Shown here: piece after piece, positions 1 through 64,000 of the stretch
How the letters are laid out: each line of letters opens with the position of its first letter
Numbering within the stretch: the first letter of the stretch is position 1
NCBI GenBank assembly: GCA_014860745.1
Contig: JACZJC010000059.1
Location: 1 to 64,000 of the forward strand
Reading direction: 5' to 3'
Length of the DNA stretch: 64,000 nucleotides
DNA from: Anaerolineales bacterium
GTDB taxonomy: Bacteria > Chloroflexota > Anaerolineae > Anaerolineales > Villigracilaceae
Program-made: the position numbers and the translations under genes
The notes under the pieces: generated by a model
Database searches by the model: none
The model's input: only the letters and a program-made list of their open reading frames with translations
Told to the model about the DNA's origin: nothing

Positions 1-431
1 CGCTGATTGAACTGGCAAAGCGCGGAGATGTGGAAATCGTCTACCCAGTGCATTTGAACCCGAATGTTCAAGAACCCGTCAACCGGCTGCTTCAGGGCGT
101 GGAACATATCACTTTGCTGCCACCGTTGGATTATCTGCCCCTTGTCCATTTAATGAAGCATGCGGCATTAATTCTTACTGATTCAGGCGGAATTCAGGAG
201 GAGGCGCCCGCCTTTGGCATTCCAACCCTCGTCTTGCGCAATGTAACCGAACGCCCGGAGGGAGTGGCAGCAGGGACACTAAAGCTGGTAGGAACAGAAA
301 CCAGCCGCATCGTTAGTGAGGCGAAGCGGCTTTTGGATAATGAATCCGCTTATGCAGAGATGTCCCAGGCTGCGAATCCCTACGGTGATGGCCATGCCGC
401 TGAAAAAATCATCCAGGCGTTACTCCTGTAG
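1..431 (+). CDS. wecB: UDP-N-acetylglucosamine 2-epimerase (non-hydrolysing), C-terminal part; 5' end outside window
   Basis: [10 protein letters not shown]...[60 protein letters not shown] is the typical WecB C-terminal signature; reading frame is open to the window start. Confidence 0.93.
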
Positions 432-564
432 ACAAGTCAGTGATTCCCCCCATTGCACCGGGAACTCAAAAATGTTATCAATGAGTAGAAACCTGCCGAT
501 TCTGGCAGATAACTGTTTGTAATGTCATGAGGAATGTTTCTGAGTATAATGAAGCAGGTGAATT

Positions 565-1506
565 ATGCTACGCCGAATTTTTATTTTTCTTTCCGCAGTT
601 TTTATGCTCAGCCTCAGTTGGGGACCTGTAGCCGCACAAACTCAGAATTCAAAGTATTTTAGCGAGACGGGGCACAACGTTAAAGGGGATTTTTTCCAAT
701 TTTACAACAGCAATCCAAACGCGACCTTCCTTTACGGATACCCCATTACAGAAGAATTCACCAGCAAGGATGGGAAAACCGTCCAATATTTTCAACGCGC
801 CCGCTTTGAACTTCGCAGTGACCTGCCGGAGGGACAGCGGGTTCAATTAACTTCGCTGGGTGAACTTACTTTTACTTCAACGGGACCTCTAAGTGTAAAT
901 AATTCATTTGCCTGCCGCGCATATGCAGAGACGGGATTCTCGATCTGTTTTGCGTTTCTTGAATTTTTTGACCAATATGGCGGTGTCGGACAATTCGGCT
1001 ATCCAATATCAGGTTTTGAATACCACGAAAACAAGATCGTGCAATACTTCCAAAAGGCACGCCTCGAGTGGCAGCCATGGAAAAATGAAGGTCAGCGGGT
1101 TGTCGTTTCAGACCTCGGACGAATTTATTTTGACAAGCTCGGTGAAGACCCCGGTCTTCTGGCAGCAGTGCCCCCTCCCAACAACCTGCCTGTGACGCCA
1201 ACCAATTTACAAGTCCGTGCCTTTGCATGGAAAGCAGTAACGCTAGCCACCGACACTCAATTGATCTTTGTAATCGTACAGGATCAAAACCTGCAGCCTG
1301 TCGCCAACGCCAGCTGCACCGCCGCAGTCCACTGGCCGGATGGACGCAACGAACCTACAAATATTGCCACCAATTCCAATGGGGTCGGCATCGTTTCGCT
1401 TTCCTTCATCAACCAGCCATATGGCAGCCTGATCTATACAGACGTCAGCTGCACAGCCAACGGGTTGAGCGCAACTACAACCACCTCCTTCAGAATTTGG
1501 TACTAA
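565..1506 (+). CDS. secreted protein of unknown function with signal peptide and C-terminal Ig-like beta domain
   Basis: N-terminal hydrophobic signal sequence; repeated FLYGYPITEEF.../QFGYPISGFEY...VQYFQ(R/K)AR segments; beta-rich C-terminus. Confidence 0.7.
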   Translation: MLRRIFIFLSAVFMLSLSWGPVAAQTQNSKYFSETGHNVKGDFFQFYNSNPNATFLYGYPITEEFTSKDGKTVQYFQRARFELRSDLPEGQRVQLTSLGELTFTSTGPLSVNNSFACRAYAETGFSICFAFLEFFDQYGGVGQFGYPISGFEYHENKIVQYFQKARLEWQPWKNEGQRVVVSDLGRIYFDKLGEDPGLLAAVPPPNNLPVTPTNLQVRAFAWKAVTLATDTQLIFVIVQDQNLQPVANASCTAAVHWPDGRNEPTNIATNSNGVGIVSLSFINQPYGSLIYTDVSCTANGLSATTTTSFRIWY

Positions 1507-1534
1507 AAAACTCCCGCAAATGCGGGAGTTTTTA
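1505..1534 (+). terminator. rho-independent terminator (probably bidirectional)
   Basis: AAAAACTCCCGCAAATGCGGGAGTTTTT immediately after the stop. Confidence 0.85.
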
Positions 1535-2257
1535 TAACAACTCATTCAAATCAAATACAGGGCCATCTTTACAAGCCATCTTCCAGTGACGACCAATTGT
1601 CACCGCACAGATACCGCACTCGGCAAGCGCGCCGCAAGGCATCTGTGTGCAGATTAAGACTTGCGCTTCACACCGCGCTCGTACCTGTCTCTGTTCCAAA
1701 ACTTTTTCTCTCAGCTGATTCACCTCCCCGCGTGATACATCAACGGCAGCATAGTCTGCCCAGAGAAGGACATCCTGCATGGCTTTTACGGGCTGAACTT
1801 CAACCACCTCTGGCAAATCATTGACTTGCGAATCGCAAAGCAGTACTACCTCGGCGTTTTGTTTGAGGGCGAGGAAAATTAATCCATGCAGGCGGGCAGG
1901 AGAATCATCAAAAGCGATCAACGCTATTTTGCGGGCAGCGACAGGAATGGTGAAACCATGTCCAAGCGGGCCGCGCAAGTTGAGAGTTGTACCTGGCATC
2001 CACGCATTTGGGGCAGGCGGTGCTGTCAAGAAGCCATTCGGCGCGGAGCGGCTGAAGAAAACAGGATCAGCTAGCGGTTCGTCAGAAGCGTTTGTATGGG
2101 CAAGGAGGTACTGTCCAGGGGCGGGAATCAATTCACGTGGACATTCAACGCGGATGGAGCCATCCAAAAAAGTTTCCTTGACGATGCCGTTTTCGAGTTT
2201 CATTGGAGAAATATTAACATGCTTCGGGGGGCAAAGCAAGCGGGTTATAATCACCAA
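1532..2257 (-). CDS. dihydroorotate dehydrogenase electron transfer subunit (PyrK)-like iron-sulfur protein
   Basis: C-terminal MPCGALAECGICAVTIGRHWKMACKDGPVF matches the PyrK 2Fe-2S cluster motif; FNR-like N-terminal half. Confidence 0.75.
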   Translation of the reverse strand: MVIITRLLCPPKHVNISPMKLENGIVKETFLDGSIRVECPRELIPAPGQYLLAHTNASDEPLADPVFFSRSAPNGFLTAPPAPNAWMPGTTLNLRGPLGHGFTIPVAARKIALIAFDDSPARLHGLIFLALKQNAEVVLLCDSQVNDLPEVVEVQPVKAMQDVLLWADYAAVDVSRGEVNQLREKVLEQRQVRARCEAQVLICTQMPCGALAECGICAVTIGRHWKMACKDGPVFDLNELL

Positions 2258-2278
2258 AATTAATATACCGGAGGAAAC

Positions 2279-3295
2279 ATGAATATCGCGAGCTTACTTC
2301 AAGGGATCGCATCCTTTGCATGGATCGGGGTGATTGGCGTATTTGCGGCAATTTTTATCCGTACCAGCCGTAACCAGCCTGTGAAGGGATTAAGCACAGC
2401 TGTGATCGCATTGCTGGTCGGCGCCATTTTACTTACGGCTGCCAGCGCATCCATTGTGTTTATTGAGCCTGATGAATTGGCAATTGTGGTTACCGTCGTC
2501 GGTGGGAAAGGCATCCGCCCCGAACCATTGACGGCTGGGCTGCATTGGGTCATCCCCTTCGCCGAGCGCGTAGAACGCTATTCGATCCTAAACCAAACCT
2601 ATACCATGTCGTCTGTAGCGGACGAAGGCCAAGGCGCCGGGGACGATTCGATTCAAGTGCGCACGAAGGATGGACAACAGGTGTACATCGACGCATCTGT
2701 GATCTATGCTGTTGATCCGAATAAGTCCATTGACCTATACCGCACCTGGCGCTTCAATTTTCAAGACGGTCTTGTGCGTCCGCAATCGCGCGGTGTGATC
2801 CGCGATGTGGCTTCGCAATACGGCGTGGAAGAGATCGTTAGTTCTCAACGCCTTGAAATGGAACAATCCATTACAGAAGAGCTTGAAAAGATCTTTGAAG
2901 AGAATAACCTTGTATTAAGAGATTTTGTGCTCCGCAACATTCGCTTTAGCGATGAATATGCTGCGGCAGTGGAGCAAAAGCAAATTGCCGAACAGCAGGC
3001 ACAGCAAGCCAAATTCGTGGTCGAGTCAAAGAAGCAGGAAGCGGAGCAGGCCCGGCAAATTGCACAGGGTCAGGCAGATGCCGCCGTGATCGCAGCGCAA
3101 GGCGCAGCGGAAGCCCGCCTCATTGAAGCAAATGCCGAGGCGGAAGCCAATCGCCTGCTTGCACAGTCCATTACGCCCGAGTTGGTGCAATATCAATATG
3201 TTTTAAAGCTTGCTCCCGGAGTAAGCACGATCTTTATCCCAAGCGGCAACCAGTTCATTTTGCCGCTTCCAAATACAACCGCAATCCCTCAGTAG
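2279..3295 (+). CDS. SPFH/prohibitin-family membrane protein
   Basis: Two N-terminal TM segments then SPFH domain (PLTAGLHWVIPFAERVERYSI...) and Ala/Gln/Glu-rich coiled coil. Confidence 0.85.
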   Translation: MNIASLLQGIASFAWIGVIGVFAAIFIRTSRNQPVKGLSTAVIALLVGAILLTAASASIVFIEPDELAIVVTVVGGKGIRPEPLTAGLHWVIPFAERVERYSILNQTYTMSSVADEGQGAGDDSIQVRTKDGQQVYIDASVIYAVDPNKSIDLYRTWRFNFQDGLVRPQSRGVIRDVASQYGVEEIVSSQRLEMEQSITEELEKIFEENNLVLRDFVLRNIRFSDEYAAAVEQKQIAEQQAQQAKFVVESKKQEAEQARQIAQGQADAAVIAAQGAAEARLIEANAEAEANRLLAQSITPELVQYQYVLKLAPGVSTIFIPSGNQFILPLPNTTAIPQ

Positions 3296-3300
3296 TAAAT

Positions 3301-3337
3301 AAAGACCCTAAAGATTTTCAGAATCTTTAGGGTCTTT
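3301..3337 (+). terminator. perfect 16-bp inverted repeat, terminator-like, just upstream of selD
   Basis: AAAGACCCTAAAGATT-TTCAG-AATCTTTAGGGTCTTT. Confidence 0.75.
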
Positions 3338-3348
3338 ATGGAGAATAA

Positions 3349-4428
3349 ATGCCGATTCCACAAACTGGACGCGAAATCCGCCTGACTACTCTTTCCGCCT
3401 GCGCGGGTTGAGCGTCCAAACTAAGCGCTGATGCGCTGGCGCAGGTTCTGCGTCCCATCAAAGACATCTTTGACTCCGCCTCTTATCCGGACCTGATCAT
3501 TGGTCTTGACTCTCCGGATGATGCGGCCGTTTGGCGTTTAAGTGACGACAAAGCCATCGTGGTCACAACAGATTTCTTTACCCCGGTTGTGGATACGGCG
3601 TATGAATATGGTTCGATTGCTGCGGCAAACAGTCTCTCGGATGTGTATGCGATGGGCGCAGTGCCTTTCCTTGCATTGAACATTGCGGCGCTGCCGGATA
3701 ATTTGCCTGCTGAAATTTCCAGTGAAATCATACGCGGCGGTGCGGAGAAGGCCCGCGAGGCAGGCGTGGTAATCGCGGGCGGGCATACCATCAAGGACAA
3801 GGAACCGAAGTACGGACTGGTGGCGATCGGTTTTGTGGACCCTCGCAAGGTCATCAGCAAAAGCGGATTAAAAGTCGGCGAAAAGCTCGTATTGACCAAG
3901 CCCCTCGGCGGCGGGGTTACCACCACAGCCTTGAAGCAGGAAAAAGCCGAAGAAGAACATGTGAAGGAGGTTGTTGAATGGATGTCCCAATTGAATAAGA
4001 CAGCCAGTCAATTGGCGGTAGAATTCGGCGTGCGCGGCGGAACGGACATTACCGGTTTCGGCTTGCTAGGTCATGGCCTGGAGATGGCGAGAGCGTCCAA
4101 TGTGGCATTGCGCATTGAATATTCAAAACTTCCTTTTTTACGCGGCGCACGCAGCTATGCGGAAAAAGGGATTTTTCCCGGCGGCGCGTTCGATAATAAA
4201 ATGCACTTTGAGAAGTGGGTTAAGTTCAGCGAAAAAATTGACGAGTCCGCTCAAATGCTTTTGTTCGATCCGCAGACCAGCGGCGGTTTGCTATTCGGCG
4301 TGGCACAAGATAAATTAGCCGCGTTCGAGAAGCAAGCGCAGGAAATGTATCAGCAGGTGTGGGTGATCGGGGAGGTTATAGCCCCCTTCGAAGATCACAC
4401 AGGCTTCAGCGTGGAAATCGAGGCGTAG
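3349..4428 (+). CDS. selD: selenide, water dikinase (SelD), selenocysteine-containing; TGA at 3409-3411 read as Sec (codon 21)
   Basis: ATG at 3349 is in frame with the 3559 ORF and preceded by GGAG; translation MPIPQTGREIRLTTLSACAG-U-ASKLSADALAQVL... aligns with the SelD N-terminal active-site motif; downstream body is SelD. Confidence 0.9.
3424..3437 (+). promoter_or_regulatory. candidate bacterial SECIS hairpin
   Basis: AGCGC-TGAT-GCGCT; apical loop begins 17 nt after the UGA and has G in its first two bases, consistent with the published bSECIS consensus. Confidence 0.65.
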
Positions 4429-4578
4429 ATGTTTCGGATTGGTATCTTTGAATTGGCACTCACTTGCGGACTGGTCGCTTTGGTAATTATCATCCCTGTA
4501 ATCGTCACACGCGGGTATGCAATATTAAGTAAGCGATTGAACAATATTGAAAAAAAGATCGACGACAAGCATAAATAA
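4429..4578 (+). CDS. small single-TM protein, 49 aa
   Basis: ATG directly abuts the selD stop; MFRIGIFELALTCGLVALVIIIPVIVTRGYAILSKRLNNIEKKIDDKHK; below the ORF track length cutoff. Confidence 0.6.
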   Translation: MFRIGIFELALTCGLVALVIIIPVIVTRGYAILSKRLNNIEKKIDDKHK

Positions 4579-4836
4579 GCACAAAGCGGAAGGGGGGCAT
4601 CCGCCAAATTGGTCTTTAATTGGCCTTCCAATCAGGTACAATAAGGGTAGAAAAGTAACCAGCAACAAATATCATGTCTGAAATCCCCATAGAACCCGAT
4701 CCAAGTTCCCTTTTTGATCCATCCCCTTTTTTTTGTTCATCCAAATTGATGAGGCTATTCTCTGCCGCAAATCCGCTTTTGCGGCTGGGTCGCTTTAATT
4801 ATTCTTTTAATCTTCCATGTTAACCAAAAGGAAATC

Positions 4837-6138
4837 ATGAGTATTGGTAATGAGCTATTAACGATTTTTATTCTGATATTGGTGAACGCCGTTCTTGCCA
4901 TGTCAGAAGCCGCGCTGGTCGCTTCACGCAAGGCGCGCCTGCAACAGCAGGCAAGCGAGGGCAATAAATCATCAGCTTTGGCCATCAAGTTGATCGAAGA
5001 CCCGAACATCTTCCTGTCCACCATCCAGATCGGAATCACATTAATCGGTGTTTTGGCGGGCGCCGTCGGTGGCGCAACTATTTCAGAAGCACTTGCGGTT
5101 GTGCTGCAAAAAATCCCTTATATCGGCGAATACAGCGTGTCGATCTCATTAGGCATTGTCGTTTTGTCCATCACGATCCTGACTATCTGGCTGGGTGAAT
5201 TGGTGCCAAAAAGGCTGGGACTTAATAGCCCGGAAAAAATTGCGCAGGTGGTGGCGGGTCCCATGCTTTTCCTGTCTGTGGTTTTTTCTCCATTCATTAA
5301 ACTGATGAGTGGAGCAACAAATTTTATCCTGCGCCTGATGGGAGTTAATCCATCCACTGAACCACCCATTACGGAAGAAGAATTACAGGTATTGATCGAC
5401 CAGGGTACCCAGGCGGGAGTGTTTGAGGAATCCGAACAGGATATGGTGGAAGGGGTATTCAGCCTTGGGGATCAACGCGTGTATTCATTGATGACACCAC
5501 GCACAGAGATCGTCTGGCTGGATATCAACGACACGATAGACGAGATTCGCCGGAAAATAGCCGAATGCCCATACTCACGTTTTCCTGTACGGCAGGATAC
5601 GCTCGAGGCGATCGTCGGCATTGTAAAATCCCGCGACCTGCTCGTCGCCAGTTTGTTCGGCAAGGAAATCAAACTTAAGGAATTCGTCAAACCCGCTTTT
5701 TACATCCCTGAAACCATGTTTGCTTCACACGCACTGGAAATCCTGAAGGAGAAAAATACCGAGCTGCTCCTGGTTGTGGATGAATTTGGCGGTGTGCAGG
5801 GGCTCTTGACCATCAACGACATTCTTGAAGAGATCGTCGGCGAGATGGAAGGGGCAGAACCTCAAGCCACCCAACGACAGGACGGTTCATGGCTTTTGGA
5901 CGGCATGTTGGAAATAGACGAGTTCAAGGAAATTTTCAACTTGAATATTCTTCCACATGAAGATGAATATGAAACTTTGAGCGGTTTTGTAATGACATCC
6001 CTTGGCCGCGTCCCGCAGACATCAGACCAGTTTGAATGGCACGGTTTGCGATTCGAAGTCGTGGATATGGACGGCAGGCGCGTGGACAAAGTCCTCGTCA
6101 CCGCCCTCCCGAAGCCGCCAACGGTTCAAGAAGCATAA
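4837..6138 (+). CDS. hemolysin-related CNNM/CorC-family transporter (DUF21-CBS-CBS-CorC_HlyC)
   Basis: N-terminal TM DUF21, CBS pair (SLMTPRTEIVWLD...), C-terminal CorC_HlyC domain. Confidence 0.93.
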   Translation: MSIGNELLTIFILILVNAVLAMSEAALVASRKARLQQQASEGNKSSALAIKLIEDPNIFLSTIQIGITLIGVLAGAVGGATISEALAVVLQKIPYIGEYSVSISLGIVVLSITILTIWLGELVPKRLGLNSPEKIAQVVAGPMLFLSVVFSPFIKLMSGATNFILRLMGVNPSTEPPITEEELQVLIDQGTQAGVFEESEQDMVEGVFSLGDQRVYSLMTPRTEIVWLDINDTIDEIRRKIAECPYSRFPVRQDTLEAIVGIVKSRDLLVASLFGKEIKLKEFVKPAFYIPETMFASHALEILKEKNTELLLVVDEFGGVQGLLTINDILEEIVGEMEGAEPQATQRQDGSWLLDGMLEIDEFKEIFNLNILPHEDEYETLSGFVMTSLGRVPQTSDQFEWHGLRFEVVDMDGRRVDKVLVTALPKPPTVQEA

Positions 6139-6152
6139 AACGGAAAAATCAA

Positions 6153-6440
6153 ATGACAGCATATGTAATTGTGGATATTGAAGTGACCGACCCTGAAGGC
6201 TACAAGGAATACGTTAATATGGCGCCTCAAACGGTAAAACTTTACGGTGGCAAGTACATCGCACGCGGCGGATACAACGAAACATTGGAAGGAGACTGGC
6301 AGGCAAAACGCCTTGTCATCCTCGAATTCCCATCTGTAGAACAAGCAAAGAACTGGCTGAATTCCTCCGAATATGCACCAGCCCGAAAATTACGCCATCA
6401 ATACGCCCGCACAAACATGGTTGTCGTTGACGGCCTTTAA
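6153..6440 (+). CDS. DUF1330-family protein
   Basis: MTAYVIVDIEVTDPEGYKEYVNMAPQTVKLYGGKYIARGG... typical DUF1330; start trimmed to ATG 6153. Confidence 0.85.
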   Translation: MTAYVIVDIEVTDPEGYKEYVNMAPQTVKLYGGKYIARGGYNETLEGDWQAKRLVILEFPSVEQAKNWLNSSEYAPARKLRHQYARTNMVVVDGL

Positions 6441-6477
6441 TAGCCGATAATTGTTCAATGGTATAATCCTCGCCCGT

Positions 6478-7641
6478 ATGACTCAAGAACCCATTTCCAG
6501 CAGTAAAACGAAAGTCTGCCCCACCTGTGGGACGCGCTTAAGCGAAAATGCCATGCGCTGTCTCGTTTGCGGGACGGAATTCAATACACAGCCTGCGCCA
6601 AAAGCTGCCAAGAAAGCTGAAAAATCAGTGCAGGCCAGCCGCATGCCAGAAATTCGTCTGAGCCTCCCTGCCGCATTGGGTGTTTTGGCAACCATTATTA
6701 TCATCGCAGCCGCCATCACATTCTTTCTCGTGCCGAAGGATCCAGCCGCGCTTTCTCCTCAAGAAACAGGCACGCCAACAGAGACCCCCACAGCAACCAT
6801 CCCTCCCACGGCAACTCTGCCAGCAACCGATATCCCCACTGCCACATTACAACCACCTTTTGATTACATCGTTGCAGTAGGTGATAATTCCTGTTCCCAG
6901 ATCGCGTTCAATTTTGGCATCTCGGTTCAAAGCATCATTATCGCCAACAACCTTCCTTCCACTTGTCCCATCAGCGTGGGACAAGCTCTCAAGATTCCAT
7001 ACCCAACCCCCACCATTCCGCCCCCGCCAACCAATACTCCGTTACCGGTGGACGCAACCCGGCAATCTTGTGAAACCGTGCCGATCACCGTCCAGGAGAA
7101 TGACACGCTCTCGAGCATTTCCCTGAACTACGCAGTCCCAATGGACGCGATCAAGGAATTCAACGGGCTGACCACAGACAACGTTTTCCTCGGACAGGCA
7201 CTGAGCATTCCGCTGTGTATGCGCGCCGCAACCCCCGGCCCCACTCCCACTGCGACGCTTCCGCCTCCCTACCCCGCCCCGAACCTGCTCCTGCCTGCGG
7301 ACGGGGCTGCCTTCACCCTGGCCAATGACGTGGTCACCTTGCAATGGGCATCTGTCGGCGCGCTGCGTGACGGCGAAGCCTATCAGATCACTGTGGAAGA
7401 TGTCACCGCCAGCCAGACCCGCCGCATCACCGATTATGTGACCGATACAAAATACATCGTGCCAACCTCCTTCCGCCCGAGGGATAACGTGGCGCATGTG
7501 CTGCGCTGGTGGGTCACTCCTGTCCGCCAGGCCGGTGTAGACGATCAAGGTCAACCGATCTGGGTCGCCTCCGGCGCGGTCAGCGAGAAGCGCGTCTTCA
7601 CCTGGGTGGGAGTCGCCGTTCAGGGCACACCTAATCCATAG
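6478..7641 (+). CDS. zinc-ribbon, single-TM, two-LysM-domain protein
   Basis: CPTCGTRLSENAMRCLVCG zinc ribbon; TM; two LysM units; start trimmed to ATG 6478. Confidence 0.85.
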   Translation: MTQEPISSSKTKVCPTCGTRLSENAMRCLVCGTEFNTQPAPKAAKKAEKSVQASRMPEIRLSLPAALGVLATIIIIAAAITFFLVPKDPAALSPQETGTPTETPTATIPPTATLPATDIPTATLQPPFDYIVAVGDNSCSQIAFNFGISVQSIIIANNLPSTCPISVGQALKIPYPTPTIPPPPTNTPLPVDATRQSCETVPITVQENDTLSSISLNYAVPMDAIKEFNGLTTDNVFLGQALSIPLCMRAATPGPTPTATLPPPYPAPNLLLPADGAAFTLANDVVTLQWASVGALRDGEAYQITVEDVTASQTRRITDYVTDTKYIVPTSFRPRDNVAHVLRWWVTPVRQAGVDDQGQPIWVASGAVSEKRVFTWVGVAVQGTPNP

Positions 7642-7661
7642 CTTCAGATCGATGCAAATGC

Positions 7662-7697
7662 AGACCCTAAGAGTTTCAAAAACCCTTAGGGTCTTTC
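7662..7697 (+). terminator. rho-independent terminator
   Basis: AGACCCTAAG...CTTAGGGTCTTTCTTT. Confidence 0.85.
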
Positions 7698-7724
7698 TTT
7701 ATCAAGTAAAATTCAAAATGAACC

Positions 7725-7946
7725 ATGAGCGATATTTTTCAAATCGGCGAGCGGGTCGAAATTTTTCTGGATTCGAAATTCGGAGAAAATGAAGGTTGGC
7801 ACGAAGGCACAATTTTCAAAATCGACCCGTATTCCGAGCATCGCAGTTTCTATTGGGTGGAATTAAGCGCCGAGGCTCAGGGATTGCTTGGAATGAGACA
7901 GATCTCTGTCTTCAACCCAAAAAATATTCGGAAAATCAACCTATGA
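7725..7946 (+). CDS. conserved small hypothetical protein
   Basis: 73-aa ORF, ATGA overlap with the next gene. Confidence 0.6.
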   Translation: MSDIFQIGERVEIFLDSKFGENEGWHEGTIFKIDPYSEHRSFYWVELSAEAQGLLGMRQISVFNPKNIRKINL

Positions 7947-8941
7947 CTTCATCTCTTGACATTTCCCTGCTTGAAAAAGCCGTCGCTTCCCGCCTGACTT
8001 TGATGGACTCGCAGCACGAATCAGCCTTCCGTCTCTTCAACGGATTCACCGAAGGTCATCCTGATCTGGTCCTGGATGTGTACGGCTCTTCGTTGGTGAT
8101 TCACGATTATGCCGACGCGCCGAATCAAACTTTTATCCGTGAAGTTTCGGAGCAAATAAAAAATTCTCTAGCCTGGCTGCGTGCAGGGATTGTCAAAACA
8201 CGGAATGGAAAAACACAGGAAGAAAAACGCGGACGGTTGATCTTCGGTGAGAACCCGGACCGCAAGATCAAAGAACATGGAATTTGGTATGCCATCGACC
8301 TGACGATGAACCGCGATGCAAGTTTTTACCTTGATACCAGTCTCTTGCGGAAGTGGCTCATCGAAAACATGCGCGGCAGATCCGTGCTGAATACTTTCGC
8401 ATACACCGGCAGCCTGGGAGTGGCCGCTTTGGCAGGAGGAGCCAGCCTCACGGTCCAGACTGACCGAAATCGGGAATTTCTGAACCTCGCAAAGGATTCA
8501 TATTCGATTAACGGCTTTCCGATCCATAAAAAAGATTTTGTTGCGCAGGATTTTTTCCCCGCGGTTGCCAGGTTCAAAAGCATGAAGCAATTCTTCGATT
8601 GCGTGATCATCGATCCGCCGTTTTTTTCCGAAACTTCAAAAGGCAGGGTGGATCAGGAGCATGAGAGCGCGCGGCTCATCAACAAGGTGCGCCCGCTGAT
8701 CAACAACGGCGGAACTCTTGTGGCGATCAACAATGCCTTATATGTGAGCGGACAAGAATACGTCCGAATGCTCGAAGAACTTTGCGGCGATGGATATTTG
8801 AAAATCAGGGAATTGATTCCCGTTCCGCAGGAATACACAGGCTTGAACAAGGTTACAGACCCCATCACCGACCCAAGCCCATTCAACCATTCAACAAAAA
8901 TCGCTGTATTGGATGTGACAAGAAAGCAGGTCACGCTTTAA
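7943..8941 (+). CDS. class I SAM-dependent rRNA methyltransferase (RlmI/RlmKL-like)
   Basis: Motifs FAYTGSLGVAALAGGAS and DCVIIDPPFFS; start trimmed to ATG 7943. Confidence 0.88.
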   Translation: MTSSLDISLLEKAVASRLTLMDSQHESAFRLFNGFTEGHPDLVLDVYGSSLVIHDYADAPNQTFIREVSEQIKNSLAWLRAGIVKTRNGKTQEEKRGRLIFGENPDRKIKEHGIWYAIDLTMNRDASFYLDTSLLRKWLIENMRGRSVLNTFAYTGSLGVAALAGGASLTVQTDRNREFLNLAKDSYSINGFPIHKKDFVAQDFFPAVARFKSMKQFFDCVIIDPPFFSETSKGRVDQEHESARLINKVRPLINNGGTLVAINNALYVSGQEYVRMLEELCGDGYLKIRELIPVPQEYTGLNKVTDPITDPSPFNHSTKIAVLDVTRKQVTL

Positions 8942-8952
8942 GTGTGACCTGC
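8926..8952. terminator. hairpin between convergent genes
   Basis: GCAGGTCAC-GCTTTAAGT-GTGACCTGC. Confidence 0.55.
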
Positions 8953-8958
8953 AAATTC

Positions 8959-10818
8959 TTACGGCCTCCACGAAGGCGCGTACCAATCGTAATCAGTGGA
9001 GAGGCCCGGAGCCTGTAAAATTTTCTGCTCGAGGGTGGAGAGGTTGACCAAAAACAAATGACCACCCGAGATCGAGGTGGTTTCCTCAACCAGTAAATAT
9101 TTTCCATTCGGTGAAAAAAGCAATCGTCCAACCGTGGTGCCCTTATAAACCAGCGACTGGTTTTTCCCGGTGCGGCTGACGACATACACTTCCGCGCCCG
9201 GTTCGCCGCTGGTAAAGCTCCTGTAATAATTGAAGGCTATCAGGCTGCTATCCGGCGACCAGACCAGCGGGTAGATGGAACCGCCAGTGAAAGAGGCAAT
9301 CGTCACCGCGTTTGCGCCGTCCGGCTCCATTACTTTCAAAACGTGATTTTGCGTGTTGTAATCATATTCATCGTAGGCGAGAAAACCCGCATCAGGTGAC
9401 GCCACAAATTGAGCCTTTGTCAAAATCGTTTCGAACATGGGGCGAGACTGTCCATTCGCGGTGCGGACAAGATAAATACTGCCCGCGCTGCCGGGCAAAG
9501 CCGAACGCATGATGATATTTTCCGTATACCAGCCATCCATGATGTAAGGTCTTCCCTCAACAGGCAGGTCGGTGGAAACGCTTTTCAACTCGGAGCCGTC
9601 CGCTCGCACCACATACACATCCTCACCGCCAAGGCCATCCTGCGTACGGAACGCGATCCATGAACCATCGGGCGACCAGAAAGGCGGGTCGATGTAGGGG
9701 AACTCCGCCAGCGATGTCCATGTTTTTGCGGCGGCATCGAACAACCATAATTTCGTCGGCGAGCCGTTCGACTGGTCGGAATACGAGAACGCGGCGAACT
9801 TCCCATCCGGCGACCAGCTTAACGCATTGATCGTGAAATTGAACGGGAATGGAACAGGAATAATTTCCAACGGCGGGCAATTTGCCGAATCATAAACGCA
9901 GACGCCGGATACCTTCACCAACTGAATGGATTGTCCCTGCTGGCGGGGTTGATAAAAGAAATACAACTCTCCCGCCTCTTCCTCCGACGGTGGACCTGAT
10001 TCAGGTACAACCGGCAGTGACCCAACCTGATTCGTCGCTGCAGGCGCAATCGCCTGATATTCCGGTGGCAGGGAAAATACCGAGTTCTCAAACGAGGGGT
10101 TGATGGAAATGCTGTTTACAACTCTCTCCCCTACCAGCGCTGCGGTTCCGCTTTTTCCGAATTCCTGCATCTTCAAAAGGATGCCTATCTCGGTATCGAT
10201 CCACAGCTTGAGAGATGGGGAGGAATTGTCGATATACGTCCATTCCACAACCAGCGACTCGCGTCCGGCAACGGATTCGATTGCCACAGGCTTGAAAGTA
10301 CCTTTTGTTTGCGAGAAATCCGAGGCGAAAGCAAGGTTGGCTAACGGAGTTCCCATCTGTCCCCAGAGCGGATTGGGATGCACTTCTCCCTCCACCAGCG
10401 GCGGAATGTATTGTCCAACGCGCGCAAAATCGGGAAATGAAATGGTTTGCACCTGGCTGGCGGTGACATTCACATCATAAATATTCGTCCCGTCACTGAT
10501 TTTGATGATGCTATTCGGGTTGTTGGTGACGCCAACCAATTCCACTTTGAACCTGCTGTTGATCGGGTCCAGCCAGACTTTTTCCTGCACGGCCTGGGTC
10601 GAACCGTCCGGCATAAGCCATGTGACAGTTCCTTCCATTTGGAGGGTGATCCATTTTGAAGCGCTCTCCCGCAGGGCATGTTGAATCTGCTCGGAGGTGG
10701 AATCAAGGCCAAGGTCAGCGGGAGCAGGTGTCAGGTTAAAGAATGAGGCGGGAGGCGGAGTCGAGGCGGGGGAACAGGCCGTTAGGAAAATCAAAATAAG
10801 GATTAATAACCGCTTCAT
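8959..10818 (-). CDS. lipoprotein with N-terminal LolA-like region and C-terminal TolB/PD40 beta-propeller
   Basis: Lipobox ILIFLTACSP; repeats WSPDGKFAAFSYSD, WSPDGSWIAFRTQDG, WSPDSSLIAFNYY, FSPNGKYLLVEE. Confidence 0.85.
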   Translation of the reverse strand: MKRLLILILIFLTACSPASTPPPASFFNLTPAPADLGLDSTSEQIQHALRESASKWITLQMEGTVTWLMPDGSTQAVQEKVWLDPINSRFKVELVGVTNNPNSIIKISDGTNIYDVNVTASQVQTISFPDFARVGQYIPPLVEGEVHPNPLWGQMGTPLANLAFASDFSQTKGTFKPVAIESVAGRESLVVEWTYIDNSSPSLKLWIDTEIGILLKMQEFGKSGTAALVGERVVNSISINPSFENSVFSLPPEYQAIAPAATNQVGSLPVVPESGPPSEEEAGELYFFYQPRQQGQSIQLVKVSGVCVYDSANCPPLEIIPVPFPFNFTINALSWSPDGKFAAFSYSDQSNGSPTKLWLFDAAAKTWTSLAEFPYIDPPFWSPDGSWIAFRTQDGLGGEDVYVVRADGSELKSVSTDLPVEGRPYIMDGWYTENIIMRSALPGSAGSIYLVRTANGQSRPMFETILTKAQFVASPDAGFLAYDEYDYNTQNHVLKVMEPDGANAVTIASFTGGSIYPLVWSPDSSLIAFNYYRSFTSGEPGAEVYVVSRTGKNQSLVYKGTTVGRLLFSPNGKYLLVEETTSISGGHLFLVNLSTLEQKILQAPGLSTDYDWYAPSWRP

Positions 10819-10982
10819 GAAATCTCCTTTTGAAAAAATCCACGAAAATGTAACATCGGCACTGGTAACTCTTTGGCTTATCGAAAAAAGATGTTGCTGC
10901 GGGTCACTCATGAAAATGGATGTTGGCTTAATGGAAAAGTTCCCGCTGTCTTTCGACAACGGGAGCTTTTTTGATCAGGAGA

Positions 10983-13079
10983 CTAAGGTATGGCTGTTGC
11001 CGTCGGCGTTGACGTCGATGTTACAGTGGGCGTGGGAGTGAAAGTTGGCGTGGTCGGTGTGTTCGTAATCGTCGGAGTCGTGCTCGGGTTAACTGTTGGT
11101 GCGACGGAAGAGGCGTTGAAGATATGCGGCGCGACCCAGAGTGCGCGGTCGCCTGCGGGAGAGCCGGCGGAAAGCACACTGAGGATGAACTTTACATCCT
11201 TGCCAACCAGGGCGCTGAGATCGATATCGGCAGCATACACGCCGCCTTCGTATTTTTCAACAAAAGCCCAGAAGGTCTGGATGGATGAACTGCCATCCAG
11301 TGAATAATCCAGGCGGAAGACCACATAGCAGGAGGTTGCGCCGTTTTCACAGTTGACCAGGGTGCGGAATTTATCGCCGGCCTTTACCTTATAGACCGGA
11401 TAAATGCCTTGTATGTACCCGTTGTTGATGTTCTGCGGAAATGTGACCAGGCCGGGGCGGCTGTCGTTTGTGCCATTTTCCAGCCTGGATGGGTTGGCGA
11501 TCAACACGAAGCCTTTCCCATCTCCATCGGTGCCGGGGCATGGCAGTTGTCCCGCACCGCTGTACCAGGTCGCCGCGCAAACATTGGCGACAAAATCATA
11601 GCTGGTACCGGCAACAGGTGTGGCCGGTGTTACCGGGGTGCCGGGCGTGGGCGATTTTGTAGCGGTTCCGGGAACAGTGCCCGTGCCGCTGACTTTGATC
11701 TCAACCCAGAAGGATTTGGTTCCGGCAGAACCTATGCCAAACGGGATGCCGGTATTGTTCTTGAGCTTCCAATAGCCGCGATAGGTTCCCGCGGTGGTTG
11801 GTGAAGTTAGTTGTATGGTGATGTCTACGGTCTGTCCGGGCGCCACGGAAGTGGGAATGAGCGCTGAATCGGGGCCGCCCATCTTTTCGCCGGAGTCGAA
11901 GATCAGGCTGTAATTCGTCCAAGTGCAGGTGCCGATATTCTTCAAGCGCCAAGTCTTGGAGAAGCCGATGCCCGGTGCAAAGGATGTACCGTCAGGGACG
12001 GTGACATCCGCGATGAATTGCGCGCGGTCACACGCCGAAGGAACCGGTGTGACAGACTTTGTGGGCGTGGGTGTGGGGGGCGTACCTGTTACGGTAGGTG
12101 TGACTGTGGGAGGTGTGCCTCCGCCAGGCCGCGAAATGATGGGGTTCACCCACAGGGAGCGGTCGCCGATCGGAGAACCATACGCCGACGTTACAAGAAT
12201 GAACTTGACATCCTGCCCGGCCAGCGAACTTAAATTGAGGTTGACATTGTAAGTCCAACCTTCATATTTTTCGCGGAAGGTCCAGAAGGTTTTGACAGCG
12301 CCATCCCCGATCTGATAATCGAGGCGATAAGCCACGTAACAACTTGTTGCGCCGTATTCACAGCCGATGGTCGCCTGGAAACGGTCACCGTTTTGTACGC
12401 GGAATGCGGGGTACTTGCCCTGAACATAGCCATTGCTCACATTGTTGGGAGCAAGCAGCAATCCAGCCTGCGCGGATTCAACTCCGCTTTCGAGCTTGGG
12501 CCTGTCCAGTTTAAATGCGAAGCCGTTTGCACTGCCATCCGCGCCGGGGAAGTTGAATGACCCCGCACCGCTTGACCATGCGGCAGAAGCGGCAGAGGCG
12601 GCAAAGTCGTAGCCTGTGCCGGATGATCCTGTCACGTAGATCTCAACCCAGAAGGATTTATTCGCGGTCGAACCAATACCAAAGACTCCGCCTGACGCGT
12701 TCTTAAATTTATAATAACCAAAGTAATGTCCAGCGGAACTGGGCGCGGTCATATCCACTGTGATATCCACGGTTTGACCGGGATTAACAGTGGTCGGCAG
12801 AGCAACTGAAGCAGGAACGCCCATCTTCTCGCCGCTATCATGGATCAGCGAGACATCCGAGCTTGTCCATGCACATGTGCCGATATTTTTTATGCGCCAG
12901 GTTTTCTTGAATGCGGTGCCAGGCGCGAACGATGTGCCGTCCGGGACGGTAACATCGGCGACAAATTGCGCCCAATAACATGTTGCGGCTTTCACGGGCT
13001 GGGCGGCCGCCGCAGGCATCAGGGAAACCATCAGGGCGACCAATAGCAAGGCAGTACCAAATTTCGTTACAAATTTCAT
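10983..13079 (-). CDS. secreted protein with duplicated NBR1 Ig-like domain and duplicated beta-sandwich domain; T/P-rich tail
   Basis: Two copies of FIADVTVPDGTSFAPG...KTWR(I/L)KNIGTC(A/T)WT...G and two copies of YDF.A..AA.W.SGAG...; signal peptide. Confidence 0.85.
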   Translation of the reverse strand: MKFVTKFGTALLLVALMVSLMPAAAAQPVKAATCYWAQFVADVTVPDGTSFAPGTAFKKTWRIKNIGTCAWTSSDVSLIHDSGEKMGVPASVALPTTVNPGQTVDITVDMTAPSSAGHYFGYYKFKNASGGVFGIGSTANKSFWVEIYVTGSSGTGYDFAASAASAAWSSGAGSFNFPGADGSANGFAFKLDRPKLESGVESAQAGLLLAPNNVSNGYVQGKYPAFRVQNGDRFQATIGCEYGATSCYVAYRLDYQIGDGAVKTFWTFREKYEGWTYNVNLNLSSLAGQDVKFILVTSAYGSPIGDRSLWVNPIISRPGGGTPPTVTPTVTGTPPTPTPTKSVTPVPSACDRAQFIADVTVPDGTSFAPGIGFSKTWRLKNIGTCTWTNYSLIFDSGEKMGGPDSALIPTSVAPGQTVDITIQLTSPTTAGTYRGYWKLKNNTGIPFGIGSAGTKSFWVEIKVSGTGTVPGTATKSPTPGTPVTPATPVAGTSYDFVANVCAATWYSGAGQLPCPGTDGDGKGFVLIANPSRLENGTNDSRPGLVTFPQNINNGYIQGIYPVYKVKAGDKFRTLVNCENGATSCYVVFRLDYSLDGSSSIQTFWAFVEKYEGGVYAADIDLSALVGKDVKFILSVLSAGSPAGDRALWVAPHIFNASSVAPTVNPSTTPTITNTPTTPTFTPTPTVTSTSTPTATAIP

Positions 13080-13272
13080 TTCTTCCTCCATCAAATCAAG
13101 GGCTAAATAATGACGTAAAAAATATCTGAATTGTTCCTTATGACTATGCGCTCTCCATAGTATAACTTTTCTTTTATAAATGTTCAATAAGGGAAAAGCG
13201 CAATTTGGGGACTAATTTCCCTTTATTACACAGGAAATCGAATCCCCAAAGCGTTGCACTATAATTGCAGAC

Positions 13273-14439
13273 ATGTCCCGTACCATCCTGCATTTGGATC
13301 TCGATGCGTTTTATTGCTCGGTTGAGGAGATTCAAAACTCCTCCCTGCGCGGCAAACCGTTTGCAGTAGGCGGCAGACCCAATGAACGCGGTGTGGTCGC
13401 TTCGTGTTCGTATGCGGCTCGCGCGCTTGGCATTCGCAGCGCCATGCCCATGTCCCGCGCGCTGCAGCTTTGCAGGCAGTTGATCATCGTCCCAGGCAGG
13501 CACAGGCTTTACGGCGAATATTCCGAAAAGGTGATGAGCAAACTGCGGGATTTGACTCCCCTTGTGGAACAGATTTCCATCGACGAGGCCTTTCTCGACA
13601 TCTCAGACATTTGCCAAGCCCCCGCCCGCCTCGCCCTGGACCTGCAAACTGGCATCAAAAACGAATTGCATTTACCCAGCTCGATTGGCATTGCATCCAA
13701 CAAACTCGTGGCAAAGATAGCCACCGAGGTTGGCAAGAAATCCAGCAAGAACAAAAACGAACCTCCCTTCGGGTTGACCATCGTTCCCGCAGATGATGAA
13801 GCCAAATTCCTCGCTCCCCTGCCCGCGGATATGCTGTGGGGTGTGGGACCAAAAACATTCACGCGATTAACCGAACTTGGCATCCACACCATCGGCGACA
13901 TTGCGAACTGGCCTGAAAAGGAACTTGCCAGCCTGTTCGGTGAAAATGGACGCGATTTGTGGCGTCATGCGCATGGAATCGATAACCGTCCCATCGTCAC
14001 CGAATACGAGACCAAATCCGTCAGCCAGGAGACCACCTTCAACGTGGATATTCGTGACGACAAGCTACTCGAAAAGACATTGCGCGAACAGTCCAAGGAT
14101 GTGGCCCGACAATTAAGAAAAAATGACCTCGCGGGAAAAACCGTCAAATTGAAAATCCGTTGGCCTGATTTCACCACATTGACGAGGCAAGTGACTTTGC
14201 CTACTACCACCGATAATGAAGATGAAATATTCCGCAGCGCTGTAAAACTGATGAAATCCGTCCGTAAACCGAATCAAGCCGTTCGGTTGATCGGAGTCGG
14301 CGTCAGCGGAATCGGGGCTCCGGTACGGCAACTCAGCTTGTGGGACGTAGGAAGCGAAAAATCCCGCAAATTGCAGGAGGTTGTGGATCAACTTCAGGAA
14401 AAATATGGGAGGGATGTGATCCATCGCGGAGAGAATTAA
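13273..14439 (+). CDS. dinB: DNA polymerase IV (Y-family)
   Basis: ILHLDLDAFYCSVEEIQNSSLRGKPFAVGG; SIDEAFLDIS; SIGIASNKLVAKIATEVGKKS. Confidence 0.97.
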   Translation: MSRTILHLDLDAFYCSVEEIQNSSLRGKPFAVGGRPNERGVVASCSYAARALGIRSAMPMSRALQLCRQLIIVPGRHRLYGEYSEKVMSKLRDLTPLVEQISIDEAFLDISDICQAPARLALDLQTGIKNELHLPSSIGIASNKLVAKIATEVGKKSSKNKNEPPFGLTIVPADDEAKFLAPLPADMLWGVGPKTFTRLTELGIHTIGDIANWPEKELASLFGENGRDLWRHAHGIDNRPIVTEYETKSVSQETTFNVDIRDDKLLEKTLREQSKDVARQLRKNDLAGKTVKLKIRWPDFTTLTRQVTLPTTTDNEDEIFRSAVKLMKSVRKPNQAVRLIGVGVSGIGAPVRQLSLWDVGSEKSRKLQEVVDQLQEKYGRDVIHRGEN

Positions 14440-14465
14440 GTCACATTTAAATCGTGATTCTTTAG

Positions 14466-14502
14466 AGGCGTGTATATGTCATAATTTGACATATACACGC
14501 CT
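14466..14502. terminator. perfect 16-bp inverted repeat; terminator or operator
   Basis: AGGCGTGTATATGTCA-TAATT-TGACATATACACGCCT followed by TATATTTTTC. Confidence 0.6.
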
Positions 14503-14525
14503 TATATTTTTCAAGGAAGTGACAC

Positions 14526-15497
14526 ATGAACGACAAAATCATCGAATGGCTTTTGCAAGGCGAAGCGTGGATCGAATACCGAACCCGCGTGGACTTGCTT
14601 GAACAGGCAGAAAGCGATCCACAGGTCAAGGCGGCACGGAAAAAAATGCTGGCCGACCCAAAGATTCAATCCCTGCTTGCGGAGTTGACCGACTGGCCGG
14701 GGATAGTCCTCAATAGCCACAGGTCTGCCAGCCAGCCTTTCCACAAACTTGAATTCATCGCGGACTTGGGGTTGAACGTCAACGACCCGCCAGTGAAGAA
14801 GATCGTGAAGAAAGTGATGGAACATCAATCCAAACAAGGGCCTTTCCAATTGCCAACGAATGTCCCAACGCATTTCGGTGGGAGCGGACAGGACGAATGG
14901 GCGTGGGCATTGTGCGATGCGCCTGTGATCGTTTCGTCCCTGATCCAAATGGGAATGCGTGAAGACAAGCGCGTGCAATCTGCCGTTGATTTTTTGGATG
15001 GTCTCGTCCGCGAAAATGGCTGGCCGTGCGCCGTCTCACCGGAGTTGGGGAAATTCCGCGGGCCGGGGCGAAAGGAAGATCCGTGTCCCTACGCGACATT
15101 GGTGATGTTACAAACGCTGGCGCATGTGACTGAGTTACACGATGGCAAGTCCGCAAAAATTGGCGTGGAAACTTTGCTCTCGCTTTGGGCTGAAAGCAAA
15201 GAAAAGCATCCGTACATGTTCTTCATGGGCACGGATTTCCGCAAACTCAAAGCGCCGCTTTTTTGGTACGACATTTTGCACGTGCTGGATGTGCTCAGTC
15301 AATTCAAGTGGGCGCGGAAGGATAAACGCTTCAAGGAGATGTTGAAGTTGGTCGAATTGAAAGCAGATGAAGATGGAAGATACATGCCCGAATCCATTTG
15401 GACGGCGTGGAAGGATTGGGATTTTGGTCAGAAGAAAATCCCATCGAGAGGGTTGACGTTTTTCGTCCAACGAATTCTAAAAAGAGCCTCAACTTGA
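14526..15497 (+). CDS. hypothetical protein, possible terpenoid cyclase/prenyltransferase alpha-alpha toroid fold
   Basis: Long ORF with alpha-toroid-like repeats; fold assignment is inference. Confidence 0.7.
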   Translation: MNDKIIEWLLQGEAWIEYRTRVDLLEQAESDPQVKAARKKMLADPKIQSLLAELTDWPGIVLNSHRSASQPFHKLEFIADLGLNVNDPPVKKIVKKVMEHQSKQGPFQLPTNVPTHFGGSGQDEWAWALCDAPVIVSSLIQMGMREDKRVQSAVDFLDGLVRENGWPCAVSPELGKFRGPGRKEDPCPYATLVMLQTLAHVTELHDGKSAKIGVETLLSLWAESKEKHPYMFFMGTDFRKLKAPLFWYDILHVLDVLSQFKWARKDKRFKEMLKLVELKADEDGRYMPESIWTAWKDWDFGQKKIPSRGLTFFVQRILKRAST

Positions 15498-15512
15498 GCC
15501 TTTGAAGGAGGC

Positions 15513-15953
15513 ATGATGACCAAAATTACGCTCATTGCTCCCTGCGGAATGAACTGCGGAACCTGCATGGCTTATTTGAGAGACAAAAACACATGTCCCG
15601 GTTGCAGAGTAGAAGACCTTAACAAAGCTGTCAGCATCCTCAGGTGCAAAATCAAAAATTGCGAAGTCCTTCAACAAGGGGGTGCAAAGTTTTGTTTTCA
15701 ATGTGACAGTTTTCCCTGCAAACAGGTGAAGCATATGGATAAAAGGTATCGAACCAGATACAACATGAGCGTGATCGAGAATCTTGAAAACATCCAAAAG
15801 CTTGGAATTCGGCAGTTTGTCGAAAACGAAAAAGTCAGGTGGGCCTGTCCCCAATGCGGAGGCATTGTTTGTGCCCACAACCGCTATTGCTATCGCTGTG
15901 AAAAAAGCAACCATGAACAAGGAATAAAACATGAAAAACAAAAAGGATTTTGA
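15513..15953 (+). CDS. DUF3795-family Cys-rich protein
   Basis: APCGMNCGTCMAYLRDKNTCPGCR... followed by further Cys motifs. Confidence 0.8.
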   Translation: MMTKITLIAPCGMNCGTCMAYLRDKNTCPGCRVEDLNKAVSILRCKIKNCEVLQQGGAKFCFQCDSFPCKQVKHMDKRYRTRYNMSVIENLENIQKLGIRQFVENEKVRWACPQCGGIVCAHNRYCYRCEKSNHEQGIKHEKQKGF

Positions 15954-15988
15954 TAAACTTCTTCAAGAAAGAAGCGAAGGACACTGAA

Positions 15989-16633
15989 ATGAAAATTCTC
16001 GACCTGAAAAAACAATTCAAATATCTGTATCAGCCATCGGCAAAGAAGATCGAAACCGTTCAAGTGCCTAATCTACAATTTGCCATGATTGATGGCTCGA
16101 TTGAAAAAGGCTCCGAGCCCGGCAAATCACCATCCTTCGCTGAAGCGACGATGGCTTTGTACGGGCTGGCGTACACGCTCAAATTCATGCTAAATAAGCG
16201 CAAGACAAATGCGGTTGATTATCCTGTGATGGCGCTCGAGGGCTTGTGGTGGGTGGAAGATGGCATGTTCGATATCACCATCAAAGACAATTGGTTTTAC
16301 ACCTTGATGATTATGCACCCTGAGGTCATCACCCAAGAGTTGTTCGAAGAAGCGCGCGAACAAGTCCGCAGAAAAAAAGGGGACAGTGAAAAGCTCTCCA
16401 ATGCGAGGCTTGCTTATTTTGAAGAAGGCCTGTGCGTGCAAACCATGCACATCGGGCCGTACGCCGCCGAGCCAGCCACCATTGAACGCATGAGGGAATA
16501 CATGAAAGAAAACAGCTTGAAGGATAACGTCGGCCCGCACGGCAAGCATCATGAAATCTACATGAGCGATCCGCGCAGGGTATCACCTGATAAAATGAAG
16601 ACAGTGTTGAGACATCCGGTTGTGAATAAGTAG
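15989..16633 (+). CDS. GyrI-like small-molecule-binding domain protein
   Basis: MKILDLKKQFKYLYQPSAKKIETVQVPNLQFAMIDGSIEKGSEP...; EEGLCVQTMHIGPYAAEPATI. Confidence 0.85.
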   Translation: MKILDLKKQFKYLYQPSAKKIETVQVPNLQFAMIDGSIEKGSEPGKSPSFAEATMALYGLAYTLKFMLNKRKTNAVDYPVMALEGLWWVEDGMFDITIKDNWFYTLMIMHPEVITQELFEEAREQVRRKKGDSEKLSNARLAYFEEGLCVQTMHIGPYAAEPATIERMREYMKENSLKDNVGPHGKHHEIYMSDPRRVSPDKMKTVLRHPVVNK

Positions 16634-16706
16634 GCTATTGGTCGAGTAGGGCAGGCGCACTTCCCGCCCATATTGAGACCATATGTGAAAGAGGAAAGAA
16701 AATAGA

Positions 16707-17066
16707 ATGAATTGTTTCTACCACCCCACTACTCCCGCCGTTGGAATTTGCAAGTACTGCCAGCGCGGCTTATGCACCGACTGTGCCGCTGTTGTGGATG
16801 ATGTCATCGCGTGCAAAAACCGCCATGAAGATGAAGTCCACAAACTGGAGCAGCTTGCCGCGCGCAGCCTCTTCCAATCCAAACGGGTGGCTTCGGGTTT
16901 TATGCGCAATGCAATATTCTACGGTCTGGTGGGAGCGGCCTTTGCGGGGTTTGGTCTCTGGCAATTGAAATGGCTTGGCCTGCAGGCGGTGGTATTCATC
17001 ATGCTGGGAGTCTTCCTGCTCTACGCAGCGGCGGCAAATTACTTCGAGGGCAGAAGGCACAAATAA
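16707..17066 (+). CDS. B-box-type zinc finger membrane protein
   Basis: CFYHPTTPAVGICKYCQRGLCTDCA plus two TM helices. Confidence 0.8.
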   Translation: MNCFYHPTTPAVGICKYCQRGLCTDCAAVVDDVIACKNRHEDEVHKLEQLAARSLFQSKRVASGFMRNAIFYGLVGAAFAGFGLWQLKWLGLQAVVFIMLGVFLLYAAAANYFEGRRHK

Positions 17067-17123
17067 CTGCAACTCCTTTCGTTCTTCTGCGTAATAAAAG
17101 GTGACAATACGAAAGGAGCAAAA

Positions 17124-17315
17124 ATGAGCGATATCAAAACCCTCACTCGAAGCAAATCCAACCGCATGATCGCGGGTGTCTGTGCGGGCCTCGGCGATTA
17201 TCTCAACATCGACCCGACCGTCGTACGGCTGTTATTCGTGCTAGGTTTCTTCACCTTCAACGGCGCCATGCTGTTGGTGTATCTCATCATGGCCATCGTC
17301 ACCCCCGAACAGTAA
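17124..17315 (+). CDS. PspC domain protein
   Basis: LTRSKSNRMIAGVCAGLGDYLNIDPTVVRLLFVL. Confidence 0.93.
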   Translation: MSDIKTLTRSKSNRMIAGVCAGLGDYLNIDPTVVRLLFVLGFFTFNGAMLLVYLIMAIVTPEQ

Positions 17316-17319
17316 TTTT

Positions 17320-17351
17320 TCGAACCGCGACAAATTTGTCGCGGTTCGAAT
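17320..17351. terminator. bidirectional terminator
   Basis: Perfect palindrome TTCGAACCGCGACAAATTTGTCGCGGTTCGAA between convergent genes. Confidence 0.8.
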
Positions 17352-18257
17352 TTAACGGGCCAGAGCGAGGAAAACATCCTCCAGAGTCGCCTCGCCGCTT
17401 TCGATTTTTTCCACCTGAATCTTTTTCCTCTTCAACAAGCCGCTCAGCGCTTCTTGCTTAACCTTCGAGCTGATGACCCGCAAATGATCACCCGCCAACC
17501 CGACGCGTTCGACTCCATCCATCTCGCGCAGAACTTCCAGTCCCTGCTCGAGCGGATGCGCGAATACTTCCCACACATCTCCCTTGATCACGGTGCGCTT
17601 TAAATTTGTCGGTGTGTCCATCGCAAGCAATTTGCCATCGCGCATCACACCGACCCGTTCGCAATATTCGGCTTCGTCCATGTAATGGGTGGTGACGAAA
17701 ATCGTCACGCCGCCCTCGGCAAGTTCGTAGATCAAATCCCAGAAGGCACGGCGGGCGGTCGGGTCCACACCGGAGGTGGGTTCATCGAGGAAAAGCAATT
17801 TGGGCTGATGCACCAGTGCAATACCAAGTGAAAGTCTCTGCCGCCAGCCGGTGGACATATCCCTCGTGAGCGTTTGCTCATGCCCTTTGAGGCCGACCAA
17901 CTCAAGGGTCTGCTGGATGCGCGCTTTGTCGGTGATCCCGTACACACCGCCGTAGAAAGTCAGATTCTCCTGTGTAGTCAAATCATCGTAGATCGCAAAT
18001 TTTTGAGACATGTACCCAACCCTCGCGCGGACTTCCTCGCTTTGCCGCTGCACATCGTATCCAAGCACGGTGGCTTCGCCTTCGCTGGGAGTGAGCAGGC
18101 CGAGCAGCATGCGGATGGTGGTGGTCTTGCCCGAACCATTCGGCCCAAGATAGCCAACCACCTCTCCTTCGTTCACTTCAAAGTTGATATGATCGACGGC
18201 GACAAAATCGCCGAATCGCCTTGTAAGATTTTCAACATAGATGACGGGCAATGACAT
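17352..18257 (-). CDS. ABC transporter ATP-binding protein
   Basis: Walker A GPNGSGKTT, signature, Walker B LLFLDEPTSGVDP. Confidence 0.95.
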   Translation of the reverse strand: MSLPVIYVENLTRRFGDFVAVDHINFEVNEGEVVGYLGPNGSGKTTTIRMLLGLLTPSEGEATVLGYDVQRQSEEVRARVGYMSQKFAIYDDLTTQENLTFYGGVYGITDKARIQQTLELVGLKGHEQTLTRDMSTGWRQRLSLGIALVHQPKLLFLDEPTSGVDPTARRAFWDLIYELAEGGVTIFVTTHYMDEAEYCERVGVMRDGKLLAMDTPTNLKRTVIKGDVWEVFAHPLEQGLEVLREMDGVERVGLAGDHLRVISSKVKQEALSGLLKRKKIQVEKIESGEATLEDVFLALAR

Positions 18258-18695
18258 TTATGCTCCCTTTTCCAGCACAGTTTTCAGGCGGGCGAGATTG
18301 CCTTCCATGAGGGTTTTCACCTGGCCCGCCATGACACCTTCTGCAAGTTTGAAGATCCCGCCGGGGTTGCCCTCACCATGGAGGTTGACTTTTGTACCCG
18401 TACCCACCGTTTTGAAAGTGATCGTGAGACTCAATTGCATGGGACCCGCATTCAATTGAAAACCGCATTTGGTATGCGGCTCATACGCGGTGACTTGCAG
18501 CTCGCCTTCGATGCGGCGTCCGAGCGCCTCGCCAACACTTTTGAATTTTGTGCCGACACCCACAGCGCCCGGCGTAACCTGCTCGAGACTTACCACAGCG
18601 GAATTCCATTGCGCCATGTTATTGGGGTCGGCAACAAACGCAAAGACATCTTTCATGGGGCGGTCGATCAATGTACTAAAATCGAAGTTGATCAT
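18258..18695 (-). CDS. SRPBCC/CoxG-like family protein
   Basis: INFDFSTLIDRPMKDVFAFVADPNNMAQWNSAVVSLEQVTPG... Confidence 0.85.
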   Translation of the reverse strand: MINFDFSTLIDRPMKDVFAFVADPNNMAQWNSAVVSLEQVTPGAVGVGTKFKSVGEALGRRIEGELQVTAYEPHTKCGFQLNAGPMQLSLTITFKTVGTGTKVNLHGEGNPGGIFKLAEGVMAGQVKTLMEGNLARLKTVLEKGA

Positions 18696-18713
18696 GGCAA
18701 TATTCCTCTCGTT

Positions 18714-19703
18714 TCATGCGGGTGGCGTGGAATCTTTATCTTCCGATAAATCGATGAACACATCTTCGAGGACAGGCGGCACAACGCGGAGTTCTGCCAC
18801 GCGACCGCCTTCGCCTCCAATCGCGGACTTCAACCTGCGGATGACATCCCGCGCCTTATCGTCACGGACGCGGATGTGCAACCGATCGCCAAAAGCCTGA
18901 ACATCTTCAACATCCACATCCCTGTGCGCAACATGGCGAAGCACATCCAGCGGCGAGCCGCGTAATTCAAGGATGCGGCCATTAAGTTTCGAACGAAGCG
19001 CGGACGGCGTATCTTCAGCGATGATCCTTCCGTTTTTCATAAATCCAACGCGGTGACAGCGCGAGGCTTCATCCATATAGGGAGTGGTGATGATGACAGA
19101 GACGCCCTCACCCCTATCCCCTCTCCCAGAGGGAGAGGGGGAAATAGCAACCAACTTGATAACGAGTTGCCAAAAGTCTTGCCGGGTGACAGGATCGACG
19201 CCTGTTGTTGGCTCATCCAATAAAAGCAGGCGCGGGCGAGTGACCAGCGCGGACGCCAGGCCAAGCTTCTGCTTCATGCCGCCGGAAAGAAGTCCGGCGC
19301 GGCGGTCTTTGAAATCAGCAAGCCCGACGAATTCCAGGATCTCCATCGAGCGCGGCAGCCATTCGGTTTGAGAAAGACCACGCACTTCGGCAAAGAAGCG
19401 GATATTTTCCAGAACGCTCAAATCCTCGTACATGGAAAACCTTTGCGAAAGATATCCGATCTGTGAACGGACCTGTTCCACCTGCTTCAACACGTCAAAC
19501 CCACAGACGTTGATCTCGCCTGCCGATGGCACCAGCGCGCCAACGAGCAAACGCATGGTGGTTGTCTTGCCTGCGCCGTCCGAGCCTACGAGACCATAGA
19601 CTTCGCCGGGCTTCACGTGAAGTGAAACACCATCGACGGCATGGTTATTTCCAAAATGCTTGTGTATATCAGTTGCCTGAACGAGATAATTTGTCATCTT
19701 CAA
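18714..19703 (-). CDS. ABC transporter ATP-binding protein
   Basis: Walker A GSDGAGKTT, LLSGGMKQKLGLA, LLLLDEPTTGVDP; contains an in-frame repeat-derived insertion. Confidence 0.95.
   Translation of the reverse strand: MKMTNYLVQATDIHKHFGNNHAVDGVSLHVKPGEVYGLVGSDGAGKTTTMRLLVGALVPSAGEINVCGFDVLKQVEQVRSQIGYLSQRFSMYEDLSVLENIRFFAEVRGLSQTEWLPRSMEILEFVGLADFKDRRAGLLSGGMKQKLGLASALVTRPRLLLLDEPTTGVDPVTRQDFWQLVIKLVAISPSPSGRGDRGEGVSVIITTPYMDEASRCHRVGFMKNGRIIAEDTPSALRSKLNGRILELRGSPLDVLRHVAHRDVDVEDVQAFGDRLHIRVRDDKARDVIRRLKSAIGGEGGRVAELRVVPPVLEDVFIDLSEDKDSTPPA
19104..19142. repeat. palindromic CCCTCTCCC...GGGAGAGGG repeat inserted in an ORF
   Basis: CCCTCACCCCTATCCCCTCTCCCAGAGGGAGAGGGGGA; related copy at 31985-32020. 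Confidence 0.8.
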
Positions 19704-20179
19704 TTCTCGCTGAATTTTATTGGGTGCAGGATCACAAACGCTTCTGTTCTTCCCAATTCTTCCAACTGTCCGCGGCTTGGATGTCTGGGAAACCCATGCA
19801 CTTTTTCCATGATCAAACCAACCATAAGCGGATGTCGCTGGAGGCGAATCTCCAAAAAATCAGCAAATTTTGACGGGTCTGTTACAACCTTGGCCATGCC
19901 TTGAAATCGTTTCGCACCCACGCGAACTTCAACCTGCGGACATGATTGGATGTTCCGTACCCAATCTGCTTTTGTCCCGCGCGCCGCGCCGACATAGTAA
20001 TCATCACCGATCAATTCATATTGAAGAGGAGTCACCCGCTTCCTGCCTGACCTGCGGCCTGTTGTTTCCAAAAGGAGAATGATCCTGCCGATGAACGATC
20101 CCAACCCGATAGCATACAGCAAGCGATGAATCTTCTGGATATTTTTCATCTTTGACCAATCAAATGCAACGGGTTTCAT
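19700..20179 (-). CDS. deazaflavin (F420)-dependent nitroreductase-family protein (DUF385)
   Basis: LETTGRRSGRKRVTPLQYELIGDDYYVGAARGTKADWVRNIQSCPQVEVRVG. Confidence 0.88.
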   Translation of the reverse strand: MKPVAFDWSKMKNIQKIHRLLYAIGLGSFIGRIILLLETTGRRSGRKRVTPLQYELIGDDYYVGAARGTKADWVRNIQSCPQVEVRVGAKRFQGMAKVVTDPSKFADFLEIRLQRHPLMVGLIMEKVHGFPRHPSRGQLEELGRTEAFVILHPIKFSEN

Positions 20180-20216
20180 GGCATGTTCCTTTTCAATCTA
20201 GTGGAAGGCCAGGATT

Positions 20217-20245
20217 GGTCGAAAGTCAAAGGTCGAAGGTCGAAC
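20217..20245. repeat. left GTCAAAG-type repeat flanking the four-helix-bundle gene
   Basis: GGTCGAAAGTCAAAGGTCGAAGGTCGAAC. Confidence 0.7.
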
Positions 20246-20248
20246 AAA

Positions 20249-20659
20249 TTAGGCTTCATATTCAGAGGTCTCATCTGAAATGCAGCGTTGACGAGGATTG
20301 GATTCCAGATATTTTATAAAATTGGCAATCTGTCGTGAGCAGGTTTGGGCTATCACGAAGGTTTCCTTGAACTGTTCTTCTGTTATATATTTTTGATCAA
20401 GGGCAATATAAAGTTGCGCCCTTACTTCACCAGCCGAGGCCCTCGCCATACCAAGGAAATTAATAAATTGCACATCCGTACGGCTTTCAAAGCCTTCGGC
20501 AATATTACTCATCACAGAAACACTCGCACGACGAATTTGATCACGCAAGCCAAAGTCACGATTAAATCCCTGGTGATTGGTATGAGCATAAACTGCATTC
20601 GTTAATTGTCGCGCGGTTTTCCATGCTTCAATATCTTCAAATTGAGTAATCCCGGGCAT
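20249..20659 (-). CDS. four helix bundle protein (23S rRNA intervening-sequence protein/S23 family)
   Basis: FEDIEAWKTARQLTNAVY...FGLRDQIRRASVSVMSNIAEGFESRTDVQFINFLGMARASAGEVRAQL. Confidence 0.93.
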   Translation of the reverse strand: MPGITQFEDIEAWKTARQLTNAVYAHTNHQGFNRDFGLRDQIRRASVSVMSNIAEGFESRTDVQFINFLGMARASAGEVRAQLYIALDQKYITEEQFKETFVIAQTCSRQIANFIKYLESNPRQRCISDETSEYEA

Positions 20660-20666
20660 ATCTTTT

Positions 20667-20697
20667 CCTTTGACTTTGGACTTTAGACCTTCGACTC
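20667..20697. repeat. right GTCAAAG-type repeat, inverted relative to the left copy
   Basis: CCTTTGACTTTGGACTTTAGACCTTCGACTC; reverse complement GAGTCGAAGGTCTAAAGTCCAAAGTCAAAGG. Confidence 0.7.
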
Positions 20698-21999
20698 TTA
20701 TTTGAAAACCACATCCGCCGGCATACCGATCTTCAGCTTCGCTTCGGGGTCCTGCACACTCAGCTTGATCGCGAAGACAGTGGAACTGCGGCCTTCCACG
20801 GTTTGTACGTTGCGCGGGGTGAATTCGGCTTTATCTGCTATTTGAACGACCGTAGCGGTGAATATTTCGCCGGGGAAGGAATCCACGCTCACTTCGGCGG
20901 CCTGCCCAAGTGAAAGTTCACCGTATCGGTTTTCAGGGACGTAGACGGTGATGGTCAATTCACTGAGCTGGCCAAGGATAAAGGCGGTTGCGCCGGGTTG
21001 AACGAATTCACCGGCTTCCACATTGCGGGTGAGAACAACGCTGTCAATGGGGGCGGAAATGGTCAGCTTTTTGATCTGGGTGTCGATCAAATCAAGGCTT
21101 GCCTGAGCCTGTTCAACCGCCCTCTTCGCCTGTTCCAGCGAGTTGAAGGCCGTTACAACGCTGGGAGAATCCGCGCCGGTTTGCAGCGAGAGCAGGCGGG
21201 CGTAAGCGGCATCGTGGCGCTGCTGGGCAACGAGCACTTGTCCACGCGCATATTCGACATCGTCAGCTTCATCTGTGTTGAACAGGTCGTTGTAATCCTC
21301 TTCGGCCTTGTCGAGTTCTTCAAGGGCGAGATCGTAGTAGTCCTGAGCGGCATCCAGCAAGTCCCCACTATCGGCGGCGTTGCTGGCTTGATCTTTAACC
21401 TGCTCTGCAATGATGAAAGCTGCGCGGGCTTCGGTAAGCCGCTTTTCGGCAGCAAGGTAGTCGGAATTTTTCAAGTCGGTGATGACTTGATCAAACTGGG
21501 CGAGAGCATCTTCAACATCTTGTTGGGCGGCATCCAACTCGACCTGGGCAGCGGCGATTTGCGCATCCTGCGCGACATACCAATTGGGCTGGTCGAATTC
21601 ACTGGGAGCGGAAGCCTGCCAATCCTTTGCGCGCTGGGTGGCTTGTGAAGCCAGCGCGGCTTGCAGGGTTTGATCATATTTTGTCTGTGCAGACGCGAGA
21701 GCGGCGTTGGCAGAGTCAACTGCAGCGGCGGCAACTGTCCGTTGGGCAGCCAGCAGGCTCGGGTCCAGACGAAGAAGCGGAGCATTTTTCGAAACAGATT
21801 GTCCTTCGTCAGCAAGGACTTCGGTCACCCTGCCGGCGAGTTCTGGCGCAATGTTGACTTGAGTCGCTTCGATCGTGCCTGAGGCGGTTAAGGCGCCGTT
21901 TTCATCGCCTGCGGCTTGTGTGATGATGAAGTATGCGCTCACGATCACAAGCAAGGCAACCACGATGATTGCAGGAAGCGGGGGGCGTCTGTGGTTCAT
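20698..21999 (-). CDS. HlyD-family efflux periplasmic adaptor
   Basis: Single N-terminal TM, ASGTIEATQVNIAPELAGRVTEVLADEGQSVSKNAPLLRLD, long coiled coil, biotinyl-lipoyl-like halves. Confidence 0.92.
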   Translation of the reverse strand: MNHRRPPLPAIIVVALLVIVSAYFIITQAAGDENGALTASGTIEATQVNIAPELAGRVTEVLADEGQSVSKNAPLLRLDPSLLAAQRTVAAAAVDSANAALASAQTKYDQTLQAALASQATQRAKDWQASAPSEFDQPNWYVAQDAQIAAAQVELDAAQQDVEDALAQFDQVITDLKNSDYLAAEKRLTEARAAFIIAEQVKDQASNAADSGDLLDAAQDYYDLALEELDKAEEDYNDLFNTDEADDVEYARGQVLVAQQRHDAAYARLLSLQTGADSPSVVTAFNSLEQAKRAVEQAQASLDLIDTQIKKLTISAPIDSVVLTRNVEAGEFVQPGATAFILGQLSELTITVYVPENRYGELSLGQAAEVSVDSFPGEIFTATVVQIADKAEFTPRNVQTVEGRSSTVFAIKLSVQDPEAKLKIGMPADVVFK

Positions 22000-22025
22000 G
22001 GGGAATCTCCTTTAAATTTCTGAAA

Positions 22026-23153
22026 TTAATCGAGTCGTTTGCGGAAACGCAGGGCGGCGGCGGTCATGATGCCGACTGCAAAGAGGGACATGGCCAACAC
22101 ATCGGTTTGGATCATGTCGAGGCTGACGCCCTTGAGCAGAAGCGAGCGGATGATGACGAGGTAGTAACGCAGAGGCATGAGATAGGAAAGCCATCTTAAG
22201 AACGTGGGCATGGCTTCTAATGGAAAGAAAAAGCCCGAAAGGAAAATACTCGGCAGAAGGGTCATCCAAACCGTGAGCATGGCTTCCTGCTGGGTATTGG
22301 CGATGGTGGATGCAAACAAGCCGATGCCGAGACCGGTGATGAGGAAGACGATGGAGAGGACGATGATCAAGCCGAGGTCGCCGCGGATGGGCATTCCAAA
22401 CCACCAGTGACCGACGGCCAGCACCTCGATGGTATTAAAAAAGCCAAGGATGACATACGGCATCAACTTGCCGACAATCAATTCCCATGGGCGGATGGGG
22501 GTAACGATGAGTTGTTCAATTGTCCCGCGCTCCCGCTCGCGGACAACGGATGTGGCAGTCAGGATGGCGGCAATCGCATACAGGATCATGCCGATCACGC
22601 CGGGGATCATGAAGTGCGCACTGATCAGGTCGGGGTTGTACCAAACCGTGGTGCGGACTTCGACCGGTGGCCGTACTCGAAGATTCGACCCTGTGCGTGC
22701 GAATCGTTCCGTCAGTATCTCGGTGGCATGTGCCTGGCTGATCAGTTGTGCAGCCGAAAGCGCAGTGGAGGCGCTGGTCGGGTCGGAGCCGTCGAGGATG
22801 AAGGCAACCTGGGCATTTCCCGCGCTCAGATTCTGAGCATAGTCCGGCGGAATGATGACTGCTGCCCGCGCATCGCCGGCAGAGATCAAGGCTTCGATAT
22901 CCGCCTCAGAGTCGACCGTATAGGCAATCCGAAAATAATCGGCGGCACGGTAGGAATCCAACAGGGCACGTGATTCGGGGCTGCGGCTCCGGTCAACCAC
23001 AGCCAGCGGGATGTTGCGTACATCGTTGGTAGCCGAATACCCGAGCAGGAACAACTGCATGATCGGGATGACCAGGATCATGATCAGAGTCCGCGTATCG
23101 CGAAAAATTTGAATGAATTCCTTGCGGATGATGGACATTAAGCGTGAGTTCAT
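22026..23153 (-). CDS. ABC-2-type transporter permease
   Basis: IIRKEFIQIFRDTRTLIMILVIPIMQLFLLGY; multiple TM. Confidence 0.93.
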   Translation of the reverse strand: MNSRLMSIIRKEFIQIFRDTRTLIMILVIPIMQLFLLGYSATNDVRNIPLAVVDRSRSPESRALLDSYRAADYFRIAYTVDSEADIEALISAGDARAAVIIPPDYAQNLSAGNAQVAFILDGSDPTSASTALSAAQLISQAHATEILTERFARTGSNLRVRPPVEVRTTVWYNPDLISAHFMIPGVIGMILYAIAAILTATSVVRERERGTIEQLIVTPIRPWELIVGKLMPYVILGFFNTIEVLAVGHWWFGMPIRGDLGLIIVLSIVFLITGLGIGLFASTIANTQQEAMLTVWMTLLPSIFLSGFFFPLEAMPTFLRWLSYLMPLRYYLVIIRSLLLKGVSLDMIQTDVLAMSLFAVGIMTAAALRFRKRLD

Positions 23154-23767
23154 ACGGGCTCCTTTATAACGCCGTGCATGTAAATATCCACATAGGCATC
23201 GAGTGCATTTTTCGGCATGAATTTATTGAGAACAGAATTGGCAATGATCATGTCTGTGATAATGTATGAAAGAACCATGCCGATAAAAGAGCGCATCAGG
23301 AGTACGGGATGGATGATGCGCAGGTTTTTTTTCGTTTTCACAAGCTTTTCAAAAACGGGCAGGATCTTCGGCGCAATTTCCTTGATCAGCGCCGCGCCGT
23401 GACTCCCGTTAAATTCGACGATCTCGATCAACATCAGTTTGACGTAATACGGCTGAGAGGTCAGTTCCTTGATGACAACCCTCGCCGCATTGCCAAGAAA
23501 TTCATCCATCGTCTCCCCTTCCGTATCAACGATGACCGGCAGGAGTTTTTTATATGGATGCTTGTCTACAATGATGGCTTCGAAAATCTCATCCTTGCTC
23601 TTGAAGTGGTTATAGATGCCGCCAAGCGCAAGCCCCGCATGTTCCGCGATCTGGCGCATGGAGGTGCCATGATACCCATTCTCCATAAACAACTCGATGG
23701 CAGCGTCTTCAATTTGCAGACGGGTGGTCTCGCCCTTCTTCAGTGCATCTTTCAACTTTGCAGGCAT
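23150..23767 (-). CDS. TetR/AcrR-family transcriptional regulator
   Basis: TRLQIEDAAIELFMENGYHGTSMRQIAEHAGLALGGIYNHFKSKDEIF. Confidence 0.95.
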   Translation of the reverse strand: MPAKLKDALKKGETTRLQIEDAAIELFMENGYHGTSMRQIAEHAGLALGGIYNHFKSKDEIFEAIIVDKHPYKKLLPVIVDTEGETMDEFLGNAARVVIKELTSQPYYVKLMLIEIVEFNGSHGAALIKEIAPKILPVFEKLVKTKKNLRIIHPVLLMRSFIGMVLSYIITDMIIANSVLNKFMPKNALDAYVDIYMHGVIKEPV

Positions 23768-23791
23768 GGCTTCCTTCTTATTGGAAAAATG

Positions 23792-23805
23792 AACGAACGT
23801 TCGTT
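23792..23805. promoter_or_regulatory. candidate TetR operator
   Basis: Perfect palindrome AACGAACGTTCGTT between the divergent TetR and MFS genes. Confidence 0.65.
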
Positions 23806-23903
23806 TTTATTTTAGACCAACCCAAGGATTTTTGTCAAGAACTTTCTTAAACAAGTTTTTCCAGGAACAGGGCGGCAAATATCCAATAAGGTAAAATCCA
23901 TTT

Positions 23904-25154
23904 ATGCTCTCCCCCCTCGAACAAAATATACGGAAAAATCTAAAGCACAATCTCACCGTCAACCTTTGGGATGGCGGCTTGTTTGGCGCGGCGCTTGGCT
24001 TCGCCTCCTTCAGCACCATCCTGCCGCTCTTCGTCGCCTCCATGACCGACTCCGCGACATTGATCGGCCTTGTGCCTGCCATCCATTCCGCTGGCTGGTT
24101 GTTTCCCCAGCTATTTACGGCAGGCCATGTCTCCCGCCTGCGCCAATACAAGCGCACTGTCTTGATGATGACCATCCATGAGCGCATCCCATTTTTGGGA
24201 TTCGCCATCGTTGCGTTGCTGCTGCCATTTATCGGTTTGAATGCGGGTCTCCTTCTCACCATGTTCCTTCTCACCTGGCAGGGACTAGGCGGCGGTGTGA
24301 CCGCCAACGCCTGGACCTCGATGATCTCCAAGATTATGCCGCCCGATTCGCGCGGCACGTTTTTTGGGATGCAGGCCGGGCTGGCGAACCTCTTCATCAG
24401 CATTTCCGCCATCGGAGCTGGATACCTGCTCGATTACCTCGCCTCTCCCCTCGACTTTGCAGCCTGCTTCTTCCTAGCAAGCTTTTTCTTCACCCTGTCA
24501 TGGTTCGCGCTCGCGCTCACACGCGAACCCGAAGATACTGAAAAGGTCATCCCGGAGCGAAAGACTCACTTCTGGGTTGCCGCAAAAAAAGTTCTGGGCA
24601 AGGACCGAAACTTCAACTGGTTCCTCGCGGCGCGCTTCCTCTCCCAATTTGCCACGATGGGCTTTTCGTTCTACATCATCTACGCCTTGCGCCGCTTTGA
24701 CATGACCCCGGTCATTGCGGGCTATCTCACCGCCACACTCACCATTTCGCAAACCGTGGCAAACATCAGCATGGGCTGGATCGGCGACCGCATTGGTCAT
24801 CGCGCCATGCTCATCCTCGGTGCATTTGCGGCCTTGCTCAGCGCTGTCCTCGCATGGAACGCAGCTTCCATCTCATGGTTTTATCCGATCTTCATTCTCA
24901 CAGGTCTCGCCAACGTCTCCATCTGGACCATCGGCATCGCCATGACCGTGGATTTCGGCACCGAAGCCGAACGACCCATGTATATCGGCCTCTCGCAAAC
25001 CCTCACCGCTCCCGCCACCATCATCGCCCCCATCATCGGCGGCTGGATCGTGGACAGCGCCGGCTTCATCCCGACGTTTATAATTTCAACCATGCTATCT
25101 GTTGTAATGATCGCGATCCTAATCTTCATGGTCAAAGACCCGCGCAAGATTTAA
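23904..25154 (+). CDS. MFS transporter
   Basis: Approximately 12 TM, MFS layout (WIGDRIGHRAMLILGA). Confidence 0.92.
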   Translation: MLSPLEQNIRKNLKHNLTVNLWDGGLFGAALGFASFSTILPLFVASMTDSATLIGLVPAIHSAGWLFPQLFTAGHVSRLRQYKRTVLMMTIHERIPFLGFAIVALLLPFIGLNAGLLLTMFLLTWQGLGGGVTANAWTSMISKIMPPDSRGTFFGMQAGLANLFISISAIGAGYLLDYLASPLDFAACFFLASFFFTLSWFALALTREPEDTEKVIPERKTHFWVAAKKVLGKDRNFNWFLAARFLSQFATMGFSFYIIYALRRFDMTPVIAGYLTATLTISQTVANISMGWIGDRIGHRAMLILGAFAALLSAVLAWNAASISWFYPIFILTGLANVSIWTIGIAMTVDFGTEAERPMYIGLSQTLTAPATIIAPIIGGWIVDSAGFIPTFIISTMLSVVMIAILIFMVKDPRKI

Positions 25155-25253
25155 GAGCACCAAACATCCCTATTCCAAATCATGTGGGTGGACAATAAAA
25201 TAGAGATAAGGGGTAAAATAAGTATTAATTGCAAAGATCAGTGGAGCGAGAAA

Positions 25254-28200
25254 ATGCCAGGGAAAACACCATCTAAAAGCAATAAGGTCAAGGCGAAGCC
25301 AACTCCCAAAAAGCCCGCGCCAAAAATGGACGTGGACAAAATCCGCGCGCTGGAAGAGCAGATTGCCCATCGTGAAGTGGAAATTTCCCGTTTATCCAGT
25401 GAAAACCAGCTTCTAATTAAAGAAACAGAACAACACGCCACCGAATTGCAGATCATCAATAATATTGGCCAAATCTTAACTGAAGATCTCGATCTAAACA
25501 GCACACTTGAACGTGTTGGTGAAAGAATGCGCGATGTGCTAAGTCTTGATCATATTGGCATAATTGTTCTGGACCCGAAAACTGGCCATGAAATGTCACG
25601 CTATTTTTATAGCAAAACCTACGCTTATGATTATATGTCCTTCGACAAATTTAAGATTCGTATGCGACTCTCTGCAAGGGGTGGAGGTAGATCCTGGATC
25701 GTAAACACTAATGCTGCAAAGAGTTGGCGCAAATTTGGAGAGGATATAGAAGCCCCAAAATCCTTTGTGGCACTCCCCCTACTAGCAGGTAAGGAATTGA
25801 TCGGCGGCATTCTCTTTGCAGATTTCGAAAAGGAGAATGCTTTTACTGATCTATCAATCAATATGGTTGAAACCATCGCGTCCAACATGGGAACCGCCAT
25901 TCAAAATGTCCGTCTCTTCGATGAGACCCAGCGTCTGCTCAAAGAGACTGAACAACGCGCCACCGAACTGCAGATCATCAACAATATCGGGCAAACGCTG
26001 ACTGAAGGCGGCGATTTGGAGAGTATGATCCAACGCGTGGGCGAAAGAATACAGGAAGCGTTGAACGTCAACAACATTATCATTTCCATTTTCGATAAAG
26101 AGACTGAACGCATCATTGCGAACTATATGGTTCGTAATGGCGAGCAGACTACCCTTTCGAAAGAAGATTTTAACATGCATGCCATTAAGATAATGATGCG
26201 CGCTTCTGCCAGACGGGGGGGCGTTTCATGGGTAATCAAAGATGACGAAGTGGAAAAATTCTGGCATAGATGGCGGGGTTCAATTGGCGATGATGTTCCA
26301 AAATCGGTGGTCGTGCTCCCCCTATTGGCAGGCAGAGAAGTGATTGGAGGAATCTCCCTTGCAGATTATGAAAAAGAGAATGCCTTCACTGATCTTTCTT
26401 TAAATCTACTTGAAACCATCGCATCCAATATGGGAACTGCCGTTCAAAATGTACGTCTCTTCGACGAGACCCAGCGCCTGCTCAAAGAGACCGAACAACG
26501 CGCCACCGAGTTACAGATCATCAACAACATAGGACAAACACTGACCGAAGGTCTCGATTTGAATAGTACACTCGAACGCGTGGGCGAAAGATTGCGCGAA
26601 GTGCTTGACGTTAAAGCTCTAGGTATTGTTGCATTTGATCCACAAGCAGGTCTGGCGATCTCGAATTACATTTACCATTATGGCAGACGGATTATTCCTC
26701 AGCGTTTTTCAATGAGCAACTACAAATACAGTATGCGTTTTGCATTGAAGGTGGGCAGCAAGCCTTGGGTCGTAAATAGCGATGTCGAACGATATTGGAA
26801 AAAATTTGGCACAGATATTCTGACAGAGTGGACTGAAATCCCAAAAGCTTTTGTGATAGTGCCAATGCTTGCAGGCAGGGAATTGGTCGGCAGTATCACC
26901 ATTGCTGATTATGAAAATGAGAATGCCTTCTTCAATCTACCACTCAATCTATTGGAGACCATCGCCTCCAATATGGGTACCGCCATTCAAAACGTCCGTC
27001 TCTTTGATGAAACCCAACGCCTTCTCAAAGAGACCGAGCAACGTGCCACCGAATTGCAGATCGTCAACAACATCGGACAGACACTCTCAGAAGGTCTTGA
27101 TCTGAGCACCACGCTTGAGCGTGTGGGTGACAGATTGCGCGAAGCGCTCAAGATCGAGAGTATTGGCATTATCGCAAATGATATACGGACAGGTCTTGTA
27201 ATCTCAGCGTTTGTCTATCTCAAGGGCAAACGAGTTATTCCTGACCGTTATTCATTAAGTAAGAATATGTTGTTTATGCGTTTCGTTGAAAGAACGGGGG
27301 GCAAACCTGTAGTAATTAACACGAATGTCGAAAAGAATTGGCGGAAATTTTTAGCGGATTCTCCAGAGTGGGCTGAGATTCCCAAAGCATTTGTGATGGT
27401 ACCCTTGCTAGCAGGCGGAGAGTTGGTTGGCAGTATCACCATCCCTGATTATGAAAGGGAAGATGTCTTTACGAATCTCCCTATCAACATGTTGGAAACC
27501 ATCGCATCCAACATGGGCACAGCCATCCAAAATGTGCGTCTCTTCGATGAGACCCAACATCTGCTCAAAGAGACCGAGCAACGCGCCACCGAATTACAGA
27601 TCATCAACAACATCGGGCAGACATTGACCGAAGGGCTTGACCTTCAAAGCACACTCGATCGTGTCGGTGATAGATTGCGCGAGATACTCAAAGTGGACAG
27701 CATAGGCATTGCTGCATTCGACCCAAAGAGTGATCGGGTCATTGCGCAGTATCTTTTCCATCATGGAGAAAGGCTTATTCCCGATCAGATCTCAACAGAA
27801 ATATCTAAATTCGCCATTCGTTTTGCAGCGAGATGGGGTGGCAGATCCTGGGTAGTTAACACGGATGCCGAAAAGTATTACCGAAAATTTGAACTTGTCG
27901 GACCGCCAAAGTCATTTGTAATGCTGCCATTGCTATCAGGGAAGGAGATCATTGGTGGTATTAGTATTGCCGATTATGAAAAAGAAAACGCCTTTACCAA
28001 CTTTCCAATTGGTATGTTGGAGACCATCTCATCCAATATGGGGACTGCCATTCAAAACGTGCGCCTCTTCGAAGAGACTCAACGCCTTTTCGAAGAGGCT
28101 GAAGAATCCCGCGCCGCCGCAGAGCAAGCCAACAAAGCCAAGAGCACCTTCCTTGCCAACATGAGTCACGAACTGCGCACGCCTCTCAATGCCATTATGG

Positions 28201-29309
28201 GTTTTACTCAAATCGTCAAAGGCAAAGCAGAAGGTGTAATGCCTGAGAAACAGATCAACAACCTTGAAAAAGTACTCACCAGTTCCCAGCACCTGCTTGG
28301 GCTAATCAACACCGTGCTCGATATCGCCAAGATCGAAGCGGGACGCATGGATGTCATCCCCGCCAAATTCAGCCTGAGTATATTGGCAGATCAATGCGGG
28401 GCGCTTGCCGCTCCCCTGCTCAAACCAAATGTACTGCTAGAAAAACAAGTGGATGAATCCATCGGCTTCGTTTTTTCCGATCAGGACAAGATCAAGCAGA
28501 TCGTGCTCAACCTGCTCAGCAACGCCGCTAAATTTACGCACGAAGGTAAGGTCATTCTGAAAGTAGAAAAAATTGACGGCGAAGTCGCAGCCATCTCGGT
28601 GGCAGACAGCGGCATCGGCATCAGTAAAGAGGCGGTCGGTCGCGTCTTCGAGGAATTCCAACAGGCAGATAACACCACCACCCGTCAATATGGCGGCACC
28701 GGGCTGGGACTCACCATCAGCCGCAACCTCGCCCGCTTACTCGGTGGAGATTTGACCGCCGCAAGCGAACTGGGCAAAGGCTCGACCTTCACCCTCACCT
28801 TTCCCATGCACTACAAGAAGGATCCTGCCCTTCGACACGGCTCCGCCAGTCAGGACAGCGCCTCTTCCGCCGCCATAATGGATACCGTCCATTCAGCCGA
28901 AACCACCCCGATAGAATCCAGCAATCAGATAGAAAGAAGAAGTGAACCACAACCACGAACGACCATTCTGGTCGTGGAAGACACCGAACTTAATGTCAAC
29001 TTCATCACGCAATTATTGGAAGACGACTACGAACTGATCTTCGCCAAAAACGGAGCGCAGGGAGTAACATTGGCGGGGCTGGAAAAACCCGACCTCATTC
29101 TCATGGACATCTCGCTCCCCATCCTGGATGGTTACGAGGCTACACGCCGAATTCGTATCAACAACGCAGATACACCCATCATTGGCTTATCCGCTTACGC
29201 CATGGTTGGAGATGCAGAAAAGGCAAAGGAGGCTGGCTGTAACGATTACATCACCAAGCCTGTGGACGGAAATCTCTTGAGGAAAAAAATCAAAGAACAT
29301 CTGAGGTGA
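25254..29309 (+). CDS. hybrid sensor histidine kinase with five tandem GAF-like domains, HisKA, HATPase and REC
   Basis: Five units each introduced by (R)LLKETEQRATELQIINNIGQTLTEG; SHELRTPLNAIMGF H-box; GGTGLGLTIS; C-terminal REC. Confidence 0.93.
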   Translation: MPGKTPSKSNKVKAKPTPKKPAPKMDVDKIRALEEQIAHREVEISRLSSENQLLIKETEQHATELQIINNIGQILTEDLDLNSTLERVGERMRDVLSLDHIGIIVLDPKTGHEMSRYFYSKTYAYDYMSFDKFKIRMRLSARGGGRSWIVNTNAAKSWRKFGEDIEAPKSFVALPLLAGKELIGGILFADFEKENAFTDLSINMVETIASNMGTAIQNVRLFDETQRLLKETEQRATELQIINNIGQTLTEGGDLESMIQRVGERIQEALNVNNIIISIFDKETERIIANYMVRNGEQTTLSKEDFNMHAIKIMMRASARRGGVSWVIKDDEVEKFWHRWRGSIGDDVPKSVVVLPLLAGREVIGGISLADYEKENAFTDLSLNLLETIASNMGTAVQNVRLFDETQRLLKETEQRATELQIINNIGQTLTEGLDLNSTLERVGERLREVLDVKALGIVAFDPQAGLAISNYIYHYGRRIIPQRFSMSNYKYSMRFALKVGSKPWVVNSDVERYWKKFGTDILTEWTEIPKAFVIVPMLAGRELVGSITIADYENENAFFNLPLNLLETIASNMGTAIQNVRLFDETQRLLKETEQRATELQIVNNIGQTLSEGLDLSTTLERVGDRLREALKIESIGIIANDIRTGLVISAFVYLKGKRVIPDRYSLSKNMLFMRFVERTGGKPVVINTNVEKNWRKFLADSPEWAEIPKAFVMVPLLAGGELVGSITIPDYEREDVFTNLPINMLETIASNMGTAIQNVRLFDETQHLLKETEQRATELQIINNIGQTLTEGLDLQSTLDRVGDRLREILKVDSIGIAAFDPKSDRVIAQYLFHHGERLIPDQISTEISKFAIRFAARWGGRSWVVNTDAEKYYRKFELVGPPKSFVMLPLLSGKEIIGGISIADYEKENAFTNFPIGMLETISSNMGTAIQNVRLFEETQRLFEEAEESRAAAEQANKAKSTFLANMSHELRTPLNAIMGFTQIVKGKAEGVMPEKQINNLEKVLTSSQHLLGLINTVLDIAKIEAGRMDVIPAKFSLSILADQCGALAAPLLKPNVLLEKQVDESIGFVFSDQDKIKQIVLNLLSNAAKFTHEGKVILKVEKIDGEVAAISVADSGIGISKEAVGRVFEEFQQADNTTTRQYGGTGLGLTISRNLARLLGGDLTAASELGKGSTFTLTFPMHYKKDPALRHGSASQDSASSAAIMDTVHSAETTPIESSNQIERRSEPQPRTTILVVEDTELNVNFITQLLEDDYELIFAKNGAQGVTLAGLEKPDLILMDISLPILDGYEATRRIRINNADTPIIGLSAYAMVGDAEKAKEAGCNDYITKPVDGNLLRKKIKEHLR

Positions 29310-29312
29310 AAT

Positions 29313-29681
29313 ATGAGCAAAGCAAAAGTACTTATCGTGGACGATGAGCCGTTCAATATTGAAGTTCTTGAACAGGCGCTCGACGAGACCGATTATCAAG
29401 TTGTGACCGCATCCAACGGGCAGGAGGCTTGGGCAAAAATCAAGAGCGAACAACCCGACCTCGTCCTGCTCGACCTGATGATGCCCATCATGGATGGATT
29501 CGAAGTACTGGCAAAGGTCAAGGAAGACTCGATGCTTCGTGATATTCCCATCATCATTGTCTCTGCTGAGCACGACTCCAAAAGCGTGGTTAGAGGTATC
29601 AAGCAAGGCGCGGAAGATTACCTGACCAAACCCGTGAACACCGCGCACTTTTTACAGAAAGTAAAAGAATTCCTGGGGTAA
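29313..29681 (+). CDS. single-domain response regulator
   Basis: VLIVDDEPFNIEVLEQAL...DLVLLDLMMPIMDGF...LTKPVN. Confidence 0.95.
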   Translation: MSKAKVLIVDDEPFNIEVLEQALDETDYQVVTASNGQEAWAKIKSEQPDLVLLDLMMPIMDGFEVLAKVKEDSMLRDIPIIIVSAEHDSKSVVRGIKQGAEDYLTKPVNTAHFLQKVKEFLG

Positions 29682-29699
29682 CCTGATTTTCATGAATAC

Positions 29700-29730
29700 A
29701 ACACTCCATGATCTCGATGGGGTGTTTTTT
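29700..29730 (+). terminator. rho-independent terminator
   Basis: AACACTCCAT-GATCTCG-ATGGGGTGTTTTTT. Confidence 0.75.
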
Positions 29731-29983
29731 ATCAGAACTTCAGACAAGACCATACCCCAGTAAACCGAATCAACCCCAAATCCAAAGAGGAGGCGCATTA
29801 TCCTATTTCCTGTATGTCTTCCATCACTGGTAGTTATGTCATCGAATGATATACTTCCGCTTGTAAAATTTATCACCTTGCGAACCAAGGAGGGACTTTT
29901 CATGGTTTATCAGAAACGTCAGGTTATATGGGCGGGTATCATAAGGGTATGATATCGCCCCCACGAAAAATGAAGGAATCAAT

Positions 29984-31537
29984 ATGACCCAGGAAGACCC
30001 CAGAATTTTGGAATTACGCAAGATCCGTGCCAAAGCATTGGAAGGCGGCGGCGAAGAACGGATCGCAAAACAAAAAGCCAAGGGCAAGTTGACAGCGCGA
30101 GAACGCGTGGATGCGCTGCTCGACCCCGGCACCTTCAACGAGATCGAACCGTTCATCACACATCAAGGCGATGAACTTGGGTTGTTGAAGGAAAAGTTTT
30201 ACGGTGACGGCGTCATCACAGGCTACGGGCAGATCAACGGGCGGACGGTTTATTTATATTCACAGGATTTTACAATTTACGGCGGCACGCTCAGCGAAAT
30301 GCAATCGCACAAAATTTGCCGCGTGATGGATCTCGCAGTCCGCAATGGCGTGCCGTTCATTTCACTGATCGACTCAGGCGGCGCTCGCATTCAGGAAGGT
30401 GTGCGTTCGATGGGCGGTTATGCCGAAATTTTCCGCCGAAACGCGCAATATTCCGGTGTGGTGCCGCAAGTCAGCGTGATGCTTGGGCCTTGTGCGGGCG
30501 GCGCGGCCTACTCGCCTGCTCTGACGGACTTGGTAATTATGGTGGAGAAGCAATCCTTTATGTTTCTCACGGGCCCCGAGGTGATCAAAGCCGTGACAGG
30601 CGAGGTGATCGACGCTGAGTCATTGGGCGGCGCGGCAGTGCATAACTCTGTCAGCGGCGTGGCGCATTTGAGCGTGCAAAGCGAAATGGCCGCGCTCGAA
30701 ATGGCGCGCCATTTCCTTTCGTACCTGCCTTCGAACAATGTTGAGAACCCGCCTTTCGTCCAGCCTGCAGATGATCTTGGCCGCATGGACGAGGAATTGA
30801 ATCAAATGATTCCGCTGGATGCCACGGAACCCTACATCATGCATCAGGTGATCGAAAAAATAATCGACAAGGATTCTTTCCTTGAAGTTCAACCCGATTG
30901 GGCGCGCAATGCCATTGTCGGTCTTGCGCGCATCGGCGGACACAGCGTTGGAATCGTGGGGCAGGAGCCTGCCATTATGGCAGGCGTGATCGACATCGAT
31001 GCCGCCGATAAAATGACCCGCTTCGTGCGCATGTGTGATTGCTTCAACATCCCGCTTGTCACCTTTGTTGACTCGCCCGGCTTCCTGCCTGGCATCGCAC
31101 AGGAACATGGCGGCATCATTCGTCACGGGGCAAAACTTTTATATGCCTACTCCGAAGCCACCGTTCCAAAAATCTGCATTATCACGCGCAAGGCGTATGG
31201 CGGCGCGTATGTAGTGATGTCCAGCAAATATCTGGGAACCGATGTCACGTATGCGTGGCCGTCCGCTGAGATCGCGGTTCTCGGCGCGGAAGGCGCGGCA
31301 AATATTTTGTTCAAGAAACAGATCGAAACGGCAACTGACCCCGCTGCGGAACGAAAAAAACTTGCGGCTGAATACCGTGAGAAATTCAATAATCCGTATT
31401 ACGCGGCTTCCACGGGCTACGTGGATGACATCATCGAACCGCGTGAATCAAGGCCGAAGATCATTGCGTCGCTGTCTGCATTGCGAGATAAGTATGCGCC
31501 CGCGCCGCCGCGCAAGCATGGGAATATTCCTGTGTAG
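29984..31537 (+). CDS. mmdA: acyl-CoA carboxylase/methylmalonyl-CoA decarboxylase carboxyltransferase subunit
   Basis: RIQEGVRSMGGYAEIFRRNAQYSGVVPQVSVMLGPCAGGAAYSPALTD; downstream oadG/biotin/oadB genes support a decarboxylase role. Confidence 0.9.
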   Translation: MTQEDPRILELRKIRAKALEGGGEERIAKQKAKGKLTARERVDALLDPGTFNEIEPFITHQGDELGLLKEKFYGDGVITGYGQINGRTVYLYSQDFTIYGGTLSEMQSHKICRVMDLAVRNGVPFISLIDSGGARIQEGVRSMGGYAEIFRRNAQYSGVVPQVSVMLGPCAGGAAYSPALTDLVIMVEKQSFMFLTGPEVIKAVTGEVIDAESLGGAAVHNSVSGVAHLSVQSEMAALEMARHFLSYLPSNNVENPPFVQPADDLGRMDEELNQMIPLDATEPYIMHQVIEKIIDKDSFLEVQPDWARNAIVGLARIGGHSVGIVGQEPAIMAGVIDIDAADKMTRFVRMCDCFNIPLVTFVDSPGFLPGIAQEHGGIIRHGAKLLYAYSEATVPKICIITRKAYGGAYVVMSSKYLGTDVTYAWPSAEIAVLGAEGAANILFKKQIETATDPAAERKKLAAEYREKFNNPYYAASTGYVDDIIEPRESRPKIIASLSALRDKYAPAPPRKHGNIPV

Positions 31538-31540
31538 TAT

Positions 31541-31641
31541 GTCATTGCGAGGCGGAGTTCTCCCGCCGACATCGTACCCGTAGGGTAAGCAATCTCATCC
31601 TCGTGTTGGGGATTGCTTCGGACTAACGCCCTCGCAATGAC
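31541..31641. repeat. intergenic palindromic repeat, GTCATTGCGAGG...CCTCGCAATGAC family
   Basis: 12-bp perfect terminal inverted repeats with internal GCAATC/GATTGC arms. Confidence 0.85.
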
Positions 31642-31654
31642 GGAATGAGTTTAT

Positions 31655-31984
31655 ATGACCGAACTACTACTCTCACTACAAATCACCGCTCTCGGTATGG
31701 GACTCGTTTTCGGGGCGATCCTTTTGCTGTGGTTGATGATGATTTTACTGACGCTTTTTACCGCGGATAAAGAAACCGCCTCAGACTCACCCGTGCCTGC
31801 CCCTGTCTCCCAGACAGATTACAAAGCCCAAGCCGCCGCACTCGCGGTGGTGTTCGCACTGGCCGAGCAGGAATTATCTTCGGCACATCCGCTGCCTGAG
31901 CCGCCCACCGCGATAGTCTCTGCCTGGCAATTGGGCATGCGCACCAGGCAAATGTCGGAAAAAGGGAATTTCAGAAAGCATTAA
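31655..31984 (+). CDS. OadG-like decarboxylase membrane anchor subunit
   Basis: Single N-terminal TM; ITALGMGLVFGAILLLWLMMILL; position in operon. Confidence 0.8.
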   Translation: MTELLLSLQITALGMGLVFGAILLLWLMMILLTLFTADKETASDSPVPAPVSQTDYKAQAAALAVVFALAEQELSSAHPLPEPPTAIVSAWQLGMRTRQMSEKGNFRKH

Positions 31985-32020
31985 ACCTCACCCTGCCCTC
32001 TCCCCCAAGGAGAGGGGGAA
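31985..32020. repeat. palindromic CCCTCTCC...GGAGAGGG repeat
   Basis: CCTCACCCTGCCCTCTCCCCCAAGGAGAGGGGGA. Confidence 0.8.
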
Positions 32021-32029
32021 GATAAAGCT

Positions 32030-32500
32030 ATGAAATACAAAATCACAGTCAATAATCAAACGTTTGAAGTTGAGATAGAAAATATCCATGCGCGGCCTGT
32101 CATTGCGCGCGTGGACGGGGAACGGTTCGAGGTCATGCCGGAGAACGGGAACCAGGCTGAGGCGGAGAAAGAAGCGGGCGGGACAAAAAACATCGCGGAG
32201 AAAAAATCGATTTCCCAAAAACCCGTTACAGCCGCCGCATTCTCTCCCAATCCCGCCATTAGCGGAAATGCTCTCACCGCTCCCCTGCCGGGAACAGTGG
32301 TGGATGTGTTCGTAAAGCCCGGCGAAAAAGTGGAAGCGGGGCAGGTGGTGCTGGTGATCGAAGCGATGAAAATGAAGAACAGCATTCGCTCGGTATACAG
32401 CGGCACAATCAGCGAAGTGCTTGTAAGCCCCGGTCAAAGTGTGGCGCATAAACAGGCGCTGGTGAAATTTGCAGACCTCGGGGAAGCCGCATGGATTTAA
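32030..32500 (+). CDS. biotinyl carrier subunit of the decarboxylase
   Basis: APLPGTVVDVFVKPGEKVEAGQVVLVIEAMKMKNSI (biotinylation AMKM motif). Confidence 0.93.
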   Translation: MKYKITVNNQTFEVEIENIHARPVIARVDGERFEVMPENGNQAEAEKEAGGTKNIAEKKSISQKPVTAAAFSPNPAISGNALTAPLPGTVVDVFVKPGEKVEAGQVVLVIEAMKMKNSIRSVYSGTISEVLVSPGQSVAHKQALVKFADLGEAAWI

Positions 32501-33627
32501 ACTCATTATTACCCGAATTGCTAAAAGGGTTTTCTCATTTCACGCTGGGCAACGGTGTGATGATTGCCGCGGCTTTGATATTAATCTACCTGGCGGTGTT
32601 CAAGGAAATCGAACCTGTGCTTTTGCTGCCCATCGGTTTTGGGTGTCTGCTGTCAAATATTCCACTGGCAGGTATGACCGCCGCAGAGGGGATGATGGGC
32701 GTTTTATACGACGCAGGAATCAAAACAGAATTATTTCCATTGCTGATCTTCATCGGCGTCGGCGCGATGATCGATTTTTCTCCTCTGCTCGCACAGCCGC
32801 GCATGGTCCTGCTTGGCGCGGCGGGGCAATTTGGAATTTTCGGCACATTGATTCTTGCAATTGCACTGGGGTTTCCACTTAATCAAGCCGCCTCGATCGG
32901 CGTCATCGGCGCGATCGATGGGCCGACTTCCATTTTCGTGGCGACAAAACTTGCGCCTGAATTGCTTGCGCCGATCGCGGTGGCGGCATATTCCTACATG
33001 AGTCTGATCCCCATCATCCAGCCGCCGTTGATGAGACTGCTAACCACAAAAAAAGAGCGTATGATCCGAATGGAATATGCGCCGAAGCCGATTTCAAAAA
33101 CCACCCTGATATTCTTCCCCGTGGTATTGACCCTCGTCGTTGGCCTGCTCGTGCCCGAAGCCACGCCATTGATCTCCATGCTCATGCTTGGCAATTTGCT
33201 CAAAGTTTCGGGCGTGGTGGAAAGATTAAGCAACGCCGCACAAAACGAGATCATCAATATTTCCACTTTGTTTCTGGGGCTGGCCATCGGTTCCACGATG
33301 AGCGCGGCAAGTTTCTTGAATCTCGACACCGGTAAGATCATGGTTTTGGGATTGTTCGCTTTTTCGCTGGATACGGTTGCAGGCCTGTTGTTTGGAAAGC
33401 TCATGTCTGTGTTGAGCGGCGGGAAGATCAACCCGCTGATCGGCGCGGCGGGTATTTCCGCCTTCCCGATGGCGGGACGGCTGGCCGCAAAGACCGCCAA
33501 CGATGAAGACCCGAACAATTTTATTTTGATGCACGCCATGGGCGCGAATACGGCCGGGCAGTTGGGGAGCGTGATCGCGGGCGGGATTTTATTGTCGGTG
33601 GTGAGCAAGATGCTGGGGATTGGATAA
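32491..33627 (+). CDS. Na+-transporting methylmalonyl-CoA/oxaloacetate decarboxylase beta subunit
   Basis: GIKTELFPLLIFIGVGAMIDFSPLLAQPRMVLLGAAGQFGIF; GAIDGPTSIFVATKLAP. Confidence 0.95.
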   Translation: MDLNSLLPELLKGFSHFTLGNGVMIAAALILIYLAVFKEIEPVLLLPIGFGCLLSNIPLAGMTAAEGMMGVLYDAGIKTELFPLLIFIGVGAMIDFSPLLAQPRMVLLGAAGQFGIFGTLILAIALGFPLNQAASIGVIGAIDGPTSIFVATKLAPELLAPIAVAAYSYMSLIPIIQPPLMRLLTTKKERMIRMEYAPKPISKTTLIFFPVVLTLVVGLLVPEATPLISMLMLGNLLKVSGVVERLSNAAQNEIINISTLFLGLAIGSTMSAASFLNLDTGKIMVLGLFAFSLDTVAGLLFGKLMSVLSGGKINPLIGAAGISAFPMAGRLAAKTANDEDPNNFILMHAMGANTAGQLGSVIAGGILLSVVSKMLGIG

Positions 33628-33629
33628 AA

Positions 33630-33661
33630 AAAAGAGGATGGCTGTTCAGCCATCCTCTTTT
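33630..33661. terminator. bidirectional terminator
   Basis: AAAAGAGGATGGCTGTTCAGCCATCCTCTTTT. Confidence 0.85.
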
Positions 33662-35670
33662 ATGTTTAAACCATCAGTGTGGACCGTCACACAATTTTTT
33701 CCCCGGGCCTTCGATGCGTATAAAGCCCCGTCCGCCGCTTCCAATATGTCCTGTCCGCTCAGCCCATGGGAGGGATAGGATGCGATCCCGATTGAAAGGG
33801 TGACTTGCAATTCCTGCCCATTGAAATTTTTCTGAAGCATTTGAAACGCCCGCCGCCATTGATTGGCGCGCTTTAAGGCGCCTTCCACTGCCGCGTTGGG
33901 CATTAAAACGACAAACTCATCGCCGCCATACCGGCAGCTTATATCTCCCTGGCGAACATTATGGGTAAGGATCCCGGCAAGTGATTTCAGGATCATGTCC
34001 CCGGCCGAATGGCTGTGACGGTCGTTAAGAGTCTTGAAATTGTCGATATCGATCATGGCAATGCAAAAACCGCTTTCGTTCCGTTTGGCCTGCGCCGACT
34101 CCCGCTCCAACGCTTCTTCGAGGATGCGGCGGTTGTACAGCCCCGTCAGCGGGTCGCGGATGGCCTGTTCGCGCAATTGATCCTGCAGGGAAATAATCTC
34201 TTGCATTTGGTTTTGCAGGCGGTGATTTGCTTCCTGCAATTCCCGTTCCATCAGCTTCCGTTTTGTAATTTCCTGTTTAATGGCAACGTAATTCGTGATT
34301 TCCCTTTTTTCATTGTAAACAGGGGCGATGGTCATTTCCTCCACATACAGATGCCCATTCTTATGGCGGTTGATGATCTCTCCCTGCCAGATTTGGCCGG
34401 AAAGTATGGTATTCCACAGTTTTTCATAAAAGGGCTGATCCTGCTCGCCCGATTTCAAAAAAGATAAATTTTTGCCGAGCGCCTCTCCCGATGAATAGCC
34501 TGTAATGTCAGTAAAGGCGCGGTTGACCCAGATACATTCCCCGTTTAAGTCTGTGATCACCACGGCATTCACGGCGGCGTTCAAGGCCGCGCTCTGCAGG
34601 TTGATCATTTCATTACGCTGTTCGATCAGACGGGCGGTCTGGTTTCGGCTGGTGACATCGCGCGCCAAAATAACCTGTCCGGCAACCTGTCCCTGAGAAT
34701 CTGCCAGGGGTGTAATGACCAGTTCCAGGTCGCGGGGCGAGGCGGTGTTTATGGTGACAGACTCATGGATGCTCCCAACATGGTCGTATTTGCCGAGCAG
34801 GTCGGGCAATTCCTTCAATAATTCGGAAACCGGCCGGCCGGTCACCTGGTCATGGGTTCTATCGAACCATTCCAGCCCGACGTGGTTGATATCCACTACA
34901 CGGTTTTCGGCGTCCAGCACCAAGACCATTTCGGGAATCTCCTCAAAAACAACCTCTCTGGCAATAGGCGCGAGTTCCAAAAATCCAAATCGTAAAACGC
35001 CGAAGCTGAAAAGCAATCCGCCAAAGATAAAAGCAACCGGGGTGAAATCCACCTGGGCGGGGGACTGCGGGGACAGAACTTTCTCGAAGAGATAATATAA
35101 ATTTGCAAGGATGGGAATGAGCACTCCGATCAGCAGCATAGTGCTCTGGCCGCGGTATATGCCGGGGTAGCGCACAACCGCCCGCAAAATTACGAAAAAC
35201 CCAAGCAGTAATAAAAAGTAATTTTGCGCCATCTGCACCCAAAACCATACGCCGCCTTCGATGGTGACGGGTCCCATGCCGGTTTCATATTTCAGGGACG
35301 CATGATAAAAATGACTTAGCGGTGAAAACACAAGGATCAGCGTCAAAACCGGGATGACGAATAAAAACAAAATCCCTTTTCGTGAAAACCAGCGCGCCTG
35401 CTGAGTATAAACGAACGAGAACATGAACCACAGCGGGGGGATGGCAACGATGCTCAAGACTTCAAGCTTCAACCAGAATATCTTTAATGCAACGGAAGTA
35501 GAGATGATCTCCAACCCATATGTCAGCGAGAATAAACCGGCCATAAGCATAAGCAGGGCAAAATATCCCTGCCCACCCTGGGTGCGTTTTTTCGCGCTGC
35601 GCAAGGCAAGCCATATGCCAATAAAAAAATTCACGAACAAAACCCCTGAAATCGCCCAATAGGTGTTCAC
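33646..35670 (-). CDS. N-terminal 7TM (histidine-kinase type) + PAS + PAS + GGDEF diguanylate cyclase; probable GTG start
   Basis: 7TM segment VNTYWAISGVLFVNFFIGIWLALRSAKK; two PAS; DPLTGLYNRRIL; CRYGGDEFVVLMP. Confidence 0.92.
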   Translation of the reverse strand: MNTYWAISGVLFVNFFIGIWLALRSAKKRTQGGQGYFALLMLMAGLFSLTYGLEIISTSVALKIFWLKLEVLSIVAIPPLWFMFSFVYTQQARWFSRKGILFLFVIPVLTLILVFSPLSHFYHASLKYETGMGPVTIEGGVWFWVQMAQNYFLLLLGFFVILRAVVRYPGIYRGQSTMLLIGVLIPILANLYYLFEKVLSPQSPAQVDFTPVAFIFGGLLFSFGVLRFGFLELAPIAREVVFEEIPEMVLVLDAENRVVDINHVGLEWFDRTHDQVTGRPVSELLKELPDLLGKYDHVGSIHESVTINTASPRDLELVITPLADSQGQVAGQVILARDVTSRNQTARLIEQRNEMINLQSAALNAAVNAVVITDLNGECIWVNRAFTDITGYSSGEALGKNLSFLKSGEQDQPFYEKLWNTILSGQIWQGEIINRHKNGHLYVEEMTIAPVYNEKREITNYVAIKQEITKRKLMERELQEANHRLQNQMQEIISLQDQLREQAIRDPLTGLYNRRILEEALERESAQAKRNESGFCIAMIDIDNFKTLNDRHSHSAGDMILKSLAGILTHNVRQGDISCRYGGDEFVVLMPNAAVEGALKRANQWRRAFQMLQKNFNGQELQVTLSIGIASYPSHGLSGQDILEAADGALYASKARGKNCVTVHTDGLNIKEDG

Positions 35671-35746
35671 CCTCTCATTATAAAGAAAAAACCGGGATTG
35701 TGCGCTATAATCAAGTTGTCTGACAACTATTCTCAGGAGAAACCCC

Positions 35747-37213
35747 ATGACTACGATTGACCTGACCATTCACAAAGACCGCCGCGCCCGCGCCATTCAA
35801 CGCGCAAAAGAGCGCAACATCATCATTCCCACCTACGCCCAGATGAAAGACCCCTCGAAAATTCCGGCAAAAGTAAAAGAGGAATTGAAGAGCATCGGAC
35901 TCTGGGATATTCACCCGCGAAATTTGTTCCGCATCAACTGGCACAATCAACCCACCGCATCTGGCGGGACTTTTGGCGGAGTCAACTTCGTCGAGTTTCC
36001 CTCTTCGCTGACGGGAGTCAAGGCGCGCATCATTGCAATCGTTGGCAAGTGGTTCCCCACCGGCGCACACAAAGTCGGCGCGGCGTTCTCTTGTCTCGTG
36101 CCGCGACTGGTCACAGGTCAGTTCGACCCGACAACACAAAAAGCAGTCTGGCCCTCCACAGGCAATTACTGCCGCGGCGGGGCATACGACTCCGCATTGC
36201 TGGCCTGCGAATCCATTGCCATTTTGCCCGAAGGCATGTCAAAGGAACGCTTCGAATGGCTGGAAAAAGTTGCAGGCGAAACCATCAAGACCCCTGGCTC
36301 CGAATCCAACGTAAAAGAAATTTTTGACAAGTGCTGGGAATTAAGAAATTCGGGTCAAGACCTGATGATCTTCAATCAGTTCGACGAGTTTGGCAATTAC
36401 CTCTGGCACTACGAAGTGACAGGTCACGCCATGGAAGAAGTGCTCAAGAAAGTAATGGGCAAGGACGACCGCTTCCGCGGCATGGCGTCCGCAACAGGTT
36501 CAGGCGGCACAATTGCCAGCGGCGACTATCTCAAGCAGATCTTCCCTGAAAGCAAGATCGTGGCAAGCGAAGCTTTGCAATGCCCAACACTTTTGGAAAA
36601 TGGATTTGGCTCGCATCGCATCGAAGGCATCGGCGACAAGCACGTGCCGTGGGTGCACAACACCAAGAACACGGATGTAGTCACCGCCATTGACGACAAT
36701 GCCGTGGTAAACATCTCCCGCCTCTTTAACGAAGAAAACGGACGCGCCTATCTCGCAGAAAAAGGCGTACCTGAATCCATCATTTCCAATCTCGACCTGC
36801 TTGGCTTCTCTGGCATCTCGAATGTACTTACCTGCATCAAGACCGCCAAATACTATGAGATGGACGAAAACGATGTGATGATCACCATGCTGACCGACTC
36901 GATGGAACTCTATCGCTCGCGCTTGCATGAAATGCACCAGGAGTTCGGCGAATACAGCGAGAAGGACGCCGCCGCAGATTTCGCCCGCTACCTGCACGGC
37001 CAGTCCACAGATAACATGCTCGAACTCACTTACCCTGAACGACGACGAGTCCACAACTTGAAATACTACACCTGGGTCGAGCAACAGGGTAAAACATATG
37101 AGGAAATTCAACAGCAATGGTACCAGCCCGATTATTGGACGCAGGTTCAAAAGCAGGCCGATGAAATTGATGAATTAATAGTTGACTTCAATAAAGAAGT
37201 AGGAATAGCCTAA
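35747..37213 (+). CDS. PLP-dependent cysteine synthase-like enzyme
   Basis: KWFPTGAHKVGAAFS; ASATGSGGTIASGDYLKQIFPESKIVASE. Confidence 0.85.
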   Translation: MTTIDLTIHKDRRARAIQRAKERNIIIPTYAQMKDPSKIPAKVKEELKSIGLWDIHPRNLFRINWHNQPTASGGTFGGVNFVEFPSSLTGVKARIIAIVGKWFPTGAHKVGAAFSCLVPRLVTGQFDPTTQKAVWPSTGNYCRGGAYDSALLACESIAILPEGMSKERFEWLEKVAGETIKTPGSESNVKEIFDKCWELRNSGQDLMIFNQFDEFGNYLWHYEVTGHAMEEVLKKVMGKDDRFRGMASATGSGGTIASGDYLKQIFPESKIVASEALQCPTLLENGFGSHRIEGIGDKHVPWVHNTKNTDVVTAIDDNAVVNISRLFNEENGRAYLAEKGVPESIISNLDLLGFSGISNVLTCIKTAKYYEMDENDVMITMLTDSMELYRSRLHEMHQEFGEYSEKDAAADFARYLHGQSTDNMLELTYPERRRVHNLKYYTWVEQQGKTYEEIQQQWYQPDYWTQVQKQADEIDELIVDFNKEVGIA

Positions 37214-37220
37214 CAAACGA

Positions 37221-37256
37221 AGTAACGGTCACCTTCAGAGTGACCGTTACTTTTTT
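37221..37256 (+). terminator. rho-independent terminator
   Basis: AGTAACGGTCAC-CTTCAGA-GTGACCGTTACTTTTTT. Confidence 0.9.
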
Positions 37257-38265
37257 AACATCCACTCATCACCGTTTTATAAATCGCCCGCAACAAAGAC
37301 GACGATTCATCCAGCGTATCCTGTCCCAATTCCCAGAACATCACCCCGCCAGCGTTTTGGCTTCTTGCAAAGCAGGTCTTTTGCTGGATCGTTGTGATTC
37401 CGTTAAAGAACAGCCCGTCGACCTCATCCACTTCCGGTGCAGGCCGATATTTGCTGACGATCTCAGCATAAGAGAGCTCTCGCTCAAAATCATTTACCCC
37501 GCGCGCATAGAACGGCATGCCCAGCACCAGCTTCTCGGCTGGAATACCTGCATCCAAAAATAGTTGAAAATCTTTAAGAGCTTGTTCGTACGTAGAATGC
37601 CTTTCTGCATGGTCGTAGGACATGATATGGACCCGGTCCACGATGGCGAATTCGCTCAAAGGAATGGATGGATCTGCGGGCAGGGCCACGCTGACGAACA
37701 ATTCATGCTCCGAAAGGAAGAGTCTCATCTCAGCCAGCAGGGTGACGTAATCGGCAAACTCCTTATTGGTTTGCGGGAATTCCCAATCGAAATCGACACC
37801 GTCAATTTCATGAGAAAGCATGTAATCGAGCAGGTTGGCGATAAATTGACGGCGAATGCCGGGGTCGGCGGTCATAGCGGCAAAATCGTCCCCGCGTTCC
37901 CAGCCGCCGACCGAAAGATGAACGCGCAAGCCATACTGGTTCTTCAGCTCAATTAATCGCGACCAGTTTTCCTCGGTCAGGCGCGAGGTATCGAGAGAAC
38001 CGTCTGCGCGAGGCTCGGCGGAAAAATAAATAATATCGGTGAGGTGTTTTGCCCATTCAGAATTTAGCTCGCGGTAGTCAGGAAAGTAGCCGATCATGGC
38101 AAAAGGCGGTATCGGCTCCTGCGTAAGGGTTGGTTGGTCAGGAAGAGGCTCGGGCGTAGCCGATGCTGCCTGGGCAGAAGCAAGCTCAGTCTGAGGAAGA
38201 GGCGTGGCATTTCCTCCACAAGAGGTGAGCAGGATGAGAGTTAAAAGAATGGGGAGTCGTTTCAC
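37255..38265 (-). CDS. glycoside hydrolase family 18 lipoprotein
   Basis: Lipobox LLTSCGG; HEIDGVDFDWEFP catalytic DxxDxDxE. Confidence 0.93.
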   Translation of the reverse strand: MKRLPILLTLILLTSCGGNATPLPQTELASAQAASATPEPLPDQPTLTQEPIPPFAMIGYFPDYRELNSEWAKHLTDIIYFSAEPRADGSLDTSRLTEENWSRLIELKNQYGLRVHLSVGGWERGDDFAAMTADPGIRRQFIANLLDYMLSHEIDGVDFDWEFPQTNKEFADYVTLLAEMRLFLSEHELFVSVALPADPSIPLSEFAIVDRVHIMSYDHAERHSTYEQALKDFQLFLDAGIPAEKLVLGMPFYARGVNDFERELSYAEIVSKYRPAPEVDEVDGLFFNGITTIQQKTCFARSQNAGGVMFWELGQDTLDESSSLLRAIYKTVMSGC

Positions 38266-38286
38266 AACTAATATTATAATTAATAT

Positions 38287-38850
38287 ATGTTGAAATCCAC
38301 CGACCTGATTTTGGTCTGCCTGCTCCCCACCCCGAGAGATTTGGAAATTGCGCGGCTGCTGGGATGGTACCGTATTCCGCTTCGCACCGCGCCGAAGATT
38401 GTTGCTGTGGACTACCTGGCTTTTTACCAGCCCTCGGCATTCGGCGATCGCGGCGGACTAATCGAATTCATTGCCCCGATCCGCGGACATGAATTGACAA
38501 CGCGCGGCGAACTGCTTAAAGACGAATCGGACCACCCGCGTGCCCGGGAGGAATATTACAAGATTCAGCTTGGCGGATTGGAGAAATTAAAAGAGCCCAT
38601 CAAGGCGGAAAAATGGAAGCGGCTCACCTTTCTATACTCTACGGGCGAATATTTGCTGAACGCCAGGTTATTAAACGACCTGGTCGTGCAAAACCAGGAA
38701 CGCGAGATTCTGTGGAAAAACCTGCGCGAGCGCGCCGAAAACGGACAGCTGTACAAAACTGACCTGCCCGAAGCGGACATCCCTCCCGAGGTTTTAATGG
38801 CTCTTTTGGGCATAAAAGACTTACAAGCAGATTACGAAGCCCCCCAATAG
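38287..38850 (+). CDS. conserved hypothetical protein
   Basis: 187-aa ORF in a compatible + strand order. Confidence 0.7.
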   Translation: MLKSTDLILVCLLPTPRDLEIARLLGWYRIPLRTAPKIVAVDYLAFYQPSAFGDRGGLIEFIAPIRGHELTTRGELLKDESDHPRAREEYYKIQLGGLEKLKEPIKAEKWKRLTFLYSTGEYLLNARLLNDLVVQNQEREILWKNLRERAENGQLYKTDLPEADIPPEVLMALLGIKDLQADYEAPQ

Positions 38851-38899
38851 TCCTCGGTTTCCTTGATTCCGCCTGTACTAAGTGATAAACTTTAGACAA

Positions 38900-40540
38900 A
38901 TGCCAGCCGATATTCTTATAGTTACCCCTTCCGCCAGCCTCGGAGAAAATATCCGCCGTACGCTGGATGAAACCAGGCTCTACCGAAGCCATATTGTCAA
39001 CAATAAGGCTTCTGCTGTTGTACGAGCAGATGAAATTGGCGTACCCATTGCTCTGCTGGACCACGCCCTCGGTGAAGATTGGGTGCTCGAAATCGGAATT
39101 GCCTTGCGCACAGTCCGCCCGGGTCTTAACCTGGTCATCCTTTGCGATGAAAATACCTCTCCACCTGAGTTTGATAGCCTGCGCCCATGGATCCTTGTCC
39201 ACAAGCCTTTCAAGATGTCCGAATTTATGAACGCGATCAGCCAACCCCGACCCATTATGCCTGCCCCTCAACCGAGCGTCACCGCTCCGCTGCCCTGGCT
39301 TAGCGACCAAAACAAAGCCGCGCAGCATCTCACCCGCCTCACTTTGGAATCCTCCGCACAAGCCGCATTGATCACTCTCCAGAATGACCTGTGGGCATAC
39401 GCGGGCGGGCTCTCCCAAAACGCAGCCCGGGAAGTGGCACAAACGGTCACCCGCAATTGGGACGGACAAAAAGGCTCGGACCTGCTGCGGTTCATCCGCC
39501 TTGAAAGCACCAAGGCTGAGCACATGCTCTACGCCACACGTCTCACTGTCGATACTGTGCTCGCATTTGTCTTCGACGCGGAGACTCCCTTCAGCACCAT
39601 CCGCGCCCAGGCAAGCAAGCTCGTCAATGATTTCGAAAGCGACAGGCCTGAATCGCAAAAACCTGCAAAGCCCGCACCGAAAGAAATCAATGATTTTCCA
39701 GAGGACCTGGAAGAAAACGATGCGCTGGATATAGCCCCGATTTCAAACATCCTTTCGGATATCCCCGCGCCAAACCCCGACCCCGCCTCCGCCCGAAACC
39801 CTGGCCTGCCTCGCCAAAAAGAAAAATTCGACCCCAACCAGACTCGCGTCTCGGAACCGCTTTCGAATGCCTCTGTTTTCAACCGTGAGGCATCCCCCTC
39901 CGTCCAGTTGAACCATCTGATCATGACAGACCAGGCTCAAACCCAAAAAATGAGCGCCGAACCACAAACCGCATTCAACGAGGTGGAAGTCACAGCGCCG
40001 TCCCGTCTGCGCAGGCCTGAAACTCCCGTTGCCAAGCCTGCCCCCGGCGAGACGGAAGTGACCCGCGAAAGCACATCCACCGAGGCGGCTCGAAAACTGG
40101 TGGTGGAACCCACCACAGCAGGGTTGTATCATCTCACTTATGCCTGCCTGCTCGTTCCGCGGTTTTCATCGCATTACCTCACTGGCGATCTTGCCGACCA
40201 TCTCGGTGACTGGCTGCCAAATATATGCATCGCATTTGGCTGGCGGTTGGAATACCTGGCTGTGCGCCCGGAGTATTTGCAATGGGTTGTGAATGTTCAA
40301 CCGAATACCTCGCCCGGATATCTCATGCGCATCATGCGCCAGCAGACTTCAGAAAAGATTTTTAGCGATTTCAACCGCTTCAAGAAGGAAAACCCATCCG
40401 GTGATTTTTGGGCCCCCGGGTATCTCATCATGGGCGGAACGCAGCCCCACCCGCCGCAATTGGTTAGGGATTACATTCGCCAGACCCGTCAGCGCCAGGG
40501 GCAGGAAGCGGCGCCGAATCCGCCTCGCAGTCGTCAATAA
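38900..40540 (+). CDS. REC-like + Roadblock/LC7-like + disordered linker + degenerate IS200/TnpA-type (Y1) transposase domain
   Basis: N-terminus ADILIVTPSASLGENIRRTL...ALLDH...VHKPF; middle AALITLQNDLWAYAGG...LVND; C-terminus YHLTYACLLVPRFSSHYLTGDLADHLGDWLP...LEYLAVRPEYLQWVVNVQPNTSPGYLMRIMRQQTSEKIFSDF...FWAPGYLIMGG...VRDYIRQ aligns along the TnpA fold by eye. Confidence 0.8.
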   Translation: MPADILIVTPSASLGENIRRTLDETRLYRSHIVNNKASAVVRADEIGVPIALLDHALGEDWVLEIGIALRTVRPGLNLVILCDENTSPPEFDSLRPWILVHKPFKMSEFMNAISQPRPIMPAPQPSVTAPLPWLSDQNKAAQHLTRLTLESSAQAALITLQNDLWAYAGGLSQNAAREVAQTVTRNWDGQKGSDLLRFIRLESTKAEHMLYATRLTVDTVLAFVFDAETPFSTIRAQASKLVNDFESDRPESQKPAKPAPKEINDFPEDLEENDALDIAPISNILSDIPAPNPDPASARNPGLPRQKEKFDPNQTRVSEPLSNASVFNREASPSVQLNHLIMTDQAQTQKMSAEPQTAFNEVEVTAPSRLRRPETPVAKPAPGETEVTRESTSTEAARKLVVEPTTAGLYHLTYACLLVPRFSSHYLTGDLADHLGDWLPNICIAFGWRLEYLAVRPEYLQWVVNVQPNTSPGYLMRIMRQQTSEKIFSDFNRFKKENPSGDFWAPGYLIMGGTQPHPPQLVRDYIRQTRQRQGQEAAPNPPRSRQ

Positions 40541-40544
40541 AATC

Positions 40545-40575
40545 AAGCGCAGAGTATAATCACTCTGCGCTTTTT
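40545..40575 (+). terminator. rho-independent terminator
   Basis: AAGCGCAGAGT-ATAATC-ACTCTGCGCTTTTTG. Confidence 0.85.
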
Positions 40576-40611
40576 GTTTAATAACTTCAAATCCAAACCA
40601 AAGATTAAACC

Positions 40612-43413
40612 ATGCCGCCTACCTTTTATCTTATTGATGGCCACGCCCTTGCCTACCGCATGTATTTCGCATTGACCGCAGGCGGGGGCGGGAGTGCACG
40701 CTGGCAAACCTCCAAAGGGGAACCCACAGCCGGGATATACGGCTTCGCGCGTGAACTCGTCCGCGTGCTGGAACAGGAAAAGCCGGAATATCTCGCTGTC
40801 GCATTCGACGTGGGCAAGACCTTTCGCGATGACATCTTCCCCGATTACAAAGGCACGCGTGAAAAAATGCCCGACGACCTGCGTCCGCAGATCGAACGAA
40901 TCCGCGAGATGGTGGATGCCTTCAACATTCCGCGCCTTGAAATGGAAGGCTACGAAGCGGACGATGTTCTGGGCAGCATCGCCAAAATAGCGGCGGAACA
41001 AGGCCTGGGCGTAAAAATCATAACCGGTGACAGAGACCTGCTTCAGTTAGTCAATGAGCGCACGGCAGTCTATCTCGCAGGCGACGACCAGACGTACCTC
41101 TCCGATGCGGATGTTATAAAAAAACTGGGTGTGCGTGCGAATCAAGTTGTGGATTACAAAGCCATCGTCGGCGATACCTCCGACAACATTCCGGGGATAA
41201 AGGGTGTGGGCGAAAAGACCGCGATTTCCCTTCTGGAAAAATTCGGCACCCTCGATGCCATTTACGCCAATCTCGATCAAGTAGAGAATCGCTGGAAGGG
41301 AAAATTCGAGGCAGGCAGGGATGCGGCCTACATGAGCCGCGACCTCGCGCGGATTGAAATCAATCTCAAAATTAATCTTGACCTTGAACACGCCGCTGTC
41401 AGACCTTTTGACCCAGCCAAACTCGAAACCTTTTTTAAAGAAATGGAATTTAAAACCCTCCTGACGAAGATTCCCGCCATCAGCGGAAATGCGCCTGCCA
41501 CTGAAATCCCCGCCAGAGCGAAGAAGGGCAAGGCGGGCGAACAGATTTCCATGTTCCAGAATCAACCGCAGGTTGTTACTTTTTCCAAACCGTCGAACAT
41601 CGAAGTTGTCATCGTTGATTCTGACGATAAACTCGATGTGCTGAAAAAGGAACTAGCAAAGGCAAAGGTCATTTCTTTCGACACAGAAACCACCTCCACC
41701 GAAGAAATGAGGGCGGAGATCGTCGGTATCTCGCTGGCAGTCGAAGAAGGTCAGGGCTATTACATCCCCGTCGGCCATGTTGCCGGTAACAACCTGCCCA
41801 TCGAAAAAGTGATCCATGCGCTGACCCCCTCCATGACGGATGCGAAGATCGGCAAGGTGGCGCACAACGCCAAATACGATTACATCGTTCTCGCGCGGAA
41901 TGGATTGGTCGTTGCGCCATTGACCTTCGACACGATGCTGGCCGAATTCATCGTTGACCCGTCTTCACGAAACTTCGGGTTGAAGAATCTCGCATCCGCC
42001 CGCCTCGGTGAAGAGATGACCCACATCGAAGAACTCATTGGCAAAGGCAAGAAACAGATCAGCATGGCGGATGTTGCAATTGAGTCCGTGGCCGCCTATG
42101 CCGCCGCCGATGCCGAAAATACGTTGCGCCTTATGCCCATCATGCAAACCGAATTGAAGCGGGTGAACGGCGAGAAACTGCTCGATGAGATTGACATGCC
42201 GCTCACCGCCGTGCTGGCGGATATGGAAATGACCGGCGCGCTGATCGATATAAAATTTTTTGCGGAAATGTCGAAAGAACTGGAAAAACGTCTGGCCGAA
42301 ATCGAAAAGGAAATTTACGGCCATGCAGGCAAGACCTTCAATATCAACTCACCACAACAGCTCTCGGATGTGCTTTTCAATCATTTGCGCCTCGAACCAC
42401 CCGACAAAGGCCGCAAAACAGCGACGGGCTTTTATTCCACCTCGGCAGATGTGCTCGAAGCCCTACGCGATAAACACCCGATCCTAGTATGGATCCTCGA
42501 ACAGCGTGAATTATCCAAACTCAAATCCACGTATGTGGATGCACTTCCAGCCCAGGTGGACGAGAACACAGGCCGCGTGCATACCTCCTACAGCCAGATC
42601 GGCGCAGTGACGGGACGACTCTCCTCCAATAACCCGAACTTGCAGAACATTCCTATCCGCACGGATACGGGGCGCCGCGTCCGAAACGGCTTCATCGCCG
42701 ATAAAGGTAACGTTTTACTTTCTGTGGATTATTCACAGATCGAATTACGCATTGTCGCTCACATGGCGCAGGATGAAGCCATGATCCAGGCCTTCCGCGC
42801 GGGTGAGGATATCCACGCCACCACGGCCGCCGCCATCTACGATATTGAGTTGGATAAGGTCACAAAAGATATGCGCCGCCATGCCAAGGCCATCAACTTT
42901 GGTTTGATCTACGGCATGTCGGCATTCGGCCTCACCCGCTCCACCGAGTTGACCCTGGCCGAAGCGGAGGATTTCGTAAAAGCCTATTTCAGAAAATTCC
43001 CCGGCGTGAAAAAATATCTCGATGGAATGCGAAGGCAAGCCGCTGAGATCGGTTATGTGGAAACTCTGCTTGGGCGCAAACGCTATTTTCCAGCTTTGCA
43101 GGGCAAGGTCAACGTGCAGATGAAGAACCGCGAAGAACGCGAAGCCATCAATGCGCCAATTCAAGGCACGGCTGCCGATATCATGAAGATCGCCATGCTG
43201 AAGATTCCGTCCACGTTAAAGCAGGCAGCCTTGCAAGGCAAAATGCTTTTGCAGGTGCACGATGAACTTGTGATCGAATGCCCGAAGAGCGAAATGCATA
43301 AGACGGCTCAGGTCGTTCAGGAAACGATGGCAAATGCCTACCCGATGAGCATTCCCCTCGAAACAGAAGCAAGAGCGGGCGCGAATTGGGGCGAGATGTC
43401 TGTTATCAAATAA
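40612..43413 (+). CDS. polA: DNA polymerase I (5' exo, 3' exo, polymerase)
   Basis: FYLIDGHALAYRMYFAL; SFDTETTSTEEM; LLSVDYSQIELRIVAHMAQD; INAPIQGTAADIMKIAM; LLQVHDELVIE. Confidence 0.98.
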   Translation: MPPTFYLIDGHALAYRMYFALTAGGGGSARWQTSKGEPTAGIYGFARELVRVLEQEKPEYLAVAFDVGKTFRDDIFPDYKGTREKMPDDLRPQIERIREMVDAFNIPRLEMEGYEADDVLGSIAKIAAEQGLGVKIITGDRDLLQLVNERTAVYLAGDDQTYLSDADVIKKLGVRANQVVDYKAIVGDTSDNIPGIKGVGEKTAISLLEKFGTLDAIYANLDQVENRWKGKFEAGRDAAYMSRDLARIEINLKINLDLEHAAVRPFDPAKLETFFKEMEFKTLLTKIPAISGNAPATEIPARAKKGKAGEQISMFQNQPQVVTFSKPSNIEVVIVDSDDKLDVLKKELAKAKVISFDTETTSTEEMRAEIVGISLAVEEGQGYYIPVGHVAGNNLPIEKVIHALTPSMTDAKIGKVAHNAKYDYIVLARNGLVVAPLTFDTMLAEFIVDPSSRNFGLKNLASARLGEEMTHIEELIGKGKKQISMADVAIESVAAYAAADAENTLRLMPIMQTELKRVNGEKLLDEIDMPLTAVLADMEMTGALIDIKFFAEMSKELEKRLAEIEKEIYGHAGKTFNINSPQQLSDVLFNHLRLEPPDKGRKTATGFYSTSADVLEALRDKHPILVWILEQRELSKLKSTYVDALPAQVDENTGRVHTSYSQIGAVTGRLSSNNPNLQNIPIRTDTGRRVRNGFIADKGNVLLSVDYSQIELRIVAHMAQDEAMIQAFRAGEDIHATTAAAIYDIELDKVTKDMRRHAKAINFGLIYGMSAFGLTRSTELTLAEAEDFVKAYFRKFPGVKKYLDGMRRQAAEIGYVETLLGRKRYFPALQGKVNVQMKNREEREAINAPIQGTAADIMKIAMLKIPSTLKQAALQGKMLLQVHDELVIECPKSEMHKTAQVVQETMANAYPMSIPLETEARAGANWGEMSVIK

Positions 43414-43426
43414 TCAGATTTGTTTG

Positions 43427-43513
43427 TACACGGATTAGACGGAATTCACGGATACTTGAAAAACCACAAAAAAAATTCCGCGCGCTTCCGTGTCCGTCTG
43501 TGTAATCCGTGCC
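43427..43513. repeat. intergenic imperfect palindromic repeat, CACGGATTA...TAATCCGTG family
   Basis: ACACGGATTAGACGGAATTCACGGATAC ... TTCCGTGTCCGTCTGTGTAATCCGTG. Confidence 0.8.
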
Positions 43514-43600
43514 CAAAAGCCTTTTGGGTAATGCTTAGACAAGGTTATAATTCCGTATCCATAAATCAATCCCCGCACACGCGAAAGTAGAAAATCAACC

Positions 43601-45910
43601 ATGCCCGGACGAGATGACATCTTCCAAAAAGCATTGAACGAAGGCCACTCGGCCGCCTGGGACCAGGAATGGGACAAGGCCGTCAGCGCCTATCGCCGCG
43701 CCCTGCAGGAAATTCCCGATAACCCCAAGGCGCTCAGCAGCCTTGCGCTTGCTTTGTATCAGTCCGGCGCCATCGAAGAGGCGTTGCAGATCTACATGAA
43801 CGTGGCCAAGCTCTCGCCCGACGATCCCATCCCCATGGAAAAAGTGGCGCAGCTTTCCGAAAGGCTTGGTAATCTAAAAAACGCGATGGATGCCGCCATC
43901 CGCGCCGGAGATCTTTTTCTGCAGCAGCGAGATGCCGACAAAGCGCTCGAAAACTGGGTGCGGGTTACAAATCTAAACCCGGAACATGCCATTGCGCGTT
44001 CACGACTCGCACAAGTGCATGAAAAGCTTGGGCACACGCAACAGGCTGTAACGGAATATCTCGCGCTGGCCAGCATCATTCAACGCGCAGGCAACGCCGA
44101 AAAATCAAAAGAGATGGTGGACAAAGCCCAATCCATTTCGCCGAACAGTTCCGAAGTAAAACAAGCACAGACTTTGCTTAAAACAGGACAGCTACTCCCC
44201 AAACCGATACGCGGCAAAGGCGGCACAGGACCCATCCGCATGTCACAAGTCCGGCAGCTGCAGGAACCGCAAAAGGCCGCCTCCGGGCTGGACCCGATCA
44301 CGGATGCCCGCCAAAAGGCATTGACCCAGCTGGCAGAGCTGCTCTTCGAATTCTCCGACGAAAGCCCCACCGCCCAGGAACGCCGCGGACTTTCTGCCAT
44401 TATGAAAGGCACGGGTGGTCTCTCTCTTCAGCAGGCCGAACAGACCAAGGTTGTGCTCCATCTTGGACAAGCCATCGATGCGCAAAGCAAAGGCAGAGAA
44501 TCGCAAGCCGCAGAGGAGATGGAAGCCGCGCTCGAAGCGAACTTCAAACATCCCGCCCTATATTTCAACCTTGGTCTTTTGCGTTACAAAGGGGAGCGGT
44601 ACGAAAGCGCGCAACGTTTCTTACAGAATGCCATCAAACATCATGATTACGCCCTTGCCACCCGCCTTCTGCTCGCGCAAATCCTCGCCAAAAAATCCGA
44701 CTTTCACGGCGCCGCGTTGGAATACCTGGAGGCCTTGAAACTCGCCGATTCCATGACCGTCCCTTCCGACAAGGCCGATGAAATCCGCCAGCAATATGAG
44801 CCATTCATCGAAGCGCAAAAGAATCAAAAAGATGAAAGCGGCCTGCAAAAAATCTGCGAGAACATCAACAGCCTGCTCACCCGCGCGGACTGGCGCGAAC
44901 AGCTGCATAAAACCCGCGAGCAAATGCCCAAACAGGAAGGTGAGATGCTTGCCCCGTTGGCAGATGTAATTTTGCAGGCGCAATCCAGTTCTGTGCTCGA
45001 ATCGATGAACCGCATCAATCAATTGGCACGCATGGGAAGCCTGCGCTCCGCCATGGATGAAGCCTACGACGCGGTCATCCACGCCCCCACGTATCTACCG
45101 CTGCATACCCTCATGGGAGACCTGCTGGTTCAGGAAGGCCGGCCTGCAGATGCCATTATGAAGTACGGCGTCGTGGCCCAGGCCTACAGCGCGCGGGGGG
45201 AAGTTCTGCAAGCCACAAAATTGCTGCGCCGCATCATCCAACTCTCGCCCATGGACCTCAACTCGCGCAACCGCCTCATCGACCAGCTCGTGGCACGCGG
45301 ACAGATCGACGATGCCATTCACGAATACCTTGAACTTGCCGCCATCCACTACCGACTCGCCGAGTTGGATATGGCGCGCAAGACCTTCACCATTGCACTG
45401 CGTCTCGTCCAACAGGGCAACGCCAGCCGCGATTGGAACACCCACATCCTCCAGCGGATGGCCGATATCGACCTCCAGCGGTTGGATTGGAAACAAGCCC
45501 TGCGCGTCTACGAACAGATCCGCACCCTCGCCCCCGATGACGATGCCGCCCGCAAACAGATCATCGAACTCAACCTGCGCATGGCCCAGCCCGACAAAGC
45601 CCTAAGCGAATTGGAAAATTACATCAACCACCTTGAAAGCCAGAACAAAAACGACCTTGCCATCAGCTTCCTTGAAGACCTGGTGAAAGACCACGAAGAC
45701 CAGCCCTTGCTCAAACGCACCCTTGCGGCTCAACTTCATCACAGCGGGCGCACTGCCGAAGCCGTAGGCCTGCTGGACGCCCTCGGCGAAGACCTGGTGA
45801 GAAAAGGAGACAAACCAGGCGCAACCGAAGTCATCAACCAGATCGTTCTGATGAACCCGCCCAATGCGGATGAATACCGGCAGTTCCTGAATCAATTAAG
45901 AAGCGAATAA
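43601..45910 (+). CDS. large tetratricopeptide repeat protein
   Basis: Repeated TPR helices (WDKAVSAYRRALQEIPDNPKALSSLALALYQSGAIEEALQIY...). Confidence 0.92.
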   Translation: MPGRDDIFQKALNEGHSAAWDQEWDKAVSAYRRALQEIPDNPKALSSLALALYQSGAIEEALQIYMNVAKLSPDDPIPMEKVAQLSERLGNLKNAMDAAIRAGDLFLQQRDADKALENWVRVTNLNPEHAIARSRLAQVHEKLGHTQQAVTEYLALASIIQRAGNAEKSKEMVDKAQSISPNSSEVKQAQTLLKTGQLLPKPIRGKGGTGPIRMSQVRQLQEPQKAASGLDPITDARQKALTQLAELLFEFSDESPTAQERRGLSAIMKGTGGLSLQQAEQTKVVLHLGQAIDAQSKGRESQAAEEMEAALEANFKHPALYFNLGLLRYKGERYESAQRFLQNAIKHHDYALATRLLLAQILAKKSDFHGAALEYLEALKLADSMTVPSDKADEIRQQYEPFIEAQKNQKDESGLQKICENINSLLTRADWREQLHKTREQMPKQEGEMLAPLADVILQAQSSSVLESMNRINQLARMGSLRSAMDEAYDAVIHAPTYLPLHTLMGDLLVQEGRPADAIMKYGVVAQAYSARGEVLQATKLLRRIIQLSPMDLNSRNRLIDQLVARGQIDDAIHEYLELAAIHYRLAELDMARKTFTIALRLVQQGNASRDWNTHILQRMADIDLQRLDWKQALRVYEQIRTLAPDDDAARKQIIELNLRMAQPDKALSELENYINHLESQNKNDLAISFLEDLVKDHEDQPLLKRTLAAQLHHSGRTAEAVGLLDALGEDLVRKGDKPGATEVINQIVLMNPPNADEYRQFLNQLRSE

Positions 45911-45923
45911 AATCATGAGAACG

Positions 45924-45960
45924 AAAAATATCCATCGCAACCATGCGGTGGATATTTTTT
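45924..45960 (+). terminator. rho-independent terminator
   Basis: AAAAATATCCATCGCA-ACCA-TGCGGTGGATATTTTTT. Confidence 0.85.
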
Positions 45961-46145
45961 GCCGCCTCCTTCCCGACCTGGAGCCTGCTCCCGGTATTCG
46001 AGGCGCTATCAATCCGCTGACAAATTTTCCGCAACGGGGATTCCCAATCATGACAATCATTCACTCCAACCTGTGACAAATGTTTTCATGGCGATTAAAG
46101 TCCCTCATGCTATAATCCCAGCGATTTCATCACTGGAGATAGAAA

Positions 46146-47174
46146 ATGCCAAAAACCCAGAACAACGCTGTAATGAAATGGCTGTATATTTTCGCCTTCG
46201 TTGTAGCCTTTCTCGTCTTCTTTGGGGGGTTTGTCCGTCTCACCCGCTCCGGGTTGTCCATCGTCGAGTGGAATCCCATCAGCGGAGTGATCCCACCCAT
46301 CGGCCAGCAGGCCTGGGAGTTGGAATTCGCAAAATATCAACTCACCCCTGAATACCTCAAGATCAACACCGGCATGACGCTTGGTGAATATCAATTCATC
46401 TTTTACATGGAATGGATTCACCGCATCGTCGCCAGGCTGGCAGGCTTGTACTATGCCATTCCCGTTTTTTATTTCCTTTTCAAGAAAACCATCCCCTTCA
46501 GGGAATTTGGCGTCTATTTTGTGATGGGTATGCTCTTCATTGGACAGGCGTTCATGGGCTGGTATATGGTTGCCAGCGGACTTGTAGACCGACCTGCAGT
46601 AAGCCATTTCCGCCTGACCGTTCATCTGCTGTTTGCCCTGACTCTCTTCAGCCTGGCTCTTTGGACAGCCTTCGGCCACAAATACGGTTTCCACGATTCA
46701 TCGAAAAAAGTGAAATGGTCGCTGCCGTCGAAACTCGCACTCTGGTCAACCCTCGTGCTGGTCATCCAAATCTCCTACGGCGGAATGACGGCGGGACTCA
46801 AAGCAGGTCACGTCTCAGATACCTGGCCCCTTATGCTGGGAAAATGGCTTCCGGCCAACTTGTTCTCGTCGTGGATCAATCTCTTTGAATCCCCGCAAAC
46901 GATCGTCTTCATCCACCGCTGGTTTGCATGGCTTGGACTCATCCTCGTGCCGGTTGTGTTCTACGTCGTTAAAAAACAAAACTACCCTGCCGATATCCAG
47001 AACGGATTGAAATGGTTATTCGGCGTAGTTGCCCTGCAAGTCACCCTTGGCGTGTGGACCATTCTCTCCTACGTGAATATCGTCATCGCGCTCACCCACC
47101 AGGCAAATGCGATCTTCCTGCTTGGGCTCGCCCTGTATTTTATCCACCGCTTCCGCGCATTGGATGGAAAATAA
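46146..47174 (+). CDS. COX15/CtaA-family heme A synthase
   Basis: GGFVRLTRSGLSIVEWNPISGVIPP; MEWIHRIVARLAGL. Confidence 0.93.
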   Translation: MPKTQNNAVMKWLYIFAFVVAFLVFFGGFVRLTRSGLSIVEWNPISGVIPPIGQQAWELEFAKYQLTPEYLKINTGMTLGEYQFIFYMEWIHRIVARLAGLYYAIPVFYFLFKKTIPFREFGVYFVMGMLFIGQAFMGWYMVASGLVDRPAVSHFRLTVHLLFALTLFSLALWTAFGHKYGFHDSSKKVKWSLPSKLALWSTLVLVIQISYGGMTAGLKAGHVSDTWPLMLGKWLPANLFSSWINLFESPQTIVFIHRWFAWLGLILVPVVFYVVKKQNYPADIQNGLKWLFGVVALQVTLGVWTILSYVNIVIALTHQANAIFLLGLALYFIHRFRALDGK

Positions 47175-47195
47175 ACACAATCGTCCTGTTTTATC

Positions 47196-47384
47196 TTATC
47201 GCATCCATCTGGTCAGCGCAAAACCAACCATGCCAAGCGCCAACCCAAGAGAGGAAAGTCCCCAGGAAAAAAAATTCAAGAAGAAGGTGGATTCGAGAAC
47301 TTTGATCACCATTAAAAAGGGGAGGATGACTCCCATCAGCATCATGAGCAGGCCGAGGGTTAGGAGGAGATGCGGAGATTTCAT
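47196..47384 (-). CDS. small two-TM protein
   Basis: 62 aa, hydrophobic; 4-nt overlap with upstream ABC gene. Confidence 0.6.
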   Translation of the reverse strand: MKSPHLLLTLGLLMMLMGVILPFLMVIKVLESTFFLNFFSWGLSSLGLALGMVGFALTRWMR

Positions 47385-48385
47385 TTTGGTTGATACAGCC
47401 AGCAGGCGACGAAATGCTCGGGGATGGGTTCGAAGTCCACAGGCTCCTTTTCATCACACAACCCGGCAATGGCTTTTGCACAGCGCGGATGGAAACGGCA
47501 GCCTTTCGGGGGATTCGCCAAACTCGGCGGCTCGCCCGGCGGCACCTCTTTGAATGAATCCGCATTGCGCGCATCGGGGTCGGATGTAGCGGCGAGCAAT
47601 GCAGTTGTATATGGATGCAGCGGATTTTCAAGCAATTGGCGGGTATCCGCTTTTTCGATCAGGTTGCCTGCATACATCACGAAAATGCGCGCGGAAAAAT
47701 ATTTCACCGTGGAAAGATCGTGTGTAATGTAGATCACCGATAGGTGATATTTTTCCTGCAACGCCTTCATCAGTTTTAAGATCTCAACGCGCACCGAGGC
47801 ATCGAGCATCGAAACCGGCTCATCCGCCACGATCAATTTCGGCGAAAGGATCATCGCCCGCGCAATGACCACGCGCTGCTGCTGGCCTCCGCTTAACATG
47901 TGCGGAAACTTCGGTAAAAAATCATCCGCTGGATAGAGCTTAACCTCATCCATCGCCTTGCGAATCTTTTCGAGCCGTTCTTCCTTATCCCGAACGCCTT
48001 TGATGATGAGGGGCTCTTCCAAAATCTGTTGAACGGTCATGAACGGCGGAAGCGCGCCATAGGGATCCTGTTGGACATACCCGATCTCAAAACGATAATC
48101 GCGCAATCCCTTTGTATTTAATTTTGCAAGATTTTTTCCCTTGAAGACCACTTCCCCGCTGGTGGGGATGTTCAGCCCGAGGATGGTTTTCATGAGGCTG
48201 GATTTTCCGCATCCGCTCTCGCCGACAACTGCCACGGTTTCCCCCTCCGCCATCTCAAAGCTGACGTTATCCACCGCCTTGACATAGCCCGCATGACCAA
48301 AGCCAAACCGCCGCAACTCATACCAGACATGCAAATCACGAATGGACAACAAGGTCTCCCTGGGTTCATTGAATTCAACTGCCAT
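47381..48385 (-). CDS. peptide-type ABC transporter ATP-binding protein (DppF-like)
   Basis: GESGCGKSSLMKTILGL; LSGGQQQRVVIARAM; C-terminal oligopeptide C-box. Confidence 0.95.
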   Translation of the reverse strand: MAVEFNEPRETLLSIRDLHVWYELRRFGFGHAGYVKAVDNVSFEMAEGETVAVVGESGCGKSSLMKTILGLNIPTSGEVVFKGKNLAKLNTKGLRDYRFEIGYVQQDPYGALPPFMTVQQILEEPLIIKGVRDKEERLEKIRKAMDEVKLYPADDFLPKFPHMLSGGQQQRVVIARAMILSPKLIVADEPVSMLDASVRVEILKLMKALQEKYHLSVIYITHDLSTVKYFSARIFVMYAGNLIEKADTRQLLENPLHPYTTALLAATSDPDARNADSFKEVPPGEPPSLANPPKGCRFHPRCAKAIAGLCDEKEPVDFEPIPEHFVACWLYQPK

Positions 48386-48436
48386 ATTGTTAACCTTTCT
48401 TAATTCAGTGATCATATCTGTGTTCATAATTGTCCG

Positions 48437-49018
48437 TTACTTTCTTTGTTCCGTGGCGGAACCAAACCCGGTTTGCAGGCCTTTCAAACATTCCATCATG
48501 CCGAGGTGGCGGCAATCATGCGACAGGAAAACCAGCAGGTTGAGGCGAATACTTTCCAATTTCTTCCTAAATTCCTCATCCTCATTTTCAAAATTTGGAT
48601 AGCGTTCATCCAGCAAAGCCACGAATTTTTCAATGGCTTCGTACGAGCGGCTCAAATAATCCATCAGCTCGTTTTTGGGCGGGAGGGGAAGAGTTGCGGC
48701 CACATCGTCATTTAGACCTGTGCCGACAGTGGCATTCAATTCGGTTGGAAAGCCCCATTTCTGTGCAAGGCTTTCTCTTGCCCAGATCTCCCTCGGTTCG
48801 CCAAAATCTTCGCCGAGTTGGGGGGTACGTTCCAAAATAATAGCCCTCAGAAAATCAGATTCGCGCGCAAGATGCCAGAGATGGAATCCGATGGACGTGC
48901 TGTAGCCGCGCGGCTTCCAACGCAGTTGGGCTTCATCCAATTCTTCGGCAAAATCGAGCACAACCTTGTGAATATCCTTGAATAAAAAAAGAACATCATA
49001 AAGAGCCTGGGGTGACAT
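48437..49018 (-). CDS. DinB-family (four-helix, metal-binding) protein
   Basis: IGFHLWHLARESDFLRAIIL; FLSHDCRHLGMMECLKGL. Confidence 0.85.
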   Translation of the reverse strand: MSPQALYDVLFLFKDIHKVVLDFAEELDEAQLRWKPRGYSTSIGFHLWHLARESDFLRAIILERTPQLGEDFGEPREIWARESLAQKWGFPTELNATVGTGLNDDVAATLPLPPKNELMDYLSRSYEAIEKFVALLDERYPNFENEDEEFRKKLESIRLNLLVFLSHDCRHLGMMECLKGLQTGFGSATEQRK

Positions 49019-49033
49019 GGCATTATTCCCGGT

Positions 49034-49996
49034 TCATTGATGCAGCCAGCATTTCACCCTGCGTTTCCCTTTTTGGAAAACAGGCGGTTCTTCACTGCAT
49101 TTTTCGAACCGAAAGGGGCAACGCGCCGCAAAACGACATCCGCTGGGGGGATTCATCAAACTCGGCGGCTGGCCGGTGATGAAGATCGGATCCGACTCGC
49201 TGCGCAGGCGCGGGACGCTCGCCATGAGCATTTGTGAATAGGGATGCAGCGGAGCGGGGAAGAAATCCTTCGCATCGCCCGTCTCCACGATCTGGCCTGC
49301 ATACATGATCGCAACTTCGTCCGCCAGCTCGCTGGAGGTGGCAATATCATGGGTAATGAGAATGTAGGACGTGCCAAGTTCGTGCTTGATGCGTTTCAAC
49401 ACATTCATAATGTTGGCCTGCGTCAGCAGATCCAAAGCTGAGGTTGGCTCGTCCAAAACAATCAGACTGGGAGAAGTGACAAGCGCCATTGCCAGCGCTA
49501 CACGCTGGCGCATCCCGCCACTCAATTCAAACGGATAGCGGGCAACAAAATCGGCCGGGACGCCCACATGCTGGAACATTTTGTAAACCAGTCCATAGGC
49601 CTCGGCTTTGGTTAATCCCAAATGGATCATGGCGGGTTCAGCCACTTGATCTCCCACTTTCAGAACCGGGTTCAATGCATTCATAGCGGCCTGAGGAACA
49701 AGGGAGATGCCTACCCAGCGCACGTTCTGGCGGTATTCCTCATCGTCCAAAGCCATCACATCCTGGCCTTGCAAATATACTTTGCCCGAATATTTATCCA
49801 CGTTACGCGGAAGCAGGCGCAGCAAGGCCTTGGAAAGGGAAGTTTTTCCACAGCCTGATTCGCCCAGCACAACTACGGCGCGGTTCGTGCCGAGTTCAAA
49901 GTCCACTCCATCCACGGCTTGAACCGTGCCATAGGATGTCTTGAAATGCAGGACAAGGTTTTCGATATTTAGTAGTTTTTCCGATGATGTCGTCAT
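49034..49996 (-). CDS. peptide-type ABC transporter ATP-binding protein (DppD-like)
   Basis: GESGCGKTSLSKALLRLLP; ELSGGMRQRVALAMAL; oligo C-terminal box. Confidence 0.95.
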   Translation of the reverse strand: MTTSSEKLLNIENLVLHFKTSYGTVQAVDGVDFELGTNRAVVVLGESGCGKTSLSKALLRLLPRNVDKYSGKVYLQGQDVMALDDEEYRQNVRWVGISLVPQAAMNALNPVLKVGDQVAEPAMIHLGLTKAEAYGLVYKMFQHVGVPADFVARYPFELSGGMRQRVALAMALVTSPSLIVLDEPTSALDLLTQANIMNVLKRIKHELGTSYILITHDIATSSELADEVAIMYAGQIVETGDAKDFFPAPLHPYSQMLMASVPRLRSESDPIFITGQPPSLMNPPSGCRFAARCPFRFEKCSEEPPVFQKGKRRVKCWLHQ

Positions 49997-51372
49997 ACAT
50001 CCCTCAATCTGGGATTAAAGATGCGGTCCAATGCAAAGCCGAGGACTGCAAAACCAAGCCCTGTGATCATTAACAAAACAGCGGGTTCCAATACCCAGTA
50101 GTAATAACCTTTATAGAGTGCGCCGTTGGAATTGGCATCCTGGATGATCTTTCCCCAGGTGGGCAGAACAGGATCGCCCAACCCGATCACAGCCAGCGAC
50201 GCTTCGAGAAATACGAAAGCGGGCACAGATTGAACCAGGCTTGGAATCAAAAGCGGAATCATGCGCGGGATGAGATATAGGAAAATGATTCGTGAACTGC
50301 TTGCGCCATACGCCTTTGCCGCCTCGATATACATCGATTCCTTCACTTGAATGAAAACTGCGCGGTAGGCTTTGATCGCACCCGTGAAGATACTGAGCAG
50401 GATCGTCGCGCCAAGGATCACCCAAATACTGCGGGAGTAGAAGGTGCCGATCATGATCAGAATGGCCAAAAACGGCAGGACAAGATTGATCTCGGTGATG
50501 CGCTGAATCAATTCATCCACCCAGCCCGCGTACCAGGCGCCAATGGCCGCGATAATCATCGTGAGCACGGATGTACCAATGGAAGCTAGCAAACCAAAAG
50601 CCAACGCCACGGGCACGCCCCACAACAAAGGCAGGGTCAGATCTCGGCGGGCATGATCCGTTCCGGCCAGCCCGTAGACCTGACCATGAAAAACGAATTC
50701 TGCTTCCATCGTCGAATCCGGTTCAAAGGTTGTGCCGGTAATGATGAGTTTATATTTCCCTTTCAGGGGGGAATCTGTATCCGGCAGGGAAAACAAGGCC
50801 AGGATGGCTGCATCTGTCCGTAGTTTTGTACGCAGCTTTTCGTCCTGGGAGAAGCGGTATGTGAATTTATTTCCGATGGCAAAGTTGGCGATTCGAATTG
50901 TTCTGTTGTCTGGAGTCAGTAATTCAATCGAAACAAACGGCTGCTTCTCCTTATATTTGGAGGTGAAATAGATCAGCATCTCCTGGGGATAGTAGTCGTA
51001 ATTGAAATCGAACTCATAAGCCATTTCAGCAGTCGCCACGCCATCGCTGCCCGGGGTGACGGTTTTGGGAATGACGCCATCGGAAGTGCTCACTGCAAAC
51101 GATTCGGAATATTTTTTGCTCGAAAACAAGTTGACCCATGCGGGAGGCGCAAAGCGGGGGTTTTGATACCACACGGCTTCGCCGCCGCGCCATAAGGTGA
51201 TTGCCGTGGAATATGGGATGGTGATCATGGTGTAAATCGCCACCACCACCAGCACAATGATGACCAGCACACCGACGACCGCCGACGGATACAGCATCAA
51301 TTTTTGGAAAGAAGTCCTTAAATTATTCATCATCCTATTCACCGATCTTGACCCGCGGGTCGACCAATGCAT
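49993..51372 (-). CDS. peptide-type ABC transporter permease (DppC-like) with large extracytoplasmic insertion
   Basis: BPD permease signature AYGASSSRIIFLYLIPRMIPLLIPSL; about 180-aa hydrophilic region after TM1. Confidence 0.92.
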   Translation of the reverse strand: MHWSTRGSRSVNRMMNNLRTSFQKLMLYPSAVVGVLVIIVLVVVAIYTMITIPYSTAITLWRGGEAVWYQNPRFAPPAWVNLFSSKKYSESFAVSTSDGVIPKTVTPGSDGVATAEMAYEFDFNYDYYPQEMLIYFTSKYKEKQPFVSIELLTPDNRTIRIANFAIGNKFTYRFSQDEKLRTKLRTDAAILALFSLPDTDSPLKGKYKLIITGTTFEPDSTMEAEFVFHGQVYGLAGTDHARRDLTLPLLWGVPVALAFGLLASIGTSVLTMIIAAIGAWYAGWVDELIQRITEINLVLPFLAILIMIGTFYSRSIWVILGATILLSIFTGAIKAYRAVFIQVKESMYIEAAKAYGASSSRIIFLYLIPRMIPLLIPSLVQSVPAFVFLEASLAVIGLGDPVLPTWGKIIQDANSNGALYKGYYYWVLEPAVLLMITGLGFAVLGFALDRIFNPRLRDV

Positions 51373-52456
51373 AAACGAAATCGAGCAGGAAGACCGTCAA
51401 CGCAAGCATGTATGCATAGATGATGGTTGACCCCACAATGATGGGAACGTCATACAGGCCGATAGCCTGGAAAAGCGTTCTTCCCAAACCGGGCCAGAGA
51501 AAAACAGATTCCGTGAACAGAGCGCCCGTCCACAAGCCGATGATAAGCAGGGAAAAATTCGTAATGATGTTTGGCAGGGTGGGGCGCAGAATATATGTCC
51601 GTTCAATATCGCGGGACGGCAGACCCTTCGCTTTGGCCATATCCACATAGTCCTCGCTGGAATAGATCAAAAAAAAGGTGCGATAGTTATACACACTCAG
51701 GAAGAACGAACTCAATACAAGGGAAAAACCCGGCAGGGCGAGATGTTTCAAAACACTGACGGCGTAATCGAAGGTGTTGGAAGGCGGCGGGGAATCCACC
51801 ATGCCTCCAAAGGGAAGCACTTTCAACCCGGCCGCAAAGATCAGGATCAGAAAAATGCCGTAGAACCATGGCGGCACGGCGGAAGTGGGGGAAAGCGCGA
51901 TTACGAGTTTGTCCCAAAAATTTCCATAGGAACGCGAAAGGGTGAGCGCAATAAAAACGCTTGAAAAGAAAAGGAATAATTGCGAAGTGCCCATCAAAAG
52001 CAGGGTGGCGGGCAGCCGCTCAAGGATGATCAAACGAACCTGTTTCGAACCCGCATCACTTGTCATGTTGATGGCGCGTCCCAGGTCCAATTGCAGGGCA
52101 TTGACGAGGTAGCGGGCATTCCGCACCGCAATGGGCGTATCCAGCCCGCGGCGTTTTTCTTCCAATGCTATTTTTTCCTCGATCAATTTTTTGCGGACTT
52201 CGGGATCCATTTGCAGGGCGCTTGGGTTGCCCGCAATCGATTGTGTGACGGTGTCCCTGATCTGGCCTTTGATGATCTGGTCCACATATCCACCCATGTT
52301 GGCGATCATAATGGTAAGGTAAATACCGATCACCACTGTGATGAACAAAGTCAGCAGGCGAACGGCCACATAACGGGAAACGCGAAAAAATGTGTTATTG
52401 GCAGTTATTTTTTTGACAGACAATTTTTCAGAAGGGACGTGCGTGGTTACCGACAT
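51335..52456 (-). CDS. peptide-type ABC transporter permease (DppB-like)
   Basis: MAKAKGLPSRDIERTYILRPTLPNIITNFSLLIIG; GPGL-type C-terminus. Confidence 0.93.
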   Translation of the reverse strand: MSVTTHVPSEKLSVKKITANNTFFRVSRYVAVRLLTLFITVVIGIYLTIMIANMGGYVDQIIKGQIRDTVTQSIAGNPSALQMDPEVRKKLIEEKIALEEKRRGLDTPIAVRNARYLVNALQLDLGRAINMTSDAGSKQVRLIILERLPATLLLMGTSQLFLFFSSVFIALTLSRSYGNFWDKLVIALSPTSAVPPWFYGIFLILIFAAGLKVLPFGGMVDSPPPSNTFDYAVSVLKHLALPGFSLVLSSFFLSVYNYRTFFLIYSSEDYVDMAKAKGLPSRDIERTYILRPTLPNIITNFSLLIIGLWTGALFTESVFLWPGLGRTLFQAIGLYDVPIIVGSTIIYAYMLALTVFLLDFVYALVDPRVKIGE

Positions 52457-52519
52457 GACGACCTCACAAAGGGTGCCGATTCGGGCGGGGATAACCCCGC
52501 CCGAATCCTTGTACTTGAA

Positions 52520-55099
52520 TTACTTTACAACGACAAACTCAACAGCTGTGAAGGCGGGGATGGCTACCGGGATCGGGACCACCGCCACTTCCAATTTGGC
52601 CGCGCCAGTTTCCAGTTTGGATGTGGAGTCCGCATCCAGCGTCACTGTGAATTGGCCCTCGCCAACAGCTTCCGCCTCACCGACAGCGACTGTGGCACCG
52701 CTGGCATCATACAGGATGTACTTCACCTGCTTGATGTCCTCGTTCAAATATGCCTCGTCCTTGTAGTTGATGGTTACATCGAAGACCGCTTCCTGCCCAG
52801 CTGTCACCTGTCCAGGTCCATCAAGGACAACAACGGCTCTTTTCGGGTCGCTGAAGGAAGACCAGCGGTCAGAGAAATCGGGGAAGTTAGGATTGTTCTT
52901 CAGGACAAGCGACTTCTCCGTGGTAAAGACCTGGTCCAAATAATACGGACCGGTGCCGACCCAGAAGTGACCATGTTCTTCGTACCAATTCGAGAAGTTC
53001 TCATAACGCATGGCAACTTCTTCCGGGGTCAGGAACTGGCTGAGGGTGGCTTCGTAGGGAATGTAGCTTTCCGCTGCCGCCTGATCGAGATATTTCTTCA
53101 GGATCTCAAGGCTCGGTCCGCCCACCCAACTCATCTGCTCGATCTGCGAAGCATCGGCCTTGTCGGAGGAGTAGGCCAATTCACCGGCTGATTCAGCCAT
53201 GTTCGAAATTGCCAAAATCGGCCAGCTGTTTTCGCCGGAGAGACCCGTTGGAGAAACGGGCCAGATCGGGGAAATGTTCAATTCCGCATCCGCATTGAAG
53301 ACATCGGAATAATATTCGATCGTCAGGGGATCGGTGGAGGTGATGCGCATGCCTTTGAAGAAAGGAAGAGCCGCTTCGATGGAAGGCGCAGCCGCCTCAT
53401 CATATACAGCACTTTCCGGTTTCCCGCGATCGATGGAAATGATGAACGCCATCACAAAGTCTGCCACGGAGACCGGGCTGCCGTCATGCCACTTCACAGT
53501 ATCAAAGAGGTCAGCGGGATAAACCACCGTGCTCTTGGTTTTGGCAGTGGTGCCATCCGGGTATTTTTCGCCGATGGTGATGAAGGTCTGGTTTGCAGCA
53601 TCCCAATCCACCCATGCATCGGCCGGGACGTCGATCTGATCCACTTGCTCGACGGTCAGCCAGTCCAGGTTTTGAGTGATGGGCAGGCCGGTCTGATATT
53701 CCAGTTTGGCGCTTTCAATGCGTTGAGGCCATGCCAAGCCGGTGTATGGATCTCCCATTAAGCCGGGGCTGGTGGTAATGCCAGCCGCGCCCATGCTAGT
53801 GGCGCGCATGATGTTGGAATCCCAAACCCAGTTGCTGCCGGCAATGGTATTCCAGGGCTGGGTGAAGAGATCGTTCGTCCCGACCTTCATCACGCCGCCT
53901 TCTTCATCCTTGAAACGCAGGTTGTAATTGCCCATAAAAGCCGCTTCGTACCCGGCCGCAAGATCGTAAGTTACAGAAACGTTCTCGTTGAAGGGAGCAT
54001 AGACCAACTGGTCCACCACCCACACAAAGAGTGAATCTTCGAGGGCGAGTTCCAGGGCTCTTGCCATCATTTCATCGCGCTCTGCTTTTGTGGTGAAATT
54101 GCCATTCGCCAGGTCATCGCCGATCTTTTGAAGTTCAGGGTCTGCTACGTTTGAAATAAAGGGGTCGCTCGCCTGGACGCTGGAAGGCAGGTAATATTGC
54201 TGAATGTTCCCACGTTCATCGCGGGTGAGCCCGGAAGGAAGATACCCGGCAGTGTACATATGCCACTGTCCCTCAGAGGCCACCGACCCGAGCCAGATCG
54301 GGAAAGCCTCGGAAGAGGTCTTGTACTGACGGTCTACTGTAAAGCCGGCTTCTTCCAACTGATTGGAAACATAATCGCCCATTGGCTGGCGGGTGCCATC
54401 GCCGTCGGAGCGGATGAGGAAGATCAGGGTCACAGGTGCGCCGTTGTATTGCCATTTGCCATCATCGCCCAGCGTGGCGCCCATGCCCTCCATCTCAGCC
54501 GCGATTACTTCCTTGGCCATATCGAGGTTAAAGGCATATTTGGTCTCGAGCGCTCGGGCTGTTTCGATTAAGTTTGTATATTCCACCAATTGAGTGGTGA
54601 TCGGTAAAAGTTTGGGCAGAGAACCGCCGCCATAGATTTCCTGGTTGACGTAGTTGCGGTCGATCATCCAGTTCATCGCTTCACGGATCTTGCGGTTCGA
54701 GAAGGGGTTGAGCACACTGGCATCGGTAAACACGGCTGGGTTTAAACTAATGCCATAATTCCCGCCATACGACTGGGTGTAGTTCAATCCGGCATCCTTG
54801 ATCTCCTGAAGAGTGTTGGATGAAAGGTTGAACGAATAGAAATCGATCGCCCCGGCCTGCAATTGGGAAACAGCCGAATCAGATGAAACCACCGAAAAAT
54901 CGATTTCATCCAGCCAGCCGCCTTTTCTTTCGGTGGAAACAGCGGGCGCTTCCGTGGCGGCAGGCGCCTCTGTCGCGGAAGGGGATTCCGTCATGGCTGG
55001 AGCCTCTGTCGCTGCGGGAGAAGCGGGCGCACATGCCGCCAGGATCATTCCCATCACTACAACCAGGCTGAGCAAAGCATAAATCTTGTTTAGTTTCAT
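52520..55099 (-). CDS. ABC transporter substrate-binding lipoprotein (SBP family 5) with C-terminal Ig-like extension
   Basis: Lipobox ILAACAP; SBP_bac_5 body (FDTVKWHDGSPVSVADFVMAF); C-terminal VVVLDGPGQVTAGQEAVFDVTINYKD... Confidence 0.92.
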   Translation of the reverse strand: MKLNKIYALLSLVVVMGMILAACAPASPAATEAPAMTESPSATEAPAATEAPAVSTERKGGWLDEIDFSVVSSDSAVSQLQAGAIDFYSFNLSSNTLQEIKDAGLNYTQSYGGNYGISLNPAVFTDASVLNPFSNRKIREAMNWMIDRNYVNQEIYGGGSLPKLLPITTQLVEYTNLIETARALETKYAFNLDMAKEVIAAEMEGMGATLGDDGKWQYNGAPVTLIFLIRSDGDGTRQPMGDYVSNQLEEAGFTVDRQYKTSSEAFPIWLGSVASEGQWHMYTAGYLPSGLTRDERGNIQQYYLPSSVQASDPFISNVADPELQKIGDDLANGNFTTKAERDEMMARALELALEDSLFVWVVDQLVYAPFNENVSVTYDLAAGYEAAFMGNYNLRFKDEEGGVMKVGTNDLFTQPWNTIAGSNWVWDSNIMRATSMGAAGITTSPGLMGDPYTGLAWPQRIESAKLEYQTGLPITQNLDWLTVEQVDQIDVPADAWVDWDAANQTFITIGEKYPDGTTAKTKSTVVYPADLFDTVKWHDGSPVSVADFVMAFIISIDRGKPESAVYDEAAAPSIEAALPFFKGMRITSTDPLTIEYYSDVFNADAELNISPIWPVSPTGLSGENSWPILAISNMAESAGELAYSSDKADASQIEQMSWVGGPSLEILKKYLDQAAAESYIPYEATLSQFLTPEEVAMRYENFSNWYEEHGHFWVGTGPYYLDQVFTTEKSLVLKNNPNFPDFSDRWSSFSDPKRAVVVLDGPGQVTAGQEAVFDVTINYKDEAYLNEDIKQVKYILYDASGATVAVGEAEAVGEGQFTVTLDADSTSKLETGAAKLEVAVVPIPVAIPAFTAVEFVVVK

Positions 55100-55490
55100 T
55101 CTCTTTTCTCCTTTTAGAATTTAAGCGAATAATCAAACATCGTCTTTATATTTTGGAACCAGCCACCTCCTTGCCATTTATATCCATTAGAAATGGCAGG
55201 CGGAAAGCCAGCTGATAACTCTAGCATTCCGCCTCACCAACCAAACGCGGATTGTCTTCTTTGGAGGAGAAAATACATTCCATTCGTTTGTGACATCATC
55301 ATATGAGCCTTGCGGGAAATCGACATGCGTCTGTGTGCGCATCTTTTCCCAACGACCGGATGGTTTCTTCCAACCTGTTATCGACCGGCGATATAACCCT
55401 TGAATATTAAAAAGACCCTCCTCTGGTAGGGGGGAAATGAAAGCTTATACAAGGCAGGGGATTCCAAAATTGCACTATACTTAATCGCGC

Positions 55491-58400
55491 ATGAAATACC
55501 GCATCGAAAAAATCCTTCTCTTCATTATTCTCGCGATCACACTCTCTGCCTGTGTTGCGAACACTCCGCCAACATCGACGGAATCTCAAACACCGCCAGC
55601 CCCCCTTCTGCCTTCCCAGCCTGCCTCCCCCAACTTTAACCGTTCCATTCGCTTCGAACACATCAGCCTCGAACAGGGTCTTTCGCAAAGCGTCATCAAT
55701 GTCATCTTCCAGGACAGCAAGGGTTTTCTCTGGATCGGCACAGAAGATGGATTAAACCGATATGACGGATACAGCTTCAAAGTCTTCAAACCGGAGGCGG
55801 AGAACGAAACCAGCCTGAGTAACCGCTGGATCACATCCATTGTTGAAGATCAGGATGGATACATCTGGATCGGAACGCGCCAGGGAGGATTGAACCGCTT
55901 CGACCCCCGCTCCGGCCTGTTCACCGTATTCAAGCATGACCCCAACGACAAAAATTCCCTGAGCAATAACCGAATCAACGCACTATACATGAGCGAAAAC
56001 AATACGCTCTGGGTCGGCACCGACTCAGACCTCGACCGCTTCAATAGTGCAGACGAAACCTTCGTCCATTACCTTGGCGATGAAGATGGCCTGGAAAACC
56101 CCATCACCGCCCTCTACCAGGATTTAAAAGGCTTTCTGTGGATCGGCGTACGCAGCAACGGTCTCTACCAACTGGACGAGGAATCGAACTCGATCAAGGC
56201 TTTTACGACCAGCAACAATATAAATACGCTGAGCGACAATAACATCACCTCCATCACCGAAGACCTCGATGAAAATTTGTGGGTTGCAACTCAAAACGGC
56301 TTGAACCGCTTCAAAGCCAACACCGAAACCTTCGCGCGTTACATCCACAAGCCTGAGACTCCCGAAAGTATTTCAAGCGACGCTTTGAATAATCTATTCA
56401 TGGACCACAACGGCGTTCTATGGATCGCCACCAATGACGGGCTGGATATCTACAATGCCCAGCTCGACCAGTTCATCCATTACCGCCACGAGCCCTCGAA
56501 CCCGGGCAGTGTCAGCAATAATCTCATCCTTTCCATTTTCGAGGACCGCGGCAACGTGATGTGGATCGGGACGAACGGCGGTGGATTGAACAAATACAAC
56601 CGCAGGCAGGATGAATTCGCGTACTATCGGGGCGATCTTTCCAATACCAACAGCCTGAGTGGAAACCTGATCTCCGCGGTTTTTGTGGAACCGAAGGGCA
56701 CCGTATGGGTCGGCACCCTCGATAGCGGCCTCAACCGTTTCAGTCCCGCCACGGGTGAATTCAAACAGTTCCACCACGATCCATCAAATCCCAACAGTTT
56801 GAGCAGCGATCAGATCTATTCCATCCTGGTGGACCGCCACGGCACATTATGGGTCGGAACATCGAATGCCTTGAATCTCTTCGACCCAAACACCGGGGTA
56901 TCCCGCCGTTTTGAACCGCTTGATGATGAAAATAGTTTGTCGGGTGTGCCGGTCTATGCGATTTACGAAGACCGCCGCGGAAATATCTGGCTGGGAACCA
57001 ACGAAGGGCTTGACCAATTCAACCCCGTCACAGAGACATTCACCAACTATCGGTATGAATCGCAAAACCCGAACAGCCTCAGCGATTCGCAGGTGGTAGC
57101 GATCAAGGAGGACCTGCAAGGCGATCTCTGGGTTGGAACCATGGATGGCGGCCTGAACCGTTTTGAATATGGCGGCGGGAATTTCATCCGCTATCAAAAC
57201 CGCCGCGGCGACCCCAAAAGCCTTAGCAACGATACTATTCTGTCCATTTATGAAAGCAAGAATGGCACCTTATGGGTCGGCACCGCTGGCGGTGGATTGA
57301 ACCGCTATGATTTCAAAACAGATTCATTTACCTCGTTTACCGAAAAAGACGGCCTCCCCAACAACGTGATCAACGGCATTCTGGAAGATCCTGAAAACAA
57401 TCTATGGCTGAGCACAAATTACGGGCTGTCGCGCTTCAACCCATTCACCCTCGAATTTCGGAATTACACCGTCAGCGACGGGCTGCAAAGCAACGAATTC
57501 AATTCCAACGCCCATGCCATCACCCCCCACGGCGAAATGTATTTCGGCGGCATCAATGGCATAAATTTTTTCGACCCGCTCTCCATCACCACGGACAACT
57601 ACGTCCCTCCCATCGTGCTGACTTCGCTTACCCAGAACGGCGAGCCAATGACAACCGAAGTGCGCGTGGAGGCTTTGGAAGAGATCACCCTGCAATGGCC
57701 CAATAACTCCTTTGAGTTCGAATTTGCCGCGCTATCCTACAGCCAGCCCAACAAAAACCAGTATGCATATCTGCTGGAAAACTTCGACGAGGGCTGGAAC
57801 TATATCGGCGCAAAACATAGCAGTCGTTACACAAACCTGCCCGGCGGAACGTATACACTAAAATTACGCGGGTCGAACAGCGATGGCACGTGGAACAACC
57901 AGGGTCATTCCATCCGGATCACGGTCATACCCCCGGTTTGGGAAACCTGGTGGTTCAGAGGGTTGTTTATTCTCACGTTCGGTACGGTGGTAGCTGCGGG
58001 TTATCGCTGGAGGGTCAAAACAATTGAAAGCCGCAACCGCCAGCTTGAGAACCTCGTCCAAAGGCGCACGTCTGACCTCGAAAAACGCACGCGCGACATC
58101 GAAGCCTTGTACGAGGCAGATGAGCGCATCATTCGAAACGTAACCTTGAACCAGGTCTTCCAAACCCTGGTGGATGTTTCCGTTTCCGTTCTCAAAGCGG
58201 ACCGAAGTGTGGTCTTCGTCTGGAACGAAGAAAAGAAAAAAATACTGCCTTACATCAGCAGGGGTTTTCAGCCCGAAACTTTATATGCCCTCAACTTTGA
58301 CGACGGCGAGGGCATGGCCGGCAAAGCCATGATGACCGGCGAAGCCGTCATTGTCGCCGACCTGAATATAAACACCCTGCGCGGCGACCTGCAAACCGTC

Positions 58401-59201
58401 ATTCGCAATGAAGGCATTCAATCCTACGCCCACTTCCCGATCGTCGTGGATGGAAAAGTGGTGGCAATCTTCAACGTGGCATACACTCGCCCGAACGCGC
58501 TCCACGAAGACTCCATCCGCCTTTTCACCGCGCTGGCCAACCGCGCATCTTTGGCAATCGCAAACATGGAATTATTCGAACAGACGAAGGACCTGGCAGT
58601 GATGGAGGAACGCAACCGCCTCGCCCGTGACCTGCATGACAGCGCCAAACAAAAGGCTTTTGCCGCGCTCGCGCAGTTGGGGACCGCCAACGGCATCATC
58701 AGGACCAAGCCGGAAGAAGTCATCCCGCATCTGAACGAGGCGGAAACACTCGTCTATGAGGTGATCCAGGAACTGACCTTCCTCATCCAGGAGATATACC
58801 CGATCGCCCTGCAGGAAAAAGGCCTGCCGACCACATTGCGGGAATATGTCTTCGAGTGGGAAAATCGCAACGATGCAGTGGTCAACCTCACGGTCCAGAA
58901 CGAGCGGCCGCTCCCACTGGAAGTGGAACAGGCTGTGTATCGTTTCATCCAGGAGGCGCTTGCCAACGTTTCACGTCACAGCAAGGCGGGGCGGGTGGAT
59001 ATCTCGGTGGTTTATAATCCAGAATCGCTGCAGGTCATCGTCGCTGACGACGGCCATGGTTTCGACATGAATCAAAAGGCAAAAGGCATGGGCTTCCGTT
59101 CGATGCGTGAACGTATCAGCAGCATTCGCGGAACAGTTCAAATTCAAAGCGCGCCCGGGCAGGGGACACGCCTGATAGCGCAATTACCGATAAAAGGCTG
59201 A
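55491..59201 (+). CDS. two-component sensor: Reg_prop beta-propeller, Y_Y_Y, TM, GAF, HisKA_3, HATPase
   Basis: Many LWVGT..GLNRF(D) repeats; YAYLLENFDEGWNYIGAKHSSRYTNLPGGTYTLKLRGSNSDG; RLARDLHDSAKQKAFAALAQL. Confidence 0.96.
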   Translation: MKYRIEKILLFIILAITLSACVANTPPTSTESQTPPAPLLPSQPASPNFNRSIRFEHISLEQGLSQSVINVIFQDSKGFLWIGTEDGLNRYDGYSFKVFKPEAENETSLSNRWITSIVEDQDGYIWIGTRQGGLNRFDPRSGLFTVFKHDPNDKNSLSNNRINALYMSENNTLWVGTDSDLDRFNSADETFVHYLGDEDGLENPITALYQDLKGFLWIGVRSNGLYQLDEESNSIKAFTTSNNINTLSDNNITSITEDLDENLWVATQNGLNRFKANTETFARYIHKPETPESISSDALNNLFMDHNGVLWIATNDGLDIYNAQLDQFIHYRHEPSNPGSVSNNLILSIFEDRGNVMWIGTNGGGLNKYNRRQDEFAYYRGDLSNTNSLSGNLISAVFVEPKGTVWVGTLDSGLNRFSPATGEFKQFHHDPSNPNSLSSDQIYSILVDRHGTLWVGTSNALNLFDPNTGVSRRFEPLDDENSLSGVPVYAIYEDRRGNIWLGTNEGLDQFNPVTETFTNYRYESQNPNSLSDSQVVAIKEDLQGDLWVGTMDGGLNRFEYGGGNFIRYQNRRGDPKSLSNDTILSIYESKNGTLWVGTAGGGLNRYDFKTDSFTSFTEKDGLPNNVINGILEDPENNLWLSTNYGLSRFNPFTLEFRNYTVSDGLQSNEFNSNAHAITPHGEMYFGGINGINFFDPLSITTDNYVPPIVLTSLTQNGEPMTTEVRVEALEEITLQWPNNSFEFEFAALSYSQPNKNQYAYLLENFDEGWNYIGAKHSSRYTNLPGGTYTLKLRGSNSDGTWNNQGHSIRITVIPPVWETWWFRGLFILTFGTVVAAGYRWRVKTIESRNRQLENLVQRRTSDLEKRTRDIEALYEADERIIRNVTLNQVFQTLVDVSVSVLKADRSVVFVWNEEKKKILPYISRGFQPETLYALNFDDGEGMAGKAMMTGEAVIVADLNINTLRGDLQTVIRNEGIQSYAHFPIVVDGKVVAIFNVAYTRPNALHEDSIRLFTALANRASLAIANMELFEQTKDLAVMEERNRLARDLHDSAKQKAFAALAQLGTANGIIRTKPEEVIPHLNEAETLVYEVIQELTFLIQEIYPIALQEKGLPTTLREYVFEWENRNDAVVNLTVQNERPLPLEVEQAVYRFIQEALANVSRHSKAGRVDISVVYNPESLQVIVADDGHGFDMNQKAKGMGFRSMRERISSIRGTVQIQSAPGQGTRLIAQLPIKG

Positions 59202-59218
59202 AAGCAGGAGTAATTATC

Positions 59219-59890
59219 ATGAAACATCATCGCACAACCATCTTGATCGCAGACGACCATGAAGTGGTACGGAACGGGATTCGTTCCTACCTTGAAACGA
59301 TTTCCGATTTTCAGGTAGTGGGTGAATCGGCCTCCGGGGAGGAAACGCTCAGCATGGTTGCGGAGTTGATTCCGGATATTGTCCTTTTGGACCTGATCAT
59401 GCCTGGCATGGACGGGATCGAAACCACACGGCGGGTAAAGCAGGTCAGCCCGCGTTCGCAGGTGGTGGTATTGACTTCCTATCATGAGGATGTGCATATT
59501 TTTCCCGCGCTCAAAGCGGGGGCCATTTCCTACATTCTCAAGGATATGAAAATGGAAAAACTGGTGGAAGTGCTTCACCGGGCTGTGCAGGGGGAGGTTA
59601 CGCTTCATCCGCGGGTGGCAGCCCGTGTCCTCCAGAATATTCGCGGCGAAAACAGCGGAGAGCAGCCGCTTTTCACCGAGCTGACCGATCGCGAGACGGA
59701 CGTATTGAAACTGATTGCAAACGGACTGACGAACAGCCAGATCGCCGAAAAACTTGTCATCAGCGAAAATACGGTGAAGGGGCACGTCAGCAATATCCTC
59801 AGCAAACTGCATCTTGCAGACCGCACTCAGGTGGCTGTATATGCCTGGCAGCAGGGAATAGTGAACAGGAATAGTACAACAAAGGGTTAA
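59219..59890 (+). CDS. NarL/LuxR-family response regulator
   Basis: REC domain plus LTDRETDVLKLIANGLTNSQIAEKLVISENTVKGHVSNILSKL. Confidence 0.96.
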   Translation: MKHHRTTILIADDHEVVRNGIRSYLETISDFQVVGESASGEETLSMVAELIPDIVLLDLIMPGMDGIETTRRVKQVSPRSQVVVLTSYHEDVHIFPALKAGAISYILKDMKMEKLVEVLHRAVQGEVTLHPRVAARVLQNIRGENSGEQPLFTELTDRETDVLKLIANGLTNSQIAEKLVISENTVKGHVSNILSKLHLADRTQVAVYAWQQGIVNRNSTTKG

Positions 59891-59914
59891 CCTGCGAAAT
59901 TAGCCGCTTAAACG

Positions 59915-59948
59915 AAAGGACACTGCCATGCGGGGCAGTGTCCTTTTT
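59915..59948. terminator. rho-independent terminator, bidirectional
   Basis: AAAGGACACTGCC-ATGCGG-GGCAGTGTCCTTTTT. Confidence 0.9.
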
Positions 59949-59966
59949 ATCAACCTTGGGTGGTCT

Positions 59967-60716
59967 CTATTGACCCATTTCAGCCAACGCCGCTTCGATC
60001 TGCTGTTGGAAGACTTCAAAGGTCTGTGCGCCTTCGATCAGGGCGGTCTTTTCCTCGCCATTGACGGTATAGGTCAGGATGAAGGAGGGAGTTGCTTGAA
60101 TACCCGCACTGATGCCGTCTTTCATATCCTCTTCGATGAGGTCCTTGTATTTTCTGTCATTGAAACAAGTGTTGAACTCGTCCATGTTTAAATCAAGTTT
60201 TTCCGCAAAGGCCACAAGACGCCGGTCGGCGAACGCGCCTACATTCTCACCGGCCTGGTTGGCAAAAATGATGTCGTGCATTTCCCAGAATTTACCCTGG
60301 TCGCCTGCGCAATACGCCGCCTCGGCAGATGACGCAGATTCTGCGCCAATGAACTCTCCGAAGGAACGGTAGACAAAATAAACCGTTCCATTTTCAACAT
60401 AGGTTTTTATTAAAGCCTCTTCCGTGTTTTCGTAGAAAACTCGGCAGAAAGGACACTGGAAATCCGAGTATTCATAGATCTTAATCGGGGCGTTTGGGTC
60501 TCCCACGGCGTTGAAATTTACATTTGGACGGTTAATCTCCGGCGCGGAAGCAACCTCACCTGCGGGCTTGAACATGGGATAGATGAACAAAAAAGCCACC
60601 AGGATCGCGCCGACGGAGATCAAGCCGATGGCGATCAGACGTGAACGCTGTTCCTTCCGCCGGATCTGCTCTCTGCGCGCCTGTCGTTTGCTCATTTCTT
60701 TCTCTTTACTGGTCAT
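59967..60716 (-). CDS. DsbA-family thioredoxin-fold membrane-anchored protein
   Basis: YSDFQCPFCRVFYENTE (CPFC active site), N-terminal TM. Confidence 0.92.
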   Translation of the reverse strand: MTSKEKEMSKRQARREQIRRKEQRSRLIAIGLISVGAILVAFLFIYPMFKPAGEVASAPEINRPNVNFNAVGDPNAPIKIYEYSDFQCPFCRVFYENTEEALIKTYVENGTVYFVYRSFGEFIGAESASSAEAAYCAGDQGKFWEMHDIIFANQAGENVGAFADRRLVAFAEKLDLNMDEFNTCFNDRKYKDLIEEDMKDGISAGIQATPSFILTYTVNGEEKTALIEGAQTFEVFQQQIEAALAEMGQ

Positions 60717-60801
60717 GCTAACTCCTCAAGTTTTAATGAATGGTTGTAAATTTTCCCATTTGAAAGGGGATTTGTCTAGGAAAGGGTTAATATGCTCTTA
60801 T

Positions 60802-61641
60802 TTATTCATGGAGGCGTGCATCCATCCAGAGAGTCATGGTTTTGAAAACTTCCACCTGCTCGGGCTCATTGTGAAGCTCATGATAAGCGCCTTCCCACAT
60901 AACCAGTGTGCTTTTTTCCTTTAGGGGAGCGGCAAACTCCGTACTGCTGGATGGGAAATCGATTTCGTCCGCTTTGCCGTGCATGAGCAATAAAGGCAGG
61001 GAAAACTCACCGGCATGTTCCAATGTCCACCTGGTGACGCCAAGCATCACCTTGCCAAAGCCAAGGGAAATTTTATCATGCACAAGCGGGTCATTCCGGT
61101 AGGCTTCCACGACTGCTTTATTTCTCGAAAGCGCAGCAGTATTCAATCCGCTGGGAAGGGTTGTATTCGGCATCAATGATCCAAGCACCTTTGCGGCTAA
61201 AATCTTGGCGGGTTGTTTTTCAAGGGCGGTATGCAGACCGGAACTGGTGGCAATCACTCCTTTTATATTCGGCTTGCGAAGCAAACCATAATGCAGGACC
61301 AGAATCCCGCCGAGGCTGTGTCCATACAAAAAGAGCGGCAGGCCCGGGTAGCGCAGGCGCGCCTGTTCAAGCATCACGTCAATATCCTGCATGAAATCTT
61401 CACTCGAAGAAATATGCCCACGCGGCCCGCTGGAACGTCCATGCCCGCGCAGGTCGCAGGTAAATAAAATGAAACCTTCCTTCCCAAAAGCTTCCGCCAC
61501 ATGCGCATAGCGTGCACTGTGCTCGCCGAGACCATGCACAAGGCATACGACTGCTTTGGGTTGCACGACAGCAGGTTCCCAAACTTGCGCAAAAATTTCC
61601 AAATCATCGCGAGTCTTCCAATTCATTTCCTGATGATTCAT
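60802..61641 (-). CDS. alpha/beta hydrolase (monoacylglycerol lipase-like)
   Basis: VHGLGEHSARYAHVAEAF; LRGHGRSSGPRGH; LYGHSLGGILVLHY. Confidence 0.93.
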   Translation of the reverse strand: MNHQEMNWKTRDDLEIFAQVWEPAVVQPKAVVCLVHGLGEHSARYAHVAEAFGKEGFILFTCDLRGHGRSSGPRGHISSSEDFMQDIDVMLEQARLRYPGLPLFLYGHSLGGILVLHYGLLRKPNIKGVIATSSGLHTALEKQPAKILAAKVLGSLMPNTTLPSGLNTAALSRNKAVVEAYRNDPLVHDKISLGFGKVMLGVTRWTLEHAGEFSLPLLLMHGKADEIDFPSSSTEFAAPLKEKSTLVMWEGAYHELHNEPEQVEVFKTMTLWMDARLHE

Positions 61642-61642
61642 T

Positions 61643-62248
61643 TCATTCTCCAATGGTAAGCTTAAATTCACACTGATGAGCGCCCATGGCCCGGCAGGAA
61701 CGTTCTTCGATATCATAGACCTGGCCATCCGCCCAATATAAACATTCGCGGATCAATCCGAGGGTAACGAAACAGATCGGAGCGGCATCGGTTTGATCTA
61801 AAGTGGTAGGCGAGGTCTGGTCGACCAGAAGCAGGTCAAGGTCGAGGGTATGAACCGTGATGTCCCCTTTTTCCGCGCTCAAAATACGTGCAAGCAATTC
61901 AAGCGCGGGTTTTCGCCGCAGTGATTTTGGAAGTCCGCGCAGAAGTGCGGATTGAGTTTTGATGGCAAGGGAGGAATCGTTCAATAAATTTTTCCAAAGC
62001 TTTGTACCGATCCGCATGAGGATGCCGCGCGCGCCGCGTCCGTAGTAGGTGCGAAGCGCCGATTGCAATGTTGAATAGGCTTTCGAAATGCGCTCGTCGT
62101 CCAGCCCCAAAAAATGAGCCGGGTGCGCCCATTCCTTTGGCAGGCCAGCCTTTGATAATACCGCGGAAAAAGTTTCGTGGCCGATCTCCGTCGAAAGCGC
62201 CTCGACAAACCTTCGCATGATATGGGATGGAAAAGCAGTCTCCTTCAT
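61643..62248 (-). CDS. V4R (4-vinyl reductase)-like domain protein
   Basis: C-terminal EERSCRAMGAHQCEFKLTIGE typical of V4R; N-terminal RRFVEALSTEIGHETFSAVLSKAGLP. Confidence 0.75.
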   Translation of the reverse strand: MKETAFPSHIMRRFVEALSTEIGHETFSAVLSKAGLPKEWAHPAHFLGLDDERISKAYSTLQSALRTYYGRGARGILMRIGTKLWKNLLNDSSLAIKTQSALLRGLPKSLRRKPALELLARILSAEKGDITVHTLDLDLLLVDQTSPTTLDQTDAAPICFVTLGLIRECLYWADGQVYDIEERSCRAMGAHQCEFKLTIGE

Positions 62249-63108
62249 GAACCATCCACAGCATGAACGAGCACAGGGAAATATTCGCCTGTGCGAACAA
62301 AACCCATCTTTTCATAAAGTGCCAGCGAGGCATGATTATCCGATTGCGTGTTGACCGAAAGTTTATCGATTCGATCTGCAGACAAATATCGGAGCAGATC
62401 ATCCACCAAAGCCCGGCCGACGCCCCTGCCCTGCGCCTCGGGCTGGACCCCAAGCCTGGCCAGGTGCGCGCCAAATGGATTCCCTGTACTGATCTGATAG
62501 CCGATCACGCCCGATTCGTTCTCGGCAACTGTGGCATGCAGCGACTGCGAATACGCTCTTTGCAGCGAATCAACAGTGTTGTGCCAGAAATTACCGAACG
62601 CCACCAGATCCACGCTTGCGATCGTGGGTATATCCGCCTCCTGCATGGGGCGGATTTTGATTTCATACGGGGCGGGGAGCAAACGCGCAGTCTTCACATG
62701 GATTTGTAATAGAACGATTTCCTGTGTTACTTTAAACCTGCTGGCAAGCAGGATATTTTGAAACCACTGTTTCGTAACGATCGCTGTTATTTTAGCCTGT
62801 GGGTTGAAATTCGCAATATCCTCCCGCGCCACCTCCCAAAGAGCCGACCAGACCTCGAGACCAGAAAGTTCCCGCTGAAAAGAAAAAAGCCTGATCCAGG
62901 CTACATGCTGCGGGTCTTCCGGACAGGCAAGGGCGGCAATGATGCGTCCGTTATCCTCCAACACCCAGTAATTCCTTGAACCGATCCATTCGAGGGCAGA
63001 CCGCCAATCCAGATGGCGGTGGGTATTTGCTTCATGAAAAATGAGACTTGCGATCTGGCGGTGGTCCTCCCCGATCGCAGGGCGTATCTTCAAATTAAGG
63101 TTGATCAT
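62245..63108 (-). CDS. GNAT-family N-acetyltransferase
   Basis: LARLGVQPEAQGRGVGRALVDDLL...NTQSDNHASLALYEKMGFVRTGE. Confidence 0.93.
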   Translation of the reverse strand: MINLNLKIRPAIGEDHRQIASLIFHEANTHRHLDWRSALEWIGSRNYWVLEDNGRIIAALACPEDPQHVAWIRLFSFQRELSGLEVWSALWEVAREDIANFNPQAKITAIVTKQWFQNILLASRFKVTQEIVLLQIHVKTARLLPAPYEIKIRPMQEADIPTIASVDLVAFGNFWHNTVDSLQRAYSQSLHATVAENESGVIGYQISTGNPFGAHLARLGVQPEAQGRGVGRALVDDLLRYLSADRIDKLSVNTQSDNHASLALYEKMGFVRTGEYFPVLVHAVDGS

Positions 63109-63626
63109 TTGATAAAACGAAGGAAGAATCTCAGAATTCGTTCAAAAAATCCCGGCGTCTTTTTGGCTTCCAGAGACCCCATCATTTTAAAGGCGGATTC
63201 GGTTATCCTGCCCGACTTCAATTTAAGAGCGGCAGCGGATTTCATGACCATGGCGCGCAGGTCGCCTTCATCCGCCTGCCTGAATAATTCAGCCGAACGT
63301 TCGTAATTTTCAATGGCATCGTCAGTTCGATTCAAGCCTTCCAGCGCGGCGGCAATGTTTCCCAGCGCCATGGCTTGCCGTTTTATATCCCCGCTCTCTT
63401 CAAAAATTTTATCCGTTCCGAGCGCGGCATCCAGCGACTCCTGCGGCCTGCCGGCTTGCAGCAGGGCCACGCTCATGTTGTTTTTCATCTCTGCGGCCAT
63501 TAACCCCGCCCGCCCCAGAGTATATCCTTCCGCGGCCTGGCGGAATAATTCGGCAGCTTCCCCGAATTTTTTATTCACAAACGCCTGCTTGCCCTGCGCT
63601 TCAAGTTGATTGGGTTCGAATGTCAT
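63105..63626 (-). CDS. TPR-like protein
   Basis: KQAFVNKKFGEAAELFRQAAEGY...; ALGNIAAALEGLNRTDDAIENYERSAELFRQ. Confidence 0.85.
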   Translation of the reverse strand: MTFEPNQLEAQGKQAFVNKKFGEAAELFRQAAEGYTLGRAGLMAAEMKNNMSVALLQAGRPQESLDAALGTDKIFEESGDIKRQAMALGNIAAALEGLNRTDDAIENYERSAELFRQADEGDLRAMVMKSAAALKLKSGRITESAFKMMGSLEAKKTPGFFERILRFFLRFIK

Positions 63627-63652
63627 GGAATTTAATATTTTGTGTTGAATTT

Positions 63653-63991
63653 CTATAACGTAATATCGAGCAGACCTTCCGCAACCGAGCGCAATTTTTC
63701 ACGCGACATATCGCTCATCTTCATTGCCAGTTCGAGGTAAGGACGGTTCACAGGCTGGCAGACAAAGGCCTGCATCTCTGCCGGGAGCTCGATGAATTTC
63801 TGCATGGCACGCTGGTTATTCAGCCACAGACCGACCGGTCCGCTTTGATCGAAGAAGACATCGATGCGGCTTCCCAGCACCGTCAAAATCGATTCAAGCT
63901 CCGGCACCGTAATGGCTTTCTCCCCCAGTTCATAGGCTTTCAGTTTCGACTGAGAAATCCCGACCTCGGTTGCAATCTGGCGGATGGACAT
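63653..63991 (-). CDS. XRE-family helix-turn-helix protein; N-terminus may lie beyond the window
   Basis: MSIRQIATEVGISQSKLKAYELGEKAITVPELESILTVLG. Confidence 0.85.
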   Translation of the reverse strand: MSIRQIATEVGISQSKLKAYELGEKAITVPELESILTVLGSRIDVFFDQSGPVGLWLNNQRAMQKFIELPAEMQAFVCQPVNRPYLELAMKMSDMSREKLRSVAEGLLDITL

Positions 63992-64000
63992 GTTCGCGTT

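Follow-up and report, generated by a model that had tools for sequence, protein, structure and literature searches.

The TldR proteins, transcription factors that arose from TnpB (PMC13418256), illustrate how an IS605-type component can turn into a regulator after catalytic loss. To our knowledge, the domesticated prokaryotic relatives of IS200/IS605 described so far have either kept their chemistry, as in the RAYTs, or are derived from TnpB. RAYTs retain both the HUH motif and the catalytic tyrosine, and they accompany many dispersed REPs (PMC8266576; PMC6006769). A survey of Y1 proteins retained only those with HUH and Tyr and deemed the rest probably non-functional (PMC6006769), so a family with a dead active site would have been hidden from it. 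The gene presented here belongs to such a family—in it, part of a former jumping gene has lost its cutting residues and now probably has a new cellular job in Anaerolineae.

The gene lies on the forward strand at 38882–40540 of the window (i.e., the whole analyzed stretch of DNA, 64,000 nucleotides), where an open frame of 552 aa from a GTG, supported by 45 full-length homologues, encodes a receiver (REC) domain, a Roadblock domain, a linker and a Y1 domain, in that order. The homologues point to the ATG at 38900 as the probable true start, which would give a protein of 546 aa. The degenerate receiver spans residues 7–124 (38900–39253), the Roadblock/LC7 (MglB-like) domain residues 138–252 (39293–39637), the linker, a low-confidence region (pLDDT about 30–40) and the fastest-evolving part of the protein, residues 253–403 (39638–40090), and the catalytically dead TnpA (Y1) domain residues 410–540 (40109–40501). 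The constant downstream neighbor is polA (DNA polymerase I; 40612–43413, same strand). Upstream lies a 187-aa gene (38287–38850) that is conserved at about 80% identity among relatives and found no match in Pfam, PADLOC or PDB; farther upstream, the window holds a diguanylate cyclase with 7TM-PAS-GGDEF architecture (33646–35769).

An initial annotation, read from the letters alone, had assigned the C-terminal region to the IS200/TnpA fold, and profile and structure searches bear this assignment out. Pfam Y1_Tnp matches residues 416–534 (40127–40483) with E = 2.5e-11 and 44.2 bits (cut-off 23), the NCBIfam IS200 transposase model scores just below threshold (51.1 vs. a cut-off of 55), and a 22-homologue profile searched against PDB retrieved TnpA chains from Sulfolobus and Deinococcus with E-values down to 4.8e-11. 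The Y1 part of the first full-length AlphaFold model was poor because the alignment was of low diversity. With canonical TnpA added to the alignment, the domain was modeled at pLDDT 86.9 and pTM 0.79; this addition may bias the model toward the TnpA fold, a bias from which the sequence searches are free. Foldseek against PDB placed 29 matches at the top for this model, all of them TnpA (e.g., 2ec2 at E = 5e-11, and 2fyx at TM 0.82 and 2.4 Å), followed by a RAYT (4er8, E = 1.2e-3). The predicted structure is thus that of TnpA and not of some unrelated fold.

Within this fold, the motif EYLQWV (residues 464–469; 40271–40288) falls in the same alignment columns as the DHVHLL of canonical TnpA and carries Y465 and Q467 at the two histidine positions; both HUH histidines are gone, as had been read by eye. 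Tyr is likewise present at the former nucleophile position (Y531, codon 40472–40474) and does not vary in the principal alignment of the window's family. This part of the initial reading stood, but the residue is probably not a meaningful nucleophile remnant, because elsewhere in the order most families have Phe there, and here it is probably structural. A census of the two His columns and the Tyr column, taken from a profile-guided alignment of 94 fused proteins of at least 370 residues, found none with H-x-H plus Tyr, while the same alignment recovered 13 canonical proteins with the full set as a control; columns of the most divergent members are possibly one residue off. The Tyr position is mostly Tyr in the window's family and Phe in most others, isolated fused members retain a single His, and one (L264) has H-L-H but Phe at the Tyr position. 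Eleven class outgroup proteins, read by eye, lack the HUH as well. We therefore reject an active transposase, as the full catalytic set is missing from every fused member of the census. Intact homologues within insertion sequences were an alternative that the initial annotation had raised, and none of the 94 combines an intact HUH with the Tyr. Nor was any IS context seen around the gene itself, which is present as one copy in the window's genome at a fixed position before polA. Judged by sequence only, DNA cleavage appears to have been lost in the C-terminal domain.

The two N-terminal domains were also recovered as first proposed, a REC-like domain that keeps ALLD and VHKPF without its acidic pair, followed by a Roadblock/LC7-like segment. 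For REC, sequence profiles matched PDB response regulators (E = 4.5e-5), and Foldseek on the full-length AlphaFold model, from which the structural matches of both domains were taken, found CheY and Spo0F (TM 0.77–0.80). The domain retains the phospho-acceptor Asp (D60) and the Lys (K108), while the acidic pair reads T-P in the window, so that the set of phosphotransfer residues is incomplete; some deeper lineages retain one acidic residue. The Roadblock assignment comes from the predicted model, which has the topology H-E-E-H-E-E-E-H and matches MglB and MP1-p14 (TM 0.6–0.71), and Pfam profiles give no match in this region.

The architecture recurs in other Chloroflexota, with a full-length homologue on 45 other contigs in the first search (records from Anaerolineales, Anaerolineaceae and Chloroflexi, one of them labeled Herpetosiphon). 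Y1_Tnp matches turned up in 60 of the 61 genomes of the window's family, in most of them with a long fused frame among the hits, and across the order 106 of 201 genomes hold the dead domain or something closely related to it (a minority of the matches being canonical TnpA). Beyond the order, the REC–Roadblock–Y1 arrangement is seen in 11 long proteins from other families of the class. Several of these exceed the Pfam cut-offs for both Response_reg and Y1_Tnp, which makes the architecture independent of custom profiles. In three outgroups (L349, L350 and L346), the REC–Roadblock stretch extends over several hundred residues without a convincing Pfam match. Searches of the phylum beyond class Anaerolineae returned only canonical TnpA and plain receivers, and the viral contigs searched gave canonical TnpA and weak fragments only. 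Our literature search, which missed most subscription journals, found no paper describing a REC–Roadblock–Y1 protein. Given its recurrence in 45 contigs and class-wide, this protein is no chance occurrence.

Conservation is uneven along the protein. For 39 loci at which PolA was also available, identity to the window averaged 89.5% in Y1, 87.2% in Roadblock, 81.6% in PolA, 67.6% in REC and 55.5% in the linker, and pairwise dN/dS of the Y1 domain in comparisons with the window was about 0.02 (e.g., 0.023/0.974 vs. L001). Purifying selection on the dead Y1 domain is extreme and maintains its fold; the domain is more strictly conserved than DNA polymerase I itself.

Conservation beside polA, a point raised at the outset, was found as well, with a same-strand polA that starts no more than 900 bases downstream at 84 loci, and one that adjoins, again on the same strand, at six loci of the class outgroups. 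The gap between the two genes is 3–60 bases in many other families and longer in the window's family, where it contains a conserved hairpin, AAGCGCAGAG-TATAATCA-CTCTGCGCTT (40545–40572, no strand assigned), with a central TATAAT. Its general form, GCGCAGAG-TATAAT(N)-CTCTGCGC, stands 3′ of the stop codon at 41 of the 50 loci in the window's family that bear Tyr, and at none of the 48 remaining loci; hairpin and Tyr coincide, yet both mark one branch, and the coincidence is therefore no evidence for a link. The stem and the TATAAT are conserved between divergent intergenic flanks, and one pair of the stem has switched from G-C to A-T. Exact matches to the hairpin core occur once per genome in the window's genome and ten relatives (11 in all), always at the REC–Roadblock–Y1 gene, and on this single-copy pattern we reject a dispersal of this motif in the manner of REP/REPtron hairpins. 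The element is terminator-like on both strands and carries a sigma-70-like −10, and its plainest reading would be a terminator plus a putative polA promoter, though the conservation of its sequence leaves room for a specific binder. Rfam gave no match, and a guide RNA is not indicated. In the pre-polA gap of four loci (L011, L020, L021 and L023), AAAC-N4-GTTC-like sequences 5′ of the hairpin resemble, by eye, Gram-positive LexA boxes. At one locus (L118:5952–6914; G232), a REC–Roadblock protein without Y1 adjoins polA, representing either a loss or the ancestral form.

In the tree, which has few columns and weak inner forks, 77 dead domains are split from canonical TnpA by a branch with 100/100 support; a short protein labeled solo that has lost one His (L311) groups with the canonical proteins. 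The clade of fused proteins from the window's family encloses 14 stand-alone dead domains (96/96 support, in a group that also holds two fused rows), and these therefore derive from the fused gene; an IS origin for them is rejected on this nesting. Copies exist in three forms, i.e., full-length paralogue, Roadblock plus Y1, and Y1 alone, and occur mainly in two types of neighborhood. One is operon-like, with genes for an Mrr-like nuclease (PF04471), a TPR protein, a 7TM/PAS histidine kinase and a LuxR-type regulator, and includes full-length copies (L329 and L330, with the nuclease gene only), a Roadblock plus Y1 copy (L320) and Y1 alone at eight loci (L108, L109, L110, L114, L317–L319 and L321), of which L317 lacks the nuclease gene. 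The Mrr-like neighbor matches the PADLOC candidate PDC-S02, and its cluster with the histidine kinase and dead Y1 is a possible stress or defense system; PADLOC found no known defense system for the polA-linked gene. Mrr-like genes of the same type also occur without a Y1 neighbor (L331–L333). The other neighborhood consists of chemoreceptor, CheW, MotA/B, FliL and FliM genes (L112, L315 and L316). Another dead-Y1 gene sits with a chemoreceptor gene on a short contig (L111), and a further copy lies near response regulators (L113). At L315:5420–7699, a NACHT plus FGE-sulfatase-like protein is encoded immediately beside the stand-alone dead-Y1 gene.

These data support well the conclusion that an IS200/IS605 TnpA domain was domesticated into signaling. 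As to what it does there, our favored reading, to which we would give an even chance, is that the captured domain is a dimeric docking module, with a protein marginally favored over DNA as its partner. An IS200/IS605 TnpA was captured by a REC–Roadblock protein beside polA, most simply once and before the Anaerolineae families diverged. REC and Roadblock would determine where the protein sits or how it oligomerizes, with the long linker as a tether and the TnpA-fold dimer docking the partner. The module was also copied from the polA-linked gene to other signaling loci, in an order of steps that the tree suggests. Dead domains have a lower median K+R fraction than canonical TnpA (0.098 vs. 0.146) and a lower median net charge (+1 vs. 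+7), both comparisons being confounded by shared ancestry and their P values taking no account of relatedness, and in the window's family the Y1 domain still carries a slightly positive net charge (+2). A protein-binding module fits the chemoreceptor, flagellar and two-component neighbors of the stand-alone copies equally well, but the polA neighborhood, the Mrr-like nuclease context and the hairpin could instead favor nucleic-acid binding.

The latter alternative, in which dead TnpA has kept an affinity for nucleic acid in hairpin or single-stranded form and serves as the DNA- or RNA-reading output of a signaling protein, is a serious possibility that falls somewhat short of probable. It might act on its own gene/polA hairpin and hence on polA expression, or report single-stranded DNA near Pol I. 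The same fold binds hairpins in IS608 and ISDra2 (PDB complexes among the Foldseek matches), the gene adjoins polA throughout the class, its hairpin is both frequent at Tyr-bearing loci (41/50) and single-copy beside the gene in 11 genomes, and an Mrr-like nuclease gene accompanies some copies. However, basic residues are depleted relative to canonical TnpA, other families have the protein without the hairpin, a terminator that overlaps a polA promoter would also explain the hairpin, and the chemoreceptor and flagellar copies have no obvious nucleic-acid context. A more far-reaching version, which we regard as rather unlikely, makes the protein a class-wide regulator in which dead TnpA, as a new kind of signaling output, recognizes hairpin or single-stranded DNA and couples the REC–Roadblock switch to DNA polymerase I, the reader later being copied to nuclease/two-component and chemotaxis loci; in the window's family, this coupling may run via the conserved hairpin overlapping the probable polA promoter. 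Cleavage persisting through a rewired active site is very improbable: the principal alignment of the window's family shows no variation at Tyr531, and a single His (or, in L264, HLH alongside Phe) survives in isolated members, but both His and Tyr are found together in 0 of 94 fused proteins, and the domain stays conserved where Tyr has become Phe in most other families. The loss of the active-site motifs would also accord with a transposase pseudogene in decay, or with one inserted by chance in a regulator gene, which we consider scarcely credible; decay is refuted by the selection data (dN/dS about 0.02), and conservation above that of PolA, class-wide polA linkage and intact genes in single-contig genomes argue further against this explanation.

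Whatever partner the domain may bind, a dead domain that occurs class-wide, in fixed linkage to polA, and that is re-used in other signaling operons offers a large natural data set on the role of a transposase fold after catalytic loss. Its closest relatives are the IS200/IS605 TnpA proteins (IS608, ISDra2 and Sulfolobus tokodaii 2ec2), with which it shares the fold, the domain length and the former HUH and Tyr positions, and from which it differs in having no HUH and usually no Tyr, in standing behind REC and Roadblock, in its linkage to polA and in having fewer basic residues. TldR derives from the nuclease TnpB and is RNA-guided, whereas the domain here comes from the transposase TnpA, with no guide RNA indicated. 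We know of no TnpA domain in MglB or RomR. These polarity proteins, regulators of MglA in Myxococcus, combine Roadblock and REC folds too, in two proteins of one pathway (PMC6785124). Aspartate-less or pseudo-receivers have, as here, a REC fold with acidic residues lost (PMC4395418); the window's family, in contrast, keeps the phospho-acceptor Asp and the Lys and loses the metal-binding acidic pair. The RAYT/TnpA-REP proteins are likewise host-domesticated Y1 proteins, and the window's family shares with them a hairpin beside the gene (PMC8266576; PMC6006769), but it differs from RAYTs in the loss of the catalytic set, in a hairpin motif that is single-copy and in a much weaker structural match (4er8, E = 1.2e-3) than to TnpA itself.
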